Positions 1 through 64,000 of a stretch of 64,000 nt of DNA are shown one piece after another (position 1 is the stretch's first letter; each line of letters opens with the position of its first letter). Under the pieces are notes generated by a model. The model made no database searches and was not told where the DNA came from. It was given only the letters and a program-made list of their open reading frames with translations. This DNA comes from Candidatus Fonsibacter ubiquis. GTDB lineage: Bacteria; Pseudomonadota; Alphaproteobacteria; Pelagibacterales; Pelagibacteraceae. The DNA is taken from NCBI RefSeq assembly GCF_002688585.1, contig NZ_CP024034.1:487501-551500 (forward strand). Reading direction: 5' to 3'. The position numbers and the translations under genes were made by a program.

Positions 1-954
1 CAAATTATTTTAGGAAACACCTATCATTTAATGTTAAGGCCTGGAGTTGAGCGAATAAAACAGGCAGGCGGTCTTCATAATTTCATGAATTGTCCAATGC
101 CAATACTTACTGACTCTGGCGGTTTTCAAGTTATGTCTTTGTCAAAAATATCTAAAGTAAGCGAGGATGGAGTTGAGTTTAGTTCCCATATAGATGGTAA
201 AAAATTTTTCTTAACGCCTGAAGAAAGCATTCAAGTTCAATTAGACTTAAACTCAGACATTGTAATGGTATTTGATGAATGTCCTAAATATTCATCTGAA
301 AAAAATTTAATTAAAAAATCCATGGATTTATCCCTTAGATGGGCTGAACGATGTAAAAAAAAATTTGGCAAACAAGAGTCAAAATGGCTTTTTGGAATAA
401 CCCAAGGTGGAATATTTCCAGATCTTAGAAAAGAATGTTTAAAAAAGTTAATAGATATTGGTTTTGATGGATATGCTTTAGGAGGACTTGCGGTTGGTGA
501 AAATCAATCTGAAATGTTTGATGCTGTTGATGCGGTTAAAGATATTGTACCAAAAGACAAACCTCATTATTTAATGGGCGTTGGTATGCCTCAAGATATT
601 TTAGGGGCAGTTAAAAGAGGTATAGATATGTTTGATTGTGTTTTACCGACACGTTCAGGTAGGACAGGGCTTGCTTTTACTTGGAATGGAAAAATAAATA
701 TCAGAAATGCAAAATATGCTAAGGACGAGGATCCTTTGGATAAATCTATCGATTGTCCTGCATCAAACTTATATTCTAAAAATTATTTAAATCATTTAGT
801 AAACTCCAACGAAATTCTAGGATCCATGCTTCTCACTTGGCATAATATCGCCTTTTACCAGGACCTAATGAAGAAGATTAGAAGTGCAATTAAAGAAAAT
901 AAATTTGACGCATTCTATAAAAAACACTTTGAATTGTTTAATGAAGCTAATTAA
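1..954 (+). CDS. tgt: Queuine tRNA-ribosyltransferase, 5'-truncated by window edge
   Basis: Exchanges guanine-34 for a queuine precursor (preQ1 in bacteria) in GUN-anticodon tRNAs. The reading frame is open from base 1 (first residues QIILGNTYHL), so the true start lies outside the window. The active-site segment TDSGGFQVMSL, the nucleophile region FDCVLPTR and the GGLAVGE substrate loop are all present. The C-terminal zinc site looks degenerate: where relatives carry C-x-C-x-x-C before a conserved LHHL, this protein has I-D-C-P-A-S (bases about 748-765), leaving one cysteine plus the downstream histidine in LTWHN. Family assignment is firm; zinc binding is doubtful. Confidence 0.95.
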   Translation, partial: QIILGNTYHLMLRPGVERIKQAGGLHNFMNCPMPILTDSGGFQVMSLSKISKVSEDGVEFSSHIDGKKFFLTPEESIQVQLDLNSDIVMVFDECPKYSSEKNLIKKSMDLSLRWAERCKKKFGKQESKWLFGITQGGIFPDLRKECLKKLIDIGFDGYALGGLAVGENQSEMFDAVDAVKDIVPKDKPHYLMGVGMPQDILGAVKRGIDMFDCVLPTRSGRTGLAFTWNGKINIRNAKYAKDEDPLDKSIDCPASNLYSKNYLNHLVNSNEILGSMLLTWHNIAFYQDLMKKIRSAIKENKFDAFYKKHFELFNEAN

Positions 955-1002
955 AAAATTGCTTTCAGGGGCGGTTTAAACTATATAAAACCTTGCATTA
1001 AT

Positions 1003-1078
<76 letters not shown>

Positions 1079-1079
1079 T

Positions 1080-1310
1080 TTATTGTATTACAAATACCAA
1101 AGACCAAATAAGTAAAAATATAATAAATATTAAAAGTAGTTTAACGTTGGAATTGTCGTTTTTATTATATTCCAAATACCTAACCAGTACATTTTTTTCA
1201 TTAATAAAATTGATCTTTTTTAAAATTGAAATCAAAATAGATAGAATAAAAATTGAAAAAATTGAAAAGTAAATAATCCATAATAAATAACTCATTATTA
1301 AATTTATCAT
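1080..1310 (-). CDS. Small two-helix membrane protein, unknown function
   Basis: 76 residues with hydrophobic segments at about residues 5-32 and 57-75, separated by a charged loop (KKINFINEKN, YNKNDNS). I do not recognise the family. The case for a real gene is context: it starts 3 bp after the stop of the M48 protease gene on the same strand, so it would be translated as the distal gene of that pair, and it ends just before the tRNA-Lys 3' end. Composition is extremely AT-rich, so a chance ORF is possible. An opposite-strand ORF here runs through the tRNA and is less credible. Confidence 0.5.
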   Translation of the reverse strand: MINLIMSYLLWIIYFSIFSIFILSILISILKKINFINEKNVLVRYLEYNKNDNSNVKLLLIFIIFLLIWSLVFVIQ

Positions 1311-1313
1311 AAA

Positions 1314-2150
1314 TTAAAGATTTTGAATTTTAGGATACTCGATTTTAACCTTCGGTATTAATAATCTTAAATCATTTATCCTGTTCCCAGAAGAAGGGTG
1401 GGTGCTTAAAAATTGTGGAGGCTCTTTTCCTTTCATTTTTTCCTGCATTCGCTCCCATAGTTGGATTGCTCCAGCAGGATCATAACCACTTAAATTTGCA
1501 AAAATTATGCCAAGATAATCAGCTTCTGACTCTTGATATCTGCTAAATGGATTAAAAATTCCAAGCTGGATAATATCCATTCCAGTTGTTTGACCAACAG
1601 TATTTCTCGTTCTAGAAATTGCACCACCTAAGGCAATATCTGCAGCCATGGTTCCAACATTTATAGCAAGTGCCGCACTAGCTCGCTCAAGAGAGTGCCT
1701 TGCAACGGCATGCGCAATTTCATGTCCCATGACAGCAGCTAATCCATTTTCATCTTTGGTTACTTCAAGGATACCCGTGTAAAAAGCAATTTTGCCACCA
1801 GGCATACACCAAGCATTTAAAGTTTTAGGATCATTAATTAAAATATATTCCCAATCATAATTTTCTGTAGGATCTTTTAAATTTTTACTCTTAAAATAAT
1901 ATTTAATTGCCTTTTCGATTCTCTTTCCAACAGTAATGATTGGTTCTAATTGATCTTTATCTTCAACTAACTTCGCCTTTTCTTTAACTTTTTTATAAGC
2001 ACCAATAGCTTGGCTATTTATCATAGACTCAGGAAGAAGCGTTAATTGTTGCCTTCCTGTAATAGGAGCGGTAGCGCAACTTGAAAGTAAGAAACCACCA
2101 CAACAACAAGTAGTTAATGATAAGAAATCTCTTCTATTAATTTTCATCAA
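1314..2150 (-). CDS. M48-family zinc metalloprotease lipoprotein
   Basis: Predicted envelope protease of the peptidase M48 group (LoiP/BepA-like), likely involved in quality control of envelope proteins. The N-terminus has a twin-arginine motif (NRRDFLSL, residues 5-12) and a lipobox LSSC with C25, so export by the Tat route followed by lipidation is likely; tatABC is encoded further along in this window. The zinc motif HEIAH lies at 143-147 and the third ligand region ESEAD at 207-211. At 278 residues it has the catalytic core without the TPR tail of BepA. It is followed by the small membrane protein gene 3 bp downstream. Confidence 0.9.
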   Translation of the reverse strand: MMKINRRDFLSLTTCCCGGFLLSSCATAPITGRQQLTLLPESMINSQAIGAYKKVKEKAKLVEDKDQLEPIITVGKRIEKAIKYYFKSKNLKDPTENYDWEYILINDPKTLNAWCMPGGKIAFYTGILEVTKDENGLAAVMGHEIAHAVARHSLERASAALAINVGTMAADIALGGAISRTRNTVGQTTGMDIIQLGIFNPFSRYQESEADYLGIIFANLSGYDPAGAIQLWERMQEKMKGKEPPQFLSTHPSSGNRINDLRLLIPKVKIEYPKIQNL

Positions 2151-2209
2151 ATTTTAAATATTTTAACTGTGAATTTAGACAACAAAATGTTATTTCTAAT
2201 TAGTTTATC

Positions 2210-2809
2210 ATGAAATCATCAATATTTACAAAGCTTAGAAACTATTTTTTAGCAGGAGTTTTTACGCTTATTCCAATTTTTATAACTGCTTATTTTGTTA
2301 TTTTTATAATGGAAATATTAGCTAAACTTGTACCGAAATCTTTAAATCCCAACACATATCTACCTTATAATATACCGGGTTTAGAAATTTTAATTTCGGT
2401 GGTGCTGATAACATTCATTGGCTTGATTTCAGTCTCATATCTTGGAAAAAAATTTCTAATAGTAGGAGAGGCTTTATTAGAAAAAATTCCTGTACTTAGG
2501 ACTATTTATACTGGAGTAAACCAGTTAACCAAAAGTTTTGGTGGAAATGATGATAGTTCAAATACTAAAAAAGTTGTTCTAGTTCAATTTCCAAGAACAG
2601 GCGTATGGTCTGTTGGTTTTGCTACAAACGAAAATAAGATGGTTGAGTTAGAAGGAATGATAAATGTATTTATTCCAACAACTCCTAATCCAACAAGTGG
2701 TTTTTTGATAATTGTTCCTAAAAAAGATTTAATCTACGTAAATATGAGTTTTGAGAGCGCTACAAAATTTATTATGTCAGCAGGGACAATCGAAGAGAAT
2801 GCTAAATAA
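2210..2809 (+). CDS. DUF502 family membrane protein
   Basis: 199 residues matching the DUF502 family: a charged N-terminus, a first membrane segment (about 12-34, GVFTLIPIFITAYFVIF), a second (about 55-78, LEILISVVLITFIGLISVSYL), then a soluble domain with the family signatures IPVLRTIYTGVNQL, VVLVQFPRTGVWSVGF and FIPTTPNPTSGFL. Molecular function is unknown; family members are widespread in proteobacteria. Divergent from the M48 gene across a 59-bp gap that should hold both promoters. Confidence 0.9.
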   Translation: MKSSIFTKLRNYFLAGVFTLIPIFITAYFVIFIMEILAKLVPKSLNPNTYLPYNIPGLEILISVVLITFIGLISVSYLGKKFLIVGEALLEKIPVLRTIYTGVNQLTKSFGGNDDSSNTKKVVLVQFPRTGVWSVGFATNENKMVELEGMINVFIPTTPNPTSGFLIIVPKKDLIYVNMSFESATKFIMSAGTIEENAK

Positions 2810-2817
2810 TATTATGT

Positions 2818-3216
2818 ATGAAACAAGAATATTTTGGGTGGGGTGGAGTCAGAAAATTAGCAAACCAAATAGGTTTTAGCTGTTTTGAAGTCTGCGACAT
2901 TATTTGGAGAGCAAAGCATCATAAGCAACCTAAATTTAAAGAGATATTGATATTTTCTGTAATTAGAAAAAATTTAATTAAAAAGTCTGGCAAACCTCTA
3001 AGAGATATTTATGGAAATTTAGTCAGAAGAAGAGAAGGGGAGCAAGATATTCATTATGCAATTCGTGCAGATTTAGATTTATTTAAACACAATCATAAGA
3101 TCAAAAGACAGTGGAAAGATGACCCTGATTTTTACAAATCTGTAAGACAAAAATATGAAAATTTATACAAACGCTTTCCTAAAGAAATCAATAAACAAGC
3201 CTCTATGATGGATTAG
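2818..3216 (+). CDS. Hypothetical protein, unknown function
   Basis: 132 residues, strongly basic and rich in aromatic residues, with no signal peptide or membrane segment. The N-terminal half (GWGGVRKLANQIGFSCFEVCDI) could form a helix-turn-helix-like fold, but I do not recognise a family. It begins 8 bp after the DUF502 stop on the same strand, so it is probably cotranscribed. It marks the start of the accessory stretch that runs to the recombinase gene. An opposite-strand ORF at its 3' end is a shadow. Confidence 0.6.
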   Translation: MKQEYFGWGGVRKLANQIGFSCFEVCDIIWRAKHHKQPKFKEILIFSVIRKNLIKKSGKPLRDIYGNLVRRREGEQDIHYAIRADLDLFKHNHKIKRQWKDDPDFYKSVRQKYENLYKRFPKEINKQASMMD

Positions 3217-3289
3217 TTTACCTTGATTAATACAGGCAACCCCTTGTTATTTTTTATCTGATAAAATCCTCTTAAAATAAACCAAATAT

Positions 3290-3295
3290 GGAGGA
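3290..3295 (+). promoter_or_regulatory. Strong ribosome-binding site for the 3301 gene
   Basis: GGAGGA sits 5 bp before the ATG at 3301. Such a full anti-SD match stands out here, because most core genes in the window have weak A-rich leaders or start by overlapping the previous gene. Confidence 0.7.
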
Positions 3296-3300
3296 TAGTT

Positions 3301-3870
3301 ATGTCAAAAGAAAAAACAAATGTGGTTTCTATTAAAAGAATAGAAGCCAATAGAAGAAATGCAAAACATTCAACAGGACCCAAAACTTCTGCTGGAAAAT
3401 TCAGATCATCACGCAATTCATTAAAGCACGGACTTGAAGCAAGACGTCATTTAATAATTGGTGAAGATGTAAAAGAGTTTCAAGAATATAGAACATCACA
3501 GATTAGATTTTATGATCCTAAAGATGCTATTGAAGTCGATGATTGTATTCAAATAATAGTATTAGGCTGGAAATTAAGAAGGTTTTCTGTTGTAGAAACT
3601 GGTCTTTTTAATCAAGATATTGTTCAACAAATTAAAACTAGCATTAATAATATTGGTGTTAATTTGCTTAAAAGATCTGATTTTGAAGAAGTTGCTAAAG
3701 AATTAGATCAAATTCCAGAGCTTCAGGGACTCTCTTTTAGAAGAGATTGCAAAGAGGAAAATGCCAATATCAAATTAAATACGATGTACATTCGAACATT
3801 AGTTTGTCGTCAAAAATTAATTGATAATTATTTTGCAAGAAGAAATTCTAATAAAAATAAAATTAATTAA
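3301..3870 (+). CDS. Hypothetical protein with N-terminal STGPKT..NSLKHGL motif
   Basis: 189 soluble residues. The first 45 carry the pattern ANRRNAKHSTGPKT followed by AGKFRSSRNSLKHGL. From memory this pattern recurs at the N-terminus of many uncharacterised bacterial proteins (often written STGPRT-x-x-GK-x-x-S-x-x-NA-x-x-HGL); its function is unknown to me. The rest is mixed alpha-helical with two cysteine-containing segments (DDCIQIIV, RRDCKEEN). Strong RBS, and followed 9 bp later by another strong-RBS gene, so the two form an operon separate from DUF502. Base composition looks less AT-biased than the flanking core genes, consistent with acquisition. Confidence 0.75.
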   Translation: MSKEKTNVVSIKRIEANRRNAKHSTGPKTSAGKFRSSRNSLKHGLEARRHLIIGEDVKEFQEYRTSQIRFYDPKDAIEVDDCIQIIVLGWKLRRFSVVETGLFNQDIVQQIKTSINNIGVNLLKRSDFEEVAKELDQIPELQGLSFRRDCKEENANIKLNTMYIRTLVCRQKLIDNYFARRNSNKNKIN

Positions 3871-3875
3871 GGAGA
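3869..3875 (+). promoter_or_regulatory. Strong ribosome-binding site for the 3880 gene
   Basis: AAGGAGA lies 4 bp before the ATG at 3880 and overlaps the stop codon of the preceding gene, supporting translational linkage and fixing the start at 3880. Confidence 0.7.
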
Positions 3876-3879
3876 TTTT

Positions 3880-4313
3880 ATGAAAAATAAATACTTTAAT
3901 GAAAGAGAAAAAAGGTTTTTCAATTTCTTTTCTAATAAAGATGATTATTATAAAGGGTGCTATTTTGGAGAAACAAACCCATTAATAGATAATAAAATCA
4001 ATAAGATTAAAAAAGGTATATTAGTGATTTTAAAAGGCAACTTAAGAAAACCAAAGATAAACATGAGAAGGAAGATTTACTGGAACTTATTAAACTTTAT
4101 GAAAAACCAACAGATATTGTTGATAAAACAGTAGAGGAAGTAGTTGCTCCAGCTGTTATTATGGAAAAGATTGTTAAAAAAGAGGAGCCTGAAGCTAAAG
4201 ATCCAATCATATTTAAGACGGAGCCATATAGAAGGGATACCAGTCGTCTTGTTTATTGGTGCAATCCATTTGAACCCATTAATAAGGACAAACTTGGCAG
4301 CACTCAGAATTAG
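3880..4313 (+). pseudogene. Frameshifted gene of unknown function
   Basis: The frame opened by the ATG at 3880 runs to a stop at 4132-4134 (84 residues). From about 4014 a second frame has protein-like content and continues to a TAG at 4311-4313. It includes a helical charged stretch (RQLKKTKDKHEKEDLLELIK), a VEEVVAPAVIMEKIVKKEEPEAKDP linker-like part, and TSRLVYWCNPFEPINKDK near the end. The two frames meet at a run of six A (4009-4014). One extra A there would give a single 144-residue protein. The tail of the 84-residue frame (NMRRKIYWNLLNFMKNQQILLIKQ) looks like out-of-frame noise. This may be an inactivating indel, a homopolymer sequencing error, or slippage-dependent expression. No family recognised. 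Confidence 0.7.
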
Positions 4314-4330
4314 AGAATAAATAAACTAGA

Positions 4331-4352
4331 AAGGAGCTACTATTAAATGTAA
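4331..4352 (+). other. RBS followed by ATG-TAA start-stop element
   Basis: AAGGAG (4331-4336) is followed 10 bp later by ATG directly abutting TAA (4347-4352). It is either a remnant of a third strong-RBS gene whose body has been lost, or a minimal start-stop ORF. It lies 17 bp after the frameshifted gene, in the same orientation. Confidence 0.35.
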
Positions 4353-4385
4353 ACTATTATTTACTTAATACTAAAGTAATACTTT

Positions 4386-4423
4386 AAATATTATATATAT
4401 ATTATTGTAATATAATATTTTTT
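4386..4423 (+). terminator. AT-rich hairpin, probable terminator between convergent genes
   Basis: Perfect 11-bp inverted repeat AAATATTATAT (4386-4396) and ATATAATATTT (4410-4420) with a 13-nt loop, followed by more T residues on the + strand. It lies between the + strand island genes and the minus-strand 4440 gene, where a terminator is expected. The stem is all A-T, so strength is uncertain. The 126-bp gap from 4314 to 4439 otherwise holds only the start-stop element. Confidence 0.45.
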
Positions 4424-4439
4424 ATATAAATTTAAGTAT

Positions 4440-4811
4440 TTAAATTATAATACTAACTCTATGATTATTATCTAATTTCTTCAGATTATTGAGTATTTTT
4501 GTTGAAGTGATAAAAGTAGCGAAAACATTGACTTTTGAAACTAATCTAATCTCATTTTCTATTGAAACTGGTGTTTTTCCAAAGCCAATAGCTATTGAAT
4601 GACCATCACACCAATAAGCAACTTCGCCAAAAGTGACTACATCTCTAGCGTTTTTATCTGGCTTAATGCCTAGATTAGCTGTCTCGAAGTATATTTCCTC
4701 TCCCCAAGTGTTTATTTGGGCCTTAAATGAGCTTAATTTGGCCAATTTGAGCGCTGTTTGAGAGTTATTTAGGTTTAGTTTAATCTCAAAGTCATCGAAT
4801 TTAAGGAGCAT
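4440..4811 (-). CDS. Cyclophilin-like fold protein (TM1367-type)
   Basis: 123 residues resembling the Cyclophil_like / TM1367 family (PF04126). Matching features are a leading beta-rich segment, WGEEIYFET at about 36-44, VVTFGEVAYWCDGHSIAIGFGKTP at about 58-81, and a downstream VNVFATF strand. The fold is related to cyclophilin, but proline isomerase activity is not established for the family and its biological role is unknown. It is transcribed away from the recombinase gene across an 89-bp gap, and its base composition is less AT-rich than the core genes. Family match moderately confident; function unknown. Confidence 0.7.
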   Translation of the reverse strand: MLLKFDDFEIKLNLNNSQTALKLAKLSSFKAQINTWGEEIYFETANLGIKPDKNARDVVTFGEVAYWCDGHSIAIGFGKTPVSIENEIRLVSKVNVFATFITSTKILNNLKKLDNNHRVSIII

Positions 4812-4869
4812 TGATAATGATAAATAGCTATTTTTGATGATATTGACATCAATTTATAGTTGTATTAAT

Positions 4870-4898
4870 ATTTCCGATAATTAATGGTTATCGGAAAT
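4870..4898. repeat. Perfect 11-7-11 palindrome next to recombinase (dif/att-like)
   Basis: Left arm ATTTCCGATAA (4870-4880), spacer TTAATGG (4881-4887), right arm TTATCGGAAAT (4888-4898); the arms are exact reverse complements. The right arm ends 2 bp before the ATG of the tyrosine recombinase. Arms of 11 bp with inner ends ATAA and TTAT around a short spacer match the geometry of Xer dif sites (11-6-11) and of integrase core sites (6-8 bp overlap). Alternatives are an operator through which the recombinase represses itself, or an mRNA hairpin covering the start codon. Confidence 0.6.
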
Positions 4899-4900
4899 TT

Positions 4901-5818
4901 ATGTCAAATCTAGTTAAGGATCTTATTTCTATTGAATTAGAGACTTTAAATAATATCAGATCTTCAAAATCAGTTAATACTTTAAGAGCTTATAAATCTG
5001 ATTTTAATCATTTTATAAATTTTTGTAAAAAAAATAATTTTATATCTTTGCCAGCGGATCCAAAAATTGTTTCATTTTATCTAACTGACCTATCGTCAAA
5101 TTCAAAAGTAAGTACGTTAAAACGTCGATTGGCCTCTATTAGTGTAATTCACAAACTAAAAGGACACTATATAGACATTAAGCATCCACTAATAATTGAA
5201 AATTTAATGGGTATACAAAGAAAGAAGGGTGTATTTCAAAAATCCAAAAATCCGATTTTAATTAATGAATTAAAAGAAATTATCAATGTTATAGATAAGT
5301 CAGAAAAAAATATTCTAAAAAAAACTAGAAATAAAGCTTTAATATTAATTGGATTTTCAGGAGGTTTTAGAAGGTCGGAACTGGTAAATATTGATTTTGA
5401 AGATTTGGAATTTACAATAGAAGGTGTCAAAATTTTTATTAAACGATCTAAAACTGATCAATCCGGAGAAGGAATGATAAAAGCTATACCCTATTTTAAA
5501 GAAAAAAATTTTTGTCCAGTTACTTATTTAAAAAATTGGATTGAGATTTGTAAAGTAAATAAAGGTTTTGTTTTTAACATTTCAGATAAAATGGTTGCAA
5601 TTTTAATAAAAAAATATTTATTAGCAGCTGGATTTGATCCAAAAAAATATTCTGGACATAGTTTAAGATCTGGATTTGCAACAACTGCGGCTAGTTCAGG
5701 TGCAGATGAAAAAAGCATAATGACAATGACTGGTCATAAAACTACTCAAATGGTAAGACGATATATCAAAGAGTCAAATTTATTTAAAAATAATGCTTTA
5801 AATAAAATAGATTTATAA
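4901..5818 (+). CDS. Tyrosine recombinase / phage-type integrase
   Basis: 305 residues with a complete catalytic set: Arg157 in GGFRRSEL, Lys184 in RSKTDQ, His253 and Arg256 in HSLRSG, His279 in GHKTT and nucleophile Tyr288 in MVRRYI. The N-terminal SAM-like core-binding domain covers about residues 7-105 (SVNTLRAYKSDFNHFINFC). Length fits Xer-like or simple integrases without an arm-binding domain. The gene sits next to a perfect palindrome and inside a cluster of unrecognised genes, and does not abut a tRNA. It may be the integrase of a small element or a stand-alone resolvase; chromosomal XerC/XerD is less likely because of the accessory context. Confidence 0.93.
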   Translation: MSNLVKDLISIELETLNNIRSSKSVNTLRAYKSDFNHFINFCKKNNFISLPADPKIVSFYLTDLSSNSKVSTLKRRLASISVIHKLKGHYIDIKHPLIIENLMGIQRKKGVFQKSKNPILINELKEIINVIDKSEKNILKKTRNKALILIGFSGGFRRSELVNIDFEDLEFTIEGVKIFIKRSKTDQSGEGMIKAIPYFKEKNFCPVTYLKNWIEICKVNKGFVFNISDKMVAILIKKYLLAAGFDPKKYSGHSLRSGFATTAASSGADEKSIMTMTGHKTTQMVRRYIKESNLFKNNALNKIDL

Positions 5819-5827
5819 ATATTATAT

Positions 5828-6841
5828 TTAGATTAGTTTAAGATTATTTAAATATTTATTCCATGTAAGAGCTATATTGTTCCAGCAAAATTTTTTTGAA
5901 GACTTGCTAGCGTTATTGCTTAATTTAGTTAATTGAGATTTATTTGCAACTAAATTTATAGCTTTTGCTGCCATATCCTCAAAAGTTTTTACTACATAAC
6001 CATTTACATTATTAACAACACGTTCAGCTAAAGCTGTTCGATTAAAGGTTATAACTGGCAAGCCGCTAGCTAAAGCTTCCAATGCCGATATACAAAAAGT
6101 TTCATCATATCCTGGATGAAGCATAGCAGTACTATACTTGTATTTATTTGCTAAAAAATCTCTACTAACAACTCCAAAAAATTTAATATTAAATTTATCA
6201 TAATCAATATTTATTTTTTGCTTTTTAGGAACATTTAGGCCGTGTACATGTAATTCAGCAAGGGGCAATTTTTTAAAAATTATTTGGCACCAAATATCAA
6301 TAATTTCATCTAGTCCCATATCCCTTTTTACAGTCCATATAAAAATTGGTTTAATATTTTTATTTCTTTTATTATTAAGAAATAACTCGGAGCACCCATT
6401 TGGAATGATAGTTTTACTTTTAAATGGATAAAAAGATGTAGTTAATTCCTTCAAATAGTTACTTACAAAAACAACATGAGGCCTATGAAAAATTATTGGT
6501 AAAAATTCTTTTTTTCTTAATGATTTTTCTATTTGTAATTCATTGTGCATCCAAAGAACTTTAATTGATTTTTGTTTAAATTTAAAAACCTGTGAATAGT
6601 TTGAACTAACTACAATATCGTAAAGATTATTATTTTCGATTAAAGTTAGATAATTAAAAGGAAGATTAGTAATATTGTTAACTTTTTGCTTATTTTTTAT
6701 TTTACTTACAAGAGTAACTTCATGTCCTAAACGCGACAATCCTTGCGCTAGTTCGAAATTACAATGCTCAATTCCACCAACTTTATTTATATTTTTATTG
6801 TTTAAATTAATTAAACTATTATTAACAAATAGTAATTTCAT
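5828..6841 (-). CDS. GT4-type glycosyltransferase
   Basis: 337 residues of GT-B fold. The N-terminal part has NKVGGIEHCNFELAQGLSRLG (donor-fold glycine loop, about 20-40). The C-terminal part has the family nucleotide-sugar motif in HPGYDETFCISALEALASG (about 240-258), containing the E-x7-E pair. Probably transfers a sugar to a surface polysaccharide or lipid; substrate unknown. It starts 13 bp after the stop of the large glycosyltransferase on the same strand and is the last gene of the operon. Converges with the recombinase gene with only 9 bp between stops. Confidence 0.88.
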   Translation of the reverse strand: MKLLFVNNSLINLNNKNINKVGGIEHCNFELAQGLSRLGHEVTLVSKIKNKQKVNNITNLPFNYLTLIENNNLYDIVVSSNYSQVFKFKQKSIKVLWMHNELQIEKSLRKKEFLPIIFHRPHVVFVSNYLKELTTSFYPFKSKTIIPNGCSELFLNNKRNKNIKPIFIWTVKRDMGLDEIIDIWCQIIFKKLPLAELHVHGLNVPKKQKINIDYDKFNIKFFGVVSRDFLANKYKYSTAMLHPGYDETFCISALEALASGLPVITFNRTALAERVVNNVNGYVVKTFEDMAAKAINLVANKSQLTKLSNNASKSSKKFCWNNIALTWNKYLNNLKLI

Positions 6842-6854
6842 TTAATAAAAAATA

Positions 6855-8969
6855 TTATTTATCCCAAGCAAATTTATAAGATGGTTTTAAACCAAGGGTT
6901 TTTGACAAAATATAATCTCCTATAATTACATTGTTAAAAATTTTGAAATATTTCTTTTTACCATTTAATCCAATTCTGGCTCTTAATCTTTCATTTTTTT
7001 TATAAAAGTTAACTTTATCGATTAAATCTTCAACATCTTTATAAAAAATCATTTCATTACTTGTAAAGAAATCATTAAACTTAACTTTTTCATCAATTAA
7101 TGTTGGCAAACCATTTGCTATGTATGAAGCTATTCTATTACTTGAGTAATATTTAATGGGCTCCCCCCTACTTAGATTTAAACCAAATCTACATTTAGAC
7201 ATTTCATAATTAAATTTATCTCCCCATGTAGGTTGGATATTATTAAAGCCAAAAATATTAAAAGAAATATCAACAGATTTGGTTAATATATTTCTTACAA
7301 ACCCTTCTCTACTATCAATCTTATCTTTTTTAAGAATTCCTCGATTAACCCCATGGCTAACAGCAAAAAAAATATCATACATATGATTTGTTATTTTAGA
7401 TAAATTTAAATTTTCAGTGAATTTATCGCAAGGTATTGGAATATAATTTAATTTATTTTTTGGTATGGAGGCTTCAACATTATTTATGTCAGTTGTTATA
7501 AAAAAATTATCAATATAATCTTTGTATTTCTCAATAAATATTTTATTTTTATTGAAATCTGGACCTTTTTTATTAATTGAGTCTTCGTACCAGAATGCAA
7601 ATTTTGTATCTGAAAATTTATCTTTTATATTTTTAAGAGTTTCAACTTTGAGCGAATTAGTATGACCTAATAATACTAAATTAGGTCTTAAATTTGCAAC
7701 TATTCTAAAAATTTTATTATCAATTGAAGAAAAATTATTTAGTTTAGAAAAAGCTCTATCACTAAAATTAATAGCTTGTACATATTCATTATTTAATCCA
7801 TTTGAAATCTTATTAGCTAAATTAATATTTAATAACCTATAATCACTTCTTTCACTAAAATTTGATATATGCAAAACTCTTATAATATTTTTTTTTATAT
7901 TAAAATTATAATCATGGTCCTTAATCATGTGGAGCTTAAGACCGTTTAATTTTTTTAAATTATCTTTGAAATTAATTCTTCTATTTTTGTAATTAAATTT
8001 TTGAATTTTTTTTAATAAGATTGGTGATTTAATTAACTTTTCAACTTCTTTTACAATGTTCTTTTTATTAACTTTTTTAAGAACAATAGGATTGTTAGCG
8101 GTCTCCAACAATCCACCTTTACCACTAGTTATTAAAGCATTGCCTAAATCAGATGACTCCATTGCAGTTCGCCCAAATGGCTCATGCCACTGTGAAGGTA
8201 CTATAGAAATAGATGTACTTTTATATAGATTAATAATTTTTTTATGAGATGACCAATTCAAAATTTTAAATCGTTTATGATTAAAAATATAAGATTCTCT
8301 TTTTTCATTGCCAGCAGCAATAACATGCCAATCTTTATATTTATTCAATATATCAATAACTGCATTACCAAATACATTATAACCTTTGGATGAATTAAGT
8401 TTACCAACAAAAATAATAGTTTTCTTTTTTTTTAATTTTTTTTTAAAATTATGATTGAAATAATTAGTAGCAGGATAAATAATATGCCCTTTAACTGGTA
8501 TATAACTATAAATGTTGTGGTAAAATCTTTGTTTAACATAATTACTTACAAATACAATTTCATCACATCTTTCTAAAATTTCAATTTTATCTTCAATAGT
8601 TTTTGATCCTCTTAAAGTATTTGGGTCGTTATGAAATATTAAAATAAATTTATATTTTGGAAATTTTTTTTTAAGAAAAAAGAAGAAATGAGGTCTATTA
8701 TGAATTTCGATAATTTTAATAGAATTTGTTAACTTTTTAATAAAATTCTTAAGATAAAAATAACTATTATCTATTAAATTTGTTTTTTTTAAATTTATAA
8801 AATTTTTAGTTAAAGGAGAAGACGTCGCGATACCAAAAACTATTTGTTTGTTAATAATTTCACCCCTGTTAAAATCTCTTACCCAAATTGAAGCTGCAGC
8901 CGCATTATTTGTAGAGAAGTCTTCTTTATTGGGTAGTAGCACTGCAATTTCTTTTTTATCTTTCATCAA
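6855..8969 (-). CDS. Two-domain glycosyltransferase (GT4 plus CgeB-like)
   Basis: 704 residues, apparently two GT-B transferases in one chain. The N-terminal unit (about 1-335) has FVGKLNSSKGYNVFG and PSQWHEPFGRTAMESSDLG, typical of GT4. The C-terminal unit (about 355-704) restarts with RVLHISNFSERSDYRL and ends with LNLSRGEPIKYYSSNRIASY, resembling the Glyco_trans_1_2 / CgeB group. Its start overlaps the stop of the MBL hydrolase gene by 4 bp, so it is translationally coupled to a core operon. Likely makes a surface glycan with the 5828 gene. Very AT-rich with long poly-A/T runs. Substrates unknown. Confidence 0.85.
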   Translation of the reverse strand: MMKDKKEIAVLLPNKEDFSTNNAAAASIWVRDFNRGEIINKQIVFGIATSSPLTKNFINLKKTNLIDNSYFYLKNFIKKLTNSIKIIEIHNRPHFFFFLKKKFPKYKFILIFHNDPNTLRGSKTIEDKIEILERCDEIVFVSNYVKQRFYHNIYSYIPVKGHIIYPATNYFNHNFKKKLKKKKTIIFVGKLNSSKGYNVFGNAVIDILNKYKDWHVIAAGNEKRESYIFNHKRFKILNWSSHKKIINLYKSTSISIVPSQWHEPFGRTAMESSDLGNALITSGKGGLLETANNPIVLKKVNKKNIVKEVEKLIKSPILLKKIQKFNYKNRRINFKDNLKKLNGLKLHMIKDHDYNFNIKKNIIRVLHISNFSERSDYRLLNINLANKISNGLNNEYVQAINFSDRAFSKLNNFSSIDNKIFRIVANLRPNLVLLGHTNSLKVETLKNIKDKFSDTKFAFWYEDSINKKGPDFNKNKIFIEKYKDYIDNFFITTDINNVEASIPKNKLNYIPIPCDKFTENLNLSKITNHMYDIFFAVSHGVNRGILKKDKIDSREGFVRNILTKSVDISFNIFGFNNIQPTWGDKFNYEMSKCRFGLNLSRGEPIKYYSSNRIASYIANGLPTLIDEKVKFNDFFTSNEMIFYKDVEDLIDKVNFYKKNERLRARIGLNGKKKYFKIFNNVIIGDYILSKTLGLKPSYKFAWDK

Positions 8970-9751
8970 ATAACAATCTTTAATCCATCATGCCCAGGAA
9001 TTACATTCTCGGACATTTTTAGTAGTTTTTTTTTTAGTAATGAATAATCAATATCACTGTGTAAATTTGTTAATATAGTATTTTTTGGTTTTAAAATCTT
9101 TATATAGTTCAAACATTGTTTAAAATTTAAATGTGTTTTATGACTTTGAAATTTTAAACAATCTATAATTAACAATTTTAAATTTTTTAATTTATCTAAA
9201 GATTTTTTAGATATTGAACTGCAATCGCTTAAATAAGCTATTTGATTAAACAAATATCCGTTACAATCTATATCACCGTGTTTAACTTTGATTGCTTCTA
9301 ATTTAATTGTATCATTATTTTTTTTAAGAGCAAAAAAATCTTTAATAATATTCATTTTTAAAATTGGTACATAATATTTACTTTCTCTAACAAATAAATA
9401 TTTAAAGGACTTTAATAAATGGCTTGAAGTCTTTTTGTCTGCATAAATTGGAATCTTTTTTTTATTAATCCAAAAAAATGGCCTAAGTTCATTAATACCA
9501 TGAGTTTGATCAGCGTGATCATGAGTATAAACAACAAAATCAATTTTTTTAATTTTATTATTTAACAGTTGATTTTTTATATCTGGAGAAGTGTCAATTA
9601 ATATATTTATATTTCCGTATTTAATAAATAAAGAGCATCTAGTTCTGTAGTTTTTTTTATTTTTTTTTTTAGCTTTTCCCCAATAACCATCAATTCTTGG
9701 TACGCCTAATGAACTTCCACATCCTAGTAAAATTATTTCAGTTTTTTTCAT
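8966..9751 (-). CDS. MBL-fold metallo-hydrolase (PhnP-like)
   Basis: 261 residues of the metallo-beta-lactamase superfamily, resembling the PhnP/RNase Z-type hydrolases found after tatD in many alphaproteobacteria. The opening LLGCGSSLGVPRIDGYWG and the metal motif THDHAD (76-81) are clear; later metal ligands are seen at VKHGD, YLSDCS and NLHSD. Probable phosphodiesterase-type enzyme, substrate unknown. It overlaps tatD by 14 bp upstream and the large glycosyltransferase by 4 bp downstream. Confidence 0.9.
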   Translation of the reverse strand: MKKTEIILLGCGSSLGVPRIDGYWGKAKKKNKKNYRTRCSLFIKYGNINILIDTSPDIKNQLLNNKIKKIDFVVYTHDHADQTHGINELRPFFWINKKKIPIYADKKTSSHLLKSFKYLFVRESKYYVPILKMNIIKDFFALKKNNDTIKLEAIKVKHGDIDCNGYLFNQIAYLSDCSSISKKSLDKLKNLKLLIIDCLKFQSHKTHLNFKQCLNYIKILKPKNTILTNLHSDIDYSLLKKKLLKMSENVIPGHDGLKIVI

Positions 9752-10508
9752 TAAAAAAAAAATTTTTAAAATTTCTTGTAGTTATATTTGCAACAGCTTC
9801 AAAAGAAATATCTTTAATTAAGGCGACATTTTCAGCTACAATTTTAACGTTTGCCGGTTCATTACTTTTGCCTCTGAATGGATCTGGGCTAAGATAAGGA
9901 GAATCCGTTTCAATTAACATTTTTTCAATAGGAACATATTTTACTACATTTCTAAGATCAGAGGATTTTTTAAATGTTATAATGCCACTAAATGAAATAA
10001 AACATCCAAGATCTAATAGCTTTTTGGCAAATTCTAAACCGCCAGTAAAACAGTGAATTAAAAATTTTGTTTTTAAATGGTGACTTTTGATAACTGCAAG
10101 AGTGTCCTCATCAGCATCTCTTGTGTGAACAATAATGGGCACTATTTCGGAAATTGCAAGTTCAATATGTTTTTCAAATGAATATAACTGATCCTTTTTT
10201 TCACTTCTTTTATAAAAATAATCAAGACCTGTTTCGCCAAAAGCAATTATTTTTTTACTTTTTTTTTTAATAGTTAGAAGTTCATTTAGGTCTGCCAAAT
10301 TATTAGTGGTCGAATTAGGGTGAATACCAATTGAACCGTAAATATTTTCATATTTCTCAACAATTTCATAAACTTTTTTAGAACTATCTAAGCCTGTTCC
10401 AATCGTTAATAAATGAGAAATATTATTATTTTTTGCATTTAGCAAAACTTGATTAATATCATTAATTAAAGGCTCGTAATCGAGATGACAATGAGAGTCT
10501 ATAATCAT
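9738..10508 (-). CDS. TatD-family metal-dependent DNase/hydrolase
   Basis: 256 residues with the TatD signatures: IDSHCHLDYE at the N-terminus (metal-binding H6 and H8), FGETGLDYFY, PIIVHTRDADED, LIHCFTGG and IETDSPYLSPDPFRGK. The family includes 3'-5' DNases and D-aminoacyl-tRNA deacylase-like activities. It overlaps metG by 4 bp, consistent with the metG-tatD-MBL order common in alphaproteobacteria. Confidence 0.95.
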   Translation of the reverse strand: MIIDSHCHLDYEPLINDINQVLLNAKNNNISHLLTIGTGLDSSKKVYEIVEKYENIYGSIGIHPNSTTNNLADLNELLTIKKKSKKIIAFGETGLDYFYKRSEKKDQLYSFEKHIELAISEIVPIIVHTRDADEDTLAVIKSHHLKTKFLIHCFTGGLEFAKKLLDLGCFISFSGIITFKKSSDLRNVVKYVPIEKMLIETDSPYLSPDPFRGKSNEPANVKIVAENVALIKDISFEAVANITTRNFKNFFFNEKN

Positions 10509-12025
10509 TGTTTTTTAAAAAGAATATTTATTTTTTGAATTTTAGACTCAGGTTTGATAGAAAAATTTTTATTAATATTTTTTATAAATCTTTCATCTTC
10601 TTTAACATTTAAAGAGTCTAATATTATCTTGGTTTTTTCAGGAATAATTGGTTGAAGTAATATAGAAATTTTTCTTATAAATTCTAAAACGGTATATATA
10701 ATAATATTTCTTTTTTCTAAATTATCATTTTTTAAAGACCATGGCGCTGAGTCATTCAAATATTTATTAACTTCCGAACATAATTGAATAATGTCTTTTA
10801 AATAGTTATGAATTTCATATTTATTAAAAGTTTTAATTAATAAATCTAAATTATCTTCAACTAAATTTAATATTTTTAAATCTGAATTGTCTTTTGGTTT
10901 GCATAATGGGATTGAAGAATTTAACTTATTATGAACAATTGAAGTTATTCTTTGATATAAATTTCCAATATTGTTAGCCAAATCACTATTTATGCAATTA
11001 ATTAAATTTTCTGGTGTTATTTTCCCATCTTCACCATAAATAACCTCTTTCATTAAGTAATATCTAATTTCATCTAATCCATAATTTTCAATAATTTCTA
11101 AAGGATCTAAAATATTTCCTTTTGATTTTGACATTTTCTCTTCCCCGGAAAGGATCCAGCCATGAGCAAAAACTTTTTTTGGAGATTTTATCCTAGCTGC
11201 TAATAAAAAAGCTGGCCAATAAACACAATGGAACCTTATAATATCTTTACCGATAATATGAATGTCTGCCGGCCAAAATTGATTTTTATTCTTTTTTTCA
11301 AAATAGTCTAATGCACTTATGTAATTGGTAAGAGCATCTAACCACACATAAATTACATGTTTGTTATTATTAGGAACTGGTATGCCCCATTTAAAAGAGG
11401 TTCGACTGATTGATAGGTCTTTAAGTCCACTTTTAACAAAACTTATAACTTCATTTTTTCTACTAATTGGAGCGATAAAGTCTGGGTTATCTTCATAATA
11501 CTTTAATAAAGGCTCCTGCCATTTTGAAAGTCTAAAAAAATATGACTCTTCTTCCATCCATTCAACTTTAGATCCTGATACTTTAGAAACTTTACCATCA
11601 GCCTTGGTCTCAATTTCATCTTCATTATAAAAAGCTTCATCAGATACAGAATACCAGCCAGAGTATTTTGAAATATAAATTTCTTTTTTCTCTTCAAGAA
11701 CATTCCATAATTTTGATACAGTTTTCTTATGTCTGTCTTCGGTAGTCCTAATAAAATCGGTATTTGTAAGATTTAATTTTTTTGCAAGATCAATAAAATT
11801 TCTTGATATTTCATCGCAAAAGTTTTTTGGATCTTTTTGTTGCTTTTCAGCTGCTCTTTGAATTTTAAGGCCATGTTCATCTGTTCCGGTTAAGAAATTA
11901 ACATTATACCCTTCAATTCTTTTAAATCTGGCGATAACGTCAGCAGATATACTTGAATAAGCATGCCCCATATGAGGTTTTGCTGATGGATAATAAATCG
12001 GTGTGGTTAAATAAAAGTTTTTCAT
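10505..12025 (-). CDS. metG: Methionyl-tRNA synthetase
   Basis: 506 residues. Charges tRNA-Met. The class I signature is HMGH (residues 18-21, in PSAKPHMGHAYSS) and KMSKS occurs in [11 protein letters not shown]. The connecting region (SGWYSVSDEAFYNEDEIE) has no zinc-binding cysteine sets, as in the short zinc-free MetG type, and there is no C-terminal tRNA-binding domain. Its start overlaps the last base of holB and its stop overlaps tatD by 4 bp. Confidence 0.97.
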   Translation of the reverse strand: MKNFYLTTPIYYPSAKPHMGHAYSSISADVIARFKRIEGYNVNFLTGTDEHGLKIQRAAEKQQKDPKNFCDEISRNFIDLAKKLNLTNTDFIRTTEDRHKKTVSKLWNVLEEKKEIYISKYSGWYSVSDEAFYNEDEIETKADGKVSKVSGSKVEWMEEESYFFRLSKWQEPLLKYYEDNPDFIAPISRKNEVISFVKSGLKDLSISRTSFKWGIPVPNNNKHVIYVWLDALTNYISALDYFEKKNKNQFWPADIHIIGKDIIRFHCVYWPAFLLAARIKSPKKVFAHGWILSGEEKMSKSKGNILDPLEIIENYGLDEIRYYLMKEVIYGEDGKITPENLINCINSDLANNIGNLYQRITSIVHNKLNSSIPLCKPKDNSDLKILNLVEDNLDLLIKTFNKYEIHNYLKDIIQLCSEVNKYLNDSAPWSLKNDNLEKRNIIIYTVLEFIRKISILLQPIIPEKTKIILDSLNVKEDERFIKNINKNFSIKPESKIQKINILFKKQ

Positions 12026-12966
12026 TATCTAATACCAAGTAAAAGATTAATTTCATAAAAACTACTTTTTATATCGTTATTAATTGATTTGATGTTGTGA
12101 ATAATATTATTAATTTTTTTTCTTATTCTAAAGCTTTTAAAAAAATTATTTTTTTCTAAATTTTTTGCAAAGTAATTTTCAATATAAATATGAATTAAAT
12201 CTAATATTTTACTATATTTTTCATCTAAATAAAAATTTTGCATTGTTAAAATTTTTTCAGAAAAATTTTTTTCGTAAATGTTTAACTCATCAAACAGTAT
12301 ATTCATTTTAATATTTGTTCCGGGAGTCAAATCTCTAATAATTGTTTTATTTGTCTCGTATTGTGTAATTAGTTTTTCTTTGATTAAACGAGTTTCCTTT
12401 GAACTTAAAAAAAGTCTGTAATTAAAGCATCTTGATTTAATCGTATCAAGTAAGAATTTATTTTCAAGATATGATAAAAAAAAATAATTATTATCAGGAA
12501 GTTCCTCTAAAATTTTTAAAATGGAATTTGATGAATTTTTATTTAGACTTTCAGCACCTTCTAAAAAAAATATTTTAGGTTTACTATTTATGGATGACTT
12601 GTTAAAAAAATTGATAATTTCTCTTGTTTCTTCAATGCTGATTATTTTTTTATAATCATCGACTTTTAAATGTTTAAAATTAAAGTTTGAATTATTAACT
12701 AAATCTAAGTAACTTTTATTATTTTGTTGTATTTCTTTAGCATCAACATCGTAAGGATTACTTTCATTATTTGACAATATAAAATTAGTCAAATGATACA
12801 CTAATGTTGCCTTTCCTATACCGTCACTTCCGTTAAATATAATTTTATTAGGTAATTTATTTTTTTTATAAAGGGTAACTAGATTATTAAATATGTACTC
12901 ATAGCCATATAAAAATTTTTGATACCTATTTTGTGTTTCAATATTTTGAAAGTTAATGTCTGACAT
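12025..12966 (-). CDS. holB: DNA polymerase III delta-prime subunit
   Basis: 313 residues of clamp-loader AAA+ type. The P-loop GSDGIGKAT is at about 48-56, EGAESLNKNSSNSILKILEE covers the Walker B-like region, and SRCFNYRL gives the sensor arginine region. Sequence is divergent and AT-rich, but placement between tmk and metG is diagnostic for holB in alphaproteobacteria. Overlaps tmk by 14 bp and metG by 1 bp. Confidence 0.9.
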   Translation of the reverse strand: MSDINFQNIETQNRYQKFLYGYEYIFNNLVTLYKKNKLPNKIIFNGSDGIGKATLVYHLTNFILSNNESNPYDVDAKEIQQNNKSYLDLVNNSNFNFKHLKVDDYKKIISIEETREIINFFNKSSINSKPKIFFLEGAESLNKNSSNSILKILEELPDNNYFFLSYLENKFLLDTIKSRCFNYRLFLSSKETRLIKEKLITQYETNKTIIRDLTPGTNIKMNILFDELNIYEKNFSEKILTMQNFYLDEKYSKILDLIHIYIENYFAKNLEKNNFFKSFRIRKKINNIIHNIKSINNDIKSSFYEINLLLGIR

Positions 12967-13588
12967 TTAATACTTTTAAAGTTTTTTTATTTATCTCATT
13001 TTGAATTTCATTTAATGATTTACTGCCATTGATTAAAGTAATTTTATTTTTATAAATCTTTGAAATTTTAAGGAATCCATTTCTAATCTTATTAAAATGA
13101 TAGGTAGAAAGTTTATCAAATTTATTTTTTTTCTTTGTTCTGTTATTTATTCTTTTTTTTGATTCTTTTTTGTCTAAATCAATTAAAAAAGTAATATCTG
13201 GATGAATATTAGCAAAAATTTTTTTTTGGATGTTGTATATAAAGTTTTTATCCATTCCTTCTAAATAATGTTGATATGCCAGTGTAGAATAAAAAAATCT
13301 ATCGCAAATAATAATAAATTTTTTTTTAAGATAGTAATTAATTTTATTTACTACATGATCGTTTCTGGCAGCCATCAATAGAAAAAACTCGGTTAAAGGA
13401 CTGTTTTTAATTTTGTTATCTAGCAATATATTTCGAATTTTTTCAGCAAATGCCGTTCCACCGGGTTCTCTGGTTAATATTACTTTTTTAGTGATGTTAT
13501 TTTTAATAAATTTATATAATAGCTTTGCCTGAGTTGACTTTCCTGAGCCCTCTACCCCCTCAAAACAGATAAAAAAAGGTTTTTTCAT
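12953..13588 (-). CDS. tmk: Thymidylate kinase
   Basis: 211 residues. Phosphorylates dTMP to dTDP. The P-loop is EGVEGSGKSTQ (about 10-20), followed by the DR-type motif TREPGGT, the DRF motif IICDRFFYSTLAYQ and a basic LID region (KKRINNRTKKKNK). Overlaps dacF by 4 bp and holB by 14 bp, so the block is tightly coupled. Confidence 0.96.
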   Translation of the reverse strand: MKKPFFICFEGVEGSGKSTQAKLLYKFIKNNITKKVILTREPGGTAFAEKIRNILLDNKIKNSPLTEFFLLMAARNDHVVNKINYYLKKKFIIICDRFFYSTLAYQHYLEGMDKNFIYNIQKKIFANIHPDITFLIDLDKKESKKRINNRTKKKNKFDKLSTYHFNKIRNGFLKISKIYKNKITLINGSKSLNEIQNEINKKTLKVLNVRH

Positions 13589-14745
13589 TGCAGTATATAA
13601 TGGCTAATATTTTGAATACCTTTAAAAAATATATTTTTATTTGTTATATCTTTTTGAGCGAATAATTCCTGAGTATCGATTAGATCTTTATTGTTATAAA
13701 TTTTAAGGATCGCAACTTTTTCAAATTTTTTAATTGGGATTTGCAAAGGGTATTCATATACTAATTCTGTCCTAATTTTTGGATTCTTCAAATTTTTTGG
13801 CAAATTAATGAAGATAGCATCTTTATTTGTTCCACGAACATCTAAGTAGTTTGAACTTCCATTCCAAATTTTTATTTTAAATTTATCTTTATCATAAGGT
13901 ATTTTGAAAAGATCAATTTTACTTAAAGAATTGTTTAGTAATAATCTTGAAGACTCAGCTCTTGAAGACATTGTTGGTAGACCGCTGATAACAACTATTA
14001 TTCTTCTATTATCTTTCTTTTTTGTTACCGCAATTGAATACTTACTATCTTTTAAATGTCCTGTTTTTATTCCATCAACTTCTTGATCAGTAAAAAGTAA
14101 TGTATTTCTATTTTCTTGCTTAATTGGATTGCCACCAGTTCTTATCCATAAAAAATCTTTCTCTTTAAAATATTTATAATACTGAGGGTAATTATTAATC
14201 AAATAAGATGATAACAATGCAATATCTCTTACTGTTGAATAATTATCTGGGCTAAATGTTCCCGAAGAATTACTAAACTTTGTGTTGGCCATATTAATTA
14301 TTTGAGCTTTTTCATTCATTAGATTTGTAAACTGCTCCTCGCTACCTGCTATCCCTTCAGCTAAAACAATAGAAGCATCTACACCCGATGTAATAATTAG
14401 ACCCCTTAGCAATTCTTCAACAGACACCTTATCACCTGGAACTAAAAACATACTTGATTCACCAGATCTAGTTGCGTTTCTAGCATTTTTGGAAACTACA
14501 AATTGATCTGTAAGCTTAATTTTTTTATTTTTTAGTTGATCAAATACAATAATGGCTGACATGATTTTAGTCATTGAAGCAGGAGATATTTTTTGATCTG
14601 CATTTTTTTCCGCCAAAACATTTCCATTAAAATGTTCAATGACAATACCTTGTCTAACTTTATCTGGAATAATTATTTGAGAATAAGCAATAGAATTAAA
14701 AAAAAAAATATATGCAATAAGTAAAGAATTTTTTTTAAACATCAA
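13585..14745 (-). CDS. dacF: D-alanyl-D-alanine carboxypeptidase (PBP5/DacF-like)
   Basis: 386 residues. Trims the terminal D-Ala from peptidoglycan stem peptides in the periplasm. It has an N-terminal signal segment (about 7-22), the SxxK motif SMTK at 57-60 and KTG at 227-229, followed by a C-terminal beta-rich PBP5 domain. The second catalytic motif is atypical: SGV at 120-122 replaces the usual SxN (SGN or SAN), with DASIVLAEG following as expected. Overlaps the rlpA-like gene and tmk by 4 bp each. Confidence 0.93.
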   Translation of the reverse strand: MMFKKNSLLIAYIFFFNSIAYSQIIIPDKVRQGIVIEHFNGNVLAEKNADQKISPASMTKIMSAIIVFDQLKNKKIKLTDQFVVSKNARNATRSGESSMFLVPGDKVSVEELLRGLIITSGVDASIVLAEGIAGSEEQFTNLMNEKAQIINMANTKFSNSSGTFSPDNYSTVRDIALLSSYLINNYPQYYKYFKEKDFLWIRTGGNPIKQENRNTLLFTDQEVDGIKTGHLKDSKYSIAVTKKKDNRRIIVVISGLPTMSSRAESSRLLLNNSLSKIDLFKIPYDKDKFKIKIWNGSSNYLDVRGTNKDAIFINLPKNLKNPKIRTELVYEYPLQIPIKKFEKVAILKIYNNKDLIDTQELFAQKDITNKNIFFKGIQNISHYILQ

Positions 14746-15413
14746 TCAACGCTTATATTATAATTTTCAAACTTAGTGTTAACAATTTTGTCAAAAAAAA
14801 TATCAAAATCATTGATATCATTTATGGTTTTTGCTTTTACTCTATATTTTTTATTAACTTGGACAATTACTGGATTAACATTCGAAATTTCTTTTTTTAG
14901 CAAGCTAACCATATCTAGTGCTGAATTTTTGTAAATGAAATCACCATAAAAAATTTCAATTTTTTTTAATTTGATATCTGTACTCTTTTTATTTTTTGAT
15001 AAATCAACAATATCAACATTTTTAACATCTACATTTTGCACTACTTGTTTCTCTTCCTCAAAAATTTTCCCAATGTTTGCCTTGAATGTTTTATTTGTCC
15101 TTAAAGTTTCAATTTTCACTAAAGGTAAAGTTGAATTTAATTCTAATAAATCGGAATATTTATTGGGGAGTATAATTTCTCTTTGTTTTTTATAGTTTAA
15201 ATTCTTATCAACATTTACAATAATATTTTTTTTATTTAATAAATTTGTAATCCTAATTTGTCTATTAGGAGCTATTGTATGATGAGCAATTTGATTATCA
15301 TTCGATATTTCAGCAAAACCTATTTTTTCATAAATTTGAGCACTCTCATAAGTTGGAAGATTTTGACAAGATGTAATAAAAAGAAAAAATAAAATAAATA
15401 TTTTATTTCTCAT
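14742..15413 (-). CDS. RlpA-like lipoprotein, divergent
   Basis: 223 residues with a lipoprotein signal (FLFITSC, cysteine about 16). Residues about 30-100 resemble the double-psi beta-barrel of RlpA: GFAEIS, then AHHTIAPNRQIRITNLLNKK, then VNVDKNLNYKKQREI. The RGPF of typical RlpA after the aspartate is lost, though the His and Asp positions seem retained. The C-terminus (about 150-223) could be a degenerate SPOR-type peptidoglycan-binding domain. The slot immediately upstream of dacF and tmk is where alphaproteobacteria carry rlpA. Family call is by motif and context; catalytic activity is unsure. Confidence 0.65.
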   Translation of the reverse strand: MRNKIFILFFLFITSCQNLPTYESAQIYEKIGFAEISNDNQIAHHTIAPNRQIRITNLLNKKNIIVNVDKNLNYKKQREIILPNKYSDLLELNSTLPLVKIETLRTNKTFKANIGKIFEEEKQVVQNVDVKNVDIVDLSKNKKSTDIKLKKIEIFYGDFIYKNSALDMVSLLKKEISNVNPVIVQVNKKYRVKAKTINDINDFDIFFDKIVNTKFENYNISVD

Positions 15414-15414
15414 T

Positions 15415-16410
15415 TTAAATTTTTATTTTATCTGAAAGAGTCCCTACAGTTATTGCAAAACGCAATGATCTATTCCATTCTAATAATCTTAAAAAATTAT
15501 CAAACACTATATAGATTGGACCATCTTCTCCGTCTGGTCTTATTAACCAACCCTCTTTTTTATCTGTAATTGAGATTTCACTTCCATTTTTATTTTTAAA
15601 ACCTAGTAATTTTAGCTGCGCAATAGTTATTTTATTTTTAAAATTTCTAGAATCTGGACTAATTAAATTTTTATCAAATTCTTTATCAGTTTGAATCTCA
15701 AAGCCCCAAATATCTTTTTCATTCCATCCAATTGTTTTTAAGTAGTTAGCAGCTGATGCCAGAGAGTCCTGAAAAGAGTTAATCAGGTCAATATCTGAAT
15801 TCTCGTCGAAATTTAGTGCATAATTTTGTATTGTAGATGGCATGAATTGAAAGTTTCCAATCGCTCCTGCCCATGAACCATACAAACTTTCATATTTAAC
15901 AATTTTTTTATCAATTAATTTTAGAAGTATAATTAATTCTTTTTCAAAATATTCAGATCTTCGATTATCAAATGAAAGGGTTGAGAGAGCTGAAATTATA
16001 TCAACTTTTCCTTTATTAACTCCAAAATTAGTTTCAATTCCCCATAATGCTACTAAAATTTCATTATTCACTTTAAATTTAGCATTAACTTTTTGAAGAA
16101 GAATAGAATTTTCACTTAACAGTTTTTTTGCTTCCCGTATTCGAGCTTCGTTGACTCTCTTATCTAAATATTCGTAAGTTTTTTCAAAAAATTCTGGCTG
16201 TTTTCTATCTAATGCAACAATTCTTTCCAGAAATTTTGCATTTTTTAAAGCATTATCAACTGTATCTTTTGAAACGCCCTGATTAATTGCCCTGCCCTTG
16301 AATTCGATCAACCATTCATTAAATTTTTCATTTGATAAAGAAATACTAGAATTAAATATTGTAAATAAACAAATAATTAGAAATATTTTTAATTTAAGGT
16401 AAATATCCAT
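15415..16410 (-). CDS. Lytic murein transglycosylase (MltB-type)
   Basis: 331 residues with a signal peptide (about 1-27). The SLT_2/MltB domain shows the catalytic glutamate in ALWGIETNFGVNKG and the downstream GSWAGAIGNFQFMPST signature. A conserved C-terminal peptidoglycan-binding-like tail contains RPDGEDGPIYIVFDNF. Cleaves glycan strands to anhydromuropeptides. It is the first gene of the long operon that continues through the rlpA-like gene, dacF, tmk, holB, metG, tatD, the MBL gene and two glycosyltransferases. Confidence 0.93.
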   Translation of the reverse strand: MDIYLKLKIFLIICLFTIFNSSISLSNEKFNEWLIEFKGRAINQGVSKDTVDNALKNAKFLERIVALDRKQPEFFEKTYEYLDKRVNEARIREAKKLLSENSILLQKVNAKFKVNNEILVALWGIETNFGVNKGKVDIISALSTLSFDNRRSEYFEKELIILLKLIDKKIVKYESLYGSWAGAIGNFQFMPSTIQNYALNFDENSDIDLINSFQDSLASAANYLKTIGWNEKDIWGFEIQTDKEFDKNLISPDSRNFKNKITIAQLKLLGFKNKNGSEISITDKKEGWLIRPDGEDGPIYIVFDNFLRLLEWNRSLRFAITVGTLSDKIKI

Positions 16411-16452
16411 TACTTTTTTTTAACATAGCTAACAATTAAAGTCATTAATCAA

Positions 16453-16542
16453 GGAGAGGTGGCTGAGCGGTTGAAAGCACTAGTCTTGAAAACTAGCAAC
16501 GGGGCAACTCGTTCGTGGGTTCAAATCCCACCCTCTCCGCCA
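16453..16542 (+). tRNA. tRNA-Ser (anticodon UGA)
   Basis: 90-nt class II tRNA. Acceptor GGAGAGG pairs with CCTCTCC, the anticodon loop is CTTGAAA with TGA at 34-36, there is a long variable arm (CAACGGGGCAACTCGTT), T loop TTCAAAT, and an encoded CCA. Confidence 0.97.
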
Positions 16543-16560
16543 TTATTAATTTAATTATTT

Positions 16561-16812
16561 TTAGAATTTTAGTTTAAATTCTTTTATTTTCTGTGAAATG
16601 GAAAATTTTTCAATTTCAATATTTTTTTTATTGTCAACCAACCATGAGCTTAATTCTTTATCTGTAAAATTTAATAAAATTTCAAATTCCTTCAACTCTT
16701 CCAGTGTTAAACTCTGCAAGTTATTATTAGCAAAACCACCGATCAATAAATCCATTTCTTTAGTTCCTCTATGATTCGAGCGGTAAATAAGTTTTTTAAT
16801 TAAATCACTCAT
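16561..16812 (-). CDS. sdhE: Succinate dehydrogenase assembly factor SdhE
   Basis: 83 residues of the DUF339/SdhE (YgfY, Sdh5) family, which promotes covalent flavinylation of SdhA. The signature RGTKEMD (the RGxxE motif) is at about 15-21, followed by the helical segment ELKEFEILLNFTDKELSSWL. It is divergent from recG across 37 bp, a common alphaproteobacterial arrangement. Confidence 0.93.
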   Translation of the reverse strand: MSDLIKKLIYRSNHRGTKEMDLLIGGFANNNLQSLTLEELKEFEILLNFTDKELSSWLVDNKKNIEIEKFSISQKIKEFKLKF

Positions 16813-16849
16813 ATTTAATATATATATCTTAATTTAAATCAGTTTTTAA

Positions 16850-18919
16850 ATGATAGAAAAAGATTTTAATTTTTTTTTTAATCCAGTCTCTAAGGTAAAA
16901 GGTATAGGACCAAAAATAAAGAAATTATTTAATGAAAAAAAAATAGACACTAATATAGATCTCATTTTTAATTTTCCATATGGACTAATTGATAGAACGC
17001 ACTGTCCAAAGTTAAACAATCTTGAAATTGGTAAAATCTCTACAATTTTTGTTAAAGTGAGAAAACATAATTTTCCAAGAATTAGGAGACTACCTAATAC
17101 CGTTCAATGCTTTGATGAAACCGGTGAGATAAATATCGTTTTTTTTAATTCAAGGGAAAACTACATTAAAGAAATTCTTCCCATCAATAGTGAGGTCATT
17201 ATTTCGGGAAAAGTTAATTTTTATAAAAATAAGTATCAGATAACAAATCCAGATTACGTAACCTCAATAAATAACGAAGAAAAAGTTACAAAAATAATGC
17301 CTACCTATGCATCACTAAAAGGCATTTCTAACAAAACTATTAATAAAATTTATGAAAATATTATTAAAGAAATTCCTGATGTTCCAGAATGGCATAGAGA
17401 TCATATAATAAAAAATAATAAATGGTTTAGTTTTAAAGAATCATTAATTCAACTTCATAATCCAAAAAAAATTGAAGATTTAGATAAAAATTCTTTAACG
17501 TATGAGAGAATATCTTTTGATGAAATATTTTCAAATTTGTTAATATTTGCGCAAATTAAAAAAAAAATTGCAACAATTTACAAAAAACCTAAACTTTTTT
17601 CCTCAGATCAAAAATTAAAGTTAATAAAAAATCTTCCCTTCACTCTGACTAAAGATCAAGAAACAATCATCAAAGAAATTGATGATAGTTTAAAAAGTGA
17701 TAAAAAAATGATTAGGCTGCTTCAGGGTGATGTCGGTTCAGGAAAAACTATAATTTCAATAATTACTGGCCTAAATGTTGTGGCTGCTGGCTACCAAGTA
17801 GCATTAATGTGCCCTACGGAAATATTAGCCACTCAACATTTAAATTTAATTAGATCATTAACTAAAGGACAGGACATTAATGTAGAAATTCTGAGTAGCG
17901 GTATCAATAAAAAAAGACAGATCGAAATTAAAAAAGAACTAGTTGAGGGGAAAATAAATTTTTTAATAGGAACGCATTCACTGTTCCAAGAAACAGTATC
18001 TTTCTCAAATTTGGGATTAATTATTATAGATGAACAACATAAATTTGGAGTTAGACAAAGAATAAATCTTTCTGATAAAGGCGGGGTAAATTGTGATGTT
18101 TTATTAATGAGCGCAACCCCAATTCCAAGAACTTTAATTTTATCAACTTATGGAGATATGGATATTTCTACACTAAAAGAAAAACCATTTAAAAAGACTA
18201 CAATTGCAACAAATATTATTCCTGAAAAGAAAATACCGGATCTAATTAATTTGATAAAAAAAAAAATTGAATCAGAGCAGCAAATTTATTGGATTTGTCC
18301 ATTAATTGAGGAAAGTACAAAAGTAAATTTAACGCCTGTTTTAGAAAGATTTAAATTTATAACAAAATTTTTTCCTGAAAATGCTGCAGTGATGCATGGG
18401 AATTTAAAAAATGATGAAAAAAATATTGTAATGAAAAATTTTCTTAAAAAAAAATTTTCAATCCTAATTTCTACAACGGTAGTTGAGGTTGGGGTTGATA
18501 ATCCAAATGCAAATACAATTATTATTGAGAATTCAGAAAGATTTGGGCTTGCTCAATTGCACCAACTAAGAGGAAGAGTTGGAAGAGGTATTGAAAATGG
18601 TGAATGTATTTTAGTATATTCAAAATCAATAAGTGAAAATGGGAAAAAGAGGCTTAAAATACTAAAAGAGTCTAATGATGGATTTTACATATCCGAACAA
18701 GATCTAAAATTACGTGGATTTGGAGATATTATTGGATACAAACAAAGTGGTCAGAAAGATTTTATTGTAGCAGATCCTATGTTTCATTCTCATCTTTTTG
18801 AACTAGCAAAACAAGAAACTGATTTTTATACACAAGCTAACCTTCCTATAGAAAAATTTAATGTGCTCCTTAAGTTTTTTAAAAAAGATAAGATATTAAA
18901 TATTATAGATAGCGGTTAA
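16850..18919 (+). CDS. recG: ATP-dependent DNA helicase RecG
   Basis: 689 residues, full length. Remodels stalled replication forks and recombination intermediates. The N-terminal wedge/OB region starts with VKGIGPKIKKLF. Helicase motifs are LLQGDVGSGKT (Walker A), IIIDEQHKFG (DEQH-box), SATPIPRTL (motif III) and the C-terminal HQLRGRVGRG (motif VI). Its stop codon overlaps the stop of the convergent SbmA/BacA-like gene by 4 bp. Confidence 0.97.
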   Translation: MIEKDFNFFFNPVSKVKGIGPKIKKLFNEKKIDTNIDLIFNFPYGLIDRTHCPKLNNLEIGKISTIFVKVRKHNFPRIRRLPNTVQCFDETGEINIVFFNSRENYIKEILPINSEVIISGKVNFYKNKYQITNPDYVTSINNEEKVTKIMPTYASLKGISNKTINKIYENIIKEIPDVPEWHRDHIIKNNKWFSFKESLIQLHNPKKIEDLDKNSLTYERISFDEIFSNLLIFAQIKKKIATIYKKPKLFSSDQKLKLIKNLPFTLTKDQETIIKEIDDSLKSDKKMIRLLQGDVGSGKTIISIITGLNVVAAGYQVALMCPTEILATQHLNLIRSLTKGQDINVEILSSGINKKRQIEIKKELVEGKINFLIGTHSLFQETVSFSNLGLIIIDEQHKFGVRQRINLSDKGGVNCDVLLMSATPIPRTLILSTYGDMDISTLKEKPFKKTTIATNIIPEKKIPDLINLIKKKIESEQQIYWICPLIEESTKVNLTPVLERFKFITKFFPENAAVMHGNLKNDEKNIVMKNFLKKKFSILISTTVVEVGVDNPNANTIIIENSERFGLAQLHQLRGRVGRGIENGECILVYSKSISENGKKRLKILKESNDGFYISEQDLKLRGFGDIIGYKQSGQKDFIVADPMFHSHLFELAKQETDFYTQANLPIEKFNVLLKFFKKDKILNIIDSG

Positions 18920-19887
18920 ATCGTTTTATAACCAATTGCCATCTCAAACTCGTCTAACCTTTTATGAATAGATCTTAATTCAGTTATTGTTGTCCATTGA
19001 TGAATAAACAATGAAAAACTATTATGAACTCTTTGAAAGGCGTTTGATACTTGAACTATAACACCAAGGGTAATTAAACCACTGAATAAACTTGGGGCCA
19101 TAACTAAATATGGAACGATTACCATGAATTGATCGTATAAATTTACCCATATATCAAAATAACCGTAATTATAAAAAAGCCTATGATAATTAAATTTTAT
19201 TCCAGAAAACAATTCAACAACAGTATCTGGTTTTGCATATTTAATTCTATCATCTTCCCCATAAACAAGTTCTTTTCTAAATGAGGCTTCAACTTTCTGA
19301 TTATTATATTCTAGACCAGGTAATCTTATTCCAACAAACCAACTTATCAATAATCCACCTAAACTAACAAATAATGAAACCCAAACTAAAGATCCGGGTA
19401 GTTGTTTTAAAAATTCTATTTCAATTCCAGTTGAGAGTCCCCAGAGTATTGGAATAAAAGCAATTAATGTCATTATAGCTCTTACAACTTGAAGACCTAA
19501 ACTTTCGACAATTTTAGCAAATCTACTCGCATCTTCTTGAATTCGCTGTGATGCACCTTCAACACTAGCATCACTACTTTTCCAAAATGGAAGATAATCA
19601 AAAGTTATTGCCTCTCGCCAACGTAAAGCAAAAACTCTTGTAAAAAAACTAGTAAACGTTGCTAGCAAAACATACGGGAATGCTAAATAGCTAAATACAT
19701 AAATCTTTTCCCAAAATTCAGATATATTACTTTTAGCTGCGTTTTGTAATAAATCATAAAACCCTTTATACCACTCATTAATTTTAACAGTGATAGATAC
19801 TTGAATTAATAAAGATAAAATTAATAAAATAGCTCCACCCCAGGCCCACAATACCCATCTTTTATTTAAAAAAAAACTTTTAAACAT
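18916..19887 (-). CDS. SbmA/BacA-like peptide transporter
   Basis: 323 residues of the SbmA/BacA family: several membrane helices with family blocks VKINEWYKGFYDLLQNA, FALRWREAITFDYLPFWK, EGASQRIQEDASRFA and KPDTVVELFSGIKFNYHRLF. Relatives import antimicrobial peptides and thiazole peptides and affect very-long-chain fatty acids of lipid A in rhizobia. It is shorter than the roughly 400 residues of characterised BacA/SbmA, mainly at the N-terminus. Overlaps the NDUFS4-like gene by 8 bp. Confidence 0.88.
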   Translation of the reverse strand: MFKSFFLNKRWVLWAWGGAILLILSLLIQVSITVKINEWYKGFYDLLQNAAKSNISEFWEKIYVFSYLAFPYVLLATFTSFFTRVFALRWREAITFDYLPFWKSSDASVEGASQRIQEDASRFAKIVESLGLQVVRAIMTLIAFIPILWGLSTGIEIEFLKQLPGSLVWVSLFVSLGGLLISWFVGIRLPGLEYNNQKVEASFRKELVYGEDDRIKYAKPDTVVELFSGIKFNYHRLFYNYGYFDIWVNLYDQFMVIVPYLVMAPSLFSGLITLGVIVQVSNAFQRVHNSFSLFIHQWTTITELRSIHKRLDEFEMAIGYKTI

Positions 19888-20170
19888 TGTTTAAAAAGTT
19901 ATCTGCATACGATTTGATAATTAATTTATTTTTTTTAGGAGTTATTAAGTCAAATTGAATGTTATTTTCTTTTGCATAAGCGATAGCTTGATCTTTTGTC
20001 TCAAATTTTAATTTCACTTGTTCATTTGTGTTTGACGATGATACCCATCCCATCACAAAGTCTTTATTAAAATTATTTTTATTAAATTCTAAAATCCAAA
20101 ATTTCGTTCTAGCTTTACCAGATTGCATTGCTGTTTTTACAGGCTGATAAATCTTTGCTTTTTCAATCAT
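19880..20170 (-). CDS. NDUFS4-like complex I accessory subunit
   Basis: 96 residues matching the ETC complex I subunit family (PF04800). Key parts are AKIYQPVKTAMQSGKARTKFW at the start, MGWVSSSNTNEQVKLKF in the centre, and FETKDQAIAYAKENNI. In alphaproteobacteria and mitochondria this protein stabilises the NADH-binding module of complex I. It overlaps gyrA by 1 bp and the SbmA/BacA-like gene by 8 bp, far from any nuo gene in this window. Confidence 0.9.
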   Translation of the reverse strand: MIEKAKIYQPVKTAMQSGKARTKFWILEFNKNNFNKDFVMGWVSSSNTNEQVKLKFETKDQAIAYAKENNIQFDLITPKKNKLIIKSYADNFLNNV

Positions 20171-22857
20171 TAGCTATTTTCTTCTGTTGCGTCTTCAATT
20201 CTGGCGGCAGAAACAACTTTTTCATCTTTTGCAAGACTAAAGACTCTAACGCCTTGTGTGTTTCTTCCAGTAATTCTTATATCTTTTACATTACATCTAA
20301 TCGCCTGTCCTTTATCAGTAATTAACATGATTTGATCTTCATGGTTTATAGTAAACGTGGATGCAACTAATCCATTTCTTTCTGAAGTTATAATATTAAT
20401 AATACCCTGACCACCCCTTCCGCTTACTCTATACTCGTAAGCTGAAGAACGTTTTCCAAAACCATTTTCAGTTATTGTTAAAATGTATTGTTCTTTATTT
20501 TTAAAATCATCAATTTGTTTTTTAGATAATTTTACTAGTTTGGTTTTTTCAGATTCATCTTCTAAAGGTTCATCTATATCTTTTTCTAATCTAGATGCTT
20601 TTATATATGCTCTTGCTTCATCTGATGAAATTTTTACACTTTTTAAAATAGAAAGAGAAATAATCTTATCATCTTTTTTTAGAGATATTCCTTTTATTCC
20701 TTTAGAAGATCTCCCTTTAAAAAGTCTTAACTTTGTAGATTGAACTCTTAGTGATTTGCCTTTTTCTGTACTTAGTAGAAAATCATCGTCGTCTTCTATA
20801 ATTTTTATACCAACTATTGTGTCATTTTCTTCTAATTTCATTGCAATTTTTCCGCTAGATTGAATATTTTCAAAGTCTAATAGACTATTCTTTCTTACTT
20901 TACCTTTAGCAGTTGCAAACATAATTTTCATTTTTGCCCATGTTGCTTCATCACTAGGAAGAGGCATTATAGAAGTAATCACATGTCCCTCTTTCAAAGG
21001 AAGAATGCTTTGAAGCGCTTTTCCTTTTGACTGATTTGAACCTTCAGGAATTTTCCAAGCTTTTAATTTGTAAACAATTCCCTTTGATGAAAAGAAGAGA
21101 ATAGGCGTGAGTGTGTTAGCGGTAAATATTTGACTTACAAAATCTTCATCTCGAGTAGTAATCCCAGTCTTACCTTTGCCACCTCTTTTTTGTACGCGTA
21201 TTGAACTTAAAGGACTACGTTTGATGTAACCTTTATTAGTTATTGTAATAATTACATCCTCTTTTTGAACAACATCTTCTATATCGAAATTATCAATTTT
21301 ATTTATAATTTTCGTTTTTCTGGCGTTTGCGAATTTACTTTTTATATCTTTAAGCTCATTTTTAATTTGCGTTAGCAACGCGTTCCTATCGTTAAGAATT
21401 TGTTTATATTTGATTATGAGTTTATATAGATCTGAAATTTCTTGATTTATTTCTTCATGACCAATTGCTGTAAGTTTTTGAAGTCTTAATTCAAGAATTG
21501 CTCTAACTTGATAGTCAGATAAATAATATTGTTCCTTATTAGATAAATCACTAACATCTAAAATATCCTTATTAATTTTTGACTTTTTAAAGTTCCATTG
21601 TTTACTTTGTAATATTGTTTTTGCATCATTTGGATTCTTTGATTTGCGAATAATGGCAATTATTTCATCAATATTTTCTATAGCTACAAATAGACCAATT
21701 AATATATGAACTCTGTCTTTTGCTTTTTTTAGATCAAATAAAGTTCTTTTAATTAAAATTTTTTCTCTAAATTCGACAAAAATTTTTATGAATTGTTTTA
21801 AATTTAATAGCTCAGGTTTTCCGTTAAGTATTGCAAGAGTGTTAAATCCAAATGATGACTCTATTGGAGAATATTTATAAAGTTGATTTATAATAATTTC
21901 GCTTGAAACACCTCTTTTTAAATCAATAACGATTCTTACACCTTCTTTATTAGATTCATCTCTAATGTCTGAAATTCCTTCAATCTTTTTTTCCCTTACT
22001 AACATGGCAATTTTTTCTATCAGTAACGACTTGTTGGTTTGAAATGGTACAGATTTAATTACTACTAACGTTTTATCTTTTTTTTCTTCTTCTGTTTCTA
22101 TCTCTCCTCTTATTTTTATAGAACCTCTTCCAGTCTTATATCCAGTTTTAATTGCATCTTTACCAATAATTAAACCCCCTGTTGGAAAATCAGGACCTGG
22201 AATTAATTTAATAAGTTCATCAATTGAAATTTCATTATTGTCTATATAAGCGAGTGTTCCATCAATAATCTCACCTAGATTATGTGGTGGAATATTTGTC
22301 GCCATTCCAACGGCTATACCGCCCGCACCATTTACTAATAAATTAGGAAATTGAGCTGGAAGTACAGTTGGTTCTAATTCAGTATCGTCATAGTTATTTT
22401 GATAATCAATTGTATTTTTTTCAATATCTGCAACTAAATATTCGGCAATTTTTGCTAATCTTGTTTCAGTATAACGCATTGCAGCTGCTCTATCCCCGTC
22501 CATTGATCCAAAATTTCCTTGCCCATCAAGCAATTTAACACTCATTGAGAAATCTTGAGCCAATCTTACCAAGGCATCATAAACCGCTTGATCACCATGG
22601 GGATGATATTTACCTATTACATCACCGACTACTCTTGCTGATTTTCTAAATTGTTTGGACCAATCATATCCACCTTTGTACATAGCGTAAATTATTCTTC
22701 TATGAACAGGTTTTAGTCCATCTCTTGCATCCGGTAACGCTCTACTTATTATAACACTCATTGCGTAAGACAAGTATGAGGTTTTCATCTCATCAACGAT
22801 TTGAACTGAATTATATTTTTTTATCTTTGAAATATCTTGATTTGAATCTTCACTCAT
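20170..22857 (-). CDS. gyrA: DNA gyrase subunit A
   Basis: 895 residues. Type II topoisomerase subunit that cuts and rejoins DNA. The catalytic tyrosine is Y129 in AAAMRYTE; the breakage-reunion domain is followed by C-terminal beta-pinwheel repeats containing the GyrA-box-like QKRGGKG. The quinolone region reads [16 protein letters not shown], with Gln90 where E. coli has Ser83 and Asp94 where it has Asp87. Located 9 bp after ssb and overlapping the NDUFS4-like gene, so cotranscribed. Confidence 0.98.
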
Positions 22858-22866
22858 GAAGTAGCT

Positions 22867-23319
22867 TTAAAAAGGAACTTTATCGTCAGGGTCCTGCGAA
22901 ATGTCAGGCATATCATCCGAAGGTAATTGGCTATTATCTATTTTTTTACTATCACCGGATAATGAATTTTTTCCATCCAACATGGTAAGACTCGAATTAT
23001 AGCCTTGCAAAACTACTTGCGTACTGTACTTTTCTTGACCATTGCTGTCAGTGTATTTATTTGTATTTAATTGACCTTCAATATAAACTTGAGCTCCCTT
23101 TTTAAGATATTTTTGAACAACATTAACTAAACCTTCGTTAAAAATTACAACACGGTGCCATTCTGTTTTTTCTTTTCGTTCTCCTGTATTTTTGTCTTTC
23201 CAGCTTTCAGAAGTTGCAACACTTAAACGTGCAACGCTTTTGCCATTTTGCATTTGCTTAATTTCTGGATCATTTCCAAGTCTGCCAATTAATAAAACTT
23301 TATTTAAGCTACCTGCCAT
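22867..23319 (-). CDS. ssb: Single-stranded DNA-binding protein
   Basis: 150 residues. The OB-fold domain (about 1-110) opens with LNKVLLIGRLGNDPEIKQ, has the WHRVV strand and the YIEGQL segment. A flexible acidic linker ends in DDKVPF, the protein-interaction tip usually written DDDIPF. Divergent from uvrA across 83 bp, the classic ssb/uvrA arrangement. Confidence 0.97.
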   Translation of the reverse strand: MAGSLNKVLLIGRLGNDPEIKQMQNGKSVARLSVATSESWKDKNTGERKEKTEWHRVVIFNEGLVNVVQKYLKKGAQVYIEGQLNTNKYTDSNGQEKYSTQVVLQGYNSSLTMLDGKNSLSGDSKKIDNSQLPSDDMPDISQDPDDKVPF

Positions 23320-23402
23320 AATATAGATCTTTTTTGTGCTAAGAATTTAATGTTTATTATATCAGACTAATCAAATTAAAAGAATAAAATTTACTAGAAA
23401 AG

Positions 23403-26291
23403 ATGAGTAATACTGTCAAAAAAATCGTTATTAAAGGGGCAAGAGAACATAATTTAAAAAATATTTCACTGGAGATTCCAAGAGATAAATTAATAACAAT
23501 AACAGGATTGTCTGGCTCTGGTAAATCATCGTTAGCTTTTGATACGATCTATGCAGAGGGACAAAGAAGATATGTCGAGAGTTTATCTGCCTACGCAAGA
23601 CAATTTTTAGATCGAATGAGAAAACCTGATGTTGATTTGATAGAAGGTTTGTCTCCAGCAATTTCAATTGAGCAAAAAACGACTTCAAAAAATCCAAGAT
23701 CAATCGTTGCAACGGTAACTGAAATTTATGATTATATGCGTGTTTTATACGCTCGTATTGGAATTCCCTATTCACCATTCACAGGAAAACCCATAAAATC
23801 TCAAACCGTCTCGGAAATGGTAGATCGTATATTAAATCTGCCAAAACAATCTAAAATTCAAATCTTTGCTCCAATAGTAAGAGGAAGAAAAGGAGAATAT
23901 AAAAAAGAGTTATTAGGTTACAAAAAAAGAGGCTTTCAGAAAACTAGAATTGATGGAAAAATTTATGAGATAGATGAGTCACCCACTTTAAATAAAAACA
24001 TAAAACACGATATAGATATTTACATAGACGGATTCATAAATGATAAAAAAGAACAGCAACGAATAGCAGAGAGTATTGAGACAACTTTATCATTATCTGA
24101 CGGTTTAGTTTATGTAGATTTTATAAATGAAAATCTTCCTAAAGAATTTAAAAAAAGTGAAAAAATAGTTTTTTCTTCAAAATTTGCATGTCCAGAGAGT
24201 GGTTTTACTATAGAGGAAATAGAACCTAGACTATTTTCTTTCAATAGCCCGTATGGAGCCTGCCCTGAATGTGAAGGGATTGGTGTTGATCTTTATATAG
24301 ATCCAAAATTAGTAATTCCTAATGAAAAAAAATCTTTAATTGATGGTGCAATCGTACCATGGTCATCAAGTTCAACTTTGTATTACGCTCAAACTTTATC
24401 TTCTCTTGCTAAACATTATGATTTTTCACTTGAAACCCCATGGAAAGATCTACCCAAAAAAATTCAAGATATAATTTTGTATGGATCAGATGAGGAAGAA
24501 ATAAAATTTTCTTATGATGATGGGTATGAAAAATATTCAAACAAAAAAACATTTGAAGGTGTTGTTAATAATTTGGAAAGAAAGTATTTAGAAACCGATA
24601 GCGATTGGAAAAGAGATGAAATATCTCAATTTCAAAATGAAACGGAATGTGACAGATGCAAAGGTATGCGCCTAAAAGAAGAAGCTCTTTCTGTTAAAAT
24701 AAAAGAATTAAATATTAGTGAAGTTTCAAAAATGTCTATCCAGAGTGCTTATGAATGGTTTTCAAGCCTCCCAAATTATTTAACTGAAAAAGAAAATAAA
24801 ATTTCAGTGCATATTTTAAAAGAAATTAACGAAAGATTAAGTTTCTTAATAAATGTTGGACTTGATTATTTGAACTTATCAAGATCATCTGGAACTTTAT
24901 CAGGCGGAGAGTCGCAAAGAATAAGATTGGCATCACAAATTGGCTCAGGACTTACTGGTGTTTTATATGTTTTGGACGAGCCCTCCATAGGACTGCATCA
25001 AAAAGATAACATTAAATTATTAAATGCTCTTAAAAGATTAAGAGATCTAGGAAATACAGTAATAGTTGTTGAGCATGATGAAGAGGCAATGCTTAATTCT
25101 GATTATATAATTGATCTTGGTCCAGGAGCTGGAACAGAAGGAGGAAAAATTATTGCTATGGGATCACCTTCGGAAATTAAAGAAAATGAGCATAGCATTA
25201 CTGGACAATATTTATCTGGAAAAAAATATATTTCTATTCCTCAGATAAGAAGAAAAGCAAAAGATGGAAGATATTTAAGTTTAAGTGGAGCAACTGGAAA
25301 TAATTTGCAAAATGTTTCAACCAAGATACCACTTGGCACTTTTACAGCGGTAACAGGCGTTTCTGGTAGCGGAAAATCTACCTTTGTCCTTCACACACTC
25401 TATCGAGCATTAAATTTAATGATTAATAAAACTATAACTAAAAATATGCCAAAACCTTTTAAAGGTATTCAGGGCTATGAATATTTGGATAAAATAATTG
25501 ATATTGACCAATCTCCAATTGGCAGAACTCCAAGGTCAAATCCCGCAACCTACTCTGGAGCTTTTACAGTAATAAGAGAATGGTTCGTTAATTTACCTGA
25601 TTCAAAAGCAAGAGGTTATAAACCAGGAAGATTTTCTTTTAACGTAAAGGGAGGAAGATGTGAAGCTTGTGAGGGGGATGGAGTTATAACTTATGAAATG
25701 CATTTTTTACCAGATGTTTATGTTCAATGCGATGTGTGCAAAGGGAATAGATATAATAGGGAAACTCTTGAAATAAGATTTAAGGACAAAAATATTGCCG
25801 ATGTCTTAAATATGACTGTTGATGAAGGCGTCATCTTTTTTGAAAATATTTCATCAATACGAGATAAGCTTTTAACGCTTCAAAAAGTTGGACTTGGTTA
25901 TATAAAAATTGGTCAACAAGCTACCACTCTATCTGGTGGGGAAGCTCAAAGAATAAAACTTGCAAAAGAATTGTCAAAAAGAGCAACCGGAAGGACTATT
26001 TATATTCTTGATGAACCAACCACAGGTTTGCATGTTCATGATGTAAAAAAATTATTAGAGGTTCTACATACATTCGTAAATAAAGGAAATACAGTTATTG
26101 TAATTGAGCATAATTTAGATGTGATAAAAACTGCTGATTGGATTATTGATATGGGTCCTGAAGGTGGAGTAAAAGGTGGAAAAATTATTTCTGAAGGAAC
26201 TCCAGAGGATGTTTCGTTAACAAAGGGAAGTTATACTGGAGAATTTTTAAAAAAAATTCTATCTAAGAATATTTCAAGAAAGAGTGCTTAA
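23403..26291 (+). CDS. uvrA: UvrABC excision nuclease subunit A
   Basis: 962 residues. Damage sensor of nucleotide excision repair. It has two ABC modules: Walker A motifs [12 protein letters not shown] and [11 protein letters not shown], signatures [12 protein letters not shown] and [12 protein letters not shown], and zinc-binding pairs including CPECEG, CDRCKG, CEACEG and CDVCKG. Full length. Divergent from ssb, where the shared intergenic region probably holds damage-responsive promoters, though I see no clear LexA box. Confidence 0.98.
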
Positions 26292-26318
26292 AAATAATTT
26301 TTATGGTAATTTAATATT

Positions 26319-26918
26319 ATGAGAATCAGTAATATTCTTTTGTCTCTCCCAAAAACGTTATTAAGTTCTGTCATTGCTACTTTAATTTTTTTTTCAATCT
26401 TATTTTATATTAATGATGGATGGGCTAATGATAGATATTTTTGGAGCGCTATATTTAGATACTTCCACGTATTATCTGGAATTATGTGGATAGGATTACT
26501 TTGGTATTTTAATTTTGTTCAAATTCCTAGTATGCCAAAAATTCCCGATGAACAAAAACCTGCTATTGGAAAAGTAATTGCACCAACGGCTTTATTTTGG
26601 TTTCGTTGGGCTGCACTTTTGACAATAATTACAGGATTAATAACTGCTTACTTAAACGGTTATGTTCATGAAGCTTTAGGATTTAAAGGTGGAGCTAAAA
26701 ACATAACAATAGGCATTGGAATGTGGCTTGGAATAATTATGGCCATTAATGTTTGGTTTATTATTTGGCCAAATCAAAAAAGGGCTTTGGGCATCGTTGA
26801 ATGTGATCCCGAAGTGAAAGCTAAATCTGCAAGAACAGCTCTATTAGTATCTAGAGTGAATACTTTTTTGTCAATTCCGATGCTATTAACAATGGTAGCT
26901 GCACAAAATCTATATTAA
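26319..26918 (+). CDS. PuuD-like membrane protein (urate hydroxylase N-terminal type)
   Basis: 199 residues with about five membrane segments. It resembles the membrane domain of PuuD (PF06181): IFRYFHVLSGIMWIGLLWYFNFVQIPSM, then FWFRWAALLTIITGLITAYL, then WLGIIMAINVWFIIWPNQKRAL. Full PuuD has a C-terminal cytochrome c domain, which is absent here. Urate oxidation is therefore not assured; a haem-binding electron-transfer role is an alternative. It follows uvrA by 27 bp, and its stop overlaps that of secF on the other strand. Confidence 0.7.
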   Translation: MRISNILLSLPKTLLSSVIATLIFFSILFYINDGWANDRYFWSAIFRYFHVLSGIMWIGLLWYFNFVQIPSMPKIPDEQKPAIGKVIAPTALFWFRWAALLTIITGLITAYLNGYVHEALGFKGGAKNITIGIGMWLGIIMAINVWFIIWPNQKRALGIVECDPEVKAKSARTALLVSRVNTFLSIPMLLTMVAAQNLY

Positions 26919-27796
26919 GGCGTATTATCAATTTTTATAGACCAATCTCTTTTTACTTTAAAAAATATTAAAATTGGCGCTGCAATATAAATAGAAGAAT
27001 ATGTGCCTACGATAATTCCAAAAGTTATAGCAAAAGCAAAACCTCTTAAAACCTCTCCACCAAAGATTAACACCGCTACAATACATAAAAGTGTTGTTCC
27101 TGACGTTTTTAATGTTCTTGAAAGAGTATTATTCAATGATTCATTTATTAAAATTGATAATTCTGATGAGCTATCTTTTTTTAAATTTTCCCTAATTCTG
27201 TCATAAATAATAACCGTATCATTAATTGAGTAACCTAAAATAGTTAATAAAGCTGCAATTATAGAAAGATCAAATTGTAAACCCAGAAGTGCAAAAACAC
27301 CAACGGTAATAATTAAATCGTGAAGGAGAGCAACGATGCCTCCAAGACTAAATTGCCACTCAAAACGAAACCATAGATATAAGAAGATTGCGATCAAACA
27401 TAATAAAACAGAGTAAATCGCAGACTTTATTAATTCTGAGCCAACTTTTGGTCCTACAGTTTCAATTTTTCTAATTGTTATCTTTTCTTTTAAATCTTTT
27501 TCTAAAATATTTTTAATATCGTTGGGAGAGATAGAATTATCTGTATAAATTAATAAATCATTTGCAGTTCCAAATTCTTTTACAGAAAAATTATTAATTT
27601 TAGATTTTGAAAGTGAATTTCTGATTTTTTCAATATCCATCTTTTTTTCTAATCTTATTTCAATAGTTGTGCCGCCTTTAAAATCTACACCTAAATTTAA
27701 ACCTTTTGAAAATATCAAAATGAAAGAGAAAAAAACAAGAGAGGCTGATACTAAAATAAAAAATTTTTTATATTTTAAGAAATCAAAATTGGTCAT
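26915..27796 (-). CDS. secF: Protein translocase subunit SecF
   Basis: 293 residues. Works with SecD to drive late stages of Sec-dependent export using the proton-motive force. The N-terminal membrane helix is followed by the GVDFKGGT motif, a periplasmic P1-like domain, and five further helices with LTILGYSINDTVIIYDRIREN. Directly abuts secD with no gap. Confidence 0.96.
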   Translation of the reverse strand: MTNFDFLKYKKFFILVSASLVFFSFILIFSKGLNLGVDFKGGTTIEIRLEKKMDIEKIRNSLSKSKINNFSVKEFGTANDLLIYTDNSISPNDIKNILEKDLKEKITIRKIETVGPKVGSELIKSAIYSVLLCLIAIFLYLWFRFEWQFSLGGIVALLHDLIITVGVFALLGLQFDLSIIAALLTILGYSINDTVIIYDRIRENLKKDSSSELSILINESLNNTLSRTLKTSGTTLLCIVAVLIFGGEVLRGFAFAITFGIIVGTYSSIYIAAPILIFFKVKRDWSIKIDNTP

Positions 27797-29371
27797 TTAA
27801 AAACTTATTAATTTATCTTTATTATTCTTAATGTATTTTCCAACCATTAACCTATTTACAGTAAAAGCTGTAAAGAAAGAGGTTGCAAGACCAACGCATA
27901 ATGTGACTGCAAAACCTTTTACAGGTCCACTTCCTAAATAGAATAAAATTACACCGGCAATAAATGTAGTTAAATTAGAATCGATAATCGTTAATAATGA
28001 TTTCTTGTAAGCCAAATCAAAGGCAATGATATTAGATTTTTCAATCTTTAATTCTTCCTTGGCACGTTCAAAAATAATAACATTTGTATCTATTGCCATT
28101 CCAACAGTTAGGATTATTCCAGCTATTCCCGGCAAAGTGAGAGTAGATCCAAATAAAGTTAATATTGAAATTAGAATTACAACATTTAGTAAAAGTGAAA
28201 TATTTGCAAAAAAACCCAGTAACTTGTAAGCATAAATCATGTAAATAAAAGCGAGCAAAAAACCTGCAATGAATGATATCAGGCCATAACGTATTGAATC
28301 TTCACCAAGATCTGCACCAACAGTTCTTTCCTCTATTATTTTCATTGGCGCTGGTAATGCCCCTGCTCTTAATAAAACTGCTAATTGATTTGCCTCCTCT
28401 ACTGTAAAACCTCCAGAAATTTGTCCACTTCCTGTAAGTATTGGTTCTCTAATAACCGGAGAGCTTAAAATTTCATTATCCAATATAATGGCAAGTGGTC
28501 TACCCACATTATCTTTAGTGGCATTTGCAAACTTTTTAGCTCCTATACTATCGAATTTAAAACTTACAATTGATTGATTAGTATCCCTTTCGAAACCAGG
28601 CTGTGCGTCAATTAAATTTTCTCCAGAAACAATTAATTTTTTTTCAACTTCAATAAAAGAACCATCTGCTTTGTTTTTAATTTTTTCAAACCCAATATTA
28701 TCTTTATCAACAGAACTTGATTTTAAAAACTTAAAATTAAGTTGAGCAGTTTTGCCAAGAATATTTTTAAAATTAGATGGATCGGACAAGCCAGGCAGCT
28801 CAACAATAATTCTATTATCTCCCTTTTGCTGAATAGAAGGTTCTTTTGTACCAAGTTGATCTACTCTTTTTCTAACAATTTCAATAGATTGATTAATTGT
28901 ATCTTTTTTTAAATTTTTAATATAATCATCAGAAAACTGTAAGATAATTAAATTTTTATCAATTTTATAAACAAAATCTTTTTTTAAGTTTTCTAAATTG
29001 TTATTAAGAAATATATTTTCTCTGCCAGCTCGATTAATTAAATTTATAGCATCATCTTTTTGGGATAAATTTTTTAACTCAAACTGTATTTTGTTATTTG
29101 AAAAAGTTAAGTTTTTATAATCAAATTTTTTTTCATCAAAAATTTTTTTTATATCGTTATATTTTTCTTGAGTTTTCTTAATAAGTAAGGGATTAATATC
29201 AATCTCTAACAATAAATATGAGCCCCCCTGAAGATCTAGCCCAAGATTTACTTTTTTATCTAAAAAAATTTTATATTTATTAGTAAAATTAAAATTTCCA
29301 ATAAATATATAAAAAAAAATTAATAGAGAAATTAGAATAAGTCCAATTTTGAATCTGGAAAAATTTAACAC
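27797..29371 (-). CDS. secD: Protein translocase subunit SecD
   Basis: 524 residues. The N-terminal helix is followed by NLGLDLQGGSYLLLEID, a large periplasmic domain with VRKRVDQLGTKEPSIQ and IIVELPGL, and six-helix membrane block containing GILITVGMAIDTNVIIFER-type sequence (TVGMAIDTNVIIFERAKEEL). Lies between yajC and secF in the usual yajC-secD-secF order. Confidence 0.96.
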   Translation of the reverse strand: MLNFSRFKIGLILISLLIFFYIFIGNFNFTNKYKIFLDKKVNLGLDLQGGSYLLLEIDINPLLIKKTQEKYNDIKKIFDEKKFDYKNLTFSNNKIQFELKNLSQKDDAINLINRAGRENIFLNNNLENLKKDFVYKIDKNLIILQFSDDYIKNLKKDTINQSIEIVRKRVDQLGTKEPSIQQKGDNRIIVELPGLSDPSNFKNILGKTAQLNFKFLKSSSVDKDNIGFEKIKNKADGSFIEVEKKLIVSGENLIDAQPGFERDTNQSIVSFKFDSIGAKKFANATKDNVGRPLAIILDNEILSSPVIREPILTGSGQISGGFTVEEANQLAVLLRAGALPAPMKIIEERTVGADLGEDSIRYGLISFIAGFLLAFIYMIYAYKLLGFFANISLLLNVVILISILTLFGSTLTLPGIAGIILTVGMAIDTNVIIFERAKEELKIEKSNIIAFDLAYKKSLLTIIDSNLTTFIAGVILFYLGSGPVKGFAVTLCVGLATSFFTAFTVNRLMVGKYIKNNKDKLISF

Positions 29372-29379
29372 TACTTAAA

Positions 29380-29661
29380 TTATTTTGTTTCTGATTTAGA
29401 TAAGACTTGTGAGATAGTAGATTTTATAATTTTAACATTTATATTTTCAGCGATTTCTAAATCTGCTTTTTCATCATCTATAATTCTCGTAATCTTTCCA
29501 ACAATACCACCTGCTGTGACAACAGTGTCACCTCTTGTTAATTTAGTTATCATTAATTTATGCTCAGCAACTCTTTTTTGTTGTGGACGAATTAAAAGAA
29601 AATAGAAAATTACAAAAATTAATATTAATGGAATAAATTGTGCAAAACCGGAAGCTGACAT
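29380..29661 (-). CDS. yajC: Preprotein translocase accessory subunit YajC
   Basis: 93 residues with a single membrane helix (about 8-24, FIPLILIFVIFYFLLIRPQQKR) and a small soluble domain with GDTVVTAGGIVGKI. Part of the SecDF-YajC complex. 8 bp upstream of secD. Confidence 0.95.
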   Translation of the reverse strand: MSASGFAQFIPLILIFVIFYFLLIRPQQKRVAEHKLMITKLTRGDTVVTAGGIVGKITRIIDDEKADLEIAENINVKIIKSTISQVLSKSETK

Positions 29662-29725
29662 AATGTGGTGAATATACTAGAAGATCTTTAAATACAATAT
29701 TTTATTTAATAATTTTACGTATTTT

Positions 29726-31000
29726 TTAAATTTTTTTTAAACCATTCATATAACTTTGAAGAGCAATAGGTATACTAACAGAGCCATCTTTGTTTTGATG
29801 ATTTTCGAGTATTGCAATTAAAGTTCTGCCGATAGCAAGGCCTGACCCATTTAATGTTGTTACATAGTCAATTTTTTTATTTAAATCTTTATAACGTGCT
29901 AGCATTCTACTTGATTGAAATTGCCCACAAGAAGAGCAGCTAGATATTTCTCTATAGCTATTTTGTGATGGTATCCAAACCTCAATATCATAGGTTTTTT
30001 CTGCTGAAAAGCCCATGTCTCCAGACGAAAGCAACATAACTCTAAAAGGTAATTCAAGTTTTTTAAGAATTGTTTCTGCACAATTTGTTAATCTCTCAAG
30101 TTCGTTATTATTTTCCTCTGGTCTAACAATACTTACTAGTTCAACTTTTTGAAATTGATGCTGTCTCATCATACCTTTAGTATCTTTGCCAGCTGCTCCA
30201 GCTTCAGCTCTAAAACAAGGTGTAGCAGCCACATACCGCAATGGCAAATCCTCATAATTTAATATTTTATCTCTAACAATATTTGTTAGCGATACTTCGG
30301 CTGTAGGTATTAACCATAAACCATTTTCTAAAGAAAATTGTTCTTTTGCAAATTTTGGCAATTGTCCAGTTGAATACATAGATTTTTCATTAACGATTAT
30401 AGGGACATTCATCTCTAGATAGTCAAATTCTTTAACATGGATATCAATCATAAAATTAATTAATGCTCTCTCTAATTTTGCAATATTTCCCTTTGTAATT
30501 ACAAATCTCGAACCAGAAATTTTAACTGCTGTTTCAAAGTCCATTAAATCTTTTTCTAAACCTATTTCATCATGCGACTTAATTTTAAAGTCAAAACTTC
30601 TAATATTACCAAATTTTCTTAATTCTTTATTACTTGAACTATCTTTTCCAATGGGCACATCATCCAAGTGGATATTAGGTAGATTCAGGAGAATTTTGTT
30701 AATTTTTTCTTTTTGTTCAGTTATTTTTTTTTCAAAATTTTCAATATCAATTTTCATTAATGATACTTTTTCAGACAGTGATAAGAAATCTTTACTTTTT
30801 TTATCTTTATATGTTGAAAGAGTTTTTGAAATTTTATTTCTTTCCTCTTGAAGTTTTTGCTGTTTTTCTAAGTTTTGTCTTAAGCTTGAGTCTAATAAAA
30901 TAATCTCATCAATTATTGTATCTGAGTTTTCAATAAATCTCTCAATATACTTTTTTTTACAAATAACTGGTTTTTCTCTTATATGTTTAAGTATTATCAT
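29726..31000 (-). CDS. serS: Seryl-tRNA synthetase
   Basis: 424 residues. The N-terminal antiparallel coiled-coil arm (about 30-100) is followed by a class II catalytic domain with TAEVSLTNI, CFRAEAGAAGKDTKGMMRQH (motif 2) and NGSGLAIGRTLIAILEN (motif 3). Overlaps tatC by 14 bp; the tatABC-serS order is typical for alphaproteobacteria. Confidence 0.97.
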   Translation of the reverse strand: MIILKHIREKPVICKKKYIERFIENSDTIIDEIILLDSSLRQNLEKQQKLQEERNKISKTLSTYKDKKSKDFLSLSEKVSLMKIDIENFEKKITEQKEKINKILLNLPNIHLDDVPIGKDSSSNKELRKFGNIRSFDFKIKSHDEIGLEKDLMDFETAVKISGSRFVITKGNIAKLERALINFMIDIHVKEFDYLEMNVPIIVNEKSMYSTGQLPKFAKEQFSLENGLWLIPTAEVSLTNIVRDKILNYEDLPLRYVAATPCFRAEAGAAGKDTKGMMRQHQFQKVELVSIVRPEENNNELERLTNCAETILKKLELPFRVMLLSSGDMGFSAEKTYDIEVWIPSQNSYREISSCSSCGQFQSSRMLARYKDLNKKIDYVTTLNGSGLAIGRTLIAILENHQNKDGSVSIPIALQSYMNGLKKI

Positions 31001-31760
31001 TCTTATTTTTTTCTAAATATTTAATTATTAAAATAGATATTTCATATAAGAGCATTAATGGAATTGCTAACCCAATCTGGCTTATTGGATCTGGAGGGGT
31101 AATAATTGCAGCTACAATAAATATAATTACTATAATATACCGTCTTCTTTCTGATAAATATTTAGAGTCAATAAAGCCAACAGTTGCTAATAAAATTAGT
31201 AAAACTGGTAACTCAAAACTAAGCCCAAACGCGAGCATAAAAATCATTATTAAAGAAAGATATTCGCTTACTCTTGCCTCTAATTGAATAGGCATACTTG
31301 TTTGGGATTTAAGAGATTCAAATGATAAAAAAAACTTAATTGCTAATGGCATTATGAAATAATAGGCCAAAAACGCCCCAAGTAGAAAAAGAACTGGAGT
31401 TGCTATCATAAATGGTAAAATAGCTTTCTTCTCGTTTGAATATAATCCTGGCGCTATAAATTTCCAAATTTGAATTAAAAAAATTGGAAACGAAAAAAAT
31501 AAGGCTGAGAAAAAGGATAACTTTAAATAAGTAATAAATGTTTCTTGTAATGCGGTAAAAATTAATCTTTTATTACCAATCCCACCTTCTCCCAAAGCTT
31601 TTACATATGGCTGTAGTAAAAAATCATAAATTTTATCCGCATTCATATAAGAAATAATAAAAGCTAATACAAAAAAGATTAGACTTTTTATAATCCGTGA
31701 TCGGAGTTCTAATAAATGTTCTGATATAGTTGATTGATTTTGATCATTATTAATATTCAT
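30987..31760 (-). CDS. tatC: Twin-arginine translocase subunit TatC
   Basis: 257 residues, six membrane helices. The N-terminal HLLELRSRIIKSLI signature, the RFLIQIWKF-type loop (FPIFLIQIWKFIAPGLYSNEKK) and FGLSFELPV are present. It binds twin-arginine signal peptides. A candidate substrate, the M48 lipoprotein with NRRDFLSL, is encoded at the start of the window. Confidence 0.97.
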   Translation of the reverse strand: MNINNDQNQSTISEHLLELRSRIIKSLIFFVLAFIISYMNADKIYDFLLQPYVKALGEGGIGNKRLIFTALQETFITYLKLSFFSALFFSFPIFLIQIWKFIAPGLYSNEKKAILPFMIATPVLFLLGAFLAYYFIMPLAIKFFLSFESLKSQTSMPIQLEARVSEYLSLIMIFMLAFGLSFELPVLLILLATVGFIDSKYLSERRRYIIVIIFIVAAIITPPDPISQIGLAIPLMLLYEISILIIKYLEKNKNDNT

Positions 31761-31771
31761 AAAAATAAAAA

Positions 31772-32014
31772 TTAAGATTTATCTTTTTTTTTTTTATTTT
31801 CTTCTTCTAAATCAATATTAACAATTTTTTTTATATCTTTTTCTTGTTCTTGAACAATATCATCAATTCCTTTTTGAAAGGAATTAACATAATTCTTTAT
31901 TCCATTTTTTATTTGGATAAATTTTCTAATAACAACAGGAAGGTCCTTGGGTCCTATAACTAATATAGCAACTAGGATTATGACTAAAATTTCTGACCAC
32001 CCTATTTGTGGCAT
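31772..32014 (-). CDS. tatB: Twin-arginine translocase subunit TatB
   Basis: 80 residues: one membrane helix with the family start QIGWSEILVIILVAILVIGPKDLP, then an amphipathic helix and a charged tail ending in lysines. Shorter than most TatB proteins because the C-terminal tail is reduced. Gaps of 8 bp to tatA and 11 bp to tatC. Confidence 0.93.
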   Translation of the reverse strand: MPQIGWSEILVIILVAILVIGPKDLPVVIRKFIQIKNGIKNYVNSFQKGIDDIVQEQEKDIKKIVNIDLEEENKKKKDKS

Positions 32015-32022
32015 AAATTATT

Positions 32023-32217
32023 TTAGTGATTTGACTTTGAATTTTGATCTTTATCGTTTGGATCTTTTTTATCTGCTGATTGATCATCAGACATACCCTT
32101 TTTAAAACTTTTTATTCCTTTAGCTACATCTCCCATTAAATCAGATATTTTGCCTCTGCCAAACAAGAGAACAATTACTATAACAACAATAATTATATGC
32201 CAAAAACTAAGACCCAT
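32023..32217 (-). CDS. tatA: Twin-arginine translocase subunit TatA
   Basis: 64 residues: N-terminal membrane helix (about 4-19), [24 protein letters not shown] amphipathic helix with the conserved FG-x2-K pattern, then a charged polar tail. Pore-forming component of the Tat system; first gene of tatABC. Confidence 0.95.
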
Positions 32218-32258
32218 ATATAAAACCTATATATTAATTAATATTTTAATACAAATAA

Positions 32259-32915
32259 TTAGTTGTCTTTTTTGTTTAATGTTCCAGAAAGCATGTCGTC
32301 AATATTTGAAAAAATGTCTTCTTTAGATACTTTTTCAAGGTCATCTTGTGCAAACTTGTTTGTTCCAAAAATTGATCTATCGAGGCGACTATCTATCAGT
32401 CCGGCCGATGCAAGCTCTTCAGAATTTGGTAAATCTGATAAAGATTTTAAATTAAAATGACTTAAAAAAGTATCCGTTGTTACATATAATAACGGCTTAC
32501 CAGGTATTTCTTTTCTCCCATTGGGTTTAACCCATCCGAGCTCAAATAATATTTCTAAAGTTCCAGTACTAAATGATACTCCTCTAATCTCCTCAATTTC
32601 AGAGCGGGTTACGGGTTGATGATAAGCTATAATAGCTAAAGTTTCTATTGTAGCTTTCGATAACTTTCTTTGCTGAACAACTTCACTTGCAATTTTTTTT
32701 GATAAATTATCTGCTGTTCTAAAAGACCATTTATTAGAAATTTCATAAAGATTTATACCTCGATCTATAAATTCAGATTGTAATTCTTTTAAAATTTTTA
32801 AAACATCAACATTTAGTTCAATTTTCGATTTAATTGTTTCTATATCCAAAGGTTCATCAGCAGCAAATAAGATCGCTTCAACTAGTCTTTTGGCATCTTT
32901 ATTTTTATTCAACAT
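32259..32915 (-). CDS. scpB: Segregation and condensation protein B
   Basis: 218 residues with winged-helix domains: EAILFAADEPLDIETIK near the start, then the conserved ALSIIAYHQPVTRSEIEEIRG-type block (LAIIAYHQPVTRSEIEEIRG) and GRKEIPGKPLLYVTTDTFL. Forms the SMC-ScpA-ScpB condensin complex. 2 bp after scpA and 41 bp before tatA. Confidence 0.95.
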   Translation of the reverse strand: MLNKNKDAKRLVEAILFAADEPLDIETIKSKIELNVDVLKILKELQSEFIDRGINLYEISNKWSFRTADNLSKKIASEVVQQRKLSKATIETLAIIAYHQPVTRSEIEEIRGVSFSTGTLEILFELGWVKPNGRKEIPGKPLLYVTTDTFLSHFNLKSLSDLPNSEELASAGLIDSRLDRSIFGTNKFAQDDLEKVSKEDIFSNIDDMLSGTLNKKDN

Positions 32916-32917
32916 TT

Positions 32918-33682
32918 TTATGTAGCTTTTATTAATATTTTATCAAAAATTTTTTTTTGCATAATAGACAATTTTCCTTCTCTAACTAGCTCTAGGCTTC
33001 CAGCAAAAGTTCCTGCTAATCCTGATTTTTGTAAATTTTTAGAACCAGAAAAAGATCCGGGAACAACATCTTTTATATCTCTCCACTCTGTTAATTCTTT
33101 TAGTAAACTCGTAATTTTTTTTATTGCTTCCTCCATTGTATAAACTGGTAATTTTGAAATATTCATAATGGAAAAATTTTGTTTTCTTTTTATTTCAGCA
33201 TAAGATTTAATAAGCTCATAAAGTGATACAGCATATTTTGATGTCGAAATAGATTTAATTCCCTCTCGAATACCTTTTGTAAAAATATCTCTTCCTAGCT
33301 GTTTTTGTGACACAAGTTTATCAGAGAGAAATCTTATTGCTTCTAACTTTCTTAATTGTAATTTTAACTTTTCAGCCATTTGAAGAGCTGAAAAATCATC
33401 TTCATAATCATCTGGTAATAATAATCTAGATTTTAAATATGCGAGCCATGTTGCCATGACCAAAAAATCAGCTGCTAGTTCTAAATTCTTTTTTATATTA
33501 TTGATAAATTTTAAATATTCGTCAGCTAACTGAACAATAGAAATTTTCATAAGATCTACTTTTTGAGATTTAGCTAAATCCAAAAGTAGCTCTAGAGGTC
33601 CTTCATAATTATCAATATTTAGATTAAATTCATCTTCTTGTTTCTCTTGAATAGAAGGTTTTAATTCAACAATACTGCTCAT
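32918..33682 (-). CDS. scpA: Segregation and condensation protein A
   Basis: 254 residues, kleisin subunit of bacterial condensin. The signature N-terminus is NYEGPLELLLDLAKSQKVDL, followed by YLKFINNIKKNLELAADFLVMATWLAYLKSRLLLP. A C-terminal winged-helix region contains LVREGKLSIMQ. 21 bp after nagZ. Confidence 0.95.
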   Translation of the reverse strand: MSSIVELKPSIQEKQEDEFNLNIDNYEGPLELLLDLAKSQKVDLMKISIVQLADEYLKFINNIKKNLELAADFLVMATWLAYLKSRLLLPDDYEDDFSALQMAEKLKLQLRKLEAIRFLSDKLVSQKQLGRDIFTKGIREGIKSISTSKYAVSLYELIKSYAEIKRKQNFSIMNISKLPVYTMEEAIKKITSLLKELTEWRDIKDVVPGSFSGSKNLQKSGLAGTFAGSLELVREGKLSIMQKKIFDKILIKAT

Positions 33683-33703
33683 GTAATTTATTTAACTGAT
33701 TCT

Positions 33704-34657
33704 TTAGTTAAATTTATAAAAATTTGCCTTAATTTTTTTTGTTAATTTATTTGTAAAATTATCAATTTCTGGCACGATTAAGGAAAGTTTCTTCATTTGA
33801 TCCAAGTTTCCATTGCAATGTAACAAAACATTACAACCAGCATCTAGGGTTAATTTAGCATTTTTCAATATACTGCCAGACAATGCTTTCATGCAAATAT
33901 CGTCTGACATTAATATTCCTCTAAAACTAAGATACTTTCTTATAATGTCATTAATTATTTTTTTTGATTGTGTTGCACATCTTGTTGGATCAATGTTTTT
34001 ATACAAAATATGTGCAGACATTGCTAAATAACTATTAACTTTTTTAAATGTTCTGAAATCATTATTTTTTAAGTAATCCAAGGAAAGGTTTACTTGCGGT
34101 AACGCAAAGTGGGAGTCTATGCTAGTGCAGCCGTGCCCAGGTATATGCTTAATAACAGTTTCAAGTCCTGATTTTTTATAAGATTTTATTAAGTATTTTG
34201 ATAATTTTACAACGATTTTATAATTTGTTGAAAAAGATCTATTTCCAATAACGTTTTTTTTATCTGCATTAAATAAATCAAGAACAGGAACTGTATTTAT
34301 ATTAATTCCACAATATTTTAATATTGAAATATTTATTTTAAGAAATTTATCGAATTTTGAATAAAATTTAGGATCATTATTGTAAATATCTCCAAAATAT
34401 TTTGCGTTGTAATTTTCAAGATTTATAATGTTTTTAAAACGGTTTACCATTCCTCCTTCTTGATCAATTAATATTGGAAAATTTTTATCCTTAAAAAGAT
34501 CTTTTATACTGGTTGTTAGATTTTTAACTTGTTCTAGATTTTTTATATTTCTAGAAAATAAAATAATTCCCCAAGGTTTATATTTTTTAAAAAAAGTAAT
34601 TTCATTTAAATTTAACTTAAAACTATCAATTCCAAAAATAATTGCGTGCGTTTTCAA
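33704..34657 (-). CDS. nagZ: Beta-N-acetylhexosaminidase NagZ
   Basis: 317 residues, GH3 family. Removes N-acetylglucosamine from anhydromuropeptides during cell-wall recycling. Key motifs are LIDQEGGMVNRFK, KHIPGHGCTSIDSH (flexible catalytic loop with the Asp-His dyad) and GILMSDDICM (nucleophile Asp). It fits functionally with the MltB-like transglycosylase in this window. 3 bp after the small membrane protein gene. Confidence 0.94.
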   Translation of the reverse strand: MKTHAIIFGIDSFKLNLNEITFFKKYKPWGIILFSRNIKNLEQVKNLTTSIKDLFKDKNFPILIDQEGGMVNRFKNIINLENYNAKYFGDIYNNDPKFYSKFDKFLKINISILKYCGININTVPVLDLFNADKKNVIGNRSFSTNYKIVVKLSKYLIKSYKKSGLETVIKHIPGHGCTSIDSHFALPQVNLSLDYLKNNDFRTFKKVNSYLAMSAHILYKNIDPTRCATQSKKIINDIIRKYLSFRGILMSDDICMKALSGSILKNAKLTLDAGCNVLLHCNGNLDQMKKLSLIVPEIDNFTNKLTKKIKANFYKFN

Positions 34658-34660
34658 AAT

Positions 34661-34918
34661 TTATTTTATTAACTCCCAATATTGTTTTTGCTTATAAATA
34701 TTTTTAAAGAAATCATTGTTATCGATTCTTTTTTTAAAATCAGAGGATGAGCTAATTTTATCTAATTTTTCAATATGTGAATTTAAAAAGACTAAATAAT
34801 CTAATCTTTTTTTGTCTGCATTTTTAATAAATAAATTGGAATTATAGTAAAATAAACAAAGTATTAAAAAAGAGAAAACGAGAAAAAAAGCTATTATATT
34901 ATATAAATTTTTTTTCAT
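34661..34918 (-). CDS. Small single-helix membrane protein between argS and nagZ
   Basis: 85 residues: an N-terminal hydrophobic helix (about 8-26, IIAFFLVFSFLILCLFYY) and a charged soluble part. In many alphaproteobacteria a longer SPOR-domain protein occupies this slot between argS and nagZ. This one lacks a recognisable SPOR domain and may be a reduced relic or an unrelated protein. Gaps of 3 bp on both sides support a real cotranscribed gene. Confidence 0.65.
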   Translation of the reverse strand: MKKNLYNIIAFFLVFSFLILCLFYYNSNLFIKNADKKRLDYLVFLNSHIEKLDKISSSSDFKKRIDNNDFFKNIYKQKQYWELIK

Positions 34919-34921
34919 TAA

Positions 34922-36643
34922 TTACATTTCAACTGGAGCAGTAACATTAAGAATATCTAATCCAGTTTTTATAACTAATTGTATTTTTTTAATTAAGAAT
35001 AACCGTGCCGACTGAATTTCAGGATTATTCTCATTCAAAATTTTTAAGTTATCATTTTCATTTCCAGAGTTCCAGTAAGTATGAAATAAACTTGCTAATT
35101 CATATAAATAAAACGGAACTCTATGTGGTTCTAAATGATATGCTGATAACTCTAAGCACTTAGGCCACTCAGCTATTTTTTTTATTATATCAATCTCTAT
35201 TTCTTGATTAAGAAAACTTAAATTTAATTTTTTTTCATTGCTGATTTCATATTTAGTTTTTCTAAATAAGGAACAAATTCTAGCATGAGCATACTGAACA
35301 TAAAATACTGGATTTTCTTTGGAATGATCAGTAACTAAATCAAAGTCAAAATCTAATTGTGAGTCATTACTTCGATATATCATCATAAATCTTACGGAAT
35401 CTTTGCCAACTTCATTTATAAGATCGCTTGCAGTTATGAAATCCCCTGCTCTTTTTGACATTTTTAACTGATTTCCTGATTTAAATAGTTTAACTAGCTG
35501 ACAAACTTTGGAAATCATTTGTTGTTGATTTTCAGATAAAGCGGATACACAAGAGGCTTGTCTTTTTAAATAACCGGCATGATCTGCTCCAAGAACGTTT
35601 ATAAGCAAATCAAACTTTCTATCTATTTTATTAAGGTGATAAGCAACATCATTTGCAAAATAAGTCCAAGTGCCATCTGATTTTTTTAATGCTCTGTCGG
35701 AGTCATCCCCAAATTTAGTAGATTGAAATAAAATTTGCTTTCTAGGTTCCCAATCATCAACTTCATTTCCTTTTGGTTTTGCTAAAATTCCCTCATAGAC
35801 ATAATTTTTTTTCTTTAATATGTCTAAAGCCCTTTCAACTAAATTTTGATTAACAATATCATTTTCAGAAATAAAATTATTATGAACAATTCCAAGTTGT
35901 TTTAAGTCATTTTTTATTAAATTCATCGCTTCTTCTATACAAACTTTTTTAAGATCATTAAAAATTAAATTATAATTTTCAAAATTACTGAGATTATTTT
36001 TTTTTAAAATATTTTTTGCTATATCAATTACATACTCACCTGGGTATAGATCCTGGTCCTCGGGGAATAAAGTTTTATTTTTTATTTCTAATATTCTATA
36101 ATAAACAGATTTTACAAATTGATTAATTTGATTGCCGTAATCGTTAATATAATATTCTTTAACAACTTTATTTCCAACAAAACTCAATAGATTTGCTAAT
36201 ATATCCCCAAAAACAGCTCCTCTACAATGGCCTACATGCAAAGGACCAGTTGGATTTGCAGATACGTATTCGATTAAAATTTTTTTAGGTACGAAATTAT
36301 CGCTTTTTCCAAAATTTATGTCTGTTGCTTTTAAAAAATTGTACCAAAAATCCTTATTAAAAAAAAAATTTAAAAATCCAGGTTTAGCTACTTCAATTTT
36401 TATAATCTCTTTAAATTTACTATCCAAATGTTTTTTAATAATAGCAGCAAGCTCAACTGGACTTAGATTATTTTCTTTAGCAAAAATCATTGGAGCATTG
36501 GTACTCAAATCACCATGGGTTTTTATTTTTGGAATTTCTACTGAAAAATTATCTAATTTTTCAGGCAACTTAATAAGTTTATTTTTTTCTAATACTTTAA
36601 AAAAATCAATCAATTTAATTTTATAATTAGTAAAGATATTCAT
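34922..36643 (-). CDS. argS: Arginyl-tRNA synthetase
   Basis: 573 residues, class I. It has SANPTGPLHVGHCRGAV with HVGH at 136-139, a KMSKRAG motif (LKMSKRAGDFI), and C-terminal anticodon-binding helices with FYVQYAHARICSLFR. Its start overlaps the stop of dgt by 4 bp. Confidence 0.97.
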   Translation of the reverse strand: MNIFTNYKIKLIDFFKVLEKNKLIKLPEKLDNFSVEIPKIKTHGDLSTNAPMIFAKENNLSPVELAAIIKKHLDSKFKEIIKIEVAKPGFLNFFFNKDFWYNFLKATDINFGKSDNFVPKKILIEYVSANPTGPLHVGHCRGAVFGDILANLLSFVGNKVVKEYYINDYGNQINQFVKSVYYRILEIKNKTLFPEDQDLYPGEYVIDIAKNILKKNNLSNFENYNLIFNDLKKVCIEEAMNLIKNDLKQLGIVHNNFISENDIVNQNLVERALDILKKKNYVYEGILAKPKGNEVDDWEPRKQILFQSTKFGDDSDRALKKSDGTWTYFANDVAYHLNKIDRKFDLLINVLGADHAGYLKRQASCVSALSENQQQMISKVCQLVKLFKSGNQLKMSKRAGDFITASDLINEVGKDSVRFMMIYRSNDSQLDFDFDLVTDHSKENPVFYVQYAHARICSLFRKTKYEISNEKKLNLSFLNQEIEIDIIKKIAEWPKCLELSAYHLEPHRVPFYLYELASLFHTYWNSGNENDNLKILNENNPEIQSARLFLIKKIQLVIKTGLDILNVTAPVEM

Positions 36644-37782
36644 CTAATTTTATTATATAAATCAATTGCAAACTTATCTGTCATCCCGGCAATAAAATCT
36701 GAAACTGATCTTTCTAGTCCCCACTTGTTTTTTATATCTGAAGGTAAAAATTTTTTATTATTTTTAATTAAATATATATATAAAGTTTTTATAATTTTTT
36801 CAGCTTTGTCGGTCATTTCTTTGACGGATTTATTTTCATACATATTTAATTTTAAAAATTCTCGAATTTGGTTATTTGCCTTAATTAATTTTGGTGAAAA
36901 ACTTACTATAAATTTTTTGGAATTATAAACATCGTCAATTGTTTTGATTTTGTATTTCTTTAAATTTTTTTTTGTATGTAAAATCAAATCGGTGACCATA
37001 AAATTAATTATTGATCTAATAATTTCGTTTCTAAGTAATTTTTTATTTTTAAACTGCTTATTTTTTTTTTTTATAATCTCTCCAATAATTGGCAAATCTT
37101 TAATATCATTAATTGAAAATAATCCGGCTCTGATGCCATCATCAATATCATGATTATTATAAGCAATATCGTCAGATAAAGCACTTATTTGTGCTTCTAA
37201 AGAAGATTGATTATAAAAATTAATTTTTTTAATCTTATTTAAATTAGGTAGTAAATCTAGGTTTTGTTTTATTAAATAATTTGGACCATTATGTTTAACA
37301 ATTCCGTCTATTGTATTAATAGATAAATTTAAGCCATCAAAATTTTGATAAGCCTTTTCTAATTCTGTAACTAGACGTATTGAATGAATGTTATGATTAA
37401 AACCACCATGATCTCTTATACAATAATCTAAAATTTTTTCTCCCGCATGACCAAATGGTGGATGACCCAAATCATGGGCTAAACTAATAGCCTCTGATAA
37501 ATCTTCATTTAATTTCAAATATCTTGAAATTGATCTTGATATTTGTGACACTTCCAAGGTATGCGTAAGTCTTGTTCTATAATGATCTCCCTCGTCATAC
37601 ACAAAAACTTGTGTTTTATATTTTAACCTTCTAAATGAAGTTGAATGTATAATTCTATCACGATCCCTTTGATAAAATGATCTATAGAGGTTTTTTTTAT
37701 CACCAAATTGTCTTCCCAAATAATTTGAATTATTAGAGGAAAATTTAATTAATAACTTATTGTAATTCTCAACCCCAGACAT
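36640..37782 (-). CDS. dgt: dGTPase-like HD-domain triphosphohydrolase
   Basis: 380 residues. Hydrolyses dNTPs to nucleoside and triphosphate. The HD-domain metal motifs are RTRLTHTLEVSQISR, LAHDLGHPPFGHAGE and SALSDDIAYNNHDIDDG. Divergent from erpA across 26 bp, the usual alphaproteobacterial arrangement, and first gene of the dgt-argS-nagZ-scpAB-tatABC-serS series. Confidence 0.95.
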   Translation of the reverse strand: MSGVENYNKLLIKFSSNNSNYLGRQFGDKKNLYRSFYQRDRDRIIHSTSFRRLKYKTQVFVYDEGDHYRTRLTHTLEVSQISRSISRYLKLNEDLSEAISLAHDLGHPPFGHAGEKILDYCIRDHGGFNHNIHSIRLVTELEKAYQNFDGLNLSINTIDGIVKHNGPNYLIKQNLDLLPNLNKIKKINFYNQSSLEAQISALSDDIAYNNHDIDDGIRAGLFSINDIKDLPIIGEIIKKKNKQFKNKKLLRNEIIRSIINFMVTDLILHTKKNLKKYKIKTIDDVYNSKKFIVSFSPKLIKANNQIREFLKLNMYENKSVKEMTDKAEKIIKTLYIYLIKNNKKFLPSDIKNKWGLERSVSDFIAGMTDKFAIDLYNKIR

Positions 37783-37808
37783 ATATTAATAATTAACATA
37801 TAAATTGA

Positions 37809-38126
37809 ATGACTAATAATTTTACCATTACAGATAAAGCAAAAAAAAAGATAGGAAATCTTTTAGAAAAAGAAAATATTAATAAGTTTTTTAGGATAGA
37901 GGTCAAAGGTGGTGGTTGTTCTGGTTATAAATACAACTTCACAACAGATATGAAAGTAAATGAGGATGATCTAGTTTTTGAAAATGTTTTAATCGACAAA
38001 TCATCTTTCGCTTTAATAGAAGGTTCAATTCTTGATTTTTCAGAAAAATTAATTGAAAATACTTTTAAAATAGTAAATCCTAAAGCTACATCCTCATGTG
38101 GATGCGGAAGTTCTTTTGCTATTTAA
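37809..38126 (+). CDS. erpA: Iron-sulfur cluster insertion protein (ErpA/IscA type)
   Basis: 105 residues of A-type carrier fold with the three ligand cysteines C37 (GGGCSGY), C97 and C99 (SSCGCGSSF). Delivers Fe-S clusters to apoproteins; dihydroxy-acid dehydratase (IlvD) in this window is a potential client. Its stop shares a base with the xthA start (TAATG). Confidence 0.95.
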   Translation: MTNNFTITDKAKKKIGNLLEKENINKFFRIEVKGGGCSGYKYNFTTDMKVNEDDLVFENVLIDKSSFALIEGSILDFSEKLIENTFKIVNPKATSSCGCGSSFAI

Positions 38127-38902
38127 TGATAATAAGTAGTTGGAATGTTAATTCTGTACGAGTAAGATTAAATCATATTATTCAATACCTAAAAAAAAAT
38201 AAGCCGAACTTTTTACTTCTTCAAGAAATAAAAACTGAAAGTAAAAATTTTCCATTCTCAGAGATAAAACAAATTGGGTATGATAGTGAGGTTAATGGAC
38301 AAAAATCATACAATGGCGTGGCAATTATTTATAATAAAAAAATAAGTAATATAAATTTCAATGTTATTAATGATGAGCAAAAACAATCACGAACCATCGC
38401 AGTTGATGTGAATTATAAGAATCAATTAATCAAAATTATTTCTGTTTATGTTCCTAATGGAAATCCTGTAGATACTGATAAATATCAATACAAATTAAAA
38501 TGGCTTAAATCTTTTGAAACATTTTTAATTAATCAGAGTAAATTAAAAAATAAATTAATAATCGGTGGAGATTTTAATATTATTCCTAACGAAGAGGATG
38601 TTTATAATCCAGAAGATTGGGAGAATGATGCTTTATTTAGAATTGAAATAAGAAAAATTTTTAGAAAAATATTAAACGAAGGTTATGAAGATTCTTTTAG
38701 ATTAGTAAATAAGGAGCCAAATAACTATACATTCTGGGATTATCAACAAAGATCATTCGATAAAAATAAAGGATTAAGAATTGATCATTTTTTATTGTCA
38801 AAAAATATTAGCCATTTAATTAACGACGTAACTATTGATAAATATTTGAGAACTCTAGAAAGACCTTCCGATCACGTACCTATAAGATTAACTTTAAACT
38901 AA
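38126..38902 (+). CDS. xthA: Exodeoxyribonuclease III
   Basis: 258 residues from the ATG at 38126, which overlaps the erpA stop as TAATG. A longer in-frame start at 38096 would lie inside erpA and add residues unlike the family, so I reject it. Motifs are ISSWNVNSVRVRL, LLLQEIKTE (metal-binding Glu), GGDFNIIPNEEDVY and the C-terminal RPSDHVPIRLTL. AP endonuclease and 3'-5' exonuclease in base excision repair. Confidence 0.96.
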   Translation: MIISSWNVNSVRVRLNHIIQYLKKNKPNFLLLQEIKTESKNFPFSEIKQIGYDSEVNGQKSYNGVAIIYNKKISNINFNVINDEQKQSRTIAVDVNYKNQLIKIISVYVPNGNPVDTDKYQYKLKWLKSFETFLINQSKLKNKLIIGGDFNIIPNEEDVYNPEDWENDALFRIEIRKIFRKILNEGYEDSFRLVNKEPNNYTFWDYQQRSFDKNKGLRIDHFLLSKNISHLINDVTIDKYLRTLERPSDHVPIRLTLN

Positions 38903-40284
38903 GCTCTACCGTAAATATCTTTAATACGAATAATATCATCTTCCCCTAAATAACTGCCAGTTTGAACTTCAATAATTTTTAACAAATTTTTTTGTTTGTT
39001 TTCAATTCGGTGAACTGCGCCTTGGGGAATAAAAATAGAATCTGATTTATCTAATAATATATTCTTTTTATTTAACGTAACATTAGCTTTTCCTTCAACT
39101 ACAACCCAATTCTCAGATCTATATTTATGTTTCTGTAGACTAAGAACTGCTCCGGGGTTAACAACTAGTTCTTTTACTTGAAAATTTTTTCCAACAAATA
39201 TGTTTGTAAATTGACCCCAAGGTCTTTGTGTAGTTGTGTGTTGATCTATAATTTTTGGAAATTTTTTACTAATTAAAGGATAAATTTCTTTAAGGTTATT
39301 ATTATTTAGATCCGAAAGGTAAAGAACATCATTATTATCAACTGCAAGTATATTTTTTAAATTACTAGCAACAACAGTTCTGGTAGATGAAATATAAGAA
39401 TTTTTGATATTGCTCTTGAATATATTACCTCTTATAAAATTATTATCTTTATCTTTTTTTTCGATTTGCCATTTTTGCATCCAACTACCTACATCTTTCC
39501 AGTCACTTAAAAGTTTTGAAGAATAAACATTTTTAGATTTTTCTAAAATAGCATGATCAAAAGAGATAGAATTAATTTTTGAATAATATTTATTATCTAA
39601 TGTCACAATGTTATTTGTAAGTTTTGCATTTATATAAGAATCACATACTTGTACCGCCAGTTTGGTTTGTAAAACTGAAAATTCATTTAATAATGCTGAT
39701 TTGTTTGAAAAAAATATTCCTGAGTTCCAAAGGTAATTGCTGTTTTTAATAAGTTTTTTTGCTAAAGATAAATTTGGTTTCTCAACGAATTTAATAACTT
39801 TGTTAAAATTTTTATTAACTCTTTTTGAATATAAATAACCATAGCCCGTCTCCGGATAATCAGGCTTAATGCCAAAAATAAAAATTTTATTCTTATCTAA
39901 ATAGTTACAAAATTTTTTAATTTGTTTCTGAAAAACTAATTTTTTTTCAATTATATGATCAGAAGAAATAATTATTACAGGCTGATAAAATATTAAATCA
40001 TCATCATTAATTGCTGCAAGAATTGCAGCTGCAGTGTTTTTTTTATCTGGCTCAACAAAGATTTTGCAATTTATATTTTTTGTTTCTTCTTTGATTTGGT
40101 CTAAAAAATTGGCATTAGAACAAATCGTAATAGAGTCAAAATTTACACCTGTGACTCTATCAATTGCGTGTTTTAATAAACTCTTTCCATTAATTTTAAT
40201 AAATTGCTTAGGATGTTTTTTTCTAGATTCTGGCCATAATCTAGTACCTTCTCCACCACATAAAATAATTGGCTTAATTTTCAT
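38899..40284 (-). CDS. manC: Mannose-1-phosphate guanylyltransferase / mannose-6-phosphate isomerase
   Basis: 461 residues, bifunctional ManC/AlgA type. The nucleotidyltransferase domain starts with CGGEGTRLWPESRKKHPKQF and includes FVEKPN and LWNSGIFF. The C-terminal cupin domain (about 340-461) has RPWGQFTNIF, LQKHKYRSENWVVVEG and FIPQGAVHRIEN. Provides GDP-mannose for surface glycans, possibly feeding the glycosyltransferases at 5.8-9.0 kb. Overlaps the AEC transporter gene by 1 bp. Confidence 0.94.
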   Translation of the reverse strand: MKIKPIILCGGEGTRLWPESRKKHPKQFIKINGKSLLKHAIDRVTGVNFDSITICSNANFLDQIKEETKNINCKIFVEPDKKNTAAAILAAINDDDLIFYQPVIIISSDHIIEKKLVFQKQIKKFCNYLDKNKIFIFGIKPDYPETGYGYLYSKRVNKNFNKVIKFVEKPNLSLAKKLIKNSNYLWNSGIFFSNKSALLNEFSVLQTKLAVQVCDSYINAKLTNNIVTLDNKYYSKINSISFDHAILEKSKNVYSSKLLSDWKDVGSWMQKWQIEKKDKDNNFIRGNIFKSNIKNSYISSTRTVVASNLKNILAVDNNDVLYLSDLNNNNLKEIYPLISKKFPKIIDQHTTTQRPWGQFTNIFVGKNFQVKELVVNPGAVLSLQKHKYRSENWVVVEGKANVTLNKKNILLDKSDSIFIPQGAVHRIENKQKNLLKIIEVQTGSYLGEDDIIRIKDIYGRA

Positions 40285-41159
40285 TATATTAAAAAAAATA
40301 AAATAACTGGTATTGAAATAATAGAAGCAACAGTGGACACAAAAACAGCTGCGCCAATTTCTTGATCATATGAATTATTTTCTGAAGCTATCAAATATGT
40401 CAATATGGCAGCCGGCATTGTTGATTGTAATATTACAACTTTGGCTACAATACCATCAAGATTTAATAAATAAACTACCAGCAATCCAATAATCGGACCA
40501 ATAATAATTTTAAATATACCAAGCAATAAACCTATTTTTAAATTTTTAGTATTAATTTTGCTGAGTGACATTCCTAATGCTAGCAAAACTAAAGGTATAA
40601 CGAGTCCTGATAAAATTTTTGCAAAACTATTAATAAAACTTGGCATTTCAATTTTGTAAAATAAAATAAATAAAGAAGCTATTAATGCTAACAAAACAGG
40701 ACTTAGTAATATTTTTTTTAAAGAATAGTTTCCTGATGAAATTGCAGAGTTGGCTGTAAAATGACTTACCATCACAATAGAGGCAAATCCAGCAGCTAAT
40801 GCGAGACCTTCGCTCCCAAAAGTTAATAAAGCAAGTGGTAGACCCATGTTGCCACTGTTAGGATGCATTATTGGCGTTGTTAATTTAATAGATGGAAGTT
40901 TAAAAATTTTTATAAATATATATCCAAATAAAAAACCAAAAGTTAAAACTAAAAAAGCTGAAACAAAAATTTCAAAAAAAATATTTATAGTTAAATTTGC
41001 TCTAGTTATTGAATCATAAATCAGACATGGTAGAGCAATATTTGAAACAAGTTTTGTAACAGCAACAATATTAAAATCTTTGTTATAGATATTCCACAGA
41101 TATCCAATAAATATTACAAAAATAACTGGGAGTATTATATTTAAAATTGTAAGAAACAA
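40284..41159 (-). CDS. AEC-family (auxin efflux carrier-like) transporter
   Basis: 291 residues, about ten membrane helices in two halves. Family marks are PVIFVIFIGYLWN at the start, IALPCLIYDSI, PIMHPNSGNMGLPLALLTFG, and LLALGMSLSKI in the middle. Bacterial members export dicarboxylates or similar anions; substrate unknown here. Lies 7 bp after ilvD and overlaps manC by 1 bp. Confidence 0.9.
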   Translation of the reverse strand: MFLTILNIILPVIFVIFIGYLWNIYNKDFNIVAVTKLVSNIALPCLIYDSITRANLTINIFFEIFVSAFLVLTFGFLFGYIFIKIFKLPSIKLTTPIMHPNSGNMGLPLALLTFGSEGLALAAGFASIVMVSHFTANSAISSGNYSLKKILLSPVLLALIASLFILFYKIEMPSFINSFAKILSGLVIPLVLLALGMSLSKINTKNLKIGLLLGIFKIIIGPIIGLLVVYLLNLDGIVAKVVILQSTMPAAILTYLIASENNSYDQEIGAAVFVSTVASIISIPVILFFLI

Positions 41160-41166
41160 TTATTCC

Positions 41167-42882
41167 TCAAATGTCCGCGTAACATTTTTTTTCTTTAGAG
41201 CCACCTGGGTGAGTTACTGCGCCATATTTTGAAGATCCAACAGACTGAGCATATTTCCAAAGGGTTCCTGATGTAAAATTAGGTTTTATATTTTTCCAAG
41301 ATTTTTTTCGTTTTTGTAATTCAGAATTTGAAATTTTAACTTCAATAGTACCTTTATTAGCATCGATAATTATTGTATCGCCATTTTTTAATAATGCAAT
41401 CGGACCACCATTAAATGCTTCTGGTGCAACGTGTCCAACGCAAAAACCTCTAGTTGCTCCTGAAAATCTTCCATCGGTAATCAATGCAACTTTTTCGCCC
41501 ATTCCTTGTCCATAAATAGCTGCAGTAGTTGAAAGCATTTCTCTCATTCCAGGACCTCCTCTTGGTCCTTCATATCTAATAACTATAACGTCCCCTTCTT
41601 TATATTTTCGTTTTTGAACTGCTTTAAAAGCCTCTTCTTCACTATTAAAACACAAAGCTTTTCCTATAAACTTCAAAGTTTTCATTCCAGCGACTTTAAC
41701 GATTGCGCCCTCAGGAGCTAAATTTCCCTGTAGACCAACAACTCCTCCTGTTTTTGATAGTGGTTTGTTATAAGGCCTCATTACATCTTGATTGTTATTA
41801 AACTTAACATTTTCTAAATTTTTTTTCATAGTTTCGCCAGTGACAGTCAAACAATCTCCATGCAAATAACCCCCGTCCAATAATGTTTTAAGAAGCATTG
41901 GCACTCCACCAGCCTCAAACATATCTTTTGCAACATATTTTCCACCAGGTTTTAAATCTGCTAAATAAGGAGTTTTTTTAAAAATTTTAGCAACATCCAT
42001 AAGATCAAATTTGATTCCACATTCATTTGCAATTGCAGGAAGATGAAGAGCGGCATTTGTAGATCCGCCGGTAGCGGCTACAATAGTTGCAGCGTTTTGT
42101 AATGATTTGAGTGTAACGATATCTCTTGGTCTAATATTTTTCTTTAATAAAGACATTACTGCTTGCCCACTAGCATAAGCGTATTTATCTCTTTCCTCAT
42201 ACGGCGCAGGAGTTCCTGATGAATATGGTAACGCCAAGCCTATAGCTTCTGATACACATGCCATTGTATTTGCAGTGAATTGACCTCCGCAGGCTCCTGC
42301 ACTTGGACATGCACTGATTTCTAATTCTTCTAAATCCTCATCTGACATTTGTTTGTTAGAATGTTTTCCAACAGCTTCAAAAACATCAACAACTGTTACG
42401 TCTTTTCCTTTAAATTTTCCTGGTAATATAGATCCACCATAAATAAAAACGCTAGGCACATTTAATCTACACATGGCCATCATTAATCCTGGTAAAGATT
42501 TATCACATCCAGCTAAACCAACTAATGCATCGTAACAATGACCTCTAACTGTTAGTTCTGTTGAATCTGCAATTATTTCTCTAGATATTAATGATGACTT
42601 CATTCCTTCATGCCCCATTGCAATTCCATCTGTAACTGTAATCGTACAAAATTCCCTCGGTGTTCCACTATTATCAGAAACACCTTTTTTTGCAGATTGA
42701 GCCTGTCTCATTAAAGCAATATTACACGGAGCTGCTTCATTCCATGTAGAAACAACTCCAACAAATGGCTTTGCAATATCACTTTTTTTTAAATCCATGG
42801 CATAATAAAAGGATCTGTGTGGAGCTCTATCGGGCCCCACTGTAGTATGACGACTGGGTAATTTTGATTTATCAAATTTCAT
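41167..42882 (-). CDS. ilvD: Dihydroxy-acid dehydratase
   Basis: 571 residues, IlvD/Edd family. Catalyses the penultimate step of valine and isoleucine synthesis and needs an Fe-S cluster. Ligand cysteines are visible at C53 (NEAAPCNIA), C126 ([10 protein letters not shown]) and C198 ([14 protein letters not shown]). C-terminal motifs [11 protein letters not shown] and [10 protein letters not shown] are intact. Two bp after valS, so valine synthesis and valine charging genes are cotranscribed. Confidence 0.97.
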
Positions 42883-42884
42883 AC

Positions 42885-45530
42885 TTAATTTTTAATAGAT
42901 ATTATACTTTCTAATTGATTTAAATCATTTACTAATTTCTTTAAAATATCCTTTTCTTTATCCACTACATCTTTTGGAGCTTTATTCACGAAGGATTTAT
43001 TAGAAAGTTTATTTTTGGCATGAGTGATACTGTTTTTTATTAAATCTATCTTTTCTTTTACTCTAATAATTTGATCATTTAGAGAGATTTCTGTGGTAAA
43101 TTTTATAAGAATGATATCTCCGTCTAAATAAACTGACAATATGTTCTCATTTTTTTCATCTTTTTTAAAATAATTTTCAATACGAGCGGCTTTTTTAAAA
43201 ATTAAAAAATTTCTATCTAAAAAATTTTGTTTATCTTTAGGTAAATAATCGAGACAAATGTCTACAAAACTACCAGGGGGAACTTGCAAAATAACTTTCG
43301 TAGAACGTATTAAACTAACTAATTTGATCAACCAATTAATCAGTTGAATATTATTATTTTTAATTATTTTTATTTCTTTATTTGAATTAAAATTAATTAA
43401 AGGACTTCTATGTATTTCTAAAAACTTTAACTTACTCCAAAGCTCTTCTGTAACAAAAGGAATAAAAGGGTGAAGAATTAAAAGAATTTTTGAAAATATA
43501 AATCCGAAAATTTTTTTTGTTTCCTTTATTTGACTGTGATTATTTGAATAAAAAATCGATTTTGAAAATTCTAAATACCAGTCACAAAATACATTCCATA
43601 CAAAATTATAAATTTCTTTAGAAGCTTCATCAAATCTAAAATTTTTTATATGGTTATCAATATTGTTTTTAGTATAAATAAATTCATTTATAATCCATTG
43701 GTTAACTTCTAATTTTATATCTTTGTTATCAATTTGAATATCTTGGTTACATTTATTAAACTCACAGAATTTAGAAACATTCCAAATTTTAGTTAAAAAA
43801 TTTCTATAACCCTTTACTCTCTCCTCTGAAAGTTTGACATCTCTTCCGGGTGATGCCATGGACATTAAAGTAAATCTTAAAGCATCTGCGCCATATTTTT
43901 TTATTAAATCTAAAGGATCAATTACGTTGCCTTTTGACTTAGACATTTTTTGACCATGAATATCTCTAACTAATGCGTGTATATAAACTTTATCAAAAGG
44001 AACTTTATTGGTAAAAAATAGTCCCATCATCATCATTCTGGCTACCCAAAAAAATAAAATATCAAATCCAGTTACCAAAACTGATGTTTTATAAAATCTT
44101 TTAAGATTGTAAGTTTTTTTTGGCCAACCTAGACTTGCAAATGGCCATAATGCTGATGAGAACCAAGTATCTAAAACGTCCTTGTCTTGATTAATTGGTG
44201 AGTTTTTTTTTTTATAATATTTGTCAGCTTGTTTTTGAGCGTCTATTTGATCTTTTGCTGAAAAAACTTTTCCATCATTCCCATACCAGATAGGAATTTG
44301 ATGACCCCACCAAATCTGTCTAGAAATACACCATGGTCGAATATCTTTTAGCCATAAATTGTAATTTTTTGTCCATGCCTCAGGAAAAAAAATTGTTTTT
44401 TTATTTTTTACAGCTTTTAACGCTTCTCTGGACATTTTTTTAACATTCAAAAACCATTGTTCGGTGAGATAGGGCTCGATTATAGAATTTGATCTATCAC
44501 CGTAAGGAACGTTATGTTTTATTATTTCTTCTTTCTCTAAAGCATTAATTGATTTCAAATCATCTATAATTAATTTTCTTGCTTCAAATCTATCAAGTCC
44601 TTGATATTTTTTAGGACAATTTTCATTAAGTCTTCCATCAGCTTCTAAAATATTAATTTTTTCCAAATCATGTCTTAATCCAACTTCATAATCGTTAAAA
44701 TCATGTGCAGGAGTAATTTTTACCGCTCCAGATCCTTGGTTTGGATCTGCATAATCATCAGCTATTATTTTAATTTGTTTATCTATGATAGGAATTTTTG
44801 CTTTTTTGCTAATTAGTTTTTTATATCTTTTATCTTTGGGATTAACTGCAATTGCACTATCAGCAAATATAGTTTCTGGCCTAGTAGTTGCTATTGATAT
44901 AAAATCATTTTTATCAATAAAATATTTAATATAATAAAGTTTACCCTCTATTTCTTTTTGCACTACTTCTAGATCGGATATTGCAGTTTTTAATACTGGG
45001 TCCCAGTTAGATAGTTTAAAATCTTTATAAATAAGTTTTTTTTTATATAATTCTGAAAAAACTTTAGTTACTGCTTCGGACATATTTTTATCCATAGTAA
45101 ATCTAGTTTGAGACCAATCACATGAAGATCCTAATTTTTTAAGTTGATTTATTATTATGTTTCCAGACTGCTCTTTCCAGTTCCAAACTTCTTTAAGAAA
45201 TTTCTCTCTGCCTAAAATATTTTTTGTTTGTTTTTTTTCATTAAGTTTTTTTTCAACAACAAGTTCGGTTGCTATTCCGGCGTGATCAGTCCCAGGTTGC
45301 CATAAAGTTTCATAACCTCTTAATCTATAAAATCTAACTAATAAATCTTGAATTGAATTATTTAGAGCATGTCCCATATGAAGATTCCCAGTGACATTGG
45401 GAGGGGGTATTACGATAGAAAAATATTTTTTTTTATTACTATTCTTTTTGGGTTCAAATAATCTATTACTTTCCCAAAAATTATAAATTTTATCTTCTAT
45501 TTCTAAATGATTATAGTTGTCCTCTAACAT
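42885..45530 (-). CDS. valS: Valyl-tRNA synthetase
   Basis: 881 residues, class I. Signatures are [17 protein letters not shown] (HMGH at 51-54), [14 protein letters not shown], an editing domain with [11 protein letters not shown], and a C-terminal coiled coil. Shares one base with the end of pcm. Confidence 0.98.
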
Positions 45531-46180
45531 TAAAAATTAAATTCTTCTTTATCGATATAATTAATAATTATCGGTGCACTCGCATTCATAATTTTCAATT
45601 TTTCATATCCACTTATTTTTTTATTATAAAGATAAATGCTAGAGGAAAATTTCTCTTTTAATATACAAACTAATTTTCCATCAACATTCAATTTTTCTAA
45701 TAAATTAAGCGGATCGGCATTGACAGTGCCATTGATGATAATTTTATTAAATTTAACATCTAGATCATCAAGTTTTCTATAATTTGAAAATAAAACATTA
45801 ATATTTACATAGTTTTTACTTTTAATGTTTTTTATTGTTAGATCGAATATACTTTTGTCTTGTTCAATTGAATAAACAAAATTTACCAAATTAGCTAACA
45901 CAGAAGTTGTGTAACCTCCTCCAGAACCAATCTCTAAAATAGTATCAGGCAGCTTCGGTTTTATAATATTTAAGAATTTTGCAAAGATAAGTGGTTTTAA
46001 AATAAAACTATGTTTAGAAAATTTTATATGATCGTCTATATAAGATAAATTTTTTAAAGCATCGGGTAAAAAATCTTCTTGAGGCACTTTGTAAAATGCA
46101 GCAATTAAATTTTCATCTATTATATTATTAGGCTTTAATTGGCTATCAATCATGTTTAATTTGCGAGTAGTATGTTGCAT
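45530..46180 (-). CDS. pcm: Protein-L-isoaspartate O-methyltransferase family protein
   Basis: 216 residues, AdoMet-dependent methyltransferase of PCMT type. It has the N-terminal MIDSQLKPNNIIDENLIAAFYKVPQEDFLP, characteristic of the alphaproteobacterial form, and motif I ILEIGSGGGYTTSVLANL. Repairs isoaspartyl residues in E. coli relatives; the alphaproteobacterial form is less studied. First gene of the pcm-valS-ilvD-AEC-manC run. Confidence 0.88.
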   Translation of the reverse strand: MQHTTRKLNMIDSQLKPNNIIDENLIAAFYKVPQEDFLPDALKNLSYIDDHIKFSKHSFILKPLIFAKFLNIIKPKLPDTILEIGSGGGYTTSVLANLVNFVYSIEQDKSIFDLTIKNIKSKNYVNINVLFSNYRKLDDLDVKFNKIIINGTVNADPLNLLEKLNVDGKLVCILKEKFSSSIYLYNKKISGYEKLKIMNASAPIIINYIDKEEFNF

Positions 46181-46250
46181 AATATTTGCGAGTCTTGAAA
46201 ACTAAATATATATACACGATAGCGATTAGAAAATAACACAGAAAAAATAT

Positions 46251-46324
46251 GGCCACGTGGCGGAATGGTTACGCAGAGGACTGCAAATCCTTGTATCCCA
46301 GTTCGATTCTGGGCGTGGCCTCCA
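46251..46324 (+). tRNA. tRNA-Cys (anticodon GCA)
   Basis: 74 nt. Acceptor GGCCACG pairs with CGTGGCC, the anticodon loop is CTGCAAA with GCA at 34-36, the T arm contains GTTCGATTC, and CCA is encoded. Confidence 0.97.
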
Positions 46325-46369
46325 AATAAATATTGTTTTTAAAAAAAAAAATCGTATTGTGTTTTTTAT

Positions 46370-46445
46370 TCCCCGATAGCTCAGCTGGTAGAGCAGTTGA
46401 CTGTTAATCAATTGGTCGCAGGTTCGAGTCCTGCTCGGGGAGCCA
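46370..46445 (+). tRNA. tRNA-Asn (anticodon GUU)
   Basis: 76 nt. Acceptor TCCCCGA pairs with TCGGGGA, D arm GCTC..GAGC, anticodon loop CTGTTAA with GTT at 34-36, T loop TTCGAGT, and CCA encoded. 45 bp after tRNA-Cys on the same strand, so probably cotranscribed. GUN anticodon, hence a Tgt substrate class. Confidence 0.97.
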
Positions 46446-46452
46446 AAAAAAT

Positions 46453-46803
46453 TTACGCAGTCTTTGATAGTTTCTTATTTGAATTTAAAATATTTAAGAG
46501 TTTCTCTTTTTCAACTTCTGTCAATTTTCCAACAAAAGCTTCTAATGAGTTATCATTTTTAGCTTGTGACTCTAAATTTTGAAAATCTTTAAATTCTTCA
46601 AAAAAATACTTCACAGGAACTTTCAAAAAATTAGCTAATTGTAATAATCTGCTAGAACTAACTCCATTAGTTCCTTTTTCATATTTTTGTATTTGCTGAA
46701 ATGTAACATTAATTGCTCTTGCTACTTGTGTTTGTGTAAGACCAAGAGCAGACCTTCTTGCTCTTAACTGTTTACCTAAATGTTGATTTAATTCTAGTGA
46801 CAT
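46453..46803 (-). CDS. XRE-family helix-turn-helix regulator
   Basis: 116 residues. A Cro/C1-type HTH covers about residues 8-66 (LRARRSALGLTQTQVARAIN, then QQIQKYEKGTNGVS), followed by FLKVPVKYFFEE and a short helical tail. The tail form resembles small alphaproteobacterial HTH regulators. It ends 8 bp from tRNA-Asn and is divergent from the photolyase operon across 84 bp, so it could regulate itself or that operon; this is inference from position. Confidence 0.92.
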   Translation of the reverse strand: MSLELNQHLGKQLRARRSALGLTQTQVARAINVTFQQIQKYEKGTNGVSSSRLLQLANFLKVPVKYFFEEFKDFQNLESQAKNDNSLEAFVGKLTEVEKEKLLNILNSNKKLSKTA

Positions 46804-46887
46804 TGATCCCTTTATTTAAATAATAAAATCTGATTAAACTTATTTTTAAGAACAAAATCAAGTTATAAAATAAAAAAAAATAATATA

Positions 46888-48312
46888 ATGCCATGTTCTT
46901 TAGTTTGGTTAAAAGATGATCTTAGAGTATCAAATAATCAAGCATTATCGGCCCTAATTGAAGATCAAAACACTAAAAAAAATGCAATTTATATATATGA
47001 AAATGATTTTTATAATTATTCAGAAGCGCAACGTTGGTGGCTTGCCAAATCTTTAGAAATATTCAAAGAAAAATTAAAAAATTTAAAAATTTCTCTTGAC
47101 GTAATTCATGAAAAAACGCCAAAAATATTTAAAAAACTAATTGAAGATAAATTTTTTAATCGAGTTTACTGGAATAAATCCTGTCATATAAACGAGAATA
47201 AAGTTGAAGAGGACATAAAAAAAATTTTAAATAATAACAATATTTTTTTCAAAGAATTCGACGCTAATTTACTTAACCCTATTCAAAAAATTAAGAAAGA
47301 TGATGGAACACCGTTTAAAGTATTCACTCATTATTGGAAAAAAGCTGAGCAAATCTATTTAAAGGATAATTACGAAGATAATTATAAACATAATTATAAA
47401 ATACTTAAAAATTCATATCAAAATTTATCAAAAGACAAAAATATTCTAGCCATATATCCCAAAAAAAATTGGCACAAAAAATTTGAAAAATATTGGGTAC
47501 CCAGTGAAGAAAATGCGGAAAAAATATTAAACAATTTTATTAAAAATAGTATTGAAAAATATGCAGTTAATAGAGATATACCTTCAGTTAATGGTACATC
47601 AAAATTGTCTCCCTACTTAAAATTTGGACAAATTTCAGTACAACATATAATGCGAAAACTACTAGAAATTAAAAATAAGAAAATTGGATACAGAAAATAT
47701 ATTAATGAAATAGGTTGGCGTGAATTTAGTCACTCACTTCTTTATAATTTTCCTGAAATGGAAAAATGTAACCTTAGAAAAGAATTTAACAACTTTAAAT
47801 GGAATAAAGATGAAAAACTATTTTCAAAATGGAAAAAAGGACTTACAGGCTACCCTATTGTAGATGCAGGTATGCGCGAGCTTTATGAAACTGGATGGAT
47901 GCACAATAGAGTAAGAATGATAACAGCATCATTTTTAGTAAAGCATTTGAGAATTCATTGGTTGGAGGGCGAAAAATATTTTAGGAACACCTTACTCGAT
48001 TTTAATACAGCAAATAATGTTTCTGGTTGGCAATGGGTTGCGGGCACTGGTGCGGATGCAGCTCCTTATTTTAGAATCTTTAATCCTATTTTGCAGGGCG
48101 AAAAATTTGATAAAAAAGGAGAATACGTAAAAAAATGGTGCCCGGAATTAATAAATATACCAGATGATTATTTACATAAGCCATGGGAGATGCCCGATGC
48201 ATTACAAAATGAAAAAAATATTATCATTGGAAAGACATATCCATTTCCAATTGTAGATCATCAACAAGCAAGGAATTCAGCTTTAAAAGCTTTTCAAGAT
48301 CTTAAAAAGTGA
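46888..48312 (+). CDS. phrB: Deoxyribodipyrimidine photolyase
   Basis: 474 residues, class I cryptochrome/photolyase family. The N-terminal Rossmann-type antenna domain starts VWLKDDLRVSNNQAL; the C-terminal FAD domain has INEIGWREFSHSLLYNFPE, TGYPIVDAGMRELYETGWMHNRVRM and GWQWVAGTGADAAPYFRIFNP. Repairs UV-induced cyclobutane dimers with blue light. First gene of a four-gene operon, overlapping the next gene by 4 bp. Confidence 0.95.
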   Translation: MPCSLVWLKDDLRVSNNQALSALIEDQNTKKNAIYIYENDFYNYSEAQRWWLAKSLEIFKEKLKNLKISLDVIHEKTPKIFKKLIEDKFFNRVYWNKSCHINENKVEEDIKKILNNNNIFFKEFDANLLNPIQKIKKDDGTPFKVFTHYWKKAEQIYLKDNYEDNYKHNYKILKNSYQNLSKDKNILAIYPKKNWHKKFEKYWVPSEENAEKILNNFIKNSIEKYAVNRDIPSVNGTSKLSPYLKFGQISVQHIMRKLLEIKNKKIGYRKYINEIGWREFSHSLLYNFPEMEKCNLRKEFNNFKWNKDEKLFSKWKKGLTGYPIVDAGMRELYETGWMHNRVRMITASFLVKHLRIHWLEGEKYFRNTLLDFNTANNVSGWQWVAGTGADAAPYFRIFNPILQGEKFDKKGEYVKKWCPELINIPDDYLHKPWEMPDALQNEKNIIIGKTYPFPIVDHQQARNSALKAFQDLKK

Positions 48313-49538
48313 AAAAAAAAATTGCAATCATAGGAAGTGGAATATCTGGTTTAACTGCTGCACTAGAATTACAAAAAAAATATGAAGTACACGTCTATGA
48401 AAAAAATTCATATCTTGGAGGACATACTCATACTCATGAAATTTTCGAAGGAAAAAAAAAATTTTTAATTGATAGTGGTTTCATTGTTTTTAATAACAAA
48501 ACTTATCCCAACTTTATTGAAATGATTAAAAAATTAAAAGTAAATGAACAAAATACAAATATGAGTTTTTCAGTAAATTATCCCGACGAAAATTTTGAAT
48601 GGTCAGGAAAAGATATTAATAGTTTAATTTTTAAAAATAAGAATTTTTTTTCAATTAAATTTTATAAAATAATAATAGGAATTATAAAATTTAATATATT
48701 AGCAAAAAAAAACAACCAACTATTCAATGAATTGACCATAGATAAATTTCTTAAGAGATATAATTTTAGTAGTGAATTCATAAAATATTATTTATATCCA
48801 ATGTGCTCATCAATATGGTCTAATCCAATTAATAAAATAAAACATTATAAAACGCATTTTTTAATAAAATTTTTTATTAATCACGGTCTTGTAAATATTT
48901 TTTTTCGGCCTCAGTGGAAGGTAATAAAAAATGGAAGTAATCAATACGTAAAAAGAATTATAAAAAATTTTAAAATTAAATTTTTATTAAATCATAATGT
49001 GAATTCAATAAAAATTAATAAAAATAAGATTTTTATAAAAAGTAATCGAAAAACGTTAAATTATGATTTTATAATTTTTTCTAATCATACTGATGAAATT
49101 AAAAAAATATTGCCAAAAGGTTTTAAAAAACAAAAAAAAATTTTATCTTTGGTTAACTATCAAAAGAACGAAGCCTGTATTCATACGGATAATAGCCTAA
49201 TGCCAAAGAATAAATTTAATTGGTCAAGTTGGAATTTCATAAATTCAAATGACAATATTCCAAGACTTACCTATTGGATGAACTATCTGCAAAATTTAAA
49301 AAGTAAAAAAGATTATTTTGTATCAATAAATTCTAGTACATTGATAAATCAAAAAAAAATAATAAAAAAAATTAAATATAGTCATCCGGTTTTTAAATAT
49401 AATAAAGAATTTATTTTTAAAAAATTACAAGAAATACAGGGAGTAAATAATATTTTTTATTGTGGAGCTTGGTGCGGCTATGGTTTTCATGAAGACGGAG
49501 TTGTATCAGCGAAAAATGTTGCAAAATATTTAATTTAA
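48309..49538 (+). CDS. FAD-dependent amine-oxidase-like oxidoreductase
   Basis: 409 residues. Dinucleotide-binding N-terminus IGSGISGLTAALELQK (about 6-21) followed by YEKNSYLGGHTHTH, and a C-terminal FAD segment CGAWCGYGFHEDGVVSA. Belongs to the flavin amine oxidase / phytoene desaturase-like group repeatedly found beside DUF1365 and cyclopropane fatty acid synthase genes. It probably acts on acyl chains, possibly as a desaturase; not proven. Overlaps neighbours by 4 bp and 1 bp. Confidence 0.88.
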   Translation: MKKKIAIIGSGISGLTAALELQKKYEVHVYEKNSYLGGHTHTHEIFEGKKKFLIDSGFIVFNNKTYPNFIEMIKKLKVNEQNTNMSFSVNYPDENFEWSGKDINSLIFKNKNFFSIKFYKIIIGIIKFNILAKKNNQLFNELTIDKFLKRYNFSSEFIKYYLYPMCSSIWSNPINKIKHYKTHFLIKFFINHGLVNIFFRPQWKVIKNGSNQYVKRIIKNFKIKFLLNHNVNSIKINKNKIFIKSNRKTLNYDFIIFSNHTDEIKKILPKGFKKQKKILSLVNYQKNEACIHTDNSLMPKNKFNWSSWNFINSNDNIPRLTYWMNYLQNLKSKKDYFVSINSSTLINQKKIIKKIKYSHPVFKYNKEFIFKKLQEIQGVNNIFYCGAWCGYGFHEDGVVSAKNVAKYLI

Positions 49539-50302
49539 TGGACAGTACTCTTCATCCAGGTGTAGTTTTTCATCAAAGAATAAATGCAATTAATTATAAT
49601 TTTAAATATAGAACCCTTTCTGTATTAATTAACTTGGATGAATTAGAGGTTATTAATAAATTACCTTTTTTTTCAGTTAATTCATCAAATCTCTTTAGCT
49701 TTCATTTTAAAGATCATGGAAAGAGAATTGAAAGTAGTAATCCAAAAGATTTTATTAAAGAAAAAATTTCTAGTAAATTTAAAGATAATAAGAAATATTC
49801 GATTTATTTATACTGCACCCCTAGATTTCTTGGTTATGTATTTAACCCTATATCTGTTTACTTATGTAAAAATTCAAAAAATCAAATTAAATATATTTGT
49901 TACGAAGTAAAAAATACTCATCATGAGCAACATTCTTATTTTCTAAAAATAAATAAAAAATATGAGAATAAAATCTACTCAAAACTAAATAAAAAATTTT
50001 ATGTATCGCCGTTTTTACAAATGCGGTTAAAATATAAATTTGCTTTAGCTAATAATAAAAATAATTTTTCACTTAATGTAGACGTTTACAAAAAGAATCA
50101 ACTGATTCTAAAAACTGGAATTAATTCCAAATCAAAAGCTTTAACAAATATATCATTAATTTATGAACTTCTAAAAAATTTATTTTTTTCACAAAAAATT
50201 ATGATTTTAATACATTATCAAGCAATAAAAATTTTTAAAAAACAAAAATTTTTTTTTTCTAAACCTGAAAAGAAACATGATACAATATCTTTTTATGGAT
50301 AG
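49538..50302 (+). CDS. DUF1365 family protein
   Basis: 254 residues with the DUF1365 pattern: GVVFHQRINAINYNFKYRT near the start, LYCTPRFLGYVFNPISVYLC in the middle, and EVKNTHHEQHSY. Role unknown, but the family is strongly linked to CFA synthase and the FAD oxidoreductase as here, implying a part in membrane lipid modification. Starts on the last base of the FAD gene. Confidence 0.9.
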   Translation: MDSTLHPGVVFHQRINAINYNFKYRTLSVLINLDELEVINKLPFFSVNSSNLFSFHFKDHGKRIESSNPKDFIKEKISSKFKDNKKYSIYLYCTPRFLGYVFNPISVYLCKNSKNQIKYICYEVKNTHHEQHSYFLKINKKYENKIYSKLNKKFYVSPFLQMRLKYKFALANNKNNFSLNVDVYKKNQLILKTGINSKSKALTNISLIYELLKNLFFSQKIMILIHYQAIKIFKKQKFFFSKPEKKHDTISFYG

Positions 50303-51479
50303 TTTATTAAAAAAATATTTAAATTTTAAGTTTCAACAAATTAAATGGGGAGAAATTAGAGTAAATTTTAAAAACACTTATGAAAAAGTTTTTAAAGCAA
50401 ATCAAGGTGATTTGGCATCCAATATTGTAATCAAGGATAATACTTTTTTTAGTGATATATTCTTAAAAGGTGAACTTGGATTTGCTGAATCATACATTAG
50501 TAATAAGTGGGAAACATCTAACTTAACCAATCTTTTAAAAATATTACTTAAAAATCAACAAATAAAGAAAAAAAATTGGGCAGATAATTACTTATCTTTA
50601 TTGATTGAGAAGTTTAAATTTTTTTTAAAATCTAATTCTATAAACCAAGCAAAGAAAAATATTTATTACCATTACGATCTAGGTAATAAATTTTACTCAT
50701 TTTGGTTAGATAAATCTATGACCTATTCGTCTGGAATTTTTAACAACAAGAATGATGACCTTTTTACATCTCAAATTAATAAGTACGATAATATAATAAA
50801 AAATTTAAATATTGAAACTTCTGATATTGTTTTAGAGGTTGGTTCAGGCTGGGGTGGCTTTATAGAAAGAAATTCTCAAACTGTTAAGTCTAACATCGAA
50901 GGGCTGACTATAAGTCAACAACAATATAATTACATTGAAAATTTAATTAATCAAAAAGAATTAAGTAATAGTTCCAAAATTTTTCTTAAAGATTATCGAA
51001 AACTTAATTTAAGCAATACTTACGACAAAATAGTTTCAATCGAAATGTTTGAAGCGGTGGGAAAAAAGTATTGGGATATATATTTTAAAATATTAAATAA
51101 TGCTTTAAAAAAAAATGGCAAAGCATGTTTTCAAGTTATAACCATTGATGATAAAGAATATGAAAATTACATAAATCAAGTTGATTTTATTCAAAAATAT
51201 ATTTTCCCAGGTGGTGTCCTGCCATCAAAAAAAATTTTATATAAACTTTTCAAAGATAATAATTTTGATTTATACGAAGAAAAATCGTTTGGTCACGATT
51301 ATGCAAAAACATTAAAGCTATGGAAAGAAAGCTTTAATAGGTCTTGGGAAAAAATTTCAAAACTAAATTTTGATAACAAATTTAAAAATTTATGGAATTA
51401 CTACTTAAGTTATTGTGAAACTGGATTTGCAACTGGTCATACTGACGTTAGCCAATTTTTTGTAAAAAAAGTCGCGTAA
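50277..51479 (+). CDS. cfa: Cyclopropane-fatty-acyl-phospholipid synthase family methyltransferase
   Basis: 400 residues from the ATG at 50277; an alternative ATG at 50295 would overlap DUF1365 by only 8 bp and is about equally likely. AdoMet-dependent methyl transfer to unsaturated acyl chains of phospholipids. Motifs are YYHYDLGNKFYSFWLDKSMTYSSG, EVGSGWGGF (AdoMet motif I), SIEMFEAVGKKYW and ending ETGFATGHTDVSQFF. Last gene of the photolyase operon. May make cyclopropane or, by analogy with Rhodobacter UfaM, methylated/furan fatty acids. Confidence 0.92.
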   Translation: MIQYLFMDSLLKKYLNFKFQQIKWGEIRVNFKNTYEKVFKANQGDLASNIVIKDNTFFSDIFLKGELGFAESYISNKWETSNLTNLLKILLKNQQIKKKNWADNYLSLLIEKFKFFLKSNSINQAKKNIYYHYDLGNKFYSFWLDKSMTYSSGIFNNKNDDLFTSQINKYDNIIKNLNIETSDIVLEVGSGWGGFIERNSQTVKSNIEGLTISQQQYNYIENLINQKELSNSSKIFLKDYRKLNLSNTYDKIVSIEMFEAVGKKYWDIYFKILNNALKKNGKACFQVITIDDKEYENYINQVDFIQKYIFPGGVLPSKKILYKLFKDNNFDLYEEKSFGHDYAKTLKLWKESFNRSWEKISKLNFDNKFKNLWNYYLSYCETGFATGHTDVSQFFVKKVA

Positions 51480-51480
51480 A

Positions 51481-52152
51481 TTAATTTAAATTCTTTAATT
51501 TATACTCCCAATCCCCTTTAAGTGTAAATTTCATATCAACCCATTTAAGGTCTTTTTCAGTATAACCAATATTTATGTCAAGATTATCACCTTTTATATT
51601 ATAAAAATTTACTAGTTCATTTTTTTCATTAATTTTTTTAGTTTCTTTTTTTAAAAAAGTTATTTGTGTTTTTAAATTTCTGCAACCCTGCCCCAAAACA
51701 TAATTATTATTTAACAAAGACTCATGATTCCACCAAAGCGCTGGATAAAATTTATCACTTAATTCGTAAACGTATTTTTTATTTTCTGTCATTCCATCAA
51801 ATGAATACTTTCCATCTGAAATTTTTTTAATATTACAATAATCGTTATCGCTACCATCTTGTGTTTTTGATTTAAATTCTATTAACTCATTACCTTTATA
51901 AGTCTCAACCCCATAAGATTTATAAGTATGAACCTTTATTCCAAGGATTTTAACTTCAATTAATATATCTGTAATTACCTCTTTTGTATTATCACCTTTT
52001 TTTTTAATATTCACTTTGTGATATCCAACCAGATCATTATTTCTATAAATATCAAATTCAACACGCTGTAAATTTTTATAATGCTGGACATGGGAGCTAG
52101 CAATTGTAGGAAATAAGATGAAATTTATAAAAAAAATTAAGTAACGAAACAT
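51481..52152 (-). CDS. DUF6134-like exported protein
   Basis: 223 residues with a signal peptide (about 1-19, cleavage near SSHVQHY). The mature part is beta-rich: VEFDIYRNNDLVGYHKVNIKK, then YPALWWNHESLLNNN. This resembles the DUF6134 / DUF3108-type periplasmic proteins of unknown function. It converges with cfa, with 1 bp between the stop codons, and is 5 bp downstream of aapP on the same strand, so it may be read from the aap operon. Confidence 0.75.
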   Translation of the reverse strand: MFRYLIFFINFILFPTIASSHVQHYKNLQRVEFDIYRNNDLVGYHKVNIKKKGDNTKEVITDILIEVKILGIKVHTYKSYGVETYKGNELIEFKSKTQDGSDNDYCNIKKISDGKYSFDGMTENKKYVYELSDKFYPALWWNHESLLNNNYVLGQGCRNLKTQITFLKKETKKINEKNELVNFYNIKGDNLDINIGYTEKDLKWVDMKFTLKGDWEYKLKNLN

Positions 52153-52157
52153 TAAAT

Positions 52158-52895
52158 CTATCGAAGAATTTGGCTTAAAAAAAGTTTTGTTCTGTCACTT
52201 TGCGGTTTTTCAAAAAAATCTTTTGTTTTTTGCATTTCAATAATTTTTCCTTCGTCCATGAAAATTACTCTATCAGCAACCGTTTTTGCAAAACCCATCT
52301 CATGAGACACTACAACCATTGTCATACCAGCTTTTGCAAGATCAATCATAATTTCAAGAACTTCTTTTATCATTTCAGCGTCTAGTGCTGAAGTTGGCTC
52401 ATCAAACAACATAATTTTTGGCTCCATGCATAAAGCTCTAGCTATTGCTGCTCTTTGTTGTTGTCCACCTGATAACTGTCCTGGATATTTTTTTGCTTGT
52501 TCTGAAATTTTAACTTTTGTTAAATATTCCATTGCAATTTCATCTGCTCTTTTTTTAGGTATTTTTTTTACCCATGCAGGAGCTAAGGCGCAATTATCTA
52601 AAATAGTTAAATGAGGAAATAAATTAAATTGTTGAAAAACCATACCTACTTCTCCTCTTATTTTTTCAACATTTTTTAAAGTTTTGTCTAACTCATTGCC
52701 TTGAACAATAATATTTCCATCTTGATGTTGCTCAAGGCCATTGATACATCTTATTAATGTAGATTTTCCTGATCCAGAAGGTCCGCAAATAATTATTTTT
52801 TCACTTTTATTTACGTGAAGATTTATGTCTTTAAGAACGTGAAATTTACCATACCACTTATTTACATTTTTAAATTCAATTACTTTTTCACTCAT
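52158..52895 (-). CDS. aapP: General L-amino acid ABC transporter ATP-binding protein
   Basis: 245 residues, polar amino acid ABC ATPase. Walker A is [10 protein letters not shown] (about 38-47), signature [15 protein letters not shown], Walker [13 protein letters not shown]. Powers the AapQM permease. Shares a base with the aapM stop. Confidence 0.95.
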
Positions 52896-53941
52896 TAGTG
52901 TTTTTCCGTACTATATTTTTTTTCTAAACTTTGAGTGTATCTACTTAATAAATAAGAGAAAACCCAGAAAATAATTCCAACAAACACATAACCCTCCACT
53001 GCAAAACCTAACCAATAAGAATTCGACTTAGCTAAATTTACCATTCCTAATAGTTCCAGCAGGCCTACTAAAATAATTAAAGGAGTATCCTTAAATAAAG
53101 CAATAAATGTATTGGTAATTCCTGGAATTACAGTTTTTATTGCTTGTGGTAGAATAATTAAAAAATTCATCTTCCAATAACCCATGCCTAATGATTTTGC
53201 AGCTTCATATTGACCTTTAGGTAATGATTGCAATCCACCTCTAACAACTTCAGCAATATAAGCAGATTCAAAAATACTTATTCCAATAGCTACTCTTAAT
53301 AACTTATCTACATTAGCATTTGCAGGGATAAATAAAGGAAACATAATTGCTGCAGCAAAAATTACAGTAATTAAGGGAATTCCTCTCCAAAATTCAATAA
53401 AAGCAATACAAAAATATCTAAAAACCGGAAGCTCAGATCTTCTTCCTAAAGCAAGTAATACTCCAAGAGGAAATGCAAAAATTATACCAAAAAAAGTAAG
53501 CATAAACGTTAAAGCTAGTCCGCCCCACACTCTTGTCTCTACTTGATCAAGTCCAAAACCTCCCCTTATTAAAATAAAACCTATAAACGGAAAAATAAAT
53601 ATTATAAAAAATAAAATATAAATTTTAAATTTATCTTTAACAAAGAAAGCAAGAGCAACACTAAAAATTAAAATTAAAAAAGTTAGATTAACCCTCCACA
53701 AATCTTTTTCGGGATAAAAACCATAAATAAGTTTATCAAACCAAACTTTAATAAAAACCCAGCAAGCTCCACCAGACTTACAGTCAGATTTAGTATTACC
53801 TATGAAAGTTGCTTTAAAAAAAGCCCAATCAAGAAAAGTAGGAATAGTTGAAAAAAGAACATATAAAATAAAAATGGTTATTAGTGAATAGTACCAATTT
53901 GAAAATAAATTTTTTTTAAGCCAAATTTTTATATTTTCCAT
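52895..53941 (-). CDS. aapM: General L-amino acid ABC transporter permease AapM
   Basis: 348 residues, HisMQ-type permease with about eight helices. Family features: [16 protein letters not shown] near residue 40, the substrate loop [29 protein letters not shown] containing the EAA motif. The cysteine pair [10 protein letters not shown] is typical of AapM. Lies between aapQ and aapP with gaps of 5 bp and -1 bp. Confidence 0.95.
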
Positions 53942-53946
53942 TTTTT

Positions 53947-55131
53947 TTATCTTTCAACTAAAGCTATTTTTTTATTATACCAATTTAAAATAATAGAAAT
54001 TATCAAACTGATAGTCAGATAAGTCATCATGACTATAAAAATTATTTCAATTGCTTTGCCTGTTTGAGATAAAGCTGTGCCTGCAAAAACACCTGTAAGG
54101 TCCGGATACCCAATAGCAGCAGCTAATGAAGAATTTTTTGTTAAATTTAAATACTGATTAGTGGTTGGCGGAATAATAACTCTCAGAGCTTGTGGTATAA
54201 CAATTAATTTTAAAGTTTGTGAATTATTAAAACCTAGAGATTTTGATGCCTCCTTTTGACCTTTACTAATGGCTAAAATTCCAGCTCTAACATTTTCTGC
54301 TATGAATGCGGATGTATATAATGACAAGGAAAATAATAGAGCTAAAAATTCAGGAACTAGTTTAACTCCACCTAAATAATTGAATATTCCAAAATTTTTA
54401 ACTAATTTAGGATACTCAATTGTTATTTTTACGTCTCCTAATAAGGCAAATATTATTGGAAAAATAATAACTAAAAGTAAAAAAATTTTAAATACCGGTA
54501 TTACTTTAGCGCTTTCATAGAAAACTTTTGTAGCATAGTATCTTAAAAAAAAAGTGACAGCTAAGGCTAAAATAAAACCGTAAAATATAAAAACGAAGTT
54601 ACTAAAAATAAATTTTGGGATATAAAAACCTTGAAGATTTATTATTAAAAAATTTAAAATAATTACGCTTTTTTCAGTACTTGGCAGAGATCTAATAACA
54701 ACGAAATACCAAAAAAAAATCTGCAGAATAAGCGGTAAATTTCTAAATAACTCAACGTAAATTAAAGACAATTTATTTAGCATCCAATTTGTTGATAATC
54801 TGGATATGCCAACAATAAAGCCTAAAATTGTTGCAAAAATTATTCCAAAAAATGCCACCAATAATGTGTTTAATAACCCAACTAGATAAGATTTTGCATA
54901 GCTAGAAGATCCATCGTAATTAATCAAACTAAACTGAATATCAAAACCTGCATTATTACTTAAAAAATCAAATCCAAAATTTAAATTTCTTGAGTCTAGA
55001 TTTATTTCAGTATTTTTGGAAAAAAAATAAACAATATAAATAATTAATAAAATTAAAAAAACTTGAGGTAATAGGTTTAGTGGCTGTAAATTTTTTTTTA
55101 AAGTTGTTTTAAACTGGGACGTTAAAAACAT
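53947..55131 (-). CDS. aapQ: General L-amino acid ABC transporter permease AapQ
   Basis: 394 residues, HisMQ-type permease with an N-terminal extension. Features: NAGFDIQFSLINYDGSSSY, ELFRNLPLILQIFFWYF, and the EAA loop AFIAENVRAGILAISKGQKEASKSLGF. Follows aapJ across 58 bp that contains a strong hairpin. Confidence 0.95.
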   Translation of the reverse strand: MFLTSQFKTTLKKNLQPLNLLPQVFLILLIIYIVYFFSKNTEINLDSRNLNFGFDFLSNNAGFDIQFSLINYDGSSSYAKSYLVGLLNTLLVAFFGIIFATILGFIVGISRLSTNWMLNKLSLIYVELFRNLPLILQIFFWYFVVIRSLPSTEKSVIILNFLIINLQGFYIPKFIFSNFVFIFYGFILALAVTFFLRYYATKVFYESAKVIPVFKIFLLLVIIFPIIFALLGDVKITIEYPKLVKNFGIFNYLGGVKLVPEFLALLFSLSLYTSAFIAENVRAGILAISKGQKEASKSLGFNNSQTLKLIVIPQALRVIIPPTTNQYLNLTKNSSLAAAIGYPDLTGVFAGTALSQTGKAIEIIFIVMMTYLTISLIISIILNWYNKKIALVER

Positions 55132-55142
55132 GCTGATGATTT

Positions 55143-55171
55143 TTAAAGGGCCGAATAAATCGGCCCTTTAA
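55143..55171. terminator. GC-rich hairpin between aapJ and aapQ
   Basis: Perfect 12-bp inverted repeat TTAAAGGGCCGA (55143-55154) and TCGGCCCTTTAA (55160-55171) with a 5-nt loop. It is among the most GC-rich stems in an AT-rich window. In the minus-strand transcript no U tract follows it, so it fits a 3'-end stabiliser or partial attenuator that lets the binding-protein gene be expressed above the permease genes. Confidence 0.7.
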
Positions 55172-55189
55172 TTAAATAATTTTAAAAAA

Positions 55190-56221
55190 TTATCTTACAG
55201 GAGGAGCGTATAAGATTCCACCTTTTCTCCAAGAAGCGTTCAGGCCTCTAGCTAAACCCACAGGTGTTTTTGGTCCAACATTGGCTTCATAACTTTCACC
55301 ATAATTTCCAACTTGTTTGATGATATTATAACTCCAAGTATTTCCTAAACTAAGATTTTTTCCAGTTTCACCTTCAAGACCTAACAATCGTTTAATTGCT
55401 GGATCCTCTGTCGTTTTTAGAGAGTCGATATTAGCCTGAGTAATTCCGTACTCCTCTGCCTCTATCATTACGTTTAAAGTCCATCTTACAATGTTTGCCC
55501 AATTTTCATCATTTCCACGAACAACTGGTCCTAGTGGTTCTTTAGAAATAGTTTCTGGCAAAATTATGTGATCAGCAGGATTTTTAGTTTTTGTTCTATT
55601 TGCTGCTAAACCAGATTTATCAGTTGTATAAACATCGCAACGACCCGCATCATATGCTGCTACCGCTTCATCAGCTTTTGTAAAAGCAACTGGTTCGTAC
55701 TTTAATTTATTTGCCTTAAAATAATCTCTAAGGTTCAGTTCTGTAGTAGTGCCAGTTTCAACACAAACTTTTACGTTATTTAATTTTTTTGCTGAGTTAA
55801 TGTTTGCAGCTTTTCTAATCATGAAACCTTGTCCATCATAAAAATTAGTTGCAGGAAACTCTAAAGCAAGTCCACCATCTCTTGATAATGTCCAAGTTGT
55901 ATTTCTAGCTAGAACATCGATATCACCAGCTTTTAAAACTTCAAATCTGTCTTTTGCACTTAAAGGTGTATATTTAACTTTAGTTGCATCTCCAAGAACA
56001 GCGGCTGCGATAGCTCTACAAACGTCAACGTCTATACCAGTCCATTTTCCTGATGCATCAGCATTAGAAAATCCTGGCACACCTTGTGATACACCGCAAT
56101 TTAGAGAACCACGTTTTACAACGTTTTCTCTAGTTTGATTTGCATTAGCGCTAAAAGTTGCAAATATAAAAGTTGCAACAAAAGCTAAAATAGCAAATGA
56201 ATTAATTGTAATTTTTTTCAT
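55190..56221 (-). CDS. aapJ: General L-amino acid ABC transporter substrate-binding protein
   Basis: 343 residues with a clear signal peptide (about 1-27, ATFSANANQ). Periplasmic binding protein of the SBP_bac_3 class: RGSLNCGVSQGVPGFSNADASGKWTGIDVDVC and KFSPLSAKDRFEVLKAGDIDVL-type segments, then VCVETGTTTELNLRDYF. The coding sequence is less AT-biased than its neighbours, as expected for a highly expressed protein. First gene of aapJQMP. Confidence 0.96.
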   Translation of the reverse strand: MKKITINSFAILAFVATFIFATFSANANQTRENVVKRGSLNCGVSQGVPGFSNADASGKWTGIDVDVCRAIAAAVLGDATKVKYTPLSAKDRFEVLKAGDIDVLARNTTWTLSRDGGLALEFPATNFYDGQGFMIRKAANINSAKKLNNVKVCVETGTTTELNLRDYFKANKLKYEPVAFTKADEAVAAYDAGRCDVYTTDKSGLAANRTKTKNPADHIILPETISKEPLGPVVRGNDENWANIVRWTLNVMIEAEEYGITQANIDSLKTTEDPAIKRLLGLEGETGKNLSLGNTWSYNIIKQVGNYGESYEANVGPKTPVGLARGLNASWRKGGILYAPPVR

Positions 56222-56252
56222 TTTTTTATTTTTAGTTAAGTTTAGTCGTTGT

Positions 56253-56280
56253 TTTATACTTAAATTAAAAACTAGTTAAA
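56253..56280 (-). promoter_or_regulatory. Possible promoter of aapJ
   Basis: Reading the minus strand, TTTAAC (56280-56275) and TATAAA (56258-56253) are 16 bp apart, about 30 bp before the aapJ ATG. AT-rich sequence makes such matches common, so this is tentative. Confidence 0.3.
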
Positions 56281-56295
56281 AGCCTATTTTTCTCA

Positions 56296-56571
56296 TTAAC
56301 AATCTATAGTTGTGCTAATAAACTTTTCAATCAATTGTTTTCTAATTTTTCTATTTTTTTTTAAATTATATTCAAATTGCATAGCGCTCTTTTTTGATTT
56401 TAATTTTTTTTTATAAATTAAAATCCATTTTCTTCCCCTCGTAAATTTAGCGCCTTTACCAGAATTATGAAGTTGAAGTCTTTTTCTTAAATTATTTGTC
56501 CAACCTACGTAACTCATAGTTTTACGATTTTTTATATTTAAAATTAAATAAACAAAAAAATTCTCTTTCAC
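56296..56571 (-). CDS. GIY-YIG domain protein
   Basis: 91 residues, single GIY-YIG nuclease-like domain of the UPF0213/YhbQ type. Motif elements: FVYLILN, MSYVGWTNNLRKRLQLHNSGKGAKFTRGRKW, and KKSAMQFEYNLKK. Cellular role uncertain. The start is GTG, overlapping the gpsA stop as TAGTG. Confidence 0.88.
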   Translation of the reverse strand: MKENFFVYLILNIKNRKTMSYVGWTNNLRKRLQLHNSGKGAKFTRGRKWILIYKKKLKSKKSAMQFEYNLKKNRKIRKQLIEKFISTTIDC

Positions 56572-57593
56572 TATAAGAAAAATTTTTTTTCAATTTTAAA
56601 TTTAGTATTGTGAATTAAAGCTTTTATAAAAGAGCTTATTAGAGGAAGTTCTTTACTGGTAAAATCATTAATAATTTTTTTTCCAATATCAAAAATTAAA
56701 TCTGCGCCTTCAACTGTTTCATTTGGCATTTTATTTTTTTTTGCATTTCTATAAGTTAATCCCATCCCAATAAATTTACCCATTTTTGAATTTCTTCCAC
56801 CAGTGCAGCTTACATATAAATCACCAATACCAGCTAAATCCATTACAGTAGACTCTTGACCTCCTATTTTTTTTATAAAATAACGCATCTCTTTTATGGA
56901 TTGATTAAATAATGCTGCAGCAGTATTTAGATTTTTATTATCCTTTATATTTTTTAAATTCATACCCATAGATGTTCCAACTATCATTGAGTAAATGTTT
57001 TTAACTCCACCACAAGCAGCAACACCAATTAAATCACTTGAACATTTAATTTTATAGTAAGAAGTACTTATCATTTTTGATAAATTTTTAACTACTGAAA
57101 TATCTCTATTTGCAAAGACAACATTTGTAAAAACTCTTTTTGATAATTCAGCGGCTAAACATGGTCCTGCTGCAACTGAAATTTTTATATTTTTAATTTT
57201 TTTTTTTAATAAAAAATTTTTAATTACTTCCGGATACACCTCATATTTATTTTTATCGATTCCTAATCCTTTAGTTAAAATTAAAATTTGCTGATTTTTT
57301 TTAATTTTTGTGAGTTGATCACATGCCCATTTGAATCCTTGAGAACTTATTCCAAGAACTATTAAATCTGCCTTCTTAAGCAAAATGCTAAAGCTTTGAA
57401 ATTTATAAAGTTTTACATTTTTTGGTATTTTAGATTTTAATACTGGATGAACGAATTTGTTAGATTTAAAAATATCAATAAAATTATCCTCTAAATGAGT
57501 ACCTACAATTGAAACCTGATGATTATTATCACTACAAGGAAAGGCAAAAGCAGTACTCATTGAACCTGCTCCTAAAATTAAAATATTTGCCAT
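56571..57593 (-). CDS. gpsA: Glycerol-3-phosphate dehydrogenase [NAD(P)+]
   Basis: 340 residues. Makes sn-glycerol 3-phosphate for phospholipids. N-terminal Rossmann motif LGAGSMSTAFAF, the catalytic-lysine region AACGGVKNIYSMIVGTSMGM, AAGPCLAAEL, and AGIGDLYVSCTGGRNSKMG. Ends at a TAG that overlaps the GIY-YIG start. Confidence 0.93.
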   Translation of the reverse strand: MANILILGAGSMSTAFAFPCSDNNHQVSIVGTHLEDNFIDIFKSNKFVHPVLKSKIPKNVKLYKFQSFSILLKKADLIVLGISSQGFKWACDQLTKIKKNQQILILTKGLGIDKNKYEVYPEVIKNFLLKKKIKNIKISVAAGPCLAAELSKRVFTNVVFANRDISVVKNLSKMISTSYYKIKCSSDLIGVAACGGVKNIYSMIVGTSMGMNLKNIKDNKNLNTAAALFNQSIKEMRYFIKKIGGQESTVMDLAGIGDLYVSCTGGRNSKMGKFIGMGLTYRNAKKNKMPNETVEGADLIFDIGKKIINDFTSKELPLISSFIKALIHNTKFKIEKKFFL

Positions 57594-57605
57594 AATATAT
57601 AAAAT

Positions 57606-57682
57606 TGGCGCGCCCTAAAGGATTCGAACCTCTGACCCTCGGTTTAGAAAACCGATGCTCTATCCAGCTGAGCTAAGGGCGC
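57606..57682 (-). tRNA. tRNA-Arg (anticodon UCU)
   Basis: 77 nt on the minus strand. Acceptor GCGCCCT pairs with AGGGCGC, D arm GCTC..GAGC, anticodon loop TTTCTAA with TCT at 34-36, T loop TTCGAAT, encoded CCA at 57608-57606. Sits between gap and gpsA. Confidence 0.96.
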
Positions 57683-57738
57683 AACTAAATTTAGACCAGT
57701 TTTAACAATTATTTTTTTTTAATCAATTTGTTAATAAT

Positions 57739-58770
57739 TTAGGCTCTCATTATAGCAATAGATGTATCAAGCATTCGATTAGAAAAACCCCACTCATTAT
57801 CATACCAAGCTAATACCTTAACCAGCCTTCCGTCGCTTGATACTCTTGTTTGAGTTGAGTCAAAAATACAAGAATAAGGGTTATGATTAAAATCAATAGA
57901 TACTAATGGTTCGGTGTTGTACTGGATAATATTTGCGTAACTGCTTTTTGCTGAAGATTTAATAATTTCATTAATATCTTTAGTAGATGTTTTTTTCTTT
58001 GCCACAAATGTCAGATCAACCAAAGAAACATTATTGGTTGGAACTCTCACGGAAAGTCCATCTAATTTACCAGCTAACTCTGGTATTACCAGTCCAATAG
58101 AATTTGCAGCGCCAGTCTTTGTTGGTATCATTGACAAAGCTGCAGCCCGCGCTCTTCTTAAATCATTATGATAAGCATCATTTAGCACCTGGTCATTTGT
58201 ATAAGCATGAATCGTATTCATAATGCCAGTTTCAATACCCAAACTATCATTTAACACTTTAGCAATTGGAGCTAAGCAATTAGTAGTACAAGAGGCATTT
58301 GAAATAATTGTGTGTGTTTTTTTTAAAATTTTATGATTTACTCCATAGACTATAGTTGCATCAACTTCTTTTCCTGTACCAGGTGAATATCCAGGACCAG
58401 AAATTAAAACTTTCTTTGCTCCAGCATTAATATGTAATTGCGCATCATCTCTTGAAGTAAAACGACCGGTACATTCTAAAACTAAATCAACTCCTAATTT
58501 TTTCCATGATGGTAAATTTTTTGGATCTTTCTTATTTAAAACTTCAATTTTATCTTTATTAATAAAAATATAATTCTCCATAGATTTTACTTCTTCATTA
58601 AATTTACCGTGTGTAGAGTCATATTTTAATAAATGCGCATTATCTTCAGCATTACCAGATCCATTAATGGCAATGATTTCTAAATCATGTTTTTTTTTAT
58701 TTTCATAATGAGCTCTTAGAATTGTTCTGCCAATTCTACCAAATCCATTAATTGCGACTTTAATTTTCAT
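57739..58770 (-). CDS. gap: Glyceraldehyde-3-phosphate dehydrogenase
   Basis: 343 residues. Rossmann motif [13 protein letters not shown], active site [12 protein letters not shown] with the nucleophile cysteine, and C-terminal [14 protein letters not shown]. Reversible oxidation of glyceraldehyde 3-phosphate in glycolysis/gluconeogenesis. Starts 2 bp after the ntrX stop on the same strand, so it may be cotranscribed with the ntrYX pair. Confidence 0.97.
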
Positions 58771-58772
58771 AA

Positions 58773-60116
58773 TTAATTAATACCTAAAGATTTTAGTTTT
58801 CTATGTAAAGCACTTCTTTCCATTCCAATATAATCTGCGGTTTTAGAAACATTTCCATTATGTCTGTTAAGTTGAATTTCAAGATAATTTTTTTCAAACT
58901 TTTCTCTTGCTTCCTTAAGAGGAAATTGAAAAGCATCTTCAGTTTTATTTTCCCTTACTGATGAAATTTTTAATGACTCAGATAAAATTTTATCTACATC
59001 CTCATTTTTACCAGACGCTAAAATAACAACTCTTTCAATTAGATTTCTAAGTTCCCTAACGTTGCCAGGCCAGTCATAATCGTAAAAAACTGCATTTTTT
59101 GAGTTAATAGAAATAGGTTTTAAACCATTAGTATCAGAGATTCGTTTAATAAAATAATCGACCAATAATGGAATGTCTTCCTTTACATCTTTTAGATAAG
59201 GGGTTTGTATTGGAATTACATTTATTCTATGAAAAAGATCCTCTCTAAAATTTCCACTTACAATCTCTTCTTTTAAATTTTTGCTGGTAGAACACATAAC
59301 TCGAATATTAACACTAATTTCATTTGCACCATTTACTCGATGAAATTTTTGATCTGATAATACTCGTAAAATTTTTCCTTGTGTTTGTAGAGGTACATCT
59401 GAAATGTTATCAATTAATAAAGTGCCATTATTACTTTTTTCAAAAATACCTGAAATAATTTTATCGTTATTTTCAGATCCAAATAATTCAAAATCAAAAT
59501 GATTAGGATCTAAAATAGCGCCATTCACGACTTTAAAAGAATTATTAGATCTTGATGAGGCTTCATGAATAAGTCTTCCTACTAATTCTTTTCCAGATCC
59601 TGCAGGACCAAAAATTAAAATTCGGCTATCAGTTTTTGAAAACTTTTCTATAGAGTTTCGCAATTTTACAAGCGTCGATGAATTTCCAATTAATTCATTG
59701 GATAAATATAAATTTTTTTTTAAAGACTTATTTTCTTTTTTTAAAGATGAATTTTCAAGTGCTCTATTAACAAAGTTCAGTAATCTATCTTTATTAAATG
59801 GTTTTTCTAAAAATTCAAAGGCACCATGTTTTATAGAATCTACGGCAATTTGAATATTTGCATGTCCCGAGATCATTATAACTGGAAGATCAGCGTCTAG
59901 TGACTTGATAAATTTTAATATATGTATTCCATCTCTTTTTTTTTCATCCAGTAAAACATCTAGAATTACTAAATCAGGTAATTTTTTTTTAATTTCTGAT
60001 AAAGCTTTTTCAACCGTATCGGCTTCGCGGACAAAAAAATTGTTTTCATTCAAGATCTCATGAACAGCAAATCTTATATCTTTTTCATCATCAATTAATA
60101 AAATTTCACTAGTCAT
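58773..60116 (-). CDS. ntrX: NtrX-type response regulator, altered AAA+ domain
   Basis: 447 residues: receiver domain (about 1-120, phospho-acceptor D53 in LVILDVLL), AAA+ domain (about 140-375) and C-terminal Fis-type HTH (about 405-445, [18 protein letters not shown]). Walker A GPAGSGKE is at 170-177 and the arginine-finger region is [12 protein letters not shown]. The sigma-54 contact loop is missing: between ELFG (210-213) and FEKS the segment is about five residues shorter than in NtrC-type activators and has no GAFTGA. Walker B reads LLIDN (234-237), with Asn for the usual Glu. It probably acts without sigma-54. Overlaps ntrY by 4 bp. Confidence 0.93.
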
Positions 60117-61885
60117 TGATTGCTTTTAATGCTTAGTATAATTTTTGCTCCATCATTCTTTTCAAAAAATTTTAAATCTCCACCGTGTTCAAATAAAATC
60201 TTAGAAGCAATTGATAATCCAAGACCTGATCCGTGCTTTTTAGTTGTGGTCAGTGGTGCTACTAAATCTTTGGGGGTAGATTTAAAACCAACCCCATTGT
60301 CATCAATAATAATGTTTATAAACTCGTTATCATCTTTAACCTCTATTTTAATTAGACCTTGAAAATTTTTATCTACTTCTTGCTTTTCATTTATAGACTC
60401 TATCGAGTTTTTAATAATATTTACGAAAACTCTTGAAATTTGATCTAAATCAAACTCTATAAAAACTCTTTCACTTTTATATTCTAAATGAAATGTCACA
60501 TTTTTTTCTGATAAATTATATAAATTAATATTATCTTCTATTAGTTTTTTTAAATTATTTATTTTTTTTATAGGAACAGGCATTCTTGCAAAATCTGAAA
60601 ACTCGTTAGCTAAATTTCCGATATCTTGAACTTGTCTTGATATAATATTTAAATAATTTTCAAAGTCCTGCTTATCAATGTTTATTTGTTTAAGGTATTT
60701 ATCTTTAATTCTCTCCAAAGAAAGTGTAATTGGTGTTAATGGGTTTTTAATTTCATGGGCAAGTTTTTTTGCTACCATTTCCCAAGCTTGATATCTTTCT
60801 GTTAAAGCAATTTTATTTTTTTGAATCTTAATTTCTTGAGTCATTATATTAAAGGTATTGTATAATTTTTTAAAATCATCATCTTCTTTTTCATCTTTTA
60901 ATTTCACATTCAAATTTCCGCTAGAAACTTCTTTAGCTGCGTATATTAATTTGATAATTGGCTTTGAAATTTTATTTGCAATATTTATTGCATAAACTGC
61001 AGAGATTAAAATTAACGAGCTAACTATTACAATATAAACTCCTGCAAAAGTTATTTGAAGCCCGAGTTTATTAGATTTTAATTTATAATAAAAAGTAGAA
61101 GCTTCACCAGTATTTTTTAAAAAATTTACTGTTTCAGCATCAACATATCGAATTGCATATAAAAGAATATTTTCATTTAATTTTATCAAAGCGTTAGTTT
61201 GATTTTTATTTGCATCAGAAATTAGTATTGTTTGTCCGTTATTGGCCATATCAATAAATGTTTTTAATGGCGGTACAAAATTATTTTTGTTAGTGAAAGA
61301 TGTTGATAATAAAAGAACTCCATCATTATTAATCAAGTAGGACTCTTCAATTTTACGAAATCTCGATTGTTGATCAAAATAATTTTGGAATAATATTTTA
61401 TTATCTGTATATAAATTTAAATTTCTATTAAGATCGTTTGCCATTGCCAAAATTTCTCCCTTAATGGAATTTTGATTTTCTTCAAGATAATTTCTAGCAA
61501 CTTCTACTGAATTATTTACAACATCGTTTACTTTCTTATCAAACCACTTTTCAATACCAAGATTAAAAAGCATTAAAGAAAAAACTGCTATAAAAATTGC
61601 TGGAATTGCTGTTACAAAAATAAAATATTTTATAAAATTTAAATTAGTACTTAGACCTGTAAGTATTTTAGATTTGTAAAAAAAAACAATAAGTTTTCTA
61701 ATTATTAAAAAAAACAATAAACATATAATAATAACGTTTATTACTAATAAGATTTGAATATTATTTTCATTTAACTCAACAAAACTTGTGCCAGAAAAAG
61801 TGTATAGAGTGAAAATTCCAAAAATGATTGAAAGAAAAGTGCTAACGTATAAAACTAAATTTGAACTTAATATTTTTATAATCAT
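60113..61885 (-). CDS. ntrY: NtrY-type sensor histidine kinase
   Basis: 590 residues. Three N-terminal membrane helices (about 8-28, 42-64, 84-106), a periplasmic sensing region with TFIDMANNGQTILISD, a fourth helix (about 275-298), HAMP domain (PIIKLIYAAKEVSSGNLNVK), phospho-acceptor HEIKNPLTPITLSLERIKDKY, and an ATPase domain with NIIKNSIESI, DDNGVGF and GSGLGLSIASKI. Partner of NtrX, linked in relatives to nitrogen and redox signalling. Confidence 0.95.
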   Translation of the reverse strand: MIIKILSSNLVLYVSTFLSIIFGIFTLYTFSGTSFVELNENNIQILLVINVIIICLLFFLIIRKLIVFFYKSKILTGLSTNLNFIKYFIFVTAIPAIFIAVFSLMLFNLGIEKWFDKKVNDVVNNSVEVARNYLEENQNSIKGEILAMANDLNRNLNLYTDNKILFQNYFDQQSRFRKIEESYLINNDGVLLLSTSFTNKNNFVPPLKTFIDMANNGQTILISDANKNQTNALIKLNENILLYAIRYVDAETVNFLKNTGEASTFYYKLKSNKLGLQITFAGVYIVIVSSLILISAVYAINIANKISKPIIKLIYAAKEVSSGNLNVKLKDEKEDDDFKKLYNTFNIMTQEIKIQKNKIALTERYQAWEMVAKKLAHEIKNPLTPITLSLERIKDKYLKQINIDKQDFENYLNIISRQVQDIGNLANEFSDFARMPVPIKKINNLKKLIEDNINLYNLSEKNVTFHLEYKSERVFIEFDLDQISRVFVNIIKNSIESINEKQEVDKNFQGLIKIEVKDDNEFINIIIDDNGVGFKSTPKDLVAPLTTTKKHGSGLGLSIASKILFEHGGDLKFFEKNDGAKIILSIKSNQ

Positions 61886-61890
61886 AATAT

Positions 61891-62997
61891 ATGAATTATT
61901 GCGCTATTATTTTAGCAGCTGGCAAAGGTCATAGATTTTTAAAAACTATACCAAAGCAATACACAGTACTTGATAATGAGTTAATAATAAATCACTCTCT
62001 TAAAATATTTTCTGAAATAAATTCAATAAAAAAGATTATTTTAGTAGTTAATAAGCCCGATTTTAATAAATTTAGAACTCAAATTTTTAAAAATAAAAAA
62101 ATTGAAATAGTTCAAGGAGGAAAAGAAAGAAAGAACTCAGTATTTCATGCTCTTAATAAAATAAAAAATAGTAATTATAAAAAAATTATAATTCACGATG
62201 CGGCAAGACCTTTTCTTAAAAAAGAACTTATTGATAAAATTATTAAATTATCAAAAAAACATGAAGCAATAATACCATGCATATCAAATACTGACACGAT
62301 AGTTTATAAAAATAAAATTTTAGATAGAAAAAAAGTACTTTCTATCCAAACTCCACAATGTTTTTCTTATAAAAAAATATTTTTACTACATAAAGAATTT
62401 ATAAATAATAAATTTAGCGATGAATCCTCTTTATTTTTTTTTAAAAATTTAAAAGTAAAAATAATAAAAGGTGATCATGACAATATTAAAATAACTTTAA
62501 AAAAAGATTATAATTTTGATAACCAAATTTCTTATGGTATCGGTTATGATATCCATAGATTAGAAAAAAATTATAAATTATACTTAGGAGGGATTAAAAT
62601 TCCGCACCCTATGGGAACTGTTGGACACTCAGATGGGGACCCTGTAATCCATGCATTGGTTGATGCTTTATTGGGATCTAAAAAATTAGGTGATATTGGA
62701 ACTTTATTTCCAAATAATCAAAAATTTAAAAATAAAAAATCAACTTTTTTTTTAAAAAAAATAATTAAATTATTTAAAGAGAAAAAATATGTAATTAACA
62801 ATATTGATATTAATATTATTTTACAAAAACCAAATCTAAAAAATTATAAAAAGATTATATCTGATAATCTTGCTAAAATTTGTAATATTGCTAGTAAAAA
62901 AGTAAGCGTTAAAGCAAAAACGACCGATAGACTTGGCAACATCGGTAAAAATAAATCAATTGCTTGTGAGGTAATTACAACTGTATCCAATGTTTAA
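61891..62997 (+). CDS. ispDF: Bifunctional IspD/IspF
   Basis: 368 residues. The IspD domain (about 1-208; AIILAAGKGHRF, IPKQYTVL, HDAARPF) makes CDP-methylerythritol. The IspF domain (about 212-368; GIGYDIHRLEKN, GHSDGDPVIHALVDALLGS, KAKTTDRLGNIG) makes the cyclodiphosphate. Isoprenoid synthesis by the MEP route. Fusion is typical in alphaproteobacteria. Divergent from ntrY across 5 bp, and overlaps pgpA by 8 bp. Confidence 0.97.
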   Translation: MNYCAIILAAGKGHRFLKTIPKQYTVLDNELIINHSLKIFSEINSIKKIILVVNKPDFNKFRTQIFKNKKIEIVQGGKERKNSVFHALNKIKNSNYKKIIIHDAARPFLKKELIDKIIKLSKKHEAIIPCISNTDTIVYKNKILDRKKVLSIQTPQCFSYKKIFLLHKEFINNKFSDESSLFFFKNLKVKIIKGDHDNIKITLKKDYNFDNQISYGIGYDIHRLEKNYKLYLGGIKIPHPMGTVGHSDGDPVIHALVDALLGSKKLGDIGTLFPNNQKFKNKKSTFFLKKIIKLFKEKKYVINNIDINIILQKPNLKNYKKIISDNLAKICNIASKKVSVKAKTTDRLGNIGKNKSIACEVITTVSNV

Positions 62998-63433
62998 ATT
63001 GAATAAAAAAATTTTTACTTTGTTTGGGATAGGTTTTTTACCAATTTCTGGAACTATGGGGTCACTAGTGGCTATATTTTTTTATTATATATTTTACAAT
63101 TACCTCAGTCTTTTAAGTTTTATTTTTTTTATTATTTTTATTTTTTTTTATTCAATTTTTTTTTTAAATAAGTCATTAAAACAATCCTTTTCATCATCTG
63201 ACCCAAAAGAAATTGTAATAGATGAATTTATTGGTCAATCAATTCCACTAATATTATGTGAAAACAATTTTTTTTTAATAATATTATCTTTTTTACTATT
63301 TCGCTTATTTGATATTACGAAACCTTGGCCAGCGAGCTATTTTGATTTAAAAGTTAAAAGTGCAAACGGTGTATTAATGGATGATATTATCGCTGGATTA
63401 TACACATTCTTTCTAATTTATTTATGGGTATAA
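62990..63433 (+). CDS. pgpA: Phosphatidylglycerophosphatase A
   Basis: 147 residues, membrane protein. Signatures: GFLPISGTMGSLVAIFFYY, IVIDEFIGQSIPLI (metal-binding acidic pair), and RLFDITKPWPASYFD. Dephosphorylates phosphatidylglycerol phosphate. Overlaps ispDF by 8 bp and cinA by 10 bp. Confidence 0.94.
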   Translation: MFKLNKKIFTLFGIGFLPISGTMGSLVAIFFYYIFYNYLSLLSFIFFIIFIFFYSIFFLNKSLKQSFSSSDPKEIVIDEFIGQSIPLILCENNFFLIILSFLLFRLFDITKPWPASYFDLKVKSANGVLMDDIIAGLYTFFLIYLWV

Positions 63434-63912
63434 ATCATCAAATTAAAATCATAAACGAAAGGCTTAAAAAAAAAAAATTAAAAATCTCAATAGCCGAATC
63501 TTGTTCTGGTGGACTAATTAGTTACAATTTAACAAAATTACCTGGGTCATCAAAATCCTTTATAATGGGAGTTGTCTGTTATTCAAATGAATCAAAAATT
63601 AAATTTCTTAAACTAAAAAAAAAAAAATTATTAAAATATGGAGCTGTAAGCATAGAGACTTGCAAACAAATGTGTAAAAATTTACTTAAAATTTCAAAAT
63701 CTAATATTGCTGTATCAATTACTGGTATAGCTGGGCCCGGTGGAGGTACAGTTAAAAAGCCCGTTGGGCTTGTTTACATAGGAATAGCTAGTAAAAAAAA
63801 AATTGAGATCAATAAGTTTATTTATAATAAAAAATTATCAAGGGTTGACATTCAAAAAGAGGTTCTAAAATCTACATTAAAAATTATTAATGATCATATT
63901 AGCATTTTATAG
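63424..63912 (+). CDS. CinA C-terminal domain protein (nicotinamide-nucleotide amidase)
   Basis: 162 residues consisting only of the CinA C-terminal / PncC domain: SIAESCSGGLISYNLTKLPGSS with catalytic Ser, and SITGIAGPGGGTVKKPVGLVYIG. Deamidates NMN in pyridine nucleotide recycling. Its 3' end overlaps the opposite-strand COQ10-like gene by 14 bp. Confidence 0.94.
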   Translation: MGINHQIKIINERLKKKKLKISIAESCSGGLISYNLTKLPGSSKSFIMGVVCYSNESKIKFLKLKKKKLLKYGAVSIETCKQMCKNLLKISKSNIAVSITGIAGPGGGTVKKPVGLVYIGIASKKKIEINKFIYNKKLSRVDIQKEVLKSTLKIINDHISIL

Positions 63913-64000
63913 TTTCTCTTGCTTGTTCTTCAAAAGATTTTAAAATTTTTTCAAAGCCATAATTAAAAAATTTTTTAAACAAAATATTAATAATAGGATT
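63899..64000 (-). CDS. COQ10/RatA-family protein, C-terminal fragment at window edge
   Basis: The last 33 residues are visible, ending FKKFFNYGFEKILKSFEEQAR then ETIKC. This matches the C-terminal helix of ubiquinone-binding COQ10/RatA START-domain proteins, which typically read FD-x-AF-x-x-M-x-x-AFE-x-RA. Position beside cinA and pgpA, usually followed by lipA, supports the call. The N-terminal part lies outside the window. Confidence 0.65.
   Translation of the reverse strand, partial: NPIINILFKKFFNYGFEKILKSFEEQARETIKC

Follow-up and report, generated by a model that had tools for sequence, protein, structure and literature searches.

A perfect palindrome at the replication terminus of this SAR11 chromosome, together with the adjacent gene for a single Cre/Xer-like recombinase, very probably constitutes the chromosome dimer resolution module of the Pelagibacteraceae, a replacement for XerCD/dif that would be of plasmid origin. 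The assignment of such a single-recombinase, Xer/dif-like function is based on the conservation of the module, the co-variation of site and recombinase, the terminus position, the orientation of KOPS motifs, the retention of the FtsK gamma domain and the contrast with a sister family. This system was previously unrecognised. Carnoy and Roten (2009; PMC2731167) reported no dif/Xer system in Pelagibacter and ascribed the loss to genome streamlining, and no later paper describing a SAR11 dif site was found in our literature search. The SAR11 system appears to have been overlooked because a different recombinase and a different site took the place of XerCD/dif. Few cell types on Earth are as abundant as SAR11 bacteria, and the loss of dimer resolution claimed for them by that survey is countered here. 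A core function of chromosome maintenance has apparently been taken over by a plasmid-type module; the site marks the SAR11 replication terminus exactly, and the module offers a testable integration route for integrase-less pelagiphages.

The recombinase, its site and the replication terminus

The window, i.e. the whole stretch of 64,000 nucleotides that was analysed, covers positions 487,501-551,500 of a complete single-contig genome of 1,160,202 bp. The locus comprises the following features, in window coordinates:

4440..4811, minus strand: cyclophilin-like gene (PF04126, by profile match), a flank common within the genus and outside the mechanism
4843..4848, plus strand: -35-like TTGACA, conserved in the comparison of 151 loci, shortly 5' of the GATAA core
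4866-4871, plus strand: putative -10-like TAATAT, which would overlap the left arm
4870..4898, plus strand: dif-like site of type A, recognised by its sequence, single copy, retention in relatives and nearness to the GC-skew maximum
4881..4887, plus strand: asymmetric 7-bp central spacer TTAATGG, between the arms
4901..5818, plus strand: single tyrosine recombinase of 305 aa (open reading frame, PF00589, catalytic residues)

The site is made of two perfect 11-bp arms, ATTTCCGATAA on the left (4870-4880) and TTATCGGAAAT on the right (4888-4898), on either side of the spacer, which is predicted to act as the 7-bp overlap for strand exchange. Two bases separate its end from the recombinase ATG at 4901; palindrome, spacer and gap are exactly as described in an earlier note on this DNA. 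Taken by itself the palindrome is within chance expectation, since perfect 11-bp inverted repeats with 5-8-bp spacers are not rare in AT-rich sequence (three loci in the 64-kb window, for 0.75 expected from mononucleotide shuffles). Its weight therefore comes from comparison, and its conservation across genomes is far beyond chance. A further perfect hairpin of the window, TTAAAGGGCCGAATAAATCGGCCCTTTAA at 55143-55171, is terminator-like and unrelated to the dif-like site.

The recombinase matches the PF00589 (3e-18) and PF02899 (3e-5) profiles. The full R-K-H-R-H-Y catalytic set attributed to it earlier was confirmed as R157, K184, H253, R256, H279 and Y288, each shared by 99% or more of 157 homologues, and this set and the Phage_integrase fold place the protein in the tyrosine recombinase superfamily. 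It is the sole PF00589 (Phage_integrase-family) protein of the genome, and exactly one such protein is likewise found in 8 of 11 single-contig Pelagibacteraceae genomes. Its scores are far below the NCBIfam equivalog cut-offs for XerD (73.4 vs 329.6), XerC (66.5 vs 335), XerS (57.1 vs 267) and the archaeal XerA (68 vs 220). XerH chains gave a weak phmmer match (7e-5), and the family hits include no XerH model. The nearest solved proteins in fold and sequence are Cre, then XerA, XerH and XerD, the fold match being only moderate as the predicted model has a pLDDT of 77 and a pTM of 0.52.

The site is located at position 492,372 of the genome, 1.07 kb away from the maximum of the whole-genome cumulative GC skew (493,446), the minimum being at the start of the sequence, by dnaA. 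Its distance from the highest skew value within the surrounding 200 kb is 0.57-3.7 kb in six further complete family genomes, where it is separated from dnaA by 0.42-0.49 of the genome length. This position is that of a dif site. Most of the properties by which Carnoy and Roten recognised dif are observed: the site is non-coding, present in single copy, close to the cumulative GC-skew maximum, palindromic and low in G+C (8 of its 29 bases; PMC2731167). It does not have the canonical dif sequence, with its conserved XerD box and 6-bp centre.

All 17 genomes tested encode an FtsK gamma domain. KOPS of the E. coli type (GGGNAGGG) are oriented towards the site in a ratio of 16:1 in this genome and of 17:0 within 100 kb in the six other genomes together; these counts are small and permuted motifs display a median of 13:5 in the same direction. 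Part of the bias is general G-skew, and KOPS polarity is therefore supporting and not decisive. Oriented heptamers searched de novo in this genome mostly reflected base composition and were set aside. One recombinase, a terminus site and an FtsK with oriented motifs, the components of single-recombinase dimer resolution, are all present.

The proposed mechanism can be summarized as follows. Each site would be occupied by two recombinase subunits, one on each arm. In a dimeric chromosome, two sites would be brought together at the division septum, where they would be paired and activated through oriented translocation by FtsK. Cleavage and strand exchange across the 7-bp spacer would then resolve the dimer into two monomers. 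Site binding would probably also repress the recombinase's own promoter, the putative -10 region of which abuts the site. Resolution would not cut the gene from its promoter, as had been supposed earlier, because recombination between identical dif sites restores the same sequence.

Conservation and site types in the Pelagibacteraceae

Orthologues of the recombinase were retrieved from 90 of 118 Pelagibacteraceae genomes, most of the 28 genomes with no match being fragmentary. Two of these (G023 and G055) were considered as true cases of a missing dimer resolution system; this was rejected, as their contigs G023:C20 and G055:C21 stop at or near the terminus locus. The site of the window, searched as TTCCGATAATTAATGGTTATCGGAA with up to 3 mismatches, was retrieved from 39 of 197 relatives, in a single copy per genome and adjoining the recombinase, with 0 control matches. 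An exact-core scan of the genomes of 84,980 species with the pattern GATAATTAATKGTTATCRRWA returned at least 120 stretches, and 80 of 80 of the matches listed belong to the Pelagibacterales. The recombinase starts 5-21 nt 3' of the exact core in 117 of the 120 loci compared; the remaining three are cut by contig ends.

The sites are of two types, both found a few bases upstream of the recombinase gene: type A, TTCCGATAA-TTAATGG-TTATCGGAA, and type B, TTACTANYGATAA-TTAATKG-TTATCAATAGTAA, with 13-bp arms. Of 151 loci, 146 have TTAATGG or TTAATTG as spacer, and nearly all show a TTGAC that starts 31-34 nt upstream of the core. When mapped on a tree of 89 recombinases, the site type requires only one change (support 100/98), for an average of about 29 changes in shuffles; the outer arms and the recombinase thus co-vary. 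Type B recombinases (e.g. at loci L124 and L136) display a loop of some 12-14 residues (RRFxKG...NRLTDQ) which is absent from type A proteins and might confer arm specificity or contact FtsK.

Both site types are present within genera. In one genome of the window's own genus (G010, locus L134), the type B protein and site are inserted in the usual flank of the genus, indicating that the recombinase/site pair is exchanged as a unit between SAR11 lineages; a type B module within type A flanks is found in this genome and in G076 (L031). Unit exchange at the same chromosomal slot was also seen between G032 and G020. A 62%-identical SAR11-type recombinase at a contig edge in another alphaproteobacterial family (G509:C46:216-1166) is due to either contamination or transfer.

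Genome G036 (1,308,759 bases), which we take to be that of Ca. P. ubique HTCC1062, carries a type B site and recombinase at 998 kb. From this identity and position, the G036 orthologue of the window recombinase would be SAR11_1019. This HTCC1062 gene, annotated xerD, is up about 8-fold together with recA under sulfur limitation (PMC5069961), and light induces both xerD and recA (PMC3090418). Such co-induction is consistent with a damage-linked role.

Relatives on plasmids and sites on pelagiphages

Genomes of the sister family, in the same order, mostly encode two PF00589 proteins (one sampled protein scores 323 bits with XerD and 270 bits with XerC) and bear a canonical dif-like site, e.g. 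TCGTATAATATATATTATGTTAAAT. Matches to canonical dif in the Pelagibacteraceae are, in contrast, at chance level only, and the best one in this genome differs at 3 positions, which equals the control level. Where canonical dif has a conserved XerD box (TTATGTTAAAT) and a 6-bp centre, the window site has TTATCGGAAAT, with a TTAT inner end, and a 7-bp centre. In the Pelagibacteraceae, the module would have taken the place of the XerCD/dif system kept in the sister family.

The nearest relatives outside SAR11 are plasmid-borne 'site-specific integrases' of 37-41% identity, along with scattered alphaproteobacterial loci. Several of these outside relatives (L480, L483, L484, L463, L466, L468, L472 and L478) have palindromes resembling TCCGATAA-N6/7-TTATCGGA near the gene. 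An Alicyclobacillus plasmid carries CTTCCGATAA-tttaacg-TTATCAGAAG and a Protochlamydia plasmid TAACGTTCGATAA-tgtgttc-TTATCGAACGTTA, both 5' of the recombinase gene. The search employed the SAR11 arm as template and is hence biased to that arm; clear cases scored 23-26, with shuffles reaching 17-21. These plasmid and alphaproteobacterial relatives apparently form an undescribed family of recombinase/site modules. In the tree, the plasmid proteins branch nearest to the SAR11 clade, a placement that is weakly supported (86/86), and are clearly separated from XerC/D (100/100); four entries (L461, L464, L465 and L469) were mis-extracted or very long, and the tree is confident for the SAR11 and Xer clades only. 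In their arms, type A sites are similar to those of the plasmids, although the tree nests type A within type B. Given the plasmid location of the nearest outside relatives and the TCCGATAA-N7-TTATCGGA site of several among them, the SAR11 module was probably recruited from plasmid recombinases, most likely as a multimer-resolution module.

Sixteen IMG/VR viral contigs (L329-L344) carry the exact site and no recombinase; a reversed 21-base control pattern produced one match. A looser 17-base pattern was dropped owing to too many AT-rich matches. Genes for terminase subunits, portal or connector proteins and an endolysin are present on the viral contigs examined, in which the site either separates terS from terL or lies next to terS. 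The TerL proteins of site-bearing contigs are related to those of pelagiphages HTVC106P and HTVC010P. Most of these phage lineages bear type A and type B sites in tandem, usually only one of them with the host spacer TTAATKG, and similar, partly degenerate tandem sites are present in the isolates HTVC035P, HTVC100P and HTVC106P (L452, L453 and L454). No PF00589 protein was found in the four pelagiphage isolates tested. The tandem sites of these integrase-less pelagiphages suggest the use of the host recombinase, and in this respect they resemble elements that integrate by means of host Xer recombinases. No integrated prophage was found at the dif-like site in the 120 SAR11 loci compared, and phage use of the site is for this reason put forward as a hypothesis. 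Pelagiphages of the HTVC010P/HTVC106P kind might be temperate, their tandem A and B dif mimics giving entry to the chromosome terminus through the recombinase of either host type; we rate this proposal at slightly below an even chance. If it is true, the double site opens hosts of either recombinase type to a single phage.

Alternative explanations and known systems

The site lies between the conserved TTGACA and the start codon at a fixed spacing, as would be the case for a palindrome serving solely as a transcriptional operator of the recombinase promoter, bound by the recombinase or by another repressor, with recombination taking place elsewhere. We regard this as very unlikely, given that an operator would need neither a terminus position in every genome nor a conserved asymmetric 7-bp spacer, that recombinase-less phages carry the site and that the genome has no other site of the kind. 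The earlier note had opposed an operator to a recombination site; the fixed-distance TTGACA 5' of the site makes an additional autoregulation plausible, and the two are therefore complementary. Its view of the palindrome as a dif-resembling recombination site of the adjacent recombinase is very probably right, the site being conserved, located at the terminus and endowed with co-varying arms.

The same note favoured a small mobile or resolvable element, in which the recombinase would be the integrase and the palindrome an att site. The presence of a site beside a tyrosine recombinase gene, a nearby open reading frame (3880-4313) that looks frameshifted and the exchange of gene and site as a unit between lineages (G010, G076) would all suit such an element. 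This explanation is nevertheless extremely improbable, as the locus is present family-wide in single copy at the replication terminus, devoid of duplicate site or cargo, and occupies the same slot in relatives sharing the upstream flank. A single copy of the site had been viewed as a refutation of recombination; no second copy was indeed found in this genome, but single copy is what dif requires. The neighbouring genes had been described as unrecognised and one as broken: the upstream gene is in fact cyclophilin-like and common within the genus, while the small open reading frame does look frameshifted, its 3' part running on in another frame. A system devoted chiefly to the resolution of plasmid or phage multimers in SAR11, with an incidental terminus position, would account for the plasmid-borne nearest relatives outside SAR11 and for the phage sites. 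It is very unlikely in view of the terminus position in 7 of 7 complete genomes analysed, the converging KOPS and the fact that no other Xer-type recombinase is left for the chromosome in this genome.

Chromosome dimer resolution by a single recombinase, the reading retained here, has parallels in several known systems. XerCD/dif shares the terminus site, KOPS, FtsK gamma and palindromic arms with ATAA/TTAT inner ends, but employs two recombinases and a 6-bp spacer (7 bp in SAR11), and is absent here and kept in the sister family. P1 Cre, which resolves P1 plasmid dimers, is also a single recombinase, with lox directly upstream of cre and 13-bp arms as in type B; the lox spacer is 8 bp. Cre differs by its low identity to the SAR11 recombinase (about 20%) and by belonging to a phage-plasmid and not to a chromosome. 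The plasmid-borne integrases (Alicyclobacillus, Paenibacillus, Protochlamydia and a Rickettsiales plasmid) are alike in their 37-41% identity and, for several, in GATAA-N7-TTATC-like palindromes 5' of the gene; they differ in their plasmid location and putative function, a terminus role being known for none. XerS/difSL of Streptococcus and Lactococcus and XerH/difH of Helicobacter and Campylobacter are single-recombinase, FtsK-linked systems with a terminus site adjacent to the recombinase's own gene. Their proteins are longer (356 aa for XerS, 354-362 aa for XerH), their arms imperfect and their centres of 11 bp and 6-10 bp, respectively (PMC5357621), whereas the SAR11 module has a 305-aa protein, perfect arms and a 7-bp centre.

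The closest precedent, compared by description, is XerL/dif of the Legionellales (Nicholson et al. 2022, PMC9765430), which was found via a mobile element carrying a mimic site. The XerL arms are without reported homology to known sites, and the catalytic tyrosine is Y387 in L. pneumophila vs Y288 in SAR11. As in SAR11, a single recombinase is associated with perfect-dyad arms near the GC-skew maximum. In Coxiella, a recombinase gene located on a plasmid has a copy of the site next to it, and the Legionellales, like SAR11, had earlier been reported to lack dif/Xer (PMC9765430).
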